Shown piece by piece: positions 1 to 38,994 of a stretch of DNA of 38,994 nucleotides. Position numbers and translations under genes: made by a program. Each line of letters opens with the position of its first letter. The stretch's first letter is position 1. Source of the stretch: Bacteroidota bacterium (GTDB lineage Bacteria > Bacteroidota > Ignavibacteria > Ignavibacteriales > Melioribacteraceae); assembly GCA_018818165.1 (NCBI GenBank), contig JAHISP010000089.1, positions 1 to 38,994 on the forward strand. Direction: 5' to 3'. Under the pieces are notes generated by a model. The model saw only the letters and a program-made list of their open reading frames with translations, was not told the DNA's origin and did not search any database.

Positions 1-862
1 ATTTGTATTCTTTTACGTCTTCAGCAAATTTTACTTCTACAACATCCGAATATTCATAATTTCCGTCAAAATCCATTTGCTTTAAACGGTACTGTAATTC
101 TCCGTCTAAACCTCCGAGGTTTTTAAAAACCTCGGAGGTTTGAGTATCTGTAAATGAATAATCTTTTGGACTATTTGAATTTCCGTGTCCTTCTAAAAAA
201 CCAATGGTTTCCCATTCACTTTCGCCTTTCACCTTTTTCCTTTCTACTTCAAAACCGTAGTTGTTTACTTCTGTTGCGGTTTGCCATTTTAATGTAACTG
301 AACTTCCGCTTGCTTTTGCAGTAAATACATTGAGTTCTACAGGAAGTGGGGCAGGTATTCCTTCAAAGTCATCAACTGTAATTACTCCAGCCGGATATCC
401 ATCCGCTCCCCATTGGAATCTTGCCCCAACTTTACACGCAACAGCATTTGCCGGAGATGTAAAGTCAGATGTGAGTTTATACCAAATAAAATGAGATGCT
501 GTACTAGTAGAATTATTCGAAATATTTTCTGAAATTATATGTTCAGAAGCATCATACCATTCTACAGCAAGCCACGCATAGCTGCCGCTATTTTCATGAT
601 AAAACCATGCAGAAAGCGTGTACAAAGTACTCGGTGATATCCCGGTAATCATCTCGCTCCTCAGATCATTATCTGCAGTAGTGTGATTTTGAATAACGCA
701 GTACAAACTTTTCGTACCTGTGTGAACGTAGGTATCAGAGGGGGAAATAAATAAATAATTATCTCCCGTCCAATGTTCCGTTCCGCTTTCAAAGCCGCTG
801 TTTTGTATTTGGCTATAAGTTGTAATAGAACTTATAAGAAATAAAAAGAATAATATTTTCAT
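1..862 (-). CDS. Secreted T9SS-style protein with carbohydrate-binding-like domain, 3' end beyond window
   Basis: The frame opens at an ATG at 862 and stays open to the window edge, giving 287 residues without the C-terminus. It begins with a signal peptide (MKILFFLFLISSITTYSQ). Residues about 20-170 look like a jelly-roll, carbohydrate-binding-type domain with aromatic-rich strands (FESGTEHW, SAWFYHENSG, VDDFEG). From about 175 there is the Fn3-like module common just before T9SS sorting domains (PVELNVFTA, LKWQTATEVNNYGFEVER, YRLKQMDFDG). A sorting domain is expected off the edge; that is inference. The last module is closely similar to the same region of the next gene upstream (910-3699), so the two look like paralogues. 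Two repeats interrupt this module: a heptamer array at 218-245 and a 34-bp palindrome at 108-141. The ribosome site is weak (GAG). Ligand unknown. Confidence 0.85.
   Translation of the reverse strand, partial: MKILFFLFLISSITTYSQIQNSGFESGTEHWTGDNYLFISPSDTYVHTGTKSLYCVIQNHTTADNDLRSEMITGISPSTLYTLSAWFYHENSGSYAWLAVEWYDASEHIISENISNNSTSTASHFIWYKLTSDFTSPANAVACKVGARFQWGADGYPAGVITVDDFEGIPAPLPVELNVFTAKASGSSVTLKWQTATEVNNYGFEVERKKVKGESEWETIGFLEGHGNSNSPKDYSFTDTQTSEVFKNLGGLDGELQYRLKQMDFDGNYEYSDVVEVKFAEDVKEYK
108..141. repeat. In-frame 34-bp perfect palindrome, family A copy 1
   Basis: Arms AAACCTCCGAGGTTTTT (108-124) and its exact reverse complement (125-141) with no loop. It lies inside the T9SS-style gene and is translated as TSEVFKNLGGL, in a loop before the strand QYRLKQ. 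A second copy lies at 1271-1304 in the paralogous gene at the homologous position. Confidence 0.9.
218..245. repeat. Degenerate heptamer tandem repeat inside coding sequence
   Basis: Four units of seven bases (ACTTTCG, CCTTTCA, CCTTTTT, CCTTTCT) in tandem. On the coding strand they give the charged segment KKVKGES between FEVER and EWETIG. Because the unit is 7 nt, gain or loss of one unit would shift the frame. The paralogous gene carries a family B palindrome at the same protein position. Confidence 0.6.
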
Positions 863-909
863 ATTAACTCGCTAATAATTATAAACCATTTAACCAATTC
901 GTAAAAGTT

Positions 910-3699
910 CTAACGGAGAAGGAGCATCTTCTTTGTAATAGTATGTTTATTACTTTTAATTTCGTAGAAGTATATTCCACTTGCAAATTTACTTGCATCA
1001 AAGGTTACTTCATGAATACCGACTTTTTCGTTTCCACGAACCAATGTAGCGATTTCTTCACCGATTGCATTGTACACTTTAAGTGTTACAAATGAGTTTG
1101 TTGGTAAATTAAAAGAGATTTTTGTACTTGGATTAAAAGGATTAGGATAGTTTTGTTCTAAACTAAATTCTGTTGGTAATTCAGAATTAATGCTAACTTC
1201 CACAACATCAGAATATTTAAATTGTCCGTCAATATCGAGCTGTTTTAATCTGTATTGAATTACACCATCAAAACCTTCGAGGTTTTGGAAAACCTCGAAG
1301 GTTTGAGAATCTGTAAATGTATAATCTTTTGGACTGTTTGAATTTCCGTGTCCTTCCACAAATCCAATCGTCTCCCAATTATTACACAGATTAGAAATCT
1401 GTGCTACGCAACGTTCTATTTCAAAACCGTAGTTGTTTACTTCTGTGGCCGTTTGCCAATTTAGAACGACTTCGTTTCCATTGTTTATTGCAGTAAAAGA
1501 AGTTAGTTCAACAGGTAATTCTCCGCTTGTTATGTTGTATCTATCTGCCAAATATTGCTCAACTGCATTTCTGTCTTCAGTGCTTAAAACCGCATTATAT
1601 AAAATCACTTCGGCTATATCGCCATTTAAGTAGTAAGATCCGTCACTTCTTATACCAAGCAATAAATTTCCAGAATTTGAAGAGAGAATATTCGACGAAG
1701 ATGTCCCTCCGTCGATTCCATCAACGCGGACTGCGCCACCAGTTGAACTTGCTCTTGCTGAAAAGACGTGTGTATTTCCATCAGAGTAATTTCCATCGCT
1801 TGCTTTATCAAGATAAACTGAAGTTGTTGGAATAAACCTTGCTCCAGCAGCTCCGTTTAAATGATATTCATATTGCTCCAATGAACTACCGGCTATTAAA
1901 AACTGAACATCTCCCAAACTCGATTTTGCCACAAAAAACATTTCATAAGCATTGTTTTGTATTCCAAGTGTAGTAGAAGTTGGCAAATTCATTTTAGATG
2001 TTGTTCCGTTAAAACGAATTATTGGGTTTCCGTTTATTTGATTATCTACCCACATTGGCTGATTGGCACCGTTTGTTTGAATAGCATCATTATCAAAACC
2101 GGAAACATCTCCCCAAGTTGAAACATAATTACTCGAAGATGTTATTTCTAAATCGGCACGCAAGTGCATCTTTAAATTTGCTGTAGGCAATGGCGATAAA
2201 AATATTTTTTTACTTTCGCTCTGAGTAGTATTTGACACCAATTTACAATAATAAAAAGTCTCGTTTGTTAGAAAACTTATTTCTTGACTTACATTGGCGT
2301 CTTGCCCCGCCAGAATGGTTACTTGTTGAAGCGTGGTGCTTTGGTTCAAATTATCGGGATCGGTTCCGTAAATAAAGTAATAGTTTACTGTTTCGCTCTG
2401 TGCGGGGTTGCCCGAAATTGCTCCGTTTGCTGTAAAAGAAGTTGGTGAATTTTGTGTAAGCGATGTTATACCTGGTGTAAGCGGAGGTACTTCAGCCGGA
2501 GTTGCCGAAGCAATTTTCAATTTACCGTTTAGTGCATATTCTGCGTATCCAAATGTATTTCCGGTTCTGATAAATGAATATGAATCCGGTTCGTCTTTAT
2601 CATAAACCGTAATATAAACATCCCAAACTTCATTGCTTAAAGTTATATTTTGAATTTCGTATCCGTTAAGCGTATAAGTGTGTTCAGTACCAGATGCATT
2701 TCGGAAAACATAAGTATGTGCAACATCGTCGCGGTTATAGATTTCAAAAGTAGCCGAAGACGGCGTAGATGATAAACTTTGTATATCTAAGTAAAATCCT
2801 TCTTCGTAATAATAAACATCAGGACTTACATTTGCAAATTGTACCCCGTCAACCGATATAGTTGGAGCGTAACCACCGGCTTGTTCAACAAAAAATACCG
2901 CACTATTTGCCTCGATTGTTATGTTAGTTGCCGAAGGAACTTCTTCTACACTTACATTTACAGCTTGAGTACTACTCGAATTGTATATTTTATAAAGTTG
3001 GACATTACTGCTATTAATTCTTCCTAAATTTTTTATGCGTATATAATCTCTGGAGAGTTTTGGTTCTGTAGATAGTCTTGTGGTTGGGAGTATTTGTCTA
3101 AATAGAATGTAATCGTATTCGAATGTAATAACTTCATTTTCCGGGACATAAATTTCTGATGTTTGCATAGCATAGACTGTAACTGAATTTACATCTTTAT
3201 ACACAACAGTAACGTCATACGAATTATAATTAATAAGAGTCATTAAGCTATTAGATCCGTTGGAATATTCAGGTTGAATATCTATTTTTCTTGTAGGGTT
3301 AACTGCTGTTGCCACAAAATTTTGACTGCAGTAGGTGTCATTTTCGTTTATTACTTTAATGCGGAAATTAATTTTTGTTCGCACAGAAGACAATTGATTA
3401 TTCGGAATAGTTATATTGGCGCTAATATTTACATCACTGCTTCCGGTAACCGTGCCAGGCGTAGCTGAAACGTTGAACCCATAATTTTCGGTTTCACCAT
3501 ACTCAAAAAAGACATAACAATTGGTGCCGTTGGCATTAACAATTCCGTTGAGTGTCGCCGTAAAAGAACCGGCACCTGTATGTGGGGTAACTGCATTAAC
3601 ATTTGTTGCTTTGCGAGTTTGTAAAGTTGGCGTTTGGGCAATATTTTGTGTTACGGCAAGAAAAGTAAACACAACAAATAAAGCAATTTTTGTTTTCAT
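910..3699 (-). CDS. T9SS type A sorting domain protein with LamG-like domain
   Basis: 929 residues with signal peptide MKTKIALFVVFTFLAVTQNIAQ, so exported across the inner membrane. An Fn3-like region follows (about 35-130), then poorly recognised beta-rich sequence (130-400), a second Fn3-like region (about 405-505), and a concanavalin/LamG-like domain (about 510-730; LRADLEITSSSNYVSTWGDVSG is its typical opening, WGDVSG the key part). Residues about 740-840 form the Fn3-like module with NWQTATEVNNYGFEIER. The C-terminus is a type A sorting domain (QNYPNPFNPST, ASGIYFYEI, KKMLLLR), which in known systems directs secretion through the Por/T9SS outer-membrane machine and surface attachment. 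Two palindromes interrupt the Fn3-like module. Probably a surface adhesin or binding protein; the target is unknown. It sits 47 nt upstream of its paralogue. Confidence 0.9.
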   Translation of the reverse strand: MKTKIALFVVFTFLAVTQNIAQTPTLQTRKATNVNAVTPHTGAGSFTATLNGIVNANGTNCYVFFEYGETENYGFNVSATPGTVTGSSDVNISANITIPNNQLSSVRTKINFRIKVINENDTYCSQNFVATAVNPTRKIDIQPEYSNGSNSLMTLINYNSYDVTVVYKDVNSVTVYAMQTSEIYVPENEVITFEYDYILFRQILPTTRLSTEPKLSRDYIRIKNLGRINSSNVQLYKIYNSSSTQAVNVSVEEVPSATNITIEANSAVFFVEQAGGYAPTISVDGVQFANVSPDVYYYEEGFYLDIQSLSSTPSSATFEIYNRDDVAHTYVFRNASGTEHTYTLNGYEIQNITLSNEVWDVYITVYDKDEPDSYSFIRTGNTFGYAEYALNGKLKIASATPAEVPPLTPGITSLTQNSPTSFTANGAISGNPAQSETVNYYFIYGTDPDNLNQSTTLQQVTILAGQDANVSQEISFLTNETFYYCKLVSNTTQSESKKIFLSPLPTANLKMHLRADLEITSSSNYVSTWGDVSGFDNDAIQTNGANQPMWVDNQINGNPIIRFNGTTSKMNLPTSTTLGIQNNAYEMFFVAKSSLGDVQFLIAGSSLEQYEYHLNGAAGARFIPTTSVYLDKASDGNYSDGNTHVFSARASSTGGAVRVDGIDGGTSSSNILSSNSGNLLLGIRSDGSYYLNGDIAEVILYNAVLSTEDRNAVEQYLADRYNITSGELPVELTSFTAINNGNEVVLNWQTATEVNNYGFEIERCVAQISNLCNNWETIGFVEGHGNSNSPKDYTFTDSQTFEVFQNLEGFDGVIQYRLKQLDIDGQFKYSDVVEVSINSELPTEFSLEQNYPNPFNPSTKISFNLPTNSFVTLKVYNAIGEEIATLVRGNEKVGIHEVTFDASKFASGIYFYEIKSNKHTITKKMLLLR
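1271..1304. repeat. In-frame 34-bp palindrome, family A copy 2
   Basis: Arms AAACCTTCGAGGTTTT (1271-1286) and AAAACCTCGAAGGTTT (1289-1304) around a GG centre. Translated as QTFEVFQNLEGF. Compared with copy 1 (108-141), arm position 7 changes C to T and the paired base in the other arm changes G to A, so pairing is kept. Confidence 0.9.
1385..1403. repeat. In-frame palindrome, family B copy 1
   Basis: Arms CACAGATT (1385-1392) and AATCTGTG (1396-1403) around AGA, followed by CTACG. On the coding strand it gives VAQISNLC between FEIER and NWETIGF, a place where related modules have a short loop. The arm core and the CTACG tail are shared with 4858-4878. Confidence 0.7.
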
Positions 3700-3970
3700 T
3701 ATAAACCTAATTTAAATCATCAATTTCTATTAAATAATTCTATTTTCTGGAGAAAATTACCTTCTTTTAAAAATCTTTTCAATAGCATAAAGATGTTATT
3801 TTAATCGATGATATTTTCGAAAAATATCCCCTCAAAAAAAAAAAATTAAAACCCAGTGATAATTAAGTTTATTGTTAATTTTATTTCATTAGAATTAATT
3901 TCTTTGTTTCCAAATTGTTCTTTATTGATGTACTTGATTTCTAAATTTTTAGGCTTATAAATATAAATTC
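3700..3970. other. Longest gene-free stretch; AT-rich, no gene seen
   Basis: 271 bp between the barrel-protein stop and the start of the LamG-like protein gene. It holds a run of 12 A (3834-3845), a near-palindrome GATATTTTCGAAAAATATC at 3809-3827 and a degenerate family D palindrome at 3781-3800. The hairpin and the A run are in the wrong order for an intrinsic terminator of the minus-strand gene upstream. No clear promoter boxes could be assigned; one for the 910-3699 gene is expected here. Confidence 0.6.
3781..3800. repeat. Degenerate intergenic palindrome, family D copy 1
   Basis: AATAGCAT, four bases, then ATGTTATT, one mismatch from a perfect inverted repeat. The same core is perfect at 8770-8791 and partly kept at 9555-9572. 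Confidence 0.45.
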
Positions 3971-4633
3971 TCACAAAAAGTAAAAAATACCCAGTCCATA
4001 ATTAACAAAGCTGGTTGTAGATTTGCTGGAATTTGATACAGTTGTACTTCCATCAGAAGTCAATTCTGATTGCGATATTTCCAATCCATTTCCATCAATT
4101 GACAACACAAAATTCAATCCAAGTTTTTCTGAAAACAAATAATTGAATCCTGCCCCTATTTTATAACCAAGCACAGCTTTACTTTGACTCTCACCAATAT
4201 TGAATTCTTCTCCATTTATTTTAATAGCATTTGCCTCTATTTTTGCAATATGCGTCCCAAGAGAAAGCATTAAATAAGGTTGAAAATCATTTCTTGAAAA
4301 ATAATAGTAAACATCAAGCATTATTGGGATTATTGAGTATGGAATTTCAACTTCAACTTTTATGTTTTCGCCAGCAAGTTCTGATATTTTTTGGGAATGG
4401 TAGTCATTATCTGCATTCCATTTTATATATCCAATACTAGCTCCGATATCCCAACTATCGCTAATTTTGTATGCAAGCCCCAAATTTGCACCGAAACCAG
4501 GTTTGTATAAATCACCCAAATCACCCATTGGGGAAGTATAATCTAATCCAGCATTAAGCCTTATATTAGATTGAGCAAATGTTAAAGTTGTAACTAATAA
4601 TAATGCTAAAGAAATGAGGATGAACTTTTTCAT
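3971..4633 (-). CDS. Outer-membrane beta-barrel protein (OMP_b-brl type)
   Basis: 220 residues with signal peptide MKKFILISLALLLVTTLTFAQ. The mature part has alternating amphipathic strands (IRLNAGLDYTSPMGDLGDLY, GANLGLAYKI, DIGASIGYIKW, IPIMLDVYYYF, LGYKIGAGFNYLF) and ends in the aromatic-rich strand YGLGIFYFL, as expected for a small 8- to 10-strand barrel inserted in the outer membrane. The start is supported by an AAAGG about 10 nt upstream. It follows the T9SS propeller gene by 39 nt and may be co-transcribed. Such small barrels are often of unknown function; a porin or structural role is a guess. Confidence 0.8.
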   Translation of the reverse strand: MKKFILISLALLLVTTLTFAQSNIRLNAGLDYTSPMGDLGDLYKPGFGANLGLAYKISDSWDIGASIGYIKWNADNDYHSQKISELAGENIKVEVEIPYSIIPIMLDVYYYFSRNDFQPYLMLSLGTHIAKIEANAIKINGEEFNIGESQSKAVLGYKIGAGFNYLFSEKLGLNFVLSIDGNGLEISQSELTSDGSTTVSNSSKSTTSFVNYGLGIFYFL

Positions 4634-4672
4634 TGTATTTTACCTTTATATTTGGTTAATATTTAATTAAGA

Positions 4673-7432
4673 TTATTTCATCAAAACAAACTTTTTAGAT
4701 TGATTAAACTCACCACTTTGCAATTTGTATATATAAACTCCACTTGCTAAATTAGAAGCATCAAATTTTACTTTGTAATTACCCACATTTTGTCTTTCAT
4801 TTACCAAAGTCGCGACTTCTTTTCCGAGCATATCATAAATTTTTAATGTTGTTTGTGGCACAGAATAGTATTCTGTGCTACGAGGTATTGAATAACTTAT
4901 AATCGTGCTTGGATTAAACGGATTTGGATAATTTTGTTCCAAAACGAACCCTGTTGGAGTTAAATCATCTTCATTTACATCAGTTGTAGTAAAAGTTGAG
5001 CTAAAAGCTCCTTTTCCAAAAGTTCCAATTACTACTTTCCCATCTACTGGACGAACATCAATTGTTTCAACAACTGTATTTCCAATTTCTACAGGCGCTT
5101 CCAAATTCCATTTTGTATCAGAACCATTTAAAGTTGAAGTAGAATATAACCCAGTTGAAGTTGCAGCAAAATAAACTAATCCATCTGAAATTGGCAGAAT
5201 TTTTACGTCTCTAATTGAAGGACCGTTTCCAGAACCATCTGAAAATTCCTCCAAGTTTCCGCTAACAGCCACCCATGAGCTACCGCCATTATCTGAATAA
5301 AACATACTAACTACGCCATAGTTTGAATATGAAACTAAAATACAATTTTCATCGTTTGGTTTTGTGGCAATTGCGGAAATATTGGCGTTTGGAAAATCAC
5401 TTGATGAAATATTTTCCAGTGGTGAATTAATATCCGCAGCATTTGTAATTTTGTAAATTTGTCCGCCATTATCACCAACATAAAGTAAATTATTTTTTGC
5501 CTTTGTGGTTGCTAATGCGGTAACATTCTGATAATCAACAACACCGTTAAAAACTTCCCAATTAATAGAGGTTGGTTCATCATTTCCATTTGGAATAGCT
5601 AATAAATTACTGTTCCGCCAAACTTTATCCCCAGCCGCAAGAAACATAACATTGGGGTTATTAGAATCTAATATATATGGAGTTTTGAAATCAAAATTAT
5701 CTGCGCCAGCAGGTTTAACCAATGCAACGTTTTCTGATAAATCAATTCTGTATATATCACCCTCTTGGCTTGATACATATAAATGCGTACTTCCATCGGC
5801 AATTGCTGTTACCATTCCATCACCGCCACCAGTAACTCTCCAATCAGATTTTGTATTTGGTGTCATATCAAGATATGAACCATTATCTTGCAATCCACCA
5901 GAAAGAAATCCATTATTTGCAGTTACATGATCAATAGCTACTGACCAGAATTGGGTAGTGGTATATCCATTATTTAAGTATTCCCAAGCGACTAAATTTG
6001 CAGTAATATCGTTTGATTTACTAATTCCTCCATCATGAGCTGAAAACACAACTTTAGGATTGGATGGCAAAAAGAAAAATCCATGTTGATCGGGATGATG
6101 ATTTTTGTACATATCAATGTTGTTTTCTGTAGCATATCCACCAATCCAATTATCTGAATTAAGTTTTGTCGCAAATCCATCGGTAGTTCTATAAATATTT
6201 GTACCACCAATAATTACAAAATTTTCATCGTCTGGTTTTACTTTCAAAATTACATCATAGCCAGTTTGAGTTTGGAAACCAGCGACTGGGTCAATATAAT
6301 CTGGAAGATTTTGGCTCAAATCTGTCCAAGTGCCAAATTCATTATCATACCGCCAAAGGCTGGAAAAATCACCTTCTTCGCCTTCAATTCCAAAACCTGG
6401 AGTTGTGGCAACAACGTACAAAATATTATCATTACTTGGCGCATTTGTTATAACAATTCTTTGAATCGAAGCGGGCCAAAATGAAGGAGTAATATTTGTC
6501 CAATCGAATTTATTATCAGAATAATATATTCCACTATTAATACCTGAGCCAAGTGCTGCAAAAACTCTACCACCAGTAGTAACTGAAACGCTTGAAAAAT
6601 GTGATATTTCACTTAAATCACCAGCTCCTGAAATAGAATATTCCCAAGTTTCACCTCCATCAACTGAGCCATAAACTCCTCCAAGACATGCAGCCCAAAT
6701 TTCATCTTGCTCCAAATTGCTTTCATTTATATCTAAATTCCAAACAATTTGAAATGGATGAAATGAATATGCGGGTGAATTTGATTGTGTGTTTACAAGC
6801 GGAACCCAAGTTTGACCGTTATCGTTAGATTTATAAACTCCATTTCCTAACAAACCACCAAGTCCATTACCATCAGGCCAAATGTTGGCGTAATATTCAC
6901 CAGTTCCATAATACCAATTATTCGTTTTCCCACTTCTTGTATCTTGCACTATGCTTGTTACATTTTGAATAAATGTTGGGTCAGTTACGCTTGTCCAATC
7001 TTCTCCACTATTAGTTGAACGCCATGCACCACCTTCTGCCGCTGCCGCAATTAGTATATTGGGATTATTAATATCAGGAATAATATCTTTTGTGCGTCCA
7101 CCTTGATTATTTGGACCTTCTGAAACCCAATTTGCGGATTTAATTTTATTGTTTTTATATTGATACGCTTCTTTTTTTATAGGTAATTTCTTGGAAAATG
7201 CTAATTCCTTTTTTCTAATATCATCTGGTATTTTATTTGTGATAGGATTTTTCAACCTCTCATACTGCCAATTTATCATATCGGTATATGATTTTGTTGC
7301 CTTCATATCTTTAATAATTTTCGATAATTTTGAACTGCTATCAACTTCAAACAAATTTGAAGTGTAACTAACTACAATTAGAACTGCAAAAGCACTAATT
7401 ATTCCAACTAATTTTTTTGCCTTAATTTTCAT
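4673..7432 (-). CDS. T9SS type A sorting domain protein with sortilin/BNR-type beta-propeller
   Basis: 919 residues from the ATG at 7432. I prefer this start to the upstream ATG at 7504 because it follows AGAGG at good spacing, begins the hydrophobic export signal (MKIKAKKLVGIISAFAVLIV) and removes an overlap with the lipoprotein gene before it. Residues about 95-800 carry many Asp-box or VPS10/sialidase-type repeats (NSGEDWTSV, SNDNGQTWVPL, SVDGGETWEY, SDNGGSSWVAV), implying one or two large beta-propellers of the kind seen in surface glycan-binding or hydrolase-like proteins. The C-terminus is a type A sorting domain (QNYPNPFNPST, ASGVYIYKL, KKFVLMK), so surface export by T9SS is expected. 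No catalytic residues could be assigned. A family B palindrome lies inside the sorting domain. Confidence 0.88.
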   Translation of the reverse strand: MKIKAKKLVGIISAFAVLIVVSYTSNLFEVDSSSKLSKIIKDMKATKSYTDMINWQYERLKNPITNKIPDDIRKKELAFSKKLPIKKEAYQYKNNKIKSANWVSEGPNNQGGRTKDIIPDINNPNILIAAAAEGGAWRSTNSGEDWTSVTDPTFIQNVTSIVQDTRSGKTNNWYYGTGEYYANIWPDGNGLGGLLGNGVYKSNDNGQTWVPLVNTQSNSPAYSFHPFQIVWNLDINESNLEQDEIWAACLGGVYGSVDGGETWEYSISGAGDLSEISHFSSVSVTTGGRVFAALGSGINSGIYYSDNKFDWTNITPSFWPASIQRIVITNAPSNDNILYVVATTPGFGIEGEEGDFSSLWRYDNEFGTWTDLSQNLPDYIDPVAGFQTQTGYDVILKVKPDDENFVIIGGTNIYRTTDGFATKLNSDNWIGGYATENNIDMYKNHHPDQHGFFFLPSNPKVVFSAHDGGISKSNDITANLVAWEYLNNGYTTTQFWSVAIDHVTANNGFLSGGLQDNGSYLDMTPNTKSDWRVTGGGDGMVTAIADGSTHLYVSSQEGDIYRIDLSENVALVKPAGADNFDFKTPYILDSNNPNVMFLAAGDKVWRNSNLLAIPNGNDEPTSINWEVFNGVVDYQNVTALATTKAKNNLLYVGDNGGQIYKITNAADINSPLENISSSDFPNANISAIATKPNDENCILVSYSNYGVVSMFYSDNGGSSWVAVSGNLEEFSDGSGNGPSIRDVKILPISDGLVYFAATSTGLYSTSTLNGSDTKWNLEAPVEIGNTVVETIDVRPVDGKVVIGTFGKGAFSSTFTTTDVNEDDLTPTGFVLEQNYPNPFNPSTIISYSIPRSTEYYSVPQTTLKIYDMLGKEVATLVNERQNVGNYKVKFDASNLASGVYIYKLQSGEFNQSKKFVLMK
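4858..4878. repeat. In-frame palindrome, family B copy 2
   Basis: Arms GCACAGAATA (4858-4867) and TATTCTGTGC (4869-4878) with a single-base centre, followed by TACG. It is translated as STEYYSVP inside the sorting domain, between SYSIP and TTLKIYDML, where homologous domains normally have a tight turn. The reading frame relative to the element differs from copy 1 (1385-1403). Confidence 0.8.
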
Positions 7433-7457
7433 TTTTTCCTCTATAACTTTTAATGGT

Positions 7458-7937
7458 TTAATACGTTTCATAAAAATCAATCGAATAGCTATTCTTGTCC
7501 ACATTATTTTTTCCAGAATAGCTGGCTAATACTTTAATATTGCCTTTAAATTTATCGTTTTCTTTTAGTCCAGGTAGTTTTCTACTTAAACTGGGTATTA
7601 AATCATCTGTCGTTTTTGACAATGTGAAAACAAAATGGACTTTTATGGAATCGTTTAATTGCAATGATGGACTCTGTTTACCGCTTCCAAAAATGGAATC
7701 AACTTTTACTAATGCCCAGCAAGGAACTTTGCTGCATGGACTGTTTAAATCCTTTGATAATTTGTCTTTTTCAATTGAAATAATTGTTCCGCTAATAAAA
7801 AGTGAGCCTCTTGGAATATTTAATTCACTTTTAATATGCGAATCTTCATCTGGAATAATTCTGTTATTTGAGCACGCAACTGTTAAAAGTATTACAATCA
7901 GCGACAAAGTAATTTTTATTTTATTAAATAAATTCAT
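7458..7937 (-). CDS. Small lipoprotein of unknown function
   Basis: 159 residues. The N-terminus MNLFNKIKITLSLIVILLTVAC is a lipoprotein signal with lipobox LTVAC, so the mature protein should be lipid-anchored at Cys22. The rest is soluble, with a CSKVPC pair at about residues 68-73 that could form a disulfide, and a beta-rich pattern (LFISGTIISIEKD, WALVKVDSIFG, IKVHFVFTL) resembling an OB-like or small-barrel fold; that resemblance is inference. I do not recognise the family. It lies 27 nt after the 239-residue lipoprotein gene and 25 nt before the propeller gene, so the three are probably one transcript. Confidence 0.75.
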   Translation of the reverse strand: MNLFNKIKITLSLIVILLTVACSNNRIIPDEDSHIKSELNIPRGSLFISGTIISIEKDKLSKDLNSPCSKVPCWALVKVDSIFGSGKQSPSLQLNDSIKVHFVFTLSKTTDDLIPSLSRKLPGLKENDKFKGNIKVLASYSGKNNVDKNSYSIDFYETY

Positions 7938-7964
7938 CTTTTTCTCTTTCCAATTAAAAAATAT

Positions 7965-8684
7965 TTATTTTTTACCAAGTTTTTCTTTATTTGCATCAAC
8001 TACGTCCTCTCGCAATGTTTCTGCCATATAAGTTCCAACATCATCGGCTGCGTCTTCAACCAATTTTTTAATTTGATTAGGATCTAAAGCAGCTAACTGT
8101 ATTGCGCTAAATACATTTTCGAGCGATTTGTTTTTTGTTGTGTTTCCAGTATTATCTTCTAAAGGAATTGTTTTGGTTTCGGAATTTTCCCAGATCATTT
8201 CACCAGTTGTTCTTTTTGTTATTGAAGCTGTTGAGTGCACGTACAACGAAACTGAATTATTGCTCATTAGCAATTTTACCTCTTCCAAAACCACTGAACA
8301 GAAATAGTCAGGTTTGTCAGATATTTGTTCTACTGCGGTTACATCTAAATACGAATTTATTGATTCAGATAATTTTTCAGCAATTGAATGTAGCATATCT
8401 TTTGTGTCAATAGCTTCTTCAAGTTTGTTTTGTTTATCGGCTTCTATAAATCCAGTTCCAACAGAAGTAAGAATATCGAGCACAACATCTTCATTTTTTT
8501 TACTTTTTTTTGTATCTGTGGAACTTCGCTCAATTAAAACACTTTTTGCTGCTGGTTTTACAACTTCTTTAAAGTGCATTGTTGAGCCTTGAACATTGTG
8601 TTTTGCCAAATCGTTTGTGTGAGCACATGAAAACAGCATAGAAGAAATAATTAAAACAATTAAAATTTGAATTAGATTTTTCAC
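7965..8684 (-). CDS. Lipoprotein of unknown function, GTG start
   Basis: 239 residues. The start is a GTG at 8684 placed six bases after a consensus AAAGGAG, which decides it. Signal MKNLIQILIVLIISSMLFSC with lipobox LFSC. A lysine-rich linker (TKKSKKNED) follows, then an alpha/beta region (about 85-175) with helix IAEKLSESINSYLDV and strands FCSVVLEEVKLLM, SLYVHSTASI and TGEMIWENSE. The style (helix, then strands, then a TGxxIWE motif) recalls outer-membrane lipoproteins of the LptE/PqiC/CsgG sort, but I cannot assign a family. First of a likely three-gene set with the smaller lipoprotein and the propeller protein, downstream of the response regulator. Confidence 0.75.
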   Translation of the reverse strand: MKNLIQILIVLIISSMLFSCAHTNDLAKHNVQGSTMHFKEVVKPAAKSVLIERSSTDTKKSKKNEDVVLDILTSVGTGFIEADKQNKLEEAIDTKDMLHSIAEKLSESINSYLDVTAVEQISDKPDYFCSVVLEEVKLLMSNNSVSLYVHSTASITKRTTGEMIWENSETKTIPLEDNTGNTTKNKSLENVFSAIQLAALDPNQIKKLVEDAADDVGTYMAETLREDVVDANKEKLGKK

Positions 8685-8769
8685 TTAACTTCTCCTTTGT
8701 ATATAAATATTAGTAATTAGTTTAGATTGTAATTTTGCCCTGTAATTTATTTTATTCATCTTTGCTTTT

Positions 8770-8791
8770 CAATAGCATGAAAATGCTATTG
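8770..8791. repeat. Intergenic palindrome, family D copy 2
   Basis: Perfect arms CAATAGCAT (8770-8778) and ATGCTATTG (8783-8791) around GAAA. It lies between the response regulator stop and the lipoprotein start. There is no T-run after it on the minus strand, so it is not a classical terminator; a binding site or a repeat element are alternatives. Confidence 0.75.
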
Positions 8792-8812
8792 TGATTTGAG
8801 TTTTGGTGTGAT

Positions 8813-9439
8813 TTATATCTCTCCTTTGTAGGATTTTGAAATAACTTCTGCTTTGCTGTTTACATTTAGTTTGCGATAAATACTTCTGATGTGTTGGCGA
8901 ACTGTATCAATTGAAATATCCAAACGGTCAGCAACCAATTTGTAACTTAATCCGTCAACCAAAGCAACAACTATTTCTTTCTCGCGAGTTGATAATTCCC
9001 TCTGTCCTTCATTATGTTTTGGATTAAAAAATTCAACTATTTTTCTTGCAATATTTGGTGACATTGGCGAACCTCCAGCAAAAATTTGCTCTATTGATTC
9101 TTTTATTTTATCCAAAGGTGTGTTTTTTAGCAAATAACCCGATGCGCCGCGTCTTAGCGATTGAAAAACCTTTTCGCTATCATCGTGGACTGTTAGCATA
9201 ATAATTTCTGTATTGGGTAAATTTTGCTTTATTTTTGGCAAAGCTTCAATTCCAGAGATTCCTGGAAGTCCAATATCCATAATTAATATATCAATTTTTT
9301 CAAGTTGCTTACATTTTTCAAAAAAATCTTCGGCAGAAACTACACTTAAAGCCACATTAAAATTCTCTTGGAAATTCAAATATTTTTCAAGCAGTTCTTT
9401 AAGTTCTATATCATCTTCGATAAGTGCAATATTTGTCAT
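8813..9439 (-). CDS. NarL/FixJ (LuxR-type) response regulator
   Basis: 208 residues. An N-terminal receiver domain (1-120) has acidic pocket IEDD (8-10), phospho-acceptor Asp55 in ILIMDIGLPG, Thr83 in IIMLT and Lys105 in GYLLKN. A C-terminal HTH of the LuxR type (about 148-205) has LSTREKEIVVALVDGLSYK and the recognition region SIDTVRQHIRSIYRKL. It should bind DNA as a dimer when phosphorylated. It is directly downstream of the propeller histidine kinase (133 nt gap), whose HisKA_3 class normally pairs with NarL-type regulators, so they are very probably partners. Targets are unknown; the lipoprotein and surface-protein genes just downstream are the obvious candidates. Confidence 0.93.
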   Translation of the reverse strand: MTNIALIEDDIELKELLEKYLNFQENFNVALSVVSAEDFFEKCKQLEKIDILIMDIGLPGISGIEALPKIKQNLPNTEIIMLTVHDDSEKVFQSLRRGASGYLLKNTPLDKIKESIEQIFAGGSPMSPNIARKIVEFFNPKHNEGQRELSTREKEIVVALVDGLSYKLVADRLDISIDTVRQHIRSIYRKLNVNSKAEVISKSYKGEI

Positions 9440-9554
9440 TATTAATTTATCCTAAAACTTGTAAATGGCTTATTTAAAATAAGTTAGTTTAATTTTACAT
9501 TTAAGAATATGTAATAAACGCTGGGAAAACAAGAATATATTTGATGAGAAATAT

Positions 9555-9572
9555 CGCATAAAAATGCTATTG
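9555..9572. repeat. Decayed intergenic palindrome, family D copy 3
   Basis: CGCAT, AAAA, then ATGCTATTG. The right arm is identical to copy 2 but the left arm matches only in part (6 of 9 aligned positions). It starts directly after the kinase stop codon, in the kinase-regulator gap. Confidence 0.35.
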
Positions 9573-12500
9573 CTACCTAATTTTTATTCCAGAAAAAACC
9601 ACTTTGTAACCATTTTGTATTTCGTTTGAAAATTTTCCGCCAATGCTTTCAACTCGCATTTTCATATTTTTTGTGCCTTGTCCCGAATGCTCATTTTTTG
9701 TTACAAAACAGTTGCCATTATCCCAAATTTCCATTGTTAAAAATCCGCTATCCTGCAAAAGTTTAACGTTAACTTCTGTTGCGTTTGAGTGTTTATAAAT
9801 ATTGTTAATTGCTTCTTTAAAAATAAGATACAAATTTTGTCTAATTTCAAAGGCAAGTTTTATATCCAATTTTACAGTTGAATGCTCAAAACTAACTGCA
9901 ATATTCTTGTTTCTCAAAATGTTGTAGCATTCATCCTTCATTTTGATAATTATATTTTTAAATTCGTCATTTCGTGCATCAATTGACCAAACAATATCAC
10001 GCATTGTTCCAATTGCTTGATTTGAAAGTTCCGAAATTCGCGAAAGATTTTTTTCGGTGTTGTTTTTATCAATTCCATATTTCACAATATCGGCTTGCAT
10101 AGAAATTTTGGAAAGAGTTGCGCCAATATCGTCGTGCAAATCGCTTGCAAGTTTTACACGCAATCGCTCAATTTTTAACAACTGATTTATTCTGTATTTG
10201 TATAAAAGGTGCATAATTCCACCCAAAAACAGAATTACCAACAAATAAAACCACCAAGTTTCCCAAAATGGAGGCGAAATAATTATGCTAATTTCTGTTC
10301 CCTTATTCCAAATTCCTTCGTTGTTTGCGGCTTTTACTTTAAAAATATATTTTCCGCTTGGAATTGAATTGAACGCCACAAATCTGCGAGTTTCAACAAA
10401 ATTCCAATCTTTATCTAAACCCTCCATTTTGTATGCATATTTGGTTTTTTCAGTCGTAAAATATTCCAAAGAAGCAAACTCGAACGAAAAAGCGTTGTCC
10501 AAATACGAAAGTTGAATTTCCTTGCTTTCCGAAATTGGTTTTGTGAGAATTGTTCTTCCGTTTGGAAGTCTTCCAGTTTTTACTGTTTGATTGAATATTT
10601 TGAAATCCGTAATCGCAATTGGTGGAATGTTTTCAGTTTCATTAATTTTTGATGGATAAAAAGCGTTAAATCCGTTAATTCCACCAAAAAACAACTCGCC
10701 AGACTTGCTTTTAAACGCTGCACCTTGATTAAATTCGTTGTTTTGCAATCCGTATTTTTCGTCAAAATTTCTAAATCTATTTTCCTTTTTAATAAATTTT
10801 GAAATTCCATTATTTGTGGAAATCCAAATATTATCCATTTCGTCAAGTAAAATAGAATAAACAACATTATCCGGCAAGCCATCTTTTTTCAAATAATGAT
10901 GAAATTTGCCAGATTTTCTATCAAATCTGTTCAAACCACCGCCGGCTGTTCCAACCCAAATTTGATTTTCTTTATCCTCATTTATTGATAAAACTGCATT
11001 ATAACTTAAACTCACTGAATCTTTTGGAATGTGAAAATATTGCTTAAATTCGCGCGTTTTAGGATTAAAAACATTTAACCCAACATCCGTTCCAATCCAC
11101 AAAAGTCCGTTTTTATCCTCAAAAACAATATTTACTTTGTTATGACTTAAGCTATTTTTGTCATTTGAGTCGTATTTAAAAGCGATTGAATTCTCATTTT
11201 TCCTGTCAAATCGCTGCAAACCTTGATCAGTTCCAATCCATAAAAATCCATCTTTGGATGAAATAATTGAATAAATAACTTCGCCATTAATAAGATTTGG
11301 CTTTGTGTTTTTGTAAATAGTTAATTTATCCGACTTAATATCATATTTGCAAAATCCACCAACATCTTTTCCAAGCCACAAAATTTCATTTGGCTTATCG
11401 GGGTCAGGCAAAAAAGAATAAATTGCCTCAATTTCTAAATAATTTGAGACAGTATTTTGTCGTCTATTAATTTTATTAAGTCCGTTGTAACCGCCAATCC
11501 ACAAATTTCCAAAACTATCTTCCGAAATTGCTCTAATGCTTTTAACCGAAAGATTATTTTCAGCAATATTTTTACTTGAAAATTTATCAAAATTTTGGAG
11601 TTTCGGGAATAATTTATTCAATCCGTAGCCGTAAGTTCCAATCCACAAAATTCCAGTTCTATCCACAAAAAGCGAAGTTATATAATTAAAACTGATGCTA
11701 AAATTATTGTTTTCAATATTTGTGTAAAACAAAAGCTCGTTTTGTTTGTTTAGCGAAAAAAGTCCGTGTTGCGAGCTAATCCACAACTTTCCGCTAAAAT
11801 CCTCAACAATTGCGTGGACAATAAATTCATTAATTTTCTCTGTTTGAACAAACAACGGATTTGCTGGTTTTGCATTTCGGAGTGATATTTGTTTGAATTT
11901 ATTGCTAAATCGGTCATATTTGCCAAGTCCTTCAAACGTTCCAATCCAAAAATTGCCTTTTGAATCCTCAAACAATGCCGTAATACTTTTAATTTTGGGA
12001 CTATTTTTGCCATAATCCAAATTTATTTTTTTAATTGAATTTCCAATAGCATCTATTTTTAGTAACTCGCCGGAATAAGTTCCAGCCCAAATTATTCCCT
12101 TTTTATCCTTGCACAAAGTTGTAATGTGATTTGCTTGCTCAAAGTTAATTTTGGAAAATTGCTTGGCGGAATAATCATATTTATTCAAACCATGCTCAGT
12201 TCCAACCCAAATATTTCCACTATTATCTTGAACAATGCTTGTAACTCTGTTTGTGTTTACAAAATTTCTGTCTGGAATTAAAAAACGAGTAAAAGTTTGA
12301 GTTCCTTTATCAAACCGATTTAAGCCCTCATCCGTTCCAACCCAAATGTTTGAAAAACTATCCTCAAAAACGACATTAATGCTGTTGTTGCTTAAACTTG
12401 AATTATCACCAGGAATATTTGTGATTGTATTTATATTGTAGCCATCATATTTAACCAAACCCGCACGAGTTCCAAACCACATAAATCCAGTTTTATCTTG

Positions 12501-12710
12501 AATAATAGACGAAATATTATTTTGCGAATAGAATTCACCAAGCAACAACCTGCGAAACATCGTGGAATTTTCATAACTTCCATTTTGAGAAAACGCCAAA
12601 ACGGGCAAAAACCAAAATAAAAGTGGGATTATTATATTTTTGAATTGAAAGTAAATTTTGCAGCTCAATTTGTTGAAAAATAACAGAAATAGCTTGCAAA
12701 ATATAATCAT
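9573..12710 (-). CDS. Sensor histidine kinase with 14-repeat periplasmic propeller, Y_Y_Y and HisKA_3 domains
   Basis: 1045 residues. After an unusually long N-terminal signal region (about 1-42, ending LAFSQ) come 14 Reg_prop-type repeats with the W(I/V/F)GTxxGLxxFD pattern (MWFGTRAGL, IWVGTDEGLNRF, through to LWIGTDVGLNVF and IWVGTAGGGLNRF), enough for two seven-bladed propellers. A Y_Y_Y domain follows (KTKYAYKMEGLDKDWNFVE), then one membrane helix at about 819-837. The kinase core has phospho-acceptor His859 in LASDLHDDIGATL, N-box near Asn969 (EAINNIYKHSNATE), DNG at 997-999 and GQGTKNM near 1010. Unlike many Bacteroidota propeller sensors it has no fused receiver or AraC domain; the NarL-type regulator is the next gene. 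By analogy with such sensors the ligand may be a glycan, but nothing here proves it. Confidence 0.93.
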   Translation of the reverse strand: MIIFCKLFLLFFNKLSCKIYFQFKNIIIPLLFWFLPVLAFSQNGSYENSTMFRRLLLGEFYSQNNISSIIQDKTGFMWFGTRAGLVKYDGYNINTITNIPGDNSSLSNNSINVVFEDSFSNIWVGTDEGLNRFDKGTQTFTRFLIPDRNFVNTNRVTSIVQDNSGNIWVGTEHGLNKYDYSAKQFSKINFEQANHITTLCKDKKGIIWAGTYSGELLKIDAIGNSIKKINLDYGKNSPKIKSITALFEDSKGNFWIGTFEGLGKYDRFSNKFKQISLRNAKPANPLFVQTEKINEFIVHAIVEDFSGKLWISSQHGLFSLNKQNELLFYTNIENNNFSISFNYITSLFVDRTGILWIGTYGYGLNKLFPKLQNFDKFSSKNIAENNLSVKSIRAISEDSFGNLWIGGYNGLNKINRRQNTVSNYLEIEAIYSFLPDPDKPNEILWLGKDVGGFCKYDIKSDKLTIYKNTKPNLINGEVIYSIISSKDGFLWIGTDQGLQRFDRKNENSIAFKYDSNDKNSLSHNKVNIVFEDKNGLLWIGTDVGLNVFNPKTREFKQYFHIPKDSVSLSYNAVLSINEDKENQIWVGTAGGGLNRFDRKSGKFHHYLKKDGLPDNVVYSILLDEMDNIWISTNNGISKFIKKENRFRNFDEKYGLQNNEFNQGAAFKSKSGELFFGGINGFNAFYPSKINETENIPPIAITDFKIFNQTVKTGRLPNGRTILTKPISESKEIQLSYLDNAFSFEFASLEYFTTEKTKYAYKMEGLDKDWNFVETRRFVAFNSIPSGKYIFKVKAANNEGIWNKGTEISIIISPPFWETWWFYLLVILFLGGIMHLLYKYRINQLLKIERLRVKLASDLHDDIGATLSKISMQADIVKYGIDKNNTEKNLSRISELSNQAIGTMRDIVWSIDARNDEFKNIIIKMKDECYNILRNKNIAVSFEHSTVKLDIKLAFEIRQNLYLIFKEAINNIYKHSNATEVNVKLLQDSGFLTMEIWDNGNCFVTKNEHSGQGTKNMKMRVESIGGKFSNEIQNGYKVVFSGIKIR

Positions 12711-12729
12711 TCCAGTCTTCTTTAAAAAT

Positions 12730-12761
12730 AAAAATCCGTCAGAATTATCTAACGGATTTTT
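12730..12761 (-). terminator. Intrinsic terminator after the sigma/anti-sigma genes
   Basis: Perfect 10-bp arms AAAAATCCGT and ACGGATTTTT around a 12-nt loop, followed on the minus strand by TTTTTATTTTT. It is 46 nt after the anti-sigma stop. Only 19 nt separate it from the kinase start codon, so it may also act as an attenuator for the kinase gene. Confidence 0.85.
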
Positions 12762-12807
12762 AATTATTTACAAATATGTTTCAGAAAATGGAAAGTTGAG
12801 GTAGGCT

Positions 12808-13431
12808 CTACTTTTGATAATTGTTTGAGGTTGAGTCTTTTTTATTCAAGCTATCAGCTTTTGGCAATTTTTTAACCTCGCGCAGAAAAAAGCCATCAAA
12901 TGAGGATAGATTTTCATTAGAAGAATTGGCTAAGTGCGCTTCCCCACTACTGAAATTCTGTCTTGCGTTTGTATGAATATCCTCGTCTAAACTAAAAGAA
13001 CCTTTTGCATCAAAAGGAAATTGTTTTTGTACAGAACTTTTTGAATGAGTCACTAAATTACTTTCTTCATTATTCTTTTCGGTATTTGAACTTTGTTCAA
13101 CTCCGTTACTCAAAGGTTGATTAACATCCAATTCCGACAATTGATTTTCAATTAATTGCGGTGGACTTTGCCAAGGATTATCACCTAGCTCATCTCCATC
13201 GGATAAAACAAAGAAAGCAACAAAAACGGTTGCTGCAAAAGCAATAGCGGGAGTTAGTGACCACGAAAAAAAGCTTTTTTTCTTCTCAGATTTTATTTCG
13301 AAATTCTTATTTTGAATCCTTGTCATTAAGTTAAATTCAAAATTGTCTGGGGCTGTAATTTTTGGAATTTCTTTTAATAACTTTTTGAGCTCTGAGAACT
13401 CATTATCATCTGTAAATTTTTCTTCATTCAT
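12808..13431 (-). CDS. Probable membrane anti-sigma factor, zinc-less
   Basis: 207 residues with a single membrane helix (about 57-76, LTPAIAFAATVFVAFFVL). The N-terminal cytoplasmic part (1-50) is helical and contains TAPDNFEFNLMTRI, a pattern usual in anti-sigma proteins next to ECF factors. There is no cysteine at all, so it is not of the zinc-binding HxxxCxxC class. The extracytoplasmic part (about 78-207) is low-complexity, rich in Ser, Asn, Glu and Lys, with a few hydrophobic patches (SSFDGFFLREVKKL). It starts 12 nt after the sigma factor gene with an AAAAAGAG ribosome site. Function is inferred mainly from the position and topology. Confidence 0.7.
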   Translation of the reverse strand: MNEEKFTDDNEFSELKKLLKEIPKITAPDNFEFNLMTRIQNKNFEIKSEKKKSFFSWSLTPAIAFAATVFVAFFVLSDGDELGDNPWQSPPQLIENQLSELDVNQPLSNGVEQSSNTEKNNEESNLVTHSKSSVQKQFPFDAKGSFSLDEDIHTNARQNFSSGEAHLANSSNENLSSFDGFFLREVKKLPKADSLNKKDSTSNNYQK

Positions 13432-13443
13432 CTCTTTTTTTAC

Positions 13444-14031
13444 TCAATAAATATTTTTTAATAGTTTTTGCAAATGTGCTCTTCCACGATTAATTCTTGA
13501 TTTAACAGTACCAAGCGATAAATTTGTCATACCAGAAATTTCCTCGTAAGTGAATCCATCAATATCTCTCAAAATTACCAATTCACGATAAATTGGTTTC
13601 ACTTTTAACAATGCTCTTTGAACCATTTCACTTTTTATACTGTTATCAGCAGCTCTATCTGGAGCAATGAAATTTTTATCTTCAATCTGTAATGTTATAT
13701 CATCAGGGTCATCATTCGAAATTGATAATACAACTCTTCTTTTCCTTCGCTTCAACTCATTTTTAGCCAAATTTCCAGCAATAGTATAAATCCATGTTGA
13801 GAATTTGGCTATTGATTGATATGAATCCTTATTCAAGTAAAACTTAATCATCGTATCTTGAACAATATCGGTAGTAACATCTCTGTCACCTAAAAATCGA
13901 TAAACAAAGTTCATTAACGGATCTTTAAATCGTTTTACTAGAATTTCATATGCCTCAATAGTATTTTCATCCTGAAATACTTTAATGAGTTCTTCATCTG
14001 TTAATGAGTTTAATTTTTTATCCGACGCCAT
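13444..14031 (-). CDS. ECF (sigma-70 family, RpoE-like) RNA polymerase sigma factor
   Basis: 195 residues. Region 2 (about 25-95) has LMNFVYRFLGDRDVTTDIVQDT and FSTWIYTIAGNLAKNELKRR with the basic tail RRKRR. Region 4 (about 135-190) has RELVILRDIDGFTYEEIS and the recognition helix SLGTVKSRINRGRAHL. There is no region 3, as in all ECF factors. It should direct polymerase to a stress or envelope regulon under control of the adjacent anti-sigma protein. No clear ribosome site precedes the ATG (upstream is GTTGGTATAA). The 120 nt upstream, after holA, should hold its promoter; GGAAAC at about -24 from the ATG resembles an ECF -35 box but is too close to trust. Confidence 0.93.
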   Translation of the reverse strand: MASDKKLNSLTDEELIKVFQDENTIEAYEILVKRFKDPLMNFVYRFLGDRDVTTDIVQDTMIKFYLNKDSYQSIAKFSTWIYTIAGNLAKNELKRRKRRVVLSISNDDPDDITLQIEDKNFIAPDRAADNSIKSEMVQRALLKVKPIYRELVILRDIDGFTYEEISGMTNLSLGTVKSRINRGRAHLQKLLKNIY

Positions 14032-14151
14032 TTATACCAACTGTTAAAATAAATGTTTCCAAAGGTGAGAACTTTTACACCATATTTTTAAATATTAATA
14101 TTGTTTATATTTTTAGAATAATAATGCTTAAAATACGAAAATATTCATTTT

Positions 14152-15144
14152 CTATTTTAAGATTTCAGCAATTAAAATTGAAAGATTAGTTTTATTATCA
14201 ATGCTAGTCGTTTTTAATCTTATATCTGCTTCAAGAAGTGCTTTTGCAGCATTAACAAGACGCTGTTCATTTAGTAGGAAAGTGTTGTTTTTTAAAAAAT
14301 AATACGAGTTACCAATGGCTTTTATACCTTCACTATTATTACTAATTCCTAAAATTTGAGCAAGGTTTGTTATAAATTTTGTAAGCATAGAAATTATAAA
14401 AACCATTTCTATTTGATTACTTAAAAGATTAAATGCATATTCAATTGCTTTTGCTTTGTTTCCAGAGCCGAGTGCGTTTTGTAAATCAAAAATTGAATAC
14501 TCTTTTGTTGCTTCTGCTAATTTTTGAATTATATCTGGAGTAATTTCTTCATCTGGATTTGAATAGATTGCAATTTTTCTTAGCTGCATTTCCAGAATTG
14601 CTTTATTACCACCAACCATTTCAAGAAGTAGTTCGCCAGCAGCTTTTGATAAAATCAATTTTTCTATCTTAGCTTTTTTGAACATCCATTCAGAAAGTTC
14701 GGTCAATTTCATTTCACGAGCTTCAAAAATATATTTTTTTGCAAAAAGGGATTTATAAGGTTCCTGATTTAAAGGAGCGCTTTTTGAATATTGAGTTACT
14801 AATAAATAAGTAAAATCTGATGGATCTTTTACATAATTAGCAAAACTTTTTTTATCGCTAATTGTTTCAAAATTTTTAACAGTAATTAATTTTTTACCAT
14901 CACCAAATGGGAACGAGTAGGCAAGGTCAATAAATTGTGACACAGAATTATCTTTTGATAATGAGATGGATTCTTTATCAAAATCAGCTTTTACTAGAGG
15001 AGCAATTTTATTTTCGATAGACTTTAAAGCATTATTAATTGTAAAGCTATCTTCACCATATAAAAAATAAATAGGAAGAAGTGAATCGTCTTTTAAAAAC
15101 TTGGGTATATTATAAATAGATTCAATTTCTGTGGTGCTTTTCAA
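14152..15144 (-). CDS. holA: DNA polymerase III delta subunit
   Basis: 330 residues, usual length for HolA. This protein opens the beta sliding clamp and is part of the clamp loader. Visible marks are the opening IYFLYGEDSFTINNALKSIE, the strand FDKESISLSK, the central TYLLVTQYSKSAPLN, and the C-terminal helical collar (LLEMVGGNKAILEMQLRKIAIY, YSIFDLQNALGSGNKAKAIE, LLEADIRLKTT). The first codon is TTG, eleven bases after AAAGG; no ATG lies near enough to replace it. It is separated from the cyclophilin gene by 87 nt containing a 28-bp palindrome, so it probably has its own promoter. Confidence 0.9.
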   Translation of the reverse strand: MKSTTEIESIYNIPKFLKDDSLLPIYFLYGEDSFTINNALKSIENKIAPLVKADFDKESISLSKDNSVSQFIDLAYSFPFGDGKKLITVKNFETISDKKSFANYVKDPSDFTYLLVTQYSKSAPLNQEPYKSLFAKKYIFEAREMKLTELSEWMFKKAKIEKLILSKAAGELLLEMVGGNKAILEMQLRKIAIYSNPDEEITPDIIQKLAEATKEYSIFDLQNALGSGNKAKAIEYAFNLLSNQIEMVFIISMLTKFITNLAQILGISNNSEGIKAIGNSYYFLKNNTFLLNEQRLVNAAKALLEADIRLKTTSIDNKTNLSILIAEILK

Positions 15145-15194
15145 TTAGATTTTTCCTTTAATAACTTACTTCTATTCTAGCGTATTGTATTTAA

Positions 15195-15222
15195 TTGCAG
15201 CTAATTTGCAAATTAGCTGCAA
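15195..15222. repeat. 28-bp perfect palindrome after the cyclophilin gene
   Basis: Arm TTGCAGCTAATTTG (15195-15208) is followed directly by its exact reverse complement (15209-15222). It begins 10 nt after the cyclophilin stop. The minus-strand continuation is AATTAAATAC, with no T-run, so it would be a poor intrinsic terminator. It could still end transcripts, protect mRNA ends or be a repeat element. Confidence 0.85.
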
Positions 15223-15231
15223 CCTTTAACT

Positions 15232-15855
15232 TTATTTTGCTCTTTTTTCTATTGTAATACTTTCCATAGCAATGTCATTAACTGGTTTATCCATTGCACC
15301 TGTTTTAGTTTTGCCAATTGCTTCAATAACTTTCATTCCAGAAATTACTTCACCAAATACTGAGTGCTTTCCATCCAACCAAGGAGTTGGTACAAGTGTT
15401 ATAAAGAATTGACTTCCGTTAGTATTAGGTCCAGCATTTGCCATTGATAACATTCCAGGCTTAGTATGCTTTAGCGATGAATCAAATTCATCTGCAAATT
15501 TTCCACCCCAATAACTTTCGCCACCTCTTCCTGTTCCAGTTGGGTCACCACCTTGAATCATGAAATTAGCAATAACTCTATGGAATATTACGCCATTATA
15601 TTTCCCGTCTGATGCTAAACCAACAAAATTTTCAACCGTTTTTGGAACTTTTGCAGCAAATAATTCTATTTCAAAAGAGCCAACGTTTGTGTTTACTGTA
15701 GCTACTAATTTTTCATTTTCTGATACATTCATTAATTCTGTCACTTTTTTATCCTTTTCTTTTGTTAATGTTATGTCCTGATTATTTTTGATATTTTCTC
15801 CACTACTACAATTTATCATTAGTAATGAGAGAAATAAAAATGCTAAACGTTTCAT
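15232..15855 (-). CDS. Lipoprotein peptidyl-prolyl cis-trans isomerase, cyclophilin type
   Basis: 207 residues from the ATG at 15855, chosen because it follows AAAGGAAAAC and gives a clean lipoprotein signal ([16 protein letters not shown], Cys16); the longer frame uses a TTG with no such signal. The cyclophilin domain spans about 45-205 with the active-site stretch [20 protein letters not shown] (catalytic Arg in FHRV), [19 protein letters not shown] and VFGEV. It should speed proline isomerisation in secreted proteins, lipid-anchored in the envelope. It follows uppP by 43 nt and ends the envelope cluster. Confidence 0.92.
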
Positions 15856-15898
15856 GTTTTCCTTTAATTTAATTATTATTACCAATTATGACCTATCA

Positions 15899-16747
15899 TT
15901 AAGGTGTTATTAAATTAGCTCCAATTAGAGCAAAAATAAGTATCCCAACTGCAATTCTCCAGTAAACAAAAATGATTGTTGAATTCTTTTTTAAATAAGA
16001 AAGTAAAAATGCTATTGTTAGATAACCACTAATTGCAGAAGCAATAGTTGCAGTTAATAAACTAATCATTCCATCAAACTGAAGATATTCTAGCGAGTGA
16101 TAAAATTCCAATAATCCACTTGCTAAAATTGCAGGAACGCTTAATAGGAATGAAAATCTTGCAGCAGTTTCGCGCTTTAATCCAATAAATAATCCAGCAG
16201 TAATTGTAGTTCCAGAGCGCGAAGAACCTGGAATTAAAGCCAAAGATTGTGCAAAGCCAACAATTAGAGCATCTTTCCAAGTAATATCTTTTAAGTCGCG
16301 TTTAAATTTGCCAATTTTTTCGGCAAGTGCTAAAATAATTCCAAGTGCAATTAAGCTTGAAGCAATTACATAAAGATTTTTAGTAAGCGCACCTTCAATA
16401 ATATCCTTAAAACCAAGACCAATAACCGCAACAGGAATTGAACCAAATATAATCATCCAACCCATTTTTGAGCTTGAACTTTGAAGGGTAAATTTTTTGG
16501 GTTTAAGTGCATTGTCTTTTACAAATTCAATAAAAATTTCCCATAAATCTTTCCAAAAATAAATTACTATTGCAAACAAAGTTCCAAGTTGAATTACAGC
16601 CATAAAGGCAGTCCAATGCTCGGGATTTTTATCCGAAATTAAGTTCATTAATTTTCCAGCAATGGTTAAGTGACCTGTACTGCTAATTGGTAAAAATTCG
16701 GTTAAACCTTGTATAATGCCAAGTAGAATTGCTTCTAAAAAAGTCAT
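15899..16747 (-). CDS. uppP: Undecaprenyl-diphosphatase
   Basis: 282 residues, an integral inner-membrane protein with about eight helices. It removes a phosphate from undecaprenyl diphosphate to recycle the lipid carrier for peptidoglycan and surface polysaccharides. The two BacA signature regions are intact: GLTEFLPISSTGHL with Glu17 and His26, and PGSSRSGTTI (173-182) with Arg177. It lies 19 nt after the beta-barrel gene and is probably part of the ftsK-lolA-flippase cluster. Also called bacA. Confidence 0.95.
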   Translation of the reverse strand: MTFLEAILLGIIQGLTEFLPISSTGHLTIAGKLMNLISDKNPEHWTAFMAVIQLGTLFAIVIYFWKDLWEIFIEFVKDNALKPKKFTLQSSSSKMGWMIIFGSIPVAVIGLGFKDIIEGALTKNLYVIASSLIALGIILALAEKIGKFKRDLKDITWKDALIVGFAQSLALIPGSSRSGTTITAGLFIGLKRETAARFSFLLSVPAILASGLLEFYHSLEYLQFDGMISLLTATIASAISGYLTIAFLLSYLKKNSTIIFVYWRIAVGILIFALIGANLITP

Positions 16748-16766
16748 TTATTATCCTATAATATTT

Positions 16767-17381
16767 TTAAAAGGAATATGTAATTCCGAGATTAACACTT
16801 ATGGAAATAGAGTTAATATTTATGTCTTCGTGAAAACTTCCAAATTTATTTGTTGGGCTTCCAGTAAAATCAGTTCGCAAAGAAGTTCCAATGTTTGCAT
16901 AGAATTTTTCTCCAAGCTTTGTATGACCTTGCGCTTTAAATAAAAAGCCAATACCTATAACATCATAACTTTCTTTAATTGAAATATCTTCGGTTAAATT
17001 AATTATTCTCATACCCGTTCCAAAACCCAATTTGAATTTATAGCCATTGCCCGAAATAACATAATATCCTAAAACTGAAGGTTTATGGTGATTATAACTT
17101 AAACTATAATTACCTGCATATGACGAAGCGAAATCAAAAAGGGTATAAACATATTCGAAACCAATTTGATATTTTTCCGAAATTGAATAATCTACTTCAC
17201 CAAAAAATTCCGCAGTTGATAAAAAAGTATTTATACCATCATCAGCACGCATTTCAAGGTACGAATTAAGCGATGGTGCATAAACAAAACTTATTCCCAT
17301 TCCGGCAGCAATATCAATTTGTGCAAATAACGGTCGCGAAATTATAAGAAATAGTATCGATAACCAAATATTTTTCTTCAT
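16767..17381 (-). CDS. Predicted outer-membrane beta-barrel protein
   Basis: 204 residues with signal peptide ending RPLFAQ. Alternating strands (IDIAAGMGISFVYAP, YQIGFEYVYTLF, YKFKLGFGTGMRI, IGIGFLFKAQGHTKL, FYANIGTSLRTDF) end in ISISVNLGITYSF, a typical barrel-closing strand with terminal Phe. The start codon overlaps the stop of the preceding flippase-like gene in an ATGA, implying translational coupling. I do not recognise a specific family. Its place among lolA, a lipid flippase-like protein and uppP suggests an envelope role; that is inference. Confidence 0.72.
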   Translation of the reverse strand: MKKNIWLSILFLIISRPLFAQIDIAAGMGISFVYAPSLNSYLEMRADDGINTFLSTAEFFGEVDYSISEKYQIGFEYVYTLFDFASSYAGNYSLSYNHHKPSVLGYYVISGNGYKFKLGFGTGMRIINLTEDISIKESYDVIGIGFLFKAQGHTKLGEKFYANIGTSLRTDFTGSPTNKFGSFHEDININSISISVNLGITYSF

Positions 17382-18448
17382 TCTGTTTTATCCCCTTTAA
17401 TTACGCTAAGAAAGTTTTCTTTTTGTAATCCCATTTTTTCTCTTTTATTATTAATGTATCCCATAAATAGAAACATTGATGTTATAAAAACAAATATTGA
17501 AACCGTATGCGTTAACAAAACATATGCTGATGCCGCTTCTTCAGTGAAAGCAAAGAGTGATACTAATACTGAAATACCAATAAAATGATAAGTGCCAGTT
17601 CCACCAGGAGTTGGGATTATTATTCCAAATGCGCTAATTGTCATTAAAATCCAAGACATAGTATAATTAACCTCAAAATTATTCTGTAGATTTAGCACAT
17701 AAAATCCCAGCTCAGCAGAAAGTCCATAATTAAGCATAATTAAAATTGAATAGAATATAACCCAAATAAAGTTTGATACACTTTTAATTGTGGAAAATCC
17801 ATCTATCACCATTTCAAAAACGTATGCAATTTTTGCCGCAATTTTTTTTGAGAATTTACTTACAATTTTAATTATGAGTGAGTAAAATTTTTCTTTGAAT
17901 TTTACCAAGAAAAACAGAATTAGTATAACAAATATAATTGCTCCAAAACCAAAAATAACAGTTGATTTTAACCATGTAACTTCGGAGTACAAATCACCTT
18001 CATATATTAAAACACTTATTAAAACGGAAATGCCAAGTGCTAAAATATCGATAACTCTTTCAACAATTATTGTTCCTAAAACTACTGATCTTGAAATATT
18101 TTCCCATTTACCAGCAAAAAAGCCACGATATAACTCACCAAGCCTTGGAATAATGCTATTTAAACCATAGCCAATCATAGTTGCGCCAAAAAGATTAAGC
18201 ACAGAAGTATTTGGTTTAGTTGAATTGAGCATAATTTTCCAACGTACTGCTCTCAAAAAATGGGATAAGAAAAACACAAAAATAAATAACGCAAACCAAC
18301 TAATTGATAACTGTGATAAAATTTTAATTACCGTTTGAAAATCGACATCCTTAAATGCAAGATAAAGGAAGAGAATCATTAGTAAAATGGGTAATATAAA
18401 GCCAAAATATTTTTGAAATTTATGTTTTTTTTTATTATCTGAGGTCAA
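17378..18448 (-). CDS. Lysylphosphatidylglycerol synthase TM-region / UPF0104 flippase-like membrane protein
   Basis: 356 residues, about eight membrane helices. It has the opening FGFILPILLMILFLYLAFKD followed by VDFQTV, the loop RAVRWKIML, the polar stretch LGELYRGFFAGKW and the later IIIPTPGGTGTYHF motif typical of the LPG_synthase_TM (UPF0104) family. It lacks the soluble synthase domain of MprF, so it is the flippase-like half alone; members act in lipid or lipid-linked transport, but the substrate here is unknown. The start is a TTG that overlaps the end of lolA by 14 nt, and no suitable ATG exists nearby. It is coupled downstream by an ATGA overlap. Confidence 0.85.
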   Translation of the reverse strand: MTSDNKKKHKFQKYFGFILPILLMILFLYLAFKDVDFQTVIKILSQLSISWFALFIFVFFLSHFLRAVRWKIMLNSTKPNTSVLNLFGATMIGYGLNSIIPRLGELYRGFFAGKWENISRSVVLGTIIVERVIDILALGISVLISVLIYEGDLYSEVTWLKSTVIFGFGAIIFVILILFFLVKFKEKFYSLIIKIVSKFSKKIAAKIAYVFEMVIDGFSTIKSVSNFIWVIFYSILIMLNYGLSAELGFYVLNLQNNFEVNYTMSWILMTISAFGIIIPTPGGTGTYHFIGISVLVSLFAFTEEAASAYVLLTHTVSIFVFITSMFLFMGYINNKREKMGLQKENFLSVIKGDKTE

Positions 18449-19043
18449 TTATTTCTATCTCTTTTGATTGATTAAACTGAAATTTTGCATCATCGATTTT
18501 TTGATTTATTTCCACTGAGAACAATTGAAAAGTGTACTTCATATTATTGAAGTCAATTATTTCAATAGCATTTAACAGATAGTCTTTACTTATTGTTAAA
18601 TAAGCTTCCTTGAAACTATAATCTAAATCTTTTGGTACGCCCTTAATTAAATAATTGTTGTTTTCACTTTTCAATAACAACAAATCGCATTTCTGTGGAT
18701 ACGAGAAAATAATTTCATTTAGTGAAAATGTAGTATTGCCATTTTCAAATGGAGAAATTATAACTTTCTTTGAAGCTTTGTCAAAATTCCACACAGATTT
18801 TCCGTCTGAAATAATATTACGATTTGGTAAAACAATTGAAAAGCTATTTTCTTTTTTGAAGTAAAATTCACCTTCAAATTTAATTGATTGATTGCTCTGA
18901 GTGGAGAAAATAGTTTGAGTAAACTCTGCTTTCAAGGTTTGAGTTTTAGTAAACTTATCCTGCAAATTTTTGATTACTTCATCAGCATTTTGCGCATAAA
19001 TACAAAATGGAATTGCAATAATAAAAAGTAGTTTTAAAATCAT
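18435..19043 (-). CDS. lolA: Outer-membrane lipoprotein carrier protein LolA
   Basis: 202 residues with signal peptide MILKLLFIIAIPFCIYAQ. The protein ferries lipoproteins from the inner membrane LolCDE complex across the periplasm. Family marks are LQDKFTKTQTLKAEFTQTI near the mature N-terminus, GEFYFKKENSFSI, the ISDGKSVWNFD strand and the late PKDLDYSFKEAYLTI region. No gap separates it from ftsK (stop at 19044, start at 19043), and it overlaps the flippase-like gene, so all three should be translated from one message. Confidence 0.88.
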   Translation of the reverse strand: MILKLLFIIAIPFCIYAQNADEVIKNLQDKFTKTQTLKAEFTQTIFSTQSNQSIKFEGEFYFKKENSFSIVLPNRNIISDGKSVWNFDKASKKVIISPFENGNTTFSLNEIIFSYPQKCDLLLLKSENNNYLIKGVPKDLDYSFKEAYLTISKDYLLNAIEIIDFNNMKYTFQLFSVEINQKIDDAKFQFNQSKEIEIIDLR

Positions 19044-21506
19044 TTAGATTGACCTAATTATTGTTTGAAGTTGTTCCTCGCTTTCGCAAATTACTTCGCG
19101 AGCTTTACTTCCATCCGGAGGACCAACAATACCAGCTTGTTCAAGTTGATCCATAACTCTCGCGGCTCGCGAATAACCAAGTTTCAATTTTCTCTGAAGT
19201 AACGAAACCGAACCTTGTTGATGTCTAATAATAACTTGCGCTGCTTCTTCAAACATTGGGTCAAGATCGGATAAGAAATTAGCATCAGGATCATTCCTCT
19301 TTTCCATAAGGGACGGTAGGAAGTATCGTTTTTTATATCCATCTTGAATATAAATTGCATTTGTAACTTTTTCAACTTCTTCGGTTGAAATAAATGCATT
19401 TTGAATTCGAATTGGTTTTGGCATTCCTCCAGGAAGGAATAACATATCGCCTCTTCCAAGTAATTGTTCAGCTCCATTCATATCAAGAATTGTGCGCGAA
19501 TCAACTTTTGTAGCCACTTGATATGCAATTCTTGCAGGAAAATTTGCTTTTATTACACCAGTAATTACATTTACAGAAGGACGTTGAGTAGCAACTACAA
19601 GATGAATTCCTACCGCTCTTGCAAGTTGCGCAATTCGAGCAATTGGTTCTTCAACCTCTTTTCCAGAAGTAATCATTAAATCGGCTAATTCGTCAATAAC
19701 CACAACAATATAAGGTAATTTATAATGTTTAATTTTATCCGTATCAGTTGGGCGGGTTTTAGGGTTATTTACTTTTGCATTATAATCAATAATATTTCTA
19801 ACACCAGCTTTGGCAAGTTTGTCGTATCTTTTTTCCATTTCAAATTCAACTGATTTAAGAGCTAACAAGGCATTTGCAGGCATTGTAATAATTTCTTCAT
19901 CTAAATCAGGTGAAATTGCAAGAAAGTGTTTATTCAATTTTCCATAAAACGAAAGTTCTATTTTCTTTGGGTCAACAATTACAAACTTTACATCCGATGG
20001 GTGTTTTGCATATAATAAGCTAGTAATCAGCATATTTATTCCAACACTTTTTCCCGAGCCAGTAGCTCCAGCAACTAATAAATGTGGCATTAATGCTAAA
20101 TCTGTAATATAAATATCACCAATAATTGTTTTACCTAATGCAATTGGTAACGCAGCTTTTGAATTTTTTAATCCAGCAAGTACAGAACGAGCTCTTACGA
20201 TTGTTGATTTTTCGTTTGGAATTTCAACACCAATGGCACTTTTGCCTGGAATTGGAGCAATTATTCTAATTCCACGAGCAGCAAGGGCTAAAGCAATATC
20301 GTTTTCAAGACTTACAATACGACTAATTTTCACTCCAGCGGCTGGCACTATTTCATATTGCGTAACAACTGGACCTGGAGTAACAGAAATGTCTTCTATT
20401 TTTATATCAAAAAGTAAAAGTTTTTCTTTTAGTAATTCTGCATTATGCTTTAATTCTGCTTCAGAAACTTTGTTATCCTCATCAAGAACCATATCTAAAA
20501 GACTTAAACTTGGAGGAATAAATTTAATCTTTTCTTCCCAAGGTTCAGGTAAATCTTCTTCATCTTTTGGACTTAATATGTCATTTTTTTTAATTATAAT
20601 TTCTTTGCTTATTTGCGGTTCCAAAGGTTCCAAGGAAGGATCGTGCTTTTCAGGTTCTTCATTTATTGATTTGTGTACTATTCTAATTTTTGTTTCATCA
20701 AGTTGAATTTCATCAGGAATAGTTTGAATTGTTTCTTCAAGTTTGTTTTTATCTCGCTTAAATAAAGAAGACTTTGACTTTTGCTCATCTTTATTCATTT
20801 GAATTATCTTTTTAAGATTACTATCATCTTTATCACCCTTAATAGTAATCTTCGTTTCACCATCATCTTCTAGTGCGTCATTTATGTTTCCTTTTATAAA
20901 CTCAAAAATACTTTCAAGTTTAATATCAAACGCAATAATTATTGAAATAGCAAGAATTGAAATTAGTACAATTACGCTTCCTAATCCGCCAAGTAAACGT
21001 CCTATAGCACCACCAAAAAAATCACCAACATTGCCTGATAACTCAATAAAATTGGAAAGAAGATGTAATTCAACTCTAAGCATTCCAAAAAGAGAAGAAA
21101 GAATTATGGCAAAAGCGAGTAGGAAATTTGACAGATGTAATGAAAATTTATAATTATCCTCTTTTATAATTGCTAATCCCCAGATAAACATTAAAATAGG
21201 GAAAACAATTGAAAAGTATCCAATTGTATAATTAATAAAAAAGTTGGAAATGTAAGCGCCTAAAATTCCAAGCCAATTGTGAACGCTTGAGGCACGTATA
21301 ACAAATTCTGGATCGGAAGAAAATATTTTGAATAAATCCGAAAACCCAAAATAAAGATTAGCAACATCATATCTTGAATATGAAAGGATGCTTAAAAGCG
21401 ATAAAAGCGCAACTATTATAAATCCAACACCAAGTAATTTTTTTTTGTTTTCTTTTGAAACAGCAATAGTATTATTACTTTTAGATGTCTTTTTTTTTAC
21501 TGCCAT
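19044..21506 (-). CDS. ftsK: DNA translocase FtsK/SpoIIIE
   Basis: 820 residues. The N-terminus carries four to five membrane helices (about 23-41, 77-117, 126-146, 172-193) that anchor it at the septum. A charged linker (about 200-330) follows, then the motor: the alpha/beta ATPase with Walker A GATGSGKS at 480-487 and Walker B IVVVIDELADLM. The C-terminal gamma winged helix (about 750-820; GSVSLLQRKLKLGYSRAARV) would read polar chromosome sequences. Together these pump chromosome ends through the closing septum for dimer resolution. The linker is short compared with E. coli, as is usual in Bacteroidota. It follows comB by 14 nt. Confidence 0.96.
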   Translation of the reverse strand: MAVKKKTSKSNNTIAVSKENKKKLLGVGFIIVALLSLLSILSYSRYDVANLYFGFSDLFKIFSSDPEFVIRASSVHNWLGILGAYISNFFINYTIGYFSIVFPILMFIWGLAIIKEDNYKFSLHLSNFLLAFAIILSSLFGMLRVELHLLSNFIELSGNVGDFFGGAIGRLLGGLGSVIVLISILAISIIIAFDIKLESIFEFIKGNINDALEDDGETKITIKGDKDDSNLKKIIQMNKDEQKSKSSLFKRDKNKLEETIQTIPDEIQLDETKIRIVHKSINEEPEKHDPSLEPLEPQISKEIIIKKNDILSPKDEEDLPEPWEEKIKFIPPSLSLLDMVLDEDNKVSEAELKHNAELLKEKLLLFDIKIEDISVTPGPVVTQYEIVPAAGVKISRIVSLENDIALALAARGIRIIAPIPGKSAIGVEIPNEKSTIVRARSVLAGLKNSKAALPIALGKTIIGDIYITDLALMPHLLVAGATGSGKSVGINMLITSLLYAKHPSDVKFVIVDPKKIELSFYGKLNKHFLAISPDLDEEIITMPANALLALKSVEFEMEKRYDKLAKAGVRNIIDYNAKVNNPKTRPTDTDKIKHYKLPYIVVVIDELADLMITSGKEVEEPIARIAQLARAVGIHLVVATQRPSVNVITGVIKANFPARIAYQVATKVDSRTILDMNGAEQLLGRGDMLFLPGGMPKPIRIQNAFISTEEVEKVTNAIYIQDGYKKRYFLPSLMEKRNDPDANFLSDLDPMFEEAAQVIIRHQQGSVSLLQRKLKLGYSRAARVMDQLEQAGIVGPPDGSKAREVICESEEQLQTIIRSI

Positions 21507-21520
21507 AGAATAAAACCTAA

Positions 21521-22270
21521 CTATTTGCTATCACTTTCATTTATTTCATCTTTAATTAATTTTATTTCACCACCGGAGAAATAAGGAATTAAAGGAATAT
21601 TATTAATAGTAGAACAAAATTCAATATCATGATCCATACCATTTGCTTTTAATATTTGTCCATGCTCACAATTTTCCATCATTAATTTAATATCAGAACC
21701 ATATTTTTCGTTCAATATTAAACTAGCGTTTGTCGCATCGGTTACTTTAATATCAGATGTTTTTTCCATCATTAATTTAACCAAAGCTCCAGCACAAATT
21801 GTATCTTCAAGACAAAATATTCCACTAGCACCAGATGAAATAATTTCAACATCGTTACCTAATTTAACTAAATGTTCTGCTATTTTTGATAAATTATTAA
21901 AACTTGCAATAAATACTTTATCAGAATATTTTGCTTTAACTATTGCTTTTGATCCGTTTGTAGTAAATAGAATTATGGATTTACCACTAACACTTTCCTC
22001 TGTATATTCAGATGGAGAATTACCTAAATCGAATCCTTCAATCATTTGAGTATTTCTTTCACCACATAGTAAAGTTTGTCCACCATGTGAATTAACAGAT
22101 ATTTTCATTGCAAAATCTATTGAGCCCACGGGAATTACCTCTTTTGCGCCAGCATCTAGTGCTTTTAAGATAACAGATGTTGCTCTTAAAACATCAATAA
22201 CCACTGTTGTTTTACCAGTAAAATAAAGGTCATCAACATTATTGGGTGATAATATTACATTTACTTTCAT
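21521..22270 (-). CDS. comB: 2-phosphosulfolactate phosphatase (ComB family)
   Basis: 249 residues matching ComB (PF04029 style) along its length: VVIDVLRATSVILKALDAGA at 22-42, LCGERNTQMIEGFDLGNSP near 68-86, LFTTNGSKAI near 100 and the late ISSGASGIFCLEDTICAG. ComB enzymes hydrolyse 2-phosphosulfolactate to sulfolactate, a step in coenzyme M synthesis in archaea; bacterial members are common and may make sulfolactate itself. No other coenzyme M gene is in the window. It shares a likely transcript with ftsK and starts just after the hairpin that follows gcvT. Confidence 0.88.
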   Translation of the reverse strand: MKVNVILSPNNVDDLYFTGKTTVVIDVLRATSVILKALDAGAKEVIPVGSIDFAMKISVNSHGGQTLLCGERNTQMIEGFDLGNSPSEYTEESVSGKSIILFTTNGSKAIVKAKYSDKVFIASFNNLSKIAEHLVKLGNDVEIISSGASGIFCLEDTICAGALVKLMMEKTSDIKVTDATNASLILNEKYGSDIKLMMENCEHGQILKANGMDHDIEFCSTINNIPLIPYFSGGEIKLIKDEINESDSK

Positions 22271-22293
22271 TTATTTTTTGATACTCATTAAAT

Positions 22294-22330
22294 AAATGAA
22301 ACTATACCATTAATTGGTACAGTTTCATTT
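22294..22330 (-). terminator. Hairpin after gcvT, probable terminator
   Basis: Arms AAATGAAACT and AGTTTCATTT (10 bp) continue after one A-C mismatch into TACCA/TGGTA around a 5-nt loop. The minus-strand tail is ATTTATTTAA, T-rich but not a clean run. It lies 26 nt after the gcvT stop and 23 nt before the comB start. Confidence 0.65.
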
Positions 22331-22356
22331 CAAATTGTTAAAACCTTAATTCTTAC

Positions 22357-23439
22357 TTATCTACTTATAAAAGGAAGTGCAACAGTTTTTCCTGCCAACA
22401 CTTTATTTCTAATTTGGATATTAACGTCAGAATCAAGATTGCTAAATTTATTTTCAACATAACCCATAGCAATTGGTTTTTCTAAAATAGGACTCATAGT
22501 GCCACTAGTAACTTGACCAATTAAATTACCATTGTTAAATATTTGATATCCATGACGAGGTATTATTTTCCCTTCGGCAGAAATGGCTACTAATTTTCGT
22601 TTAACACCATTTGTTTTTATTGCCAATATTGCTTCTCTTCCTATAAAATCACCTTTGTTAACTTTTGTAATCCAATCAAGACCAGCTTCAATTGGATTTG
22701 TAGTTTCATCAATATCATTTCCATAAAGACAAAATCCCATTTCAAGACGTAACGTATCTCTTGCTCCAAGACCTATAGGTTGAATTTTATATTTAGCACC
22801 TGCTTCAAAAATTGCATCCCATATTTTAAGGGCTTCTTCTTCAGAACCTTTAAAATATATTTCATAACCAAGTTCACCGGTATAACCAGTGCGCGAAACA
22901 ATTACTTTTGTATTACCACAGTTAGAAATATTAAAATGGTAATACTCCAAATCTAACGCATGGTTACAAATTTTTTGTAATGTTTTTTTAGATTTAGGAC
23001 CTTGCACAGCTATTAGAGAATACTCGTCACTTTCATTAATAATTTCGGCACCAAATTTATTATTCTTATGCATCCATTCAAGATCTTTTTCTATATTTGA
23101 TGCATTAATAACAAGCATATACTCATTTTCATCAATCATATATAATAATAAATCATCAACTATACCGCCATCTTCGTAGCACATTGCAGTATATTGAACT
23201 CTACCAATACTAAGTTTTGCTGCATCATTAACAGTTATATACTGCACAAAATCGAAAGCATTTTCACCCTTAATTAAAACTTCACCCATGTGGGAAATAT
23301 CAAATATACCAACTGAGTTTCGAACAGCTTTGTGTTCATCAATAATTGAAGAATATTGGACTGGCATTTGGTAGCCCGCAAACTCAACTAGCTTTGCTCC
23401 AAGCTCAACATGTTTACTATAAAAATTTGTTTTTTTCAT
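22357..23439 (-). CDS. gcvT: Aminomethyltransferase, glycine cleavage T protein
   Basis: 360 residues, normal for GcvT. It transfers the methylene group from the aminomethyl-lipoyl H protein to tetrahydrofolate, releasing ammonia. Marks: GYQMPVQYSSIIDEHKAVR, VGIFDISHMGEV, the folate-site region QYTAMCYEDGGIVDDLL, SRTGYTGELGYEIY, and the C-terminal barrel with VTSGTMSPILEKPIAMGYV. No gcvH or gcvP is present here, so the system is split on this chromosome. It starts 13 nt after the deleted transaldolase-like gene, so probably co-transcribed with it. No glycine riboswitch is visible upstream, as expected for an internal gene. Confidence 0.95.
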   Translation of the reverse strand: MKKTNFYSKHVELGAKLVEFAGYQMPVQYSSIIDEHKAVRNSVGIFDISHMGEVLIKGENAFDFVQYITVNDAAKLSIGRVQYTAMCYEDGGIVDDLLLYMIDENEYMLVINASNIEKDLEWMHKNNKFGAEIINESDEYSLIAVQGPKSKKTLQKICNHALDLEYYHFNISNCGNTKVIVSRTGYTGELGYEIYFKGSEEEALKIWDAIFEAGAKYKIQPIGLGARDTLRLEMGFCLYGNDIDETTNPIEAGLDWITKVNKGDFIGREAILAIKTNGVKRKLVAISAEGKIIPRHGYQIFNNGNLIGQVTSGTMSPILEKPIAMGYVENKFSNLDSDVNIQIRNKVLAGKTVALPFISR

Positions 23440-23452
23440 ATCTCTTTATTTT

Positions 23453-23788
23453 TTATTTGTTAGAATCAGCTAAAAACTTTTCAAAACCTAAATCGGTTAA
23501 AGGGTGTCTAAATAATTGTTCAATTACATTAAAAGGAACTGTTACAACTATATTTTCGTGAATTGATGCTAATTCTTGTCCTTCTTTAACCATTCCTTCA
23601 TAATCAAGTGCAAGAACTTCACCACTAATTGGTCCGTTTACAATTTTAGCTATTTCAGCTAAAATTTCGTCTCTGCTGCCAATTTCTCTAGCAATTAGAG
23701 ACGGATTAGTTGTAACCCCATCTAAAATTCCCATTTCTCCAGCTTCCCTAATCTGTTTAAGATTTGCTGTGTCAATAAAAATTTTCAT
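23453..23788 (-). CDS. Internally deleted transaldolase / fructose-6-phosphate aldolase family protein, probably inactive
   Basis: 111 residues against about 215 for the TalC/FSA family. Residues 1-79 match the usual N-terminus ([49 protein letters not shown]). Sequence then jumps from HENIVV directly to [20 protein letters not shown], which belongs at the family C-terminus. About 100 residues of barrel are missing, including the Schiff-base lysine of the VVK(I/V)P motif (Lys85 in E. coli FsaA; here Thr). The frame is still open and the ATG follows TATGAGG at normal spacing; I chose it over a TTG one codon upstream. It may be a pseudogene caught early or a stable remnant; an assembly error cannot be excluded. 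Confidence 0.8.
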
Positions 23789-23833
23789 CAATTCCTCATA
23801 TTTTATAAATACTAAACATAAAGTTAATAAATA

Positions 23834-25414
23834 TTACAAATAATCATTGGTGATTTCTTTTTCCGTTTTAGAATTAATAAACCGAAATGATTGTGGATTT
23901 ACATCATTTTTTTCTTCTAGTTTTATTCTTATGAAATATTTTAGTTGTAACTTCTTCATTGTTGAGAAAGTTCCAATTCGTAATTTAAGCCCTAAGGAAT
24001 TATGGACAATTAGTCTTAGAGATTGTTTATTGCCTTCATTTTTATAGCGCTTTAACCACTGATCAATTTCATTAATAATATTTGATTTTTTCTGCATCAA
24101 ACCAGTTCCATCGCAACAATGACATAGTTCGTGAGTTGATTGCATTATATTTTCACGAATTCTTTGACGAGTAATTTGCATAATTCCAAAATCAGTCATT
24201 GGCAACATTGCAATTTTTGCTCTATCTCTTTTGAACTCTTTTCGCAGTTCGTCAAAAATTTTCTTTCTGTTTTTGTCTTCTTCGAGATCAATAAAATCGA
24301 TTACAAGAAGTCCACCAATATCTCTTAACCTCAATTGACGTGCTATTTCACGAGCAGCTTCCAAATCCGTTTTTAGTGAATTTTGTTCTTGCTCCTTTTT
24401 GGCAGCATATCTTCCACTGTTAACATCAACAACTGTCATAGCTTCGGTATGCTCAATAAAAAGATAACCTCCGCTAGGTAAAGGAACTTTTCGGTTCATC
24501 ATTCCTTTAATTTGTTCTTCAATTTTAAACTCTTCAAATATTGGAATAGAACTTTTATAAAGGTTAACTTTATCAACTATTTCTGGTTGATGTGTATTTA
24601 CATAACTTCTTATTTCTTTATATAATTTTCTTGAATCTATAAAAATATTTGAAACATCAGCAGTAAACAAATCTCTAATTACACTTATGGTTGTGCTTAA
24701 ATCTTTATAAACTAAATATGGAGGTGAGTTCTTTTTAACTTCATCCTGCACCTGCAGCCAAGTTTTACTTAAATAATTTAAATCGACACTAAGTGTTTCT
24801 TCGGATTGGTCCTTAGAAGCAGTTCTAATAATCAGTCCACAATTTGACGGGATTATTTCACGTGCTAATCTTTTTAGCCGTTTCTTTTCTTTGAAATCAA
24901 TAATTTTCTTAGAAATTCCAATTTTATCCTCATAAGGAATTAAAACGCAAAATCTACCAGGTATTGAAATTGATGTTGAAACACGAACCCCTTTACCTTT
25001 TACAGGTTCCTTTATAATTTGGACTAATATTTCCTGTCCCTTTTTTAGTCTTGGAATTCTATTATTTATTTCTGAATTGTTATCTACTTCACTATTTTGC
25101 GTTTCAGATTTAATTTTATTTGCTTCAACTTCTTCTTCTGTTTCGGCTACATAATCATCATCAACAAAATTAAGATTATCTTTAACAGTGTCTCCAATGT
25201 CAGAAAAATGAAGAAACGCATCATGCTTCAAACCAATATCAATAAAAACAGCTCTTATTCCAGGAAGAACGCGAGCCACTTTACCCAGATAAATATTTCC
25301 AACCATCCTATCTTTTTCAGGATGTTCTACAAAAAAATCTACCAACTTCCTATCTTCAGCAATAGCAATTCTATTCTGAGATTCGGTTTCACTAATAATA
25401 ATTTCTTTTAACAT
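23834..25414 (-). CDS. rng: Ribonuclease E/G family endoribonuclease
   Basis: 526 residues, close to RNase G in length and lacking the long RNase E tail. It cleaves single-stranded RNA in rRNA maturation and mRNA decay. An S1-type region (about 35-155) opens with GNIYLGKVARVLPGIRAVF and is split by an acidic insertion (about 80-118) typical of Bacteroidota. The catalytic DNase I-like part has Asp330 in VVDVNSGRY and Asp373 in LVIDFIDLEED. The Zn-link is CHCCDGTG (Cys431, Cys434), a variant of CPxCxGTG. It sits 32 nt after dus. Confidence 0.93.
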   Translation of the reverse strand: MLKEIIISETESQNRIAIAEDRKLVDFFVEHPEKDRMVGNIYLGKVARVLPGIRAVFIDIGLKHDAFLHFSDIGDTVKDNLNFVDDDYVAETEEEVEANKIKSETQNSEVDNNSEINNRIPRLKKGQEILVQIIKEPVKGKGVRVSTSISIPGRFCVLIPYEDKIGISKKIIDFKEKKRLKRLAREIIPSNCGLIIRTASKDQSEETLSVDLNYLSKTWLQVQDEVKKNSPPYLVYKDLSTTISVIRDLFTADVSNIFIDSRKLYKEIRSYVNTHQPEIVDKVNLYKSSIPIFEEFKIEEQIKGMMNRKVPLPSGGYLFIEHTEAMTVVDVNSGRYAAKKEQEQNSLKTDLEAAREIARQLRLRDIGGLLVIDFIDLEEDKNRKKIFDELRKEFKRDRAKIAMLPMTDFGIMQITRQRIRENIMQSTHELCHCCDGTGLMQKKSNIINEIDQWLKRYKNEGNKQSLRLIVHNSLGLKLRIGTFSTMKKLQLKYFIRIKLEEKNDVNPQSFRFINSKTEKEITNDYL

Positions 25415-25446
25415 TTACCAATCTCTATCTAACGGATTACCGTAAA

Positions 25447-26493
25447 TTATTCATCTAACCAAAAGAGAACCCGTTCTTTAAACTTTTGGTCAATTAATTC
25501 ACGATCATCTTTAGGATAAAATTTTTGCTTTAAGTTTTCAGCATGTTCGTGAATTACTTTTATTTCTTCCTCTATATTTTTAGCTCGCATAATTTTAGAT
25601 GCAAATTCCATTACTCCATCCAAATTCTTAAAGTACCAAACAATATTCTTTCTTGCTTTAATGGTAGCAATTGTTTCAGAATACTCGCGTGCTAATAAGT
25701 TGCTGTGCTTTATTGCAGCTTCAGCTATTTCATCTATTCCAGGTTCACCAGAATCTACACCTGTTTCAACTAATTTATTATATCTATTAAAGATAAACGG
25801 ATTTCCGAGTGCACCACGTGCAATCATGGCAGAATCAATGCCAGTCTCGAGAATCATTCTTTTAATATCTTGTGGTGAAAAGAGTGAACCATTACCAACA
25901 ACAGGTATATTCACTGTTTCTTTAACTTTTCTTAACCACTCCCAATCAGGGTCTTCTTTATATTTTTTGGTTTTTGTTCTTGTATGAACAATTATAAATG
26001 AAGCACCACTTTCTTGAGCAATTTTTGATGTTTCCAGTATATTTATTTTACCATCGCTGGTACCTAAGCGTAATTTTACAGAGATAGCAACATCACCGGC
26101 AACTTTAACCATTGATTCAATAAGTTTTCCCATATATATTGGGTCATCAAGCAATTGAGCACCAAGATTATGCTTAGTAACTTTATCTACTGGACATCCA
26201 CAATTTATATCAATTACATCTGGTTTGTAATTTTTTAACTCTTGAACCGCACCAGCTAAATAATCTGGGCTGTTGCCTAATAATTGAACTCCAATTGGTT
26301 TTTCATCTCGTCCAAAAGAAAATATTCGCAACGCATGAAATTCATTTTCAACTATACCTTTTGCGCTTACCATTGGAGTAAAGGTTAAACCAGCACCATA
26401 CTCTTTTGAAATTTTTCTAAAGGGAGCATCTGATACATCAGCCATTGGAGCAACAATTAACTTATTGCCTAAATCGAAATTTTTTAGTTTCAT
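25447..26493 (-). CDS. dus: tRNA-dihydrouridine synthase
   Basis: 348 residues from the ATG at 26493. The longer frame begins with a TTG and adds 14 residues that do not match the family, whereas MKLKNFDLGNKLIVAPMADV fits the normal N-terminus. The enzyme reduces uridines in the tRNA D-loop with FMN and NADPH. Marks: APMADVSDAPFR, GVQLLGNSP, the catalytic Cys100 in DINCGCPVDKV, SVKLRLG, IIVHTRT and VVGNGSLFSP. Closest to the DusB group by eye; the exact subgroup is uncertain. It is the first gene after the pnp terminator, with 114 nt for a promoter. Confidence 0.92.
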   Translation of the reverse strand: MKLKNFDLGNKLIVAPMADVSDAPFRKISKEYGAGLTFTPMVSAKGIVENEFHALRIFSFGRDEKPIGVQLLGNSPDYLAGAVQELKNYKPDVIDINCGCPVDKVTKHNLGAQLLDDPIYMGKLIESMVKVAGDVAISVKLRLGTSDGKINILETSKIAQESGASFIIVHTRTKTKKYKEDPDWEWLRKVKETVNIPVVGNGSLFSPQDIKRMILETGIDSAMIARGALGNPFIFNRYNKLVETGVDSGEPGIDEIAEAAIKHSNLLAREYSETIATIKARKNIVWYFKNLDGVMEFASKIMRAKNIEEEIKVIHEHAENLKQKFYPKDDRELIDQKFKERVLFWLDE

Positions 26494-26607
26494 CTGCTTA
26501 TAATTTCTTACTTTGATCAGATTTAACTTGAACAACCAGATTTATGATGTCAAAGAATTTCGTTTGTTTAGCTTTTTTCAATTTTTCCCTTTCAAAACTT
26601 ATTAAAT

Positions 26608-26637
26608 AAAAAAAACCGGATATAAAATATATCCGGT
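26608..26637 (-). terminator. Strong intrinsic terminator of the rimP-pnp operon
   Basis: Perfect 9-bp arms ACCGGATAT (26615-26623) and ATATCCGGT (26629-26637) around a 5-nt loop, followed on the minus strand by a run of eight T. It starts 10 nt after the pnp stop codon. Confidence 0.93.
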
Positions 26638-26646
26638 CTAATTAAT

Positions 26647-28773
26647 TTAAGCTTCTTTGTTATCAGAATTATTATCCTTTTTCTCAGCAGCTTTTTGATC
26701 TTCTAACAAAGCTTTTCTGGATAAAGAGAATTTTCCATTTTCCATTTTTAACAATTTAACAGCTATACTATCACCTTCTTTAAGAACGTCTGATACTTTA
26801 TTAACACGTTCTAAAGCAATTTGAGAAATATGAAGCAATCCTTGAGTTCCTGGAACAAATTCAACGAAAGCACCAAAATCAGTAATTTTAATTACTTTAC
26901 CAATGTATTCCATTCCAATTTCTGGATCTGTTACAATTCCTTTAATATACTCTTTTGCTCTACGTGCATCATCAATATTAACACCAGCAATTGCAACTTT
27001 TCCATCTTCTTCAATATTTATTTCAACATTAAAATCGCGTTGAATTCCTTGAATAATTTTTCCGCCTTGTCCAATAACTGCACCAATTTTTTCTGGATTA
27101 ATTTGAATAAAGATTAGTGAAGGTGCGTATTGAGAAATAGATTCCCTTGCAGTTGCAAGTGTTTCATTCATTTTTCCTAAAATATGCATTCTTCCTTCTT
27201 TTGCTTGAGTAAGCGCTTTTTCCATAATTTCAAAAGATATTCCTTGAATTTTAATATCCATTTGGATAGCTGTAATTCCGTTTGAAGAACCAGCAACTTT
27301 AAAATCCATGTCGCCAAGATGATCTTCGTTTCCAAGAATATCTGAAAGAACAGCAAAGCTATCACCTTCTTTTACCAATCCCATTGCAATTCCAGAAATA
27401 GCACATTTCACTGGTACACCAGCATCCATCATTGCTAACGAACCAGCACAAACGGTTGCCATTGAAGATGAACCATTAGATTCAAGAATATCAGAATTTA
27501 TACGAATTGTGTATGGAAAATTTTCTTTTGACGGAACTACAAATTTTAAAGCTCTTTCAGCCAAATTTCCGTGTCCAATTTCTCTTCTACCCTGTCCGCC
27601 ATAACGACCTGTTTCGCCAACGCTAAATGGTGGAAAGTTATAGTGAAGATAAAATGATTTTTTATTTTCTGCACCTAAACCATCAACAATTTGTTCATCT
27701 TTAGCAGTACCAAGAGTAACTGTTGTTAAAGATTGAGTTTCACCTCTAGTAAACAAAGCAGAAGCGTGAGTTCGTGGAATAATTCCAACTTCGGATGTAA
27801 TTTGTCTAATATCTGTAAGATTTCTACCATCAAGACGCACACCTTCTTCTAATATTCTTTTACGCATCAAATCTTTTTCGATATCGTGTAAAATATTTTT
27901 AATGTCTGTTTCATCTTCTGGATATTTTTCTGCTAATGCTTCGAGAACTTCAGCATTTATCTCATCATTTTTTGCATAACGAACTTCTTTAGTTAAAACA
28001 GAATAAACAACTTCTTTGTATTTATCATGAGCCAAAGAGTTAACTTCATTAACAAGCTCTTGATTAATTGATTTAGTTTCAACTACCATTTTTGGAAGTC
28101 CGCAAGCTGCAACCAATTCTTTTTGAAGATCAATTATTTTAACAATTTCAACATGAGCAAATTTAAGCGCATTTAAAATATCATCTTCACTTGCTTCAAG
28201 TGATTCACCTTCAACCATCATAATTGAAGTTTCAGTTCCAGCAATGGTTAACTCCAAATCACTTTCTTTAATTTGACTTACTGTTGGGTTAACAATAAAT
28301 TCACCATTAATTCTTCCAACTCTTACTTCGCCAATTGGCTCAAGAAATGGAATATCTGAAATTGCTAACGCAGCAGAAGCTCCAATAGCAGCTATTACGT
28401 CAGGGTCATTTTCACCATCAAATGAATAAACAAATGCAGCAATTTGTGTGTCGTTGTTATATTCACTTGGGAAAAGTGGTCTAATTGGTCTATCAATTAA
28501 ACGTCCACTTAAAATTTCTTTTTCAGTAGGACGACCTTCACGTTTAATAAATCCACCTGGAAATTTACCAGCAGCAAAATATCTTTCTTTATATTCAACT
28601 GACAAAGGAAAATAATCCAATGTAGTGTTTGACTTTTTTGAAGCTACTGCGGTTACTAAAACCATAGTGTCGCCGTAACTTACCATAACAGCCCCATTAG
28701 ACTGTTTTGCAAAGCGTCCAGTTTCTATGGATAATTTCTTTCCGCCTATTTCAACTTCTTTTGTTATAATCAT
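26647..28773 (-). CDS. pnp: Polyribonucleotide nucleotidyltransferase (PNPase)
   Basis: 708 residues, full length. A phosphorolytic 3'-5' exoribonuclease acting in mRNA decay. Two RNase PH domains are seen (about 10-140 and 310-540; GKFPGGFIKREGRPTEKE and RTHASALFTRGETQSL, GQGRREIGHGNLAERAL), an all-helical spacer between, then KH (about 555-612; PEKIGAVIGQGGKIIQ) and S1 (about 620-688; GKVIKITDFGAFVEFVPG). The C-terminal tail is charged (AAEKKDNNSDNKEA). An AAGG lies nine bases before the ATG. It follows rpsO by 10 nt, the classical pairing. Confidence 0.97.
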   Translation of the reverse strand: MIITKEVEIGGKKLSIETGRFAKQSNGAVMVSYGDTMVLVTAVASKKSNTTLDYFPLSVEYKERYFAAGKFPGGFIKREGRPTEKEILSGRLIDRPIRPLFPSEYNNDTQIAAFVYSFDGENDPDVIAAIGASAALAISDIPFLEPIGEVRVGRINGEFIVNPTVSQIKESDLELTIAGTETSIMMVEGESLEASEDDILNALKFAHVEIVKIIDLQKELVAACGLPKMVVETKSINQELVNEVNSLAHDKYKEVVYSVLTKEVRYAKNDEINAEVLEALAEKYPEDETDIKNILHDIEKDLMRKRILEEGVRLDGRNLTDIRQITSEVGIIPRTHASALFTRGETQSLTTVTLGTAKDEQIVDGLGAENKKSFYLHYNFPPFSVGETGRYGGQGRREIGHGNLAERALKFVVPSKENFPYTIRINSDILESNGSSSMATVCAGSLAMMDAGVPVKCAISGIAMGLVKEGDSFAVLSDILGNEDHLGDMDFKVAGSSNGITAIQMDIKIQGISFEIMEKALTQAKEGRMHILGKMNETLATARESISQYAPSLIFIQINPEKIGAVIGQGGKIIQGIQRDFNVEINIEEDGKVAIAGVNIDDARRAKEYIKGIVTDPEIGMEYIGKVIKITDFGAFVEFVPGTQGLLHISQIALERVNKVSDVLKEGDSIAVKLLKMENGKFSLSRKALLEDQKAAEKKDNNSDNKEA

Positions 28774-28783
28774 TATTTAAACC

Positions 28784-29053
28784 TTATTTTCTTAATTTCA
28801 ATTCTTTAATTATGCTTCTATAGCGTTCGATGTCTTGACGAGCAACATAGTTTAGCAATCTTCTTCTTTTACCAACCATCATTAATAAACCTCTTCTTGA
28901 ATGGTGGTCTTTTTTGTGCTCAGAAAAATGAGCAGTAAGCTTGTTTATACGTGCTGTTAAAAGGGCAACTTGTACTTCAGCTTTACCACTGTCTTTTTCA
29001 TTATCGCCAAATTTGCTAATAATTTCTTGTTTTTCTTCTTTCGTTAAATTCAT
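28784..29053 (-). CDS. rpsO: 30S ribosomal protein S15
   Basis: 89 residues, the exact family length. S15 binds the central domain of 16S rRNA early in 30S assembly. Marks: [23 protein letters not shown] helix (here [20 protein letters not shown]) and [20 protein letters not shown], with the rRNA-contacting His and Ser residues. A consensus AGGAG lies eight bases before the ATG. A hairpin at 29084-29106 lies between ribF and this ribosome site. Confidence 0.98.
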
Positions 29054-29083
29054 TTTGAATTTCTCCTATTATTAATTCGATGT

Positions 29084-29106
29084 AACTTCAGAACCTTTCC
29101 GAAGTT
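29084..29106 (-). promoter_or_regulatory. Hairpin in the ribF-rpsO gap, possible processing site or weak terminator
   Basis: Arms AACTTC and GAAGTT (6 bp) with an 11-nt loop, directly after the ribF stop and 17 nt before the rpsO AGGAG. No T-run follows on the minus strand. It does not obviously resemble the known S15 operator of E. coli, so the role is open. Confidence 0.4.
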
Positions 29107-29108
29107 AA

Positions 29109-30044
29109 TTAGTTAATTATCTTTCCAACAAATTGGATTGCTTGTTTTTTATCTTTACCAATCTGATAGATCAATTCTTCTGTGTTATTAAATTTTTTCT
29201 CATCTCTAATTCTCTTCAATAATTCTATCCTAATTGTCCGTCCATATATATTTTTATTAAACTCAAAAAGATGTGCTTCAATAACCACGCTTAAAGTATC
29301 TGCAAATGTTGGACGTAAGCCAACATTCATAACACCATAAATAATTTCATCTTCTACAAGCGCTTTAACAATATACACGCCATTTTTAGGAATTAATTTG
29401 TTTTTATCTTCAACTTCAATATTTGCAGTAGGAAAACCAAGAATTTTTCCTCTTGAAACACCTTTTACTACTGTTCCACGAAAACAATAATTTCTTCCAA
29501 GCAATCTATTTGCTTTTTGAATATCACCATCAAAAAGTGCATTTCTAATTACAGTACTACTTATAATATCTTTTTCACTTTTTACAGCGTCTAAACATTC
29601 AACTGAAAAATTACATTTTTTGCCAAGCTCAATTAATTCGTTATCATCACCATTTCTATTTTTTCCAAATCTATGGTCATGACCAATTATTATATGCTGA
29701 ACTCCAATTTTTTTGCAAATAATATTTGTAATAAATTCTTCCGAAGTTTGCTCAGCAAATTCCATAGAAAATTTTATTACCAATAAATTATCTAAATCCA
29801 GTTTTGATAAAAGCTCTGTTTTTTCATCTAAAGTTGTTAATAATTTAATTTTAAAATCAGAAACAACAGTTCTTGGATGTGGTTCAAAAGTAATAACCAC
29901 ATTTCTTAAATTATTTTGCGATGAATATTTTTTTAACCTTTCGAAAATAACTTTATGACCTTGATGAATACCATCAAAGGTACCAATAGTTAAAACGGTT
30001 TTTTCATCTCTACTAATTTCATCAATTGATTTATAGACATTCAT
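29109..30044 (-). CDS. ribF: Bifunctional riboflavin kinase / FAD synthetase
   Basis: 311 residues from the ATG at 30044; an ATG at 30068, overlapping the truB stop by 11 nt, is the alternative (319 residues). Neither has a good ribosome site; I prefer the shorter because family proteins reach the nucleotide-binding motif (here TIGTFDGIHQGH) about 20 residues from the start. The N-terminal half is the FMN adenylyltransferase (HDHRFGKNRNGD, SSTVIRNAL). The C-terminal half is the riboflavin kinase (GRNYCFRGTVVKGVSRG, LGFPTANIE, YGVMNVGLRPTF). Makes FMN and FAD from riboflavin. Lies in the usual truB-ribF-rpsO order. Confidence 0.93.
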   Translation of the reverse strand: MNVYKSIDEISRDEKTVLTIGTFDGIHQGHKVIFERLKKYSSQNNLRNVVITFEPHPRTVVSDFKIKLLTTLDEKTELLSKLDLDNLLVIKFSMEFAEQTSEEFITNIICKKIGVQHIIIGHDHRFGKNRNGDDNELIELGKKCNFSVECLDAVKSEKDIISSTVIRNALFDGDIQKANRLLGRNYCFRGTVVKGVSRGKILGFPTANIEVEDKNKLIPKNGVYIVKALVEDEIIYGVMNVGLRPTFADTLSVVIEAHLFEFNKNIYGRTIRIELLKRIRDEKKFNNTEELIYQIGKDKKQAIQFVGKIIN

Positions 30045-30057
30045 TACAATCAACTTT

Positions 30058-30753
30058 TTAAACTTCATTCAATGTTCTAAATTCATCAACAGAAAGAGAA
30101 TCATTTACATTAAACTCTCCTATTGCTTCTCTTCTAAGCGATTTAAGATATCCTCCACAATTGAGTTTTTCTCCAAAATCGTTTGCAATAACTCTAATGT
30201 ATGTTCCTTTAGAACATCTAATTCTAAAATCTATTTCGGGCAGTTCAATTCTTGTAATTTCAAAATCATAAATTGTAACTTCTCTTGGTTGCCTTTCTAC
30301 CTCTACTCCTTTACGAGCCAATTTATAAAGTCTTTTACCGTTCTGCTTTAACGCAGAATACATTGGAGGTATTTGTTGAATTTTTCCAAGAAATAGTTTT
30401 CTAGTTTCTTCAACCATCTCCTCAGTAACAAAGGAATAATCTCTTTCTTCAATAAACTCAGTTTCGGCATCCATTGAAGGAGTATTTTTACCAAGTTTTA
30501 TTGTTCCAGAATATGTTTTATCTAAATCCTGATACTTGTAAATCTCTTTAGTTTGTTTACCAACACATACAATAAGAAGACCGGTGGCTGCAGGATCTAA
30601 AGTACCTGCATGACCAACTTTTTTAACATTTACAATTTTTCTAACACGATAAACAATGTTAAAAGAGCTTTTACCTTTCTCTTTATCAATTAAAACAACC
30701 TCTCCCGAGGCATAATCAATATTTTTAAGATCAATCGATTTCTTTGTTATCAT
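30058..30753 (-). CDS. truB: tRNA pseudouridine-55 synthase
   Basis: 231 residues from the ATG at 30753, which overlaps the rbfA end by 23 nt; an earlier ATG at 30810 would overlap by 80 nt and adds residues foreign to the family. The enzyme makes pseudouridine 55 in the T-loop of tRNAs. The catalytic Asp53 is in VGHAGTLDPAATGLLIV. Others: KTYSGTIKLG, IPPMYSALKQNGKRLYKLARKG (split here) and CSKGTYIRVIANDFGEKL. The C-terminal PUA-like domain is very short or absent, as in many Bacteroidota. Confidence 0.94.
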   Translation of the reverse strand: MITKKSIDLKNIDYASGEVVLIDKEKGKSSFNIVYRVRKIVNVKKVGHAGTLDPAATGLLIVCVGKQTKEIYKYQDLDKTYSGTIKLGKNTPSMDAETEFIEERDYSFVTEEMVEETRKLFLGKIQQIPPMYSALKQNGKRLYKLARKGVEVERQPREVTIYDFEITRIELPEIDFRIRCSKGTYIRVIANDFGEKLNCGGYLKSLRREAIGEFNVNDSLSVDEFRTLNEV

Positions 30754-31090
30754 CTTCGTGAATTTTTTTGAAAAGACTTTCCATCTTTTCAACATAATCA
30801 AGTGTGTCATCGAGATAAAAATCTATATCAGGCATTTTTCGTAAGTGATTCATCCTGCTTGATAATTGTCCTTTTATATAACCTTTTATACTATTTAATT
30901 TTTCAATTTTAGCGTCGCGCCCTTCTTTCTCAAAAATTGAAATATAAATTTTAGCATTTTTTGCATCTGGAGTAACTTTTACGGATGTTATAGTAAGCAT
31001 TCCTAGTGCAGGATCTTGAATTTTATAAAGAAGAATTAAACTTAATTCCTCTTTCATAAACTCAGCTATTTTCTGTAATCTTGTGGACAA
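30731..31090 (-). CDS. rbfA: Ribosome-binding factor A
   Basis: 119 residues, one KH-like domain. RbfA matures the 16S 5' end and acts in cold adaptation. Marks: RLQKIAEFMKEELSLILL, the conserved KIQDPALGMLTITSVKVTPD, AKIYISIF and RKMPDIDFYLDDTLDY. The first codon is TTG; family proteins begin with residues just like STRLQK, and no ATG is available nearby, so TTG is probably real. It starts 3 nt after the infB stop, which suggests translational coupling and may explain the tolerance of a weak start. Confidence 0.93.
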   Translation of the reverse strand: MSTRLQKIAEFMKEELSLILLYKIQDPALGMLTITSVKVTPDAKNAKIYISIFEKEGRDAKIEKLNSIKGYIKGQLSSRMNHLRKMPDIDFYLDDTLDYVEKMESLFKKIHEDDNKEID

Positions 31091-31093
31091 TTT

Positions 31094-33856
31094 TTAACTC
31101 AACTTCTGTTTTGTTTCAACAAATTGATATGCTTCAATAATATCGTTTACTTTAATATCATTAAAGTTAGAAATATTTAAACCGCATTCATAACCAGCAA
31201 CAACTTCTTTAACATCGTCTTTAAAACGCTTAAGTGTTGCAAGATTACCTTCATAAATAACAATTCCATTTCTGAATAATCTAATTTTATCTGAGCGCGT
31301 AATTTTACCTTCTGTAACATAGCAGCCAGCAACAGTGCCTATTTTGGGAACTTTAAAAGTATCACGAATTTCAACAGTTGCAACAAATTTTTCTGAAACT
31401 ATTGGTGATAAAAGTCCTTCAAGTGCTGATTTAACTTCGTTAATAGCATCATAAATAACATTATACAATCTAATATCTACATTTTCAGTTTCTGCCAATT
31501 TACGCGCATTATTATTAGCTCTAACATGAAAACCAATAATAATTGCATGGGATGCGGCTGCTAAAAGAACATCACCTTCTGTAATTCCACCAACAGCTTT
31601 GTGAATTACATTAACAGCAACTTCGCCATTTGATAGTTTCATTAAAGAATCTGCAAGAGCTTCAACCGATCCATCCACATCACCTTTTACAATAATTGGA
31701 AGATCTTTAACAGCACCTTGACTAATCTGCTGTGCAATTTGGTCTAAAGTAATATGACGCACTTGTCTATGATCTTGTTCACGTTTTAATTGTTGTCTCT
31801 TAAGAGATATTTCTCTAGCTTCACGTTCAGACTCAACAACTGCAAACACATCGCCAGCTTGAGGTGCACCTTCAAAACCTAGGATTAATACTGGAGTTGC
31901 AGGAAGAACTTCTTTAATTTTATTATTCCTTTCATCAAACATAGCACGAACACGTCCTTGGAAATTACCAGCAACAAAAGGATCACCAATTTTAAGAGTA
32001 CCTTTGTCAATTAAAACAGTAGCAGTTATTCCACGTCCAGGTTCCATTTGTGATTCTACAACACTGCCACGCGCTATTCTATCTGGATTAGCTCTAAGCT
32101 CTAGCAAATCTGCTTCCAATAATATTTTCTCTAATAATAAATCTACATTTAACCCAGTCTTAGCAGAAATTTCAACGGCTTGATACTTTCCACCCCATTC
32201 CTCAACTAATATTTTTCTATCAGCAAGTTGTTGTTTAATTCTTTCAATATTTGAATTTGGTTTGTCAACTTTATTTATTGCAATAATAATAGGAACACTA
32301 GCAGCTTGAGCGTGATTTATAGCTTCAACCGTTTGAGGCATTACTGCATCATCAGCAGCAACAATAATAACTACAATATCCGTAACCCTTGCTCCACGAG
32401 CTCGCATAGCTGTAAAGGCTTCGTGACCAGGAGTATCAAGAAACGTGATTTTTTTTCCATCTTGAACTTCAACTTGATAAGCACCAATATGCTGAGTAAT
32501 TCCGCCAGATTCACCAGCAACAACATTTTCGCGTCTAATATAATCAAGTAATGATGTTTTACCGTGATCTACGTGCCCCATTATAGTAACAACTGGTGGA
32601 CGAGGTAGAAGAGTTGATTCTTCATCATCTTTATCAGCAAGTGAATCTGCAACATACTCATCTTCAAATTCAACTTCGAAACCGAACTCATCTGTTAATA
32701 AAGTTATTGTTTCAGCATCAAGTCTTTGATTTATTGATACCATTAAACCAAGACCCATACATTTAGAAATAACATCGCTTACAGAAACATTCATCAAATT
32801 AGCAAGTTCATTTACTGCAATATATTCTGTTACTTTAATTTTACTTTCATCTAATTCTTGTTGTTCAATTATTTTTTCTTGTTCTTCAATTTGTTCTTTT
32901 TTACGACGTTTCTTCGCACTAGCTCTATCCGCAGTAGTCGTATCATCCATGCTAATCATAGTTCTTTTTATAGCTGCATCAACTTCACGTTTATCAACTT
33001 CAGCTTTTTTAACTCTTTTAAACTTTTTAGATTGAACAGTCTCTTCAACATCAGCAGCTTTCTTTTTACGTCTAAATTTTTTCTTTTTATCAGCCTCTTT
33101 GCTGTCAATGTCATCTTTTTTCTCTATCGGTTTTGCTGGTTGATTTTTAACAACAACCTTCACCTCTTCAGCAACAATTGGCTTTTTCTTCTTTTTATCT
33201 CTTTTCTTGTCGTGAAGATTCATTTTGCCAATAATAGTTAATCCTTTTTTTCTCCCATGAAGTTCTTTTTCAGCATCAGTTTGGAAAACTCCATTTTCAG
33301 CTTCAAGAATATCCTCTTCTATCTCAATAATATCATCTATACTGCTTTCCTCTTGAATCCTCTCATCCTCTGATTCTTGAGATATTTCTTCCGTTTTTTC
33401 TTCAATTATTTCATGGGTTACTTCTTCACTAATTTCAACTGCCCCCTCATTTATAACTTCTTTTTTTACAATTTCTTCGGCAATAGGTAAATCTGGTATT
33501 TCTGTAGCAGTTTCTTCTTTAACTGGTTCTTCAATATTTTCAATAACCGTTTCTTCTTTTACTATAGCTACTTCTTCAACCTCAACATTTGTTTCATCTT
33601 CAACTTCAATACCAGATCTTTCTGCTCTTATTTGGTTGAATTTTGCAAGTTTTCTCTTATGCTCTTCTGATTTATCAATATCTTTCTTGAAATGAGCTTG
33701 AAGATCATCAAGCATTTCTTCTGACATAAGAGCCATGTGATTTTTTACTTCATAATTTTTACTTTTTAAAAAATCTATTATAGCATCAGTTGAGATATTA
33801 ATCTCAGAAGCATATTTGTAAACTCTGTATTTTGTCGGTTTATTAGTTGTAGCCAT
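31094..33856 (-). CDS. infB: Translation initiation factor IF-2
   Basis: 920 residues. IF-2 is the GTPase that brings initiator tRNA to the 30S subunit and drives subunit joining. It starts with the IF2_N-like helical domain (about 5-55), then a long, low-complexity charged region (about 65-340; acidic to 190, lysine-rich 210-325), then a second N-domain ([17 protein letters not shown]). The G domain has P-loop GHVDHGKT at 427-434, DTPGHEAF near 474-481 and NKVD at 528-531. Domains II to IV follow ([38 protein letters not shown]). Lies 27 nt after nusA with AGG before the ATG. Confidence 0.98.
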
Positions 33857-33883
33857 ATTGGGAATTACCTATAAATTTTAATT

Positions 33884-35128
33884 TTATTCTTCTTCAAATT
33901 GATTTTTAATAATGTCAAATATCTCATTAGCTTTATCATCATCTAAAGATTCAATCTCTTTTAGTTTATCTAAACCAGCTGTTAATACTTCAACGGCAGT
34001 ATCGTATCTATTCTGTATTAGTAAATCAACTATTTCTGTTCCTAATTCTTCTCTTAATTCAACAAGTTCAATGTCATCTTCGTATTCTTCATATGGTTTT
34101 TCTTCACGAATTACGTCAATTTCGTAACCAGTTAATTTCATTGCAAGTCTAATGTTAACGCCATTTCTACCAACAATAAGTGAAACTTGATCATTATCGG
34201 CAAGAACGGAACATCTTTTCCCTGCTTCATCAATTTCAATTTGTTTTATTTTAGCGGGAGCTAAAGTTCTTTGAATTAAAGTAATTGGATCATCAGAATA
34301 ATTTACAACGTCAATGTTTTCATTATTTAATTCACGAACTATTGCATGAATTCTAACACCTTTCATTCCAACACAAGCACCAACTGCATCAATTCTTGGG
34401 TCTTGAGATTCTACAGCTACTTTTGCTCTTTCACTTGGTTCACGTGCAATTCTTTTAATCTCAATAATTCCATCATAAATTTCTGGAATTTCAATTTCAA
34501 ATAATTTTTTTAAGAATAAATTATCGGCTCTAGAAATGACAATTACCGGACCATTTGAGGTTTTTTTAACTTCCTTAACAACAGCACGAAGCGTATCGCC
34601 TTTTCTATAACGTTCTCTAGGAATTTGTTCAATTCGTGGTAAAAGCAATTCATTTTTGTTGTGATTAACAAGAATATCATTACGTCTTACTTGATAAATA
34701 TCACCAACAATAATTTCACCAATCATTTCGGAATATTCGTTAAAAATAAGTTCTTTCTCTATTTCTCTTATTCTTTGATTTAGACTTTGGCGTGCAAGAT
34801 TAATTAGTCGTCTGCCAAATGAACTAAGTTCAAGTTTCTCAACATAGTCATCACCAACTTCTAACTCTTCATCATTACCTTTTTCGTTAACTTCATCAAT
34901 GCTAATTTCGTGTTCAGGATCTTCAACTTTTTCAACAATTGCGCGTTCAAGAAATATTTCGATATCTCCTTTATCCATATTTGCGATAACATCAAAATTG
35001 GCTTCAAGTCCATATTTTTTCTTGACCATAACGCCAAATATTTCTTCGATAATATTTTCTAGAACATCTCTATCAACATTCTTTCCCCTTACCATTTGAG
35101 AGAATGCTTCAACTATTGCATTATTCAT
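33884..35128 (-). CDS. nusA: Transcription termination/antitermination factor NusA
   Basis: 414 residues. NusA binds RNA polymerase and modulates pausing and termination. The N-terminal polymerase-binding domain (1-125) carries an acidic insertion (about 75-95, VNEKGNDEELEVGDD). S1 follows (about 130-200; VGDIYQVRRNDILV), then KH1 (DPRIDAVGACVGMKGVRI) and KH2 (IVGRNGVNIRLAMKLTGYEI). A helical tail of about 60 residues replaces the acidic repeats of the E. coli protein. The ribosome site is strong (GGAGG, eleven bases before ATG). Lies 18 nt after rimP. Confidence 0.97.
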   Translation of the reverse strand: MNNAIVEAFSQMVRGKNVDRDVLENIIEEIFGVMVKKKYGLEANFDVIANMDKGDIEIFLERAIVEKVEDPEHEISIDEVNEKGNDEELEVGDDYVEKLELSSFGRRLINLARQSLNQRIREIEKELIFNEYSEMIGEIIVGDIYQVRRNDILVNHNKNELLLPRIEQIPRERYRKGDTLRAVVKEVKKTSNGPVIVISRADNLFLKKLFEIEIPEIYDGIIEIKRIAREPSERAKVAVESQDPRIDAVGACVGMKGVRIHAIVRELNNENIDVVNYSDDPITLIQRTLAPAKIKQIEIDEAGKRCSVLADNDQVSLIVGRNGVNIRLAMKLTGYEIDVIREEKPYEEYEDDIELVELREELGTEIVDLLIQNRYDTAVEVLTAGLDKLKEIESLDDDKANEIFDIIKNQFEEE

Positions 35129-35146
35129 TTTGCGGTAGCCTCCGTC

Positions 35147-35596
35147 TTAAAATCTGATAATTACTTTTGCAGATTTTATATTTTTAAAATTAACTTCTTC
35201 TATTTTTTTATCTATTTCAAATTTTAATATGTCTTCGTTTACAGATAAAAGTTTACCTTCAAATTTTTCTGCAACTTGCTCTTCAAATTCTAATTCAAAA
35301 TATCTGTCAATGTTTTTTTTATATTGCTGAATATATATTAAAGGTCTTTCTATTCCAGGTGATGAAACATCTAGCCGATATTTTGATTCTATCAAATTTT
35401 CTTCTTCCAATAAATCGCCACAAGCACGACTTACATCAACGCAATCAGAAGTAATAATTCCGTCTTCGTTATCTATAAATATTTCAAGGACAAGATCATT
35501 GTCGTTTCCTCTAAAATTTATATCTACTAAAAGATATCCAAGTTGTTCAACGGTCTTCTTAATTTTATCTGATATTTCTGATTTATTTATGTTCAT
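35147..35596 (-). CDS. rimP: Ribosome maturation factor RimP
   Basis: 149 residues, usual length. RimP helps 30S subunit maturation. Marks: LGYLLVDINFRGNDNDLVLE, IFIDNEDGIITSDCVDVSRA and the highly conserved YRLDVSSPGIERPL, then the C-terminal SH3-like part (FEGKLLSVNEDILKFEID). First gene of the rimP-nusA-infB block. No ribosome site is seen before its ATG, and a terminator-like hairpin (35634-35655) lies only 37 nt upstream, so its promoter is either in that short gap or upstream of the hairpin. Confidence 0.94.
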   Translation of the reverse strand: MNINKSEISDKIKKTVEQLGYLLVDINFRGNDNDLVLEIFIDNEDGIITSDCVDVSRACGDLLEEENLIESKYRLDVSSPGIERPLIYIQQYKKNIDRYFELEFEEQVAEKFEGKLLSVNEDILKFEIDKKIEEVNFKNIKSAKVIIRF

Positions 35597-35633
35597 TTTC
35601 GGCTATTTAACTAATATTATTTTTTAACGAAAC

Positions 35634-35655
35634 AAAAAACGCCCACAATGGGGCG
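35634..35655 (-). terminator. Intrinsic terminator or attenuator before rimP
   Basis: GC-rich arms CGCCC (35640-35644) and GGGCG (35651-35655) around 6 nt, followed on the minus strand by six T. It is 106 nt after the DUF3160-type gene stop and 37 nt before the rimP start. It can end the upstream gene, or act as an attenuator in a rimP leader if a promoter lies between 35656 and 35761. Confidence 0.8.
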
Positions 35656-35761
35656 AATTAGAATGCTAAAGTTAACACTATTTTATATGATTTGCAAGTT
35701 ATTTAGAGCCCTATTGTTGACTCCACAATTAACCTAAATTATTTATTTCAAATAAGATAAA

Positions 35762-38260
35762 CTATTTTAACAAACTCATTTTACCTATAAATCTATCTTC
35801 AGATATTTTTATTTCATAAAAGTAAACTCCAGAAGTTACTTTGGTATTTTTATTGTTTGTTCCATTCCATTCAAACAAATAATTACCTGCTTGAAGCACT
35901 TGATTTAACAATAATTTCACCTCTTCTCCTCTAATATTAAAGACTGTTAGCTTAACTTTTTTGTTGGAAAGTTTGGCTGGAACTGCAAAATTAATAGTTG
36001 TACTTGGATTAAATGGATTAGGATAATTTTGTGCAATTATATGCGTTTGGGGAATAATTGGATTATTAATTGGTTCATCAACATCTGTTAGCAAACTTAA
36101 AGTGCTTTCTTGTTTATTTCCATCAACATCTGCCAAATAAATTTTCGTCCATTCTGGTCTAGTGGAAAGTTTCAAATAGCTTTCTTGCCATTCAGAATCG
36201 TTCATTCTAAAAAAATCTGTGGTTGTATATTCGTGATAACTATAAACTGGACCAACAAAGGCAACATTTTCACCATTGGTTAGTATTGTGTTCATTATTG
36301 CTAAATCAATTTTGCCAGTTCCAGAATGAGCAACCCAACCCACCATATTTCCAAATTCATCCGTTGGCGCAGTATGATAATCCACAACTAAATAATCTGC
36401 ATCCATATCAGTATAAAATAATTTTGGATACCATCCATCATAACTAACAGCACCGCACATTGTCCGAGGATTAGTTAAAGTTCTCTTCATAAACTTAATT
36501 TCAGAATCCAAAAGACCTATCCCATTTAATTCTTTTTTTGCAATTGATTCGAGAGTGTCGCATTTTTCGTAAAAATTTGTAAAATATTCTCTCATATGAT
36601 CAGAACTAAAATTAAGTTCCAACATTTTATCATTAAAATTTTTTGCTAATATTTTGAGTGATGCAAACAATTCGGGAACAGGTTCAACATAGCAATGAGG
36701 ATAAAAGCAAGTATACCCTCCTGAGTATGATTGTTTTGCATAAAGAATATTATCATGTCGTAATTCTGTCCAAGAGCCAAGTTGAGAATTCATTTTTTGC
36801 TGCCACCAGGCTGCAGTTTGCATAAATTCTGGATAAATGGTTCTGTCCGTTGGAGGATTCAACTTCCTAATTGAGTTTAGCCATCCATTATAAACTGTAC
36901 TATTCCAAAAATCAGAATCATATGCATCAACCAAATAGCGAACACCAGCCAAATTTGGAGCGTAATTAAATTCATCTAATTCCTTAACTAATAGCTGTGA
37001 TGCTGCATTATTTCCAAGAGCAAATAAAATATCCAGAGTTGATGGCAACATTCTTGTTTTTTTTACTTTATCATAAACAACACTACCTGTAACATAAGAA
37101 TCGATAACAAAGCGTTGACCAAACATTAAAAATGCAGATGCCGGTTTAATTTCATCTTCACTTTCCGGATTATGTATTAATACTTGCGATAGAATTTTTT
37201 GTGGAGCAAAAGGTTGTTTTGATAACGTATCTTGATAGGATTTAAAATAATTAGTATCAGCCAAAGCAGAACAGTTAGTAAATCCCATTTTGTTTTTTAG
37301 CACATCAAGATTAGTAAATGTAACATTATCCTGTTCACCAACAAATGCTTCTATTACTTCTTCAATCTCTTTGTAGTTTTGATCTAGATTGCCACTTTCT
37401 TGTAACTCAAGAATCAAGTTTGACATTATTGCCTGTCGTTGAACTTCAACTAATTTAGGTTTTACAAGCGCATCTGGAGCAATTAAATAAAGCTCCATTC
37501 TTCCAAGCCAAATCATTGCTTTAAAATAAGTTGCCAATTCTGGTCTAATATCATCATCGTAATGCCCACGTACTTTAAATTGACTAAAATCAATTTTCCT
37601 TTTCGTTTCCGAAAAAAATGGTATTTCCTCAAACTCTTCTTTATCTATTTTTGTCATAAAGTGAGTAGTTTCCACTTCATTTTCAGGATAAAAAGGCTTA
37701 CTGTTATTATCTAAAATTTTTCTAACAACTGAAAGATAAAGGTCAACATCCATTAATCTTTCTTTCATATAATCTGATTGATATTTGCTTTCAAGGTTTG
37801 GTATTTCTAATACTAGTTTATTCAAAAATTCTTTTAATTTTGGAATTAAGGTTGTCATTTCCACATCAATTAAAATATCATCGTATGATTTATGGAAAGC
37901 ATGCAAAATCATATCAGATGTTATAAATAGCGGTAAATCCTTTTGGAAAACATCTTCAATTGTTGAAACAAAACTTTCTTTTCCCAGTCTTTCTGAAACA
38001 ACAAATCCATTTTTTTGAATTAACGACTTTTCATCTTCAGTTAAATTGTATTTAACGTAAATTGAATCCGCAAAAAGTGCGCTATTCCAGTCTGAAATTA
38101 TACTTTGTTTAAACTCACCCGCATTATTCATTTGCAACAATTGTTCAGCAGATAAATTGGTGTTAGTTTGCACAAAATTTTGATAATCCTCAAAACTAAA
38201 TGAAGACTGTGAAAAAGAGACAAGAAATGGAAGTAATATTATTGTTAATAATTTTTTCAT
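35762..38260 (-). CDS. Secreted DUF3160 family protein with T9SS type A sorting domain
   Basis: 832 residues from the second of two adjacent ATGs (38260), which has better spacing to GAGGGA; the first (38263) adds one Met. Signal peptide MKKLLTIILLPFLVSFS. Residues about 60-690 match the DUF3160 family (LPLFITSDMILHAFHKSYDDIL, ATYFKAMIWLGRMELYL, SWTELRHDNILYAKQSYSGG, YLVVDYHTAPTDEFGNMVGW), a large helical domain of unknown biochemical role. The C-terminus is a type A sorting domain (QNYPNPFNPST, SGVYFYEIKI, GKMSLLK), so surface export is expected. It is likely monocistronic: 176 nt free of genes before it and a terminator after. In the upstream gap TACCTTTT near 38303 resembles the Bacteroidota -7 box, but no good -33 partner is seen. 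Confidence 0.9.
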   Translation of the reverse strand: MKKLLTIILLPFLVSFSQSSFSFEDYQNFVQTNTNLSAEQLLQMNNAGEFKQSIISDWNSALFADSIYVKYNLTEDEKSLIQKNGFVVSERLGKESFVSTIEDVFQKDLPLFITSDMILHAFHKSYDDILIDVEMTTLIPKLKEFLNKLVLEIPNLESKYQSDYMKERLMDVDLYLSVVRKILDNNSKPFYPENEVETTHFMTKIDKEEFEEIPFFSETKRKIDFSQFKVRGHYDDDIRPELATYFKAMIWLGRMELYLIAPDALVKPKLVEVQRQAIMSNLILELQESGNLDQNYKEIEEVIEAFVGEQDNVTFTNLDVLKNKMGFTNCSALADTNYFKSYQDTLSKQPFAPQKILSQVLIHNPESEDEIKPASAFLMFGQRFVIDSYVTGSVVYDKVKKTRMLPSTLDILFALGNNAASQLLVKELDEFNYAPNLAGVRYLVDAYDSDFWNSTVYNGWLNSIRKLNPPTDRTIYPEFMQTAAWWQQKMNSQLGSWTELRHDNILYAKQSYSGGYTCFYPHCYVEPVPELFASLKILAKNFNDKMLELNFSSDHMREYFTNFYEKCDTLESIAKKELNGIGLLDSEIKFMKRTLTNPRTMCGAVSYDGWYPKLFYTDMDADYLVVDYHTAPTDEFGNMVGWVAHSGTGKIDLAIMNTILTNGENVAFVGPVYSYHEYTTTDFFRMNDSEWQESYLKLSTRPEWTKIYLADVDGNKQESTLSLLTDVDEPINNPIIPQTHIIAQNYPNPFNPSTTINFAVPAKLSNKKVKLTVFNIRGEEVKLLLNQVLQAGNYLFEWNGTNNKNTKVTSGVYFYEIKISEDRFIGKMSLLK

Positions 38261-38436
38261 CATTCCCTCGGATGAATTATTTTTACTACTGAAAAGGTAG
38301 CTAAAATATAATTAAAAGATAGAAATATTTTTCCTTCAACTTTAATTGCGCAAAGAAAGAACAGCTTCGAAGACGCAAATTTTTTCAACTGTTTTCACTC
38401 GTGCATTCGCTGCTTATTTTTTTTAGGCAAATACTT

Positions 38437-38994
38437 TCAATCTAATGCTGGAACAAATTCTTCTGGAATCACTCCTAAATCAGAAGCAGCACAATTTTCA
38501 ACTACTTGTTTTTCCGTTTTTGCGCCTGGAATAACCGTTTGACAAGCAGGATGCGAAATACAAAAACGCAGACTAACTTGTCCCATACTTTGGTCTGGAT
38601 ATTTATCAAACAAAGGTTTCATTTTTGCTAATTGATTCAAATAGTTTTCAATTTTTTCTGGTGCAAGATTCATACTTCGATGATCATCAGCACTAAATGT
38701 AGAATCCTTTGAAAATTTTCCAGTTAAAAATCCAAACAAAAGTGGAATTCTAACAATAACACCAATTCCATATTTCATAGCTTTAGGAAAAAGAACTTTT
38801 TCAGCTTCTCTTTCAAGTAAATTATATCTCACTTGAATTGAATCAATTAAATCATGATGAGCATCTAAAATATGTGCATGCTCAGTTTCTTTAAAAGACT
38901 GAATGCTAAAACCGGCACTCAAAATTTTTCCATCCTTTTTCAACTGTTCCAGAGCTTCCCAAGGTTCATCTCTTTCAAGTTTCTCCAAGTCAGG
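38437..38994 (-). CDS. Aldo/keto reductase, C-terminal part, 5' end beyond window
   Basis: The frame is open to the window edge (PDLEKLERDEPWEAL...), giving 186 residues of the C-terminal half of an aldo/keto reductase TIM barrel. Visible marks: EALEQLKKDGKILSAGFSIQ (strand and helix 6), DSIQVRYNLLEREAEKVLFP, GIGVIVRIPLLFGFLTGKF, and the NADPH-site region CISHPACQTVIPGAKTEKQV. The catalytic Tyr, Asp and Lys lie in the missing half. Such enzymes reduce carbonyl compounds with NADPH; the substrate cannot be told. The stop is followed by an AT-rich gap with no clear terminator. Confidence 0.88.
   Translation of the reverse strand, partial: PDLEKLERDEPWEALEQLKKDGKILSAGFSIQSFKETEHAHILDAHHDLIDSIQVRYNLLEREAEKVLFPKAMKYGIGVIVRIPLLFGFLTGKFSKDSTFSADDHRSMNLAPEKIENYLNQLAKMKPLFDKYPDQSMGQVSLRFCISHPACQTVIPGAKTEKQVVENCAASDLGVIPEEFVPALD

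Follow-up and report, generated by a model that had tools for sequence, protein, structure and literature searches.

Palindromes inside paralogous Fn3-like modules of an Ignavibacteriales bacterium: probable copies of a REP-type mobile repeat paired with its own RAYT

Why should two neighbouring paralogous genes each carry a 34-bp palindrome in the same loop of an Fn3-like module, translated in both and differing by a change that is matched on the two arms? The question arises at the start of the stretch of DNA analysed here (the window, 38,994 nucleotides from a Bacteroidota bacterium of the Melioribacteraceae), where a reading of the sequence alone had pointed to both copies. We conclude, with a probability of about 0.8, that both represent a mobile repeat of the REP type, paired with its own RAYT (REP-associated transposase, an HUH/Tyr single-strand transposase), and that the module carrying it was then duplicated and acquired paired arm changes. 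The repeat is called A; the letters A to F for repeat families are labels coined in this analysis.

Both palindromes are real, and the features around them are collected in the table. The arms of the first (108-124 and 125-141) are 17 nt each with no spacer, those of the second (1271-1286 and 1289-1304) are 16 nt each with a spacer of 2 nt, and complementarity is 100% in both. Each copy is in frame on the minus strand and sits in site 2 of its module. The claim of a shared loop stands, as does that of a compensatory change: the matched C-G to T-A difference is at stem pair 7, where the TT/AA pair turns S into F and G into E in the peptide and keeps the pairing. Of the two genes described as T9SS-type, only gene 910-3699 shows a sorting domain at its end; the C-terminus of gene 2-862 lies beyond the window edge. 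A symmetric double-arm pattern matched the 108 copy, on both strands, and no other place in the window (shuffle expectation 0.00, 100 shuffles), and an Rfam scan of the whole window at gathering thresholds matched no family.

Table. Palindromes, modules and genes of the window
Feature	Position	Strand	Remarks
Family A palindrome, 34 bp, CC/GG state	108..141	-	translated TSEVFKNLGGL; site 2 of the Fn3-like module, gene 2-862
Family A palindrome, 34 bp, TT/AA state	1271..1304	-	translated QTFEVFQNLEGF; site 2 of the Fn3-like module, gene 910-3699
Family B palindrome, one foot (GTAG, minus strand, 1407-1404)	1385..1407	-	translated VAQISNLCN; site 1, module of gene 910-3699
Family B palindrome, both feet (GTGG..CTAC, + strand)	4855..4881	-	translated RSTEYYSVP; T9SS sorting domain, gene 4673-7504
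Fn3-like module	20..292	-	gene 2-862; has A, without B
Fn3-like module	1189..1464	-	gene 910-3699; has A and B
Gene with CBM_4_9 carbohydrate-binding domain and Fn3-like module	2..862	-	truncated by window edge
Gene with C-terminal T9SS type A sorting domain	910..3699	-	its Fn3-like module carries A and B
Gene with C-terminal T9SS type A sorting domain, containing second B copy	4673..7504	-	B copy at 4855..4881

Repeat A is dispersed through the 4.88-Mb genome. A strict pattern finds nine copies, the same pattern reversed none, and a relaxed pattern 15; the genome stretches read hold 20 distinct copies, eight in module loops, six around two RAYT genes and six elsewhere. The twenty or so copies read are few for a REP family, and this counts against reading A as one. 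The consensus is A[AG]ACCT..AGGT[CT]T without a GTRG foot; of 242 copies from sources other than phylum relatives, 239 have a length of 33-34 bp. Several dispersed copies of a palindrome of 20-40 bp, as in REP/RAYT systems, are thus found for A; the GT[AG]G tetranucleotide foot of those systems is present in family B and lacking in A.

Nine Y1_Tnp genes, all over the Pfam cut-off, occur in this genome. Two of them (C92 and C22) have A on both sides and a third (C34) lies between two copies of B, so that A and B each flank a RAYT as REPs do; six have neither, and B is absent near the eight other RAYT loci. Against NCBIfam model NF047646 (cut-off 80), loci L162 (87.4; the B-flanked gene of C34) and L172 (84) score above, and L161 (73.4), L188 (64.4) and L182 (54.6) below; L161 is the A-flanked gene of C22, and its shortfall counts against the reading. 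An A-like palindrome lies within 400 bp of the RAYT in 13 of 34 rows, on both sides in 12. Four of these rows come from this genome, and the other 30 are the best-match loci taken from 100 matches across 28 genomes; those genomes were picked for carrying A, and six of the 13 A-flanked RAYTs were part of the search profile. Two rows with a copy on one side and 7-8 mismatches (L176, L193) were scored as not A-flanked. Of 36 RAYT ORFs, 14 have the pattern CCTnnnAGG..CCTnnnAGG, with complementary nnn, no further than 400 bp away, where 200 base shuffles of each gave an expectation of 0.000. All 13 A-flanked RAYTs have the guide-reading motif LF[QET], with Phe at the Trp position, and the B-flanked RAYT has FWQ; PMC6006769 ties the Trp region to the GTAG foot. 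Among the other 21 rows 12 have Phe, seven Trp and two no motif, and Phe is therefore not specific to A. On the RAYT tree, from which five of the six RAYTs of this genome with neither A nor B were left off as unmatched by the RAYT profile, A-flanked rows are spread over several lineages (seven changes, at least three forced), which again counts against our reading.

RAYTs of cyanobacteria, Chloroflexota, Bacteroidota, Ignavibacteria and Thiotrichaceae have this palindrome, or a close one, at their flanks. At least 120 A-type stretches are found in GTDB genomes (the rows grouped as cross-phylum, L034-L153 and L170-L199, contain some Ignavibacteria), and between groups the RAYTs beside A are only 34-40% identical. 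Pairing over 125 loci of other genomes holds in 1988 of 2000 cells (best of 500 shuffles, 1934); in phylum relatives it holds in 168 of 176, which does not beat the best shuffle, also 168, and counts against. Well within stop-to-stop frames of at least 180 aa lie 13 of 222 copies of other genomes, two of them in RAYT genes (Niabella, Ekhidna), where A sits between the HUH and Tyr motifs. NCBIfam naming of the in-frame copies (L093, L123, L132 and L140 left out) puts A inside an SMC gene over the cut-off (L112) and a sugar kinase (L138; under the ribokinase cut-off, with PDB kinase matches), names SucD at L047, where the copy is upstream of the gene, and gives no match for L056, L128 and L136 (two copies). 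A further in-frame copy in CarB of a phylum relative (L207) leaves a net gap of just four residues against human CPS1. The 33-nt A consensus was unmatched in a plasmid collection by megablast, which needs 28 exact bases, and 10 A stretches were found in 2.9 million viral contigs; neither search found a vehicle for A.

These distributions bear on two simpler accounts. A chance palindrome within a conserved peptide would fit the repetition of TSEVFKNLGG among the paralogues, but A also occurs outside genes, beside RAYTs, in other translated frames (NLRGF, KPPRF) and in other phyla. Such copies refute this account, whose probability we put at practically nil; the checks that the sequence-only reading had proposed, in which 13 of 21 readable modules lack A and further copies turn up in the genome, likewise rule out a mere conserved peptide. 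Ordinary look-alike transcription terminators are very improbable: each half of A is a small hairpin between A and T runs, as they would predict, but the 33-bp sequence is near-identical across distant phyla, stands on both sides of RAYTs and lies in frame within long genes. The suggestion of a mobile palindrome inside genes gains indirect support from the dispersed copies, the RAYT flanks, the unrelated genes and the range of phyla, from which we infer the movement itself.

As described in PMC3733652 and PMC6006769, REPs with their RAYT/TnpA-REP ('REPtrons') resemble A in being short dispersed palindromes that flank an HUH/Tyr transposase gene, with some copies inside ORFs and matched stem variants; A differs in lacking the GT[AG]G foot, in being near-invariant over several phyla and in the Phe of its flanking RAYTs' motif. 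Double-foot REPs of TnpA-REP subclass 2.4 (PMC6006769) may have a counterpart in B, which carries GTRG..CYAC feet at one or both ends, and share the position in RAYT genes between HUH and Tyr motifs with A, which is not itself double-footed. In cyanobacteria, Chloroflexota and Ignavibacteria the A-flanked RAYTs resemble, by motif only, subclass 2.1, for which that paper found no REP. TIRYT genes (PMC3733652) are RAYT-like genes between non-GTAG repeats, some self-complementary and some forming dispersed families; compared by motif alone, A lacks their terminal-inverted-repeat motif GGGGWSAS. Rickettsia palindromic elements, offered earlier as the precedent, are a fair analogue in effect, being in-frame palindromes in conserved protein genes, but the nearest relative is the REP/RAYT pair: the elements are 105-146 bp long and Rickettsia-specific (PMC2229807), whereas A, of 33-34 bp, is RAYT-linked and found in many phyla.

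REPs, REPs inside genes and REPs inside RAYT genes are already published; a footless REP type across phyla and loops holding several families appear to be new. According to a 2025 survey (PMC12306157), REP motifs of different genomes have little similarity, and a palindrome so constant next to such divergent RAYTs makes a recognition rule testable. Four 13-base A words were absent from the literature searched, and the supplements of PMC6006769 may list A; for shorter A words and the peptides, none of the literature matches listed is on bacterial repeats by title.

How the window copies came to differ can be followed in the modules. Alignment of homologous modules, which the sequence-only reading had recommended, shows A in 8 of the 21 readable modules and 13 without it. 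On an unrooted tree the eight group together as a single clade with support 0.997, which makes a single entry of A the simplest history; A would most simply have entered the module once, with matched arm changes later, and later overwriting by another A copy is possible. On this tree the earlier idea of separate entries by two variants into one loop is not the simplest history, the matched change having most simply come after the insertion. Of four arm changes seen in modules two are matched and two (modules C105_7239 and C15_19776) unmatched; the two matched ones most simply arose after insertion, in two branches. Over 97 copies, collected with a pattern that permitted mixed pairs, pair 7 is C-G in 89, T-A in eight and mixed in none, and in the C68 module pair 6 has gone from T-A to A-T.

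We prefer arm-to-arm copying as the putative cause of the matched changes. Conversion, which would take the TT/AA state from a different A copy through recombination or a fresh insertion and not through mutation in place, is a possible but lesser contender. The same state occurs elsewhere in this genome (C52, C66), and a copy by the C92 RAYT has arms and GG centre identical to the TT/AA copy and is one A shorter; conversion leaves the C68 state unexplained, which is both-sided in 0 of 253 other copies compared (part of the genome's copies read). Improbable, in our estimate, is a hairpin functional in the mRNA or DNA of these genes, its pairing held by selection instead of templated repair. It would account for two matched changes after insertion and for a TT/AA pair that altered the peptide and left pairing intact, but A is missing from 13 of the 21 readable modules, its pairing is broken in two of the eight module copies, and it also lies in unrelated genes and intergenic DNA. 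The paralogous modules are a natural series of palindrome change inside a gene, and speak to the question of whether a matched change is proof of structural selection.

Under the REP/RAYT reading, and by analogy with characterised RAYTs, the enzyme would bind A when it is folded as a hairpin in single-stranded DNA, and would cut it, copy it or transfer it. At 33-34 bp and with few stop codons across frames, A can survive in genes at a tolerant loop. One copy may have landed in site 2, most simply once, and site 1 would have received one copy of B, a REP that has a GTRG foot and is accompanied by a RAYT of its own; the module would then have multiplied through duplication. Template switching between the arms during replication would copy a mutation of one arm into the other and so yield a matched change. 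Hairpin template-switch repair of this kind (PMC8794818) explains changes in both arms by one event; the setting described in that paper is RNA genes rather than mobile palindromes of coding sequence.

A wider proposal, which we hold to be doubtful, is that A is the footless REP type of Phe-motif RAYTs, with the invariant ACCT..AGGT steps recognised and the paired centres free, near-constant over phylum distances; and that two secreted-protein loops serve, in this genome, as a tolerated landing place, where several families would build new surface peptides and arm copying would give paired peptide steps. From the alignment, sites 1 and 2 are probably exposed loops. Across 22 modules the two loops carry A, B and up to four further repeat types, and B lies about 100 bp from A in seven of the eight A modules, being absent from the equivalent site 1 loop of gene 2-862. 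The second B copy of the window also occupies a loop, within the sorting domain of gene 4673-7504. Of 27 B copies eight have both feet (GTRG..CYAC), 17 one and two none. Families C (eleven copies) and E (five, a C85_96347 loop one base off being left out) have palindrome scores of only 3-5 in modules and are therefore classed as repeats, not proven REPs; D has two copies, and F, for which a strict pattern gave no similar copy elsewhere, rests on palindromic shape in two sister modules. Such multi-family loops are so far a feature of this genome only: strong palindromes occupy site 1 in 9 and site 2 in 8 of its 19 parsed modules, and site 1 in 1 and site 2 in 0 of 23 modules of relatives (parsed from 30 best-match loci, this genome's own C19 module among them), a sample skewed towards insert-free modules by a query that had no insert.

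Two in-frame palindromes of 34 bp, copies of a repeat here called family A (33-34 bp), lie in the window exactly where the sequence-only reading had placed them, and the matched C-G to T-A pair that distinguishes them is confirmed. The further copies it had asked for exist. In the 4.88-Mb genome of which the window is contig C41, a strict A pattern finds 9 copies (reversed control, 0) and a relaxed one 15; the stretches analysed, part of the genome, hold 20 different copies that carry no more than six mismatches, a minimum for the whole. Of these 20, eight lie in a loop of an Fn3-like module, six beside two genes for REP-associated transposases (RAYTs), one of the six being decayed, three take a CCTACG/CGTAGG form on contigs C15 and C68, both of which also carry A modules, and three (C9, C52, C66) are without a long reading frame.

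We consider A to be a footless kind of REP accompanied by its own RAYT, unusual both in how widely it is spread and in the loops where it has landed (probability about 0.82). All nine Y1_Tnp genes of the genome score above the Pfam cut-off. A stands on each side of two, on C92 and C22, and inspection of the C22 sequence shows that the RAYT gene's 3' end is repeated there along with the palindrome. The RAYT on C34 is bordered on both sides by the GTRG-footed family B in inverted pairs ~30 bp apart, the classic REP arrangement; among 27 B copies analysed, 8 have both feet (GTRG/CYAC), 17 one and 2 none. A and B are both absent beside the remaining six. The RAYT on C78 is flanked by another palindrome, CCCCACG..CGTGGGG, and is possibly a third RAYT-repeat pair.

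A RAYT profile of seven rows, six of them picked for being A-flanked, matched 26 of 28 A-carrying genomes (100 matches). Among 34 RAYTs (the best 30 loci of those 100 plus four own rows), 13 have A-like palindromes (at most eight mismatches) no further than 400 bp away, L177 on a single side and the other 12 on both, the flanking copies being variant forms in L178 and Ekhidna (L188). On the RAYT tree the A-flanked label takes seven changes, an equally low number arising in 7 of 500 shuffles, and well-supported branches force at least three; A-flanked RAYTs are clustered, yet occur in several lineages. The C22 RAYT is 34-40% identical to A-flanked cyanobacterial and Chloroflexota RAYTs, and the palindrome is nearly unchanged. 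A pattern CCTnnnAGG..CCTnnnAGG, in which the two nnn are complementary, occurs beside 14 of 36 RAYT ORFs compared with 0.000 in base shuffles; the 14 comprise the 13 A-flanked ones and L179 (core CCTTGAAGG). Other long palindromes accompany some unflanked tree neighbours. A near-same 33-bp palindrome, AGGTGACAGTCACYT.., stands by related RAYTs of two Chloroflexota genomes, on both sides at L198 and on one at L180, and is a second long footless palindrome.

PMC6006769 links the Trp-Gln region of RAYTs to GTAG recognition. At this position the B-flanked RAYT has FWQ and all 13 A-flanked RAYTs have LF[QET]; the 21 remaining rows have Phe (12), Trp (7) or no motif (2). Phe here fits a footless palindrome but, being shared by those 12 other rows, is no marker of A alone. 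By motif only (NH[YF]H, FQ), the rows from Ignavibacteria, cyanobacteria and Chloroflexota look like subclass 2.1, for which the same paper found no REP.

A scan of GTDB contigs yielded at least 120 stretches with A, 33 of them from one Thiotrichaceae assembly, JALWSU. By title, the matches listed include Thiotrichaceae, Methylococcaceae, Desulfobacterales, Desulfuromonadales, Geobacter, Anaerolineales and other Chloroflexota, cyanobacteria, Chitinophagaceae, Breznakibacter, Ekhidna and Ignavibacteria. The copies share the consensus A[AG]ACCT[CT]CGAGGTTTTnAAAACCTCG[GA]AGGT[CT]T. Within the window's phylum the spread is patchy, A occurring in 7 of 395 sampled genomes (reversed control, 0), all of the same order, and not in the sole same-genus genome sampled. 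These same-order relatives, and the Ignavibacteria among the named matches, agree with the group assumed in the sequence-only reading. Apart from the Fn3 loop, A forms part of the reading frame of CarB (L207, a same-order relative), SMC (L112, a Chloroflexota genome) and a sugar kinase (L138). The RAYT genes of Niabella and Ekhidna also read through it, each in a frame of its own, with the HUH motif to one side and the Tyr motif to the other; PMC6006769 describes a repeat in that position for subclass 2.4.

Locations of the repeats and modules discussed
Feature	Location	Observation
First window module	20-292 (gene 2-862)	A at 108-141
Second window module	1189-1464 (gene 910-3699)	A at 1271-1304
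Window T9SS sorting domain	gene 4673-7504	B in loop
C22 RAYT	L161:1203	decayed A
C78 RAYT (C78:11325)	L155:1373-1398, 1903-1922	CCCCACG..CGTGGGG, both sides
Desulfobacterales contig	L136:2441-2473, 2734-2766	A in different repeat frames, one 241-aa frame, no NCBIfam match
Own genome, C101:52786	L246:1501-1516	repeat C in frame (ASTPLS), 394-aa frame, no NCBIfam match
Thiotrichaceae	L084:25-153; L086:2983-3113	tandem A, ~50-bp spacing
Ekhidna	L188:1162-3503	array of 22 A palindromes of CCAAGG form, spacing mostly ~60 bp, surrounding a RAYT itself with in-frame A
Desulfuromonadales	L117:3015-3060	inverted pair GTAGAGACGCAT..ATGCGTCTC, similar to the family F inserts in loops on C52 and C61

In 97 copies from 80 GTDB loci, pairing extends past the searched pattern by exactly two bases in 75, by 3-9 in 17 and not at all in 5, two of these at a contig start. 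Pair 7 is C-G in 89 and T-A in 8, never mixed, although the pattern allowed mixtures. With pairing not required, 254 copies were gathered within six mismatches of the consensus, itself palindromic. The 222 from other genomes have AT (111) or GC (101) at pair 2, all four Watson-Crick forms at pair 7 and three at pair 9. Much of this variety is concentrated in few genomes: at pair 7, JALWSU supplies 15 of the 18 GC, and at pair 9 it supplies all 14 CG and Ekhidna 34 of 35 AT; the 12 TA at pair 7 are spread over 11 loci, none from JALWSU. When each locus is counted once, 1988 of 2000 cells are paired in other genomes (best of 500 shuffles, 1934), 202 of 208 in the own genome (best shuffle, 200) and 168 of 176 in phylum relatives, not above the best shuffle (168); the rows are related, and these counts are hence not probabilities. 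As pairs 7-9 covary, yet would be loop bases if the halves folded separately, the long hairpin appears to be the form that matters.

The genome has 22 Fn3-like modules. Their site 1 loop holds B in 8, D in 1, E in 3 (one with an altered base), F in 2 and none in 8; site 2, in 21 readable modules, holds A in 8, repeat C (VAERSRS) in 2 and neither in 11. Additional genome copies exist for C, D and E, and a strict F pattern found none. Strong palindromes occupy 9/19 and 8/19 script-parsed loops, compared with ~0.5% of shuffles. Besides the window gene, B occurs in the T9SS sorting-domain loop of four other long genes and one short frame. With several repeat types at sites 1 and 2, and B also in the sorting-domain loop, the same loops have been reached more than once by different repeats; they are presumably exposed and tolerant.

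On a tree of 92 codon columns, none of them with a gap in more than one of the 21 modules, all eight A modules group together as a single clade (0.997), most simply explained by a single entry of A. The sequence-only reading was right in kind to propose a mobile palindrome, but two separate entries into the loop are not the simplest history. The second window module is sister to C15_5181 (0.985), with the first next to both (0.971). Parsimony places the C-G to T-A change on the branch leading to these two sisters and a T-A to A-T change on the C68 branch, where one of the two base changes replaces S by T and the other is silent; two other A module copies have one-sided changes.

By rough arithmetic, chance would place two changes opposite each other in the stem, with the bases that pair, about once in 90 per branch. 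Template switching between arms would alter both in one step, and PMC8794818 presents it as a one-step cause of matched double changes. The C68 state probably arose in place, since 0 of 253 other copies compared have it on both sides. The TT/AA state, present in other copies, might have come by copy conversion; the C92 copy has the same GG centre, which speaks for this route, on balance somewhat unlikely. Selection on hairpin structure is possible, but there is no sign that the structure is used, since 13 of 21 readable modules, homologues of the kind the sequence-only reading had sought, lack A. More speculative, and rather unlikely, is that A marks the footless REP type of Phe-motif RAYTs and that the two secreted-protein loops are a landing place for several families building new surface peptides, arm copying letting these change in paired steps. 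The frequency of Phe among unflanked RAYTs, and the GG centre that the C92 copy shares, count slightly against both this proposal and the REP-RAYT reading. The first window module has A without B, although the tree places it amid modules that carry both; its site 1 may have undergone loss, replacement or recombination.
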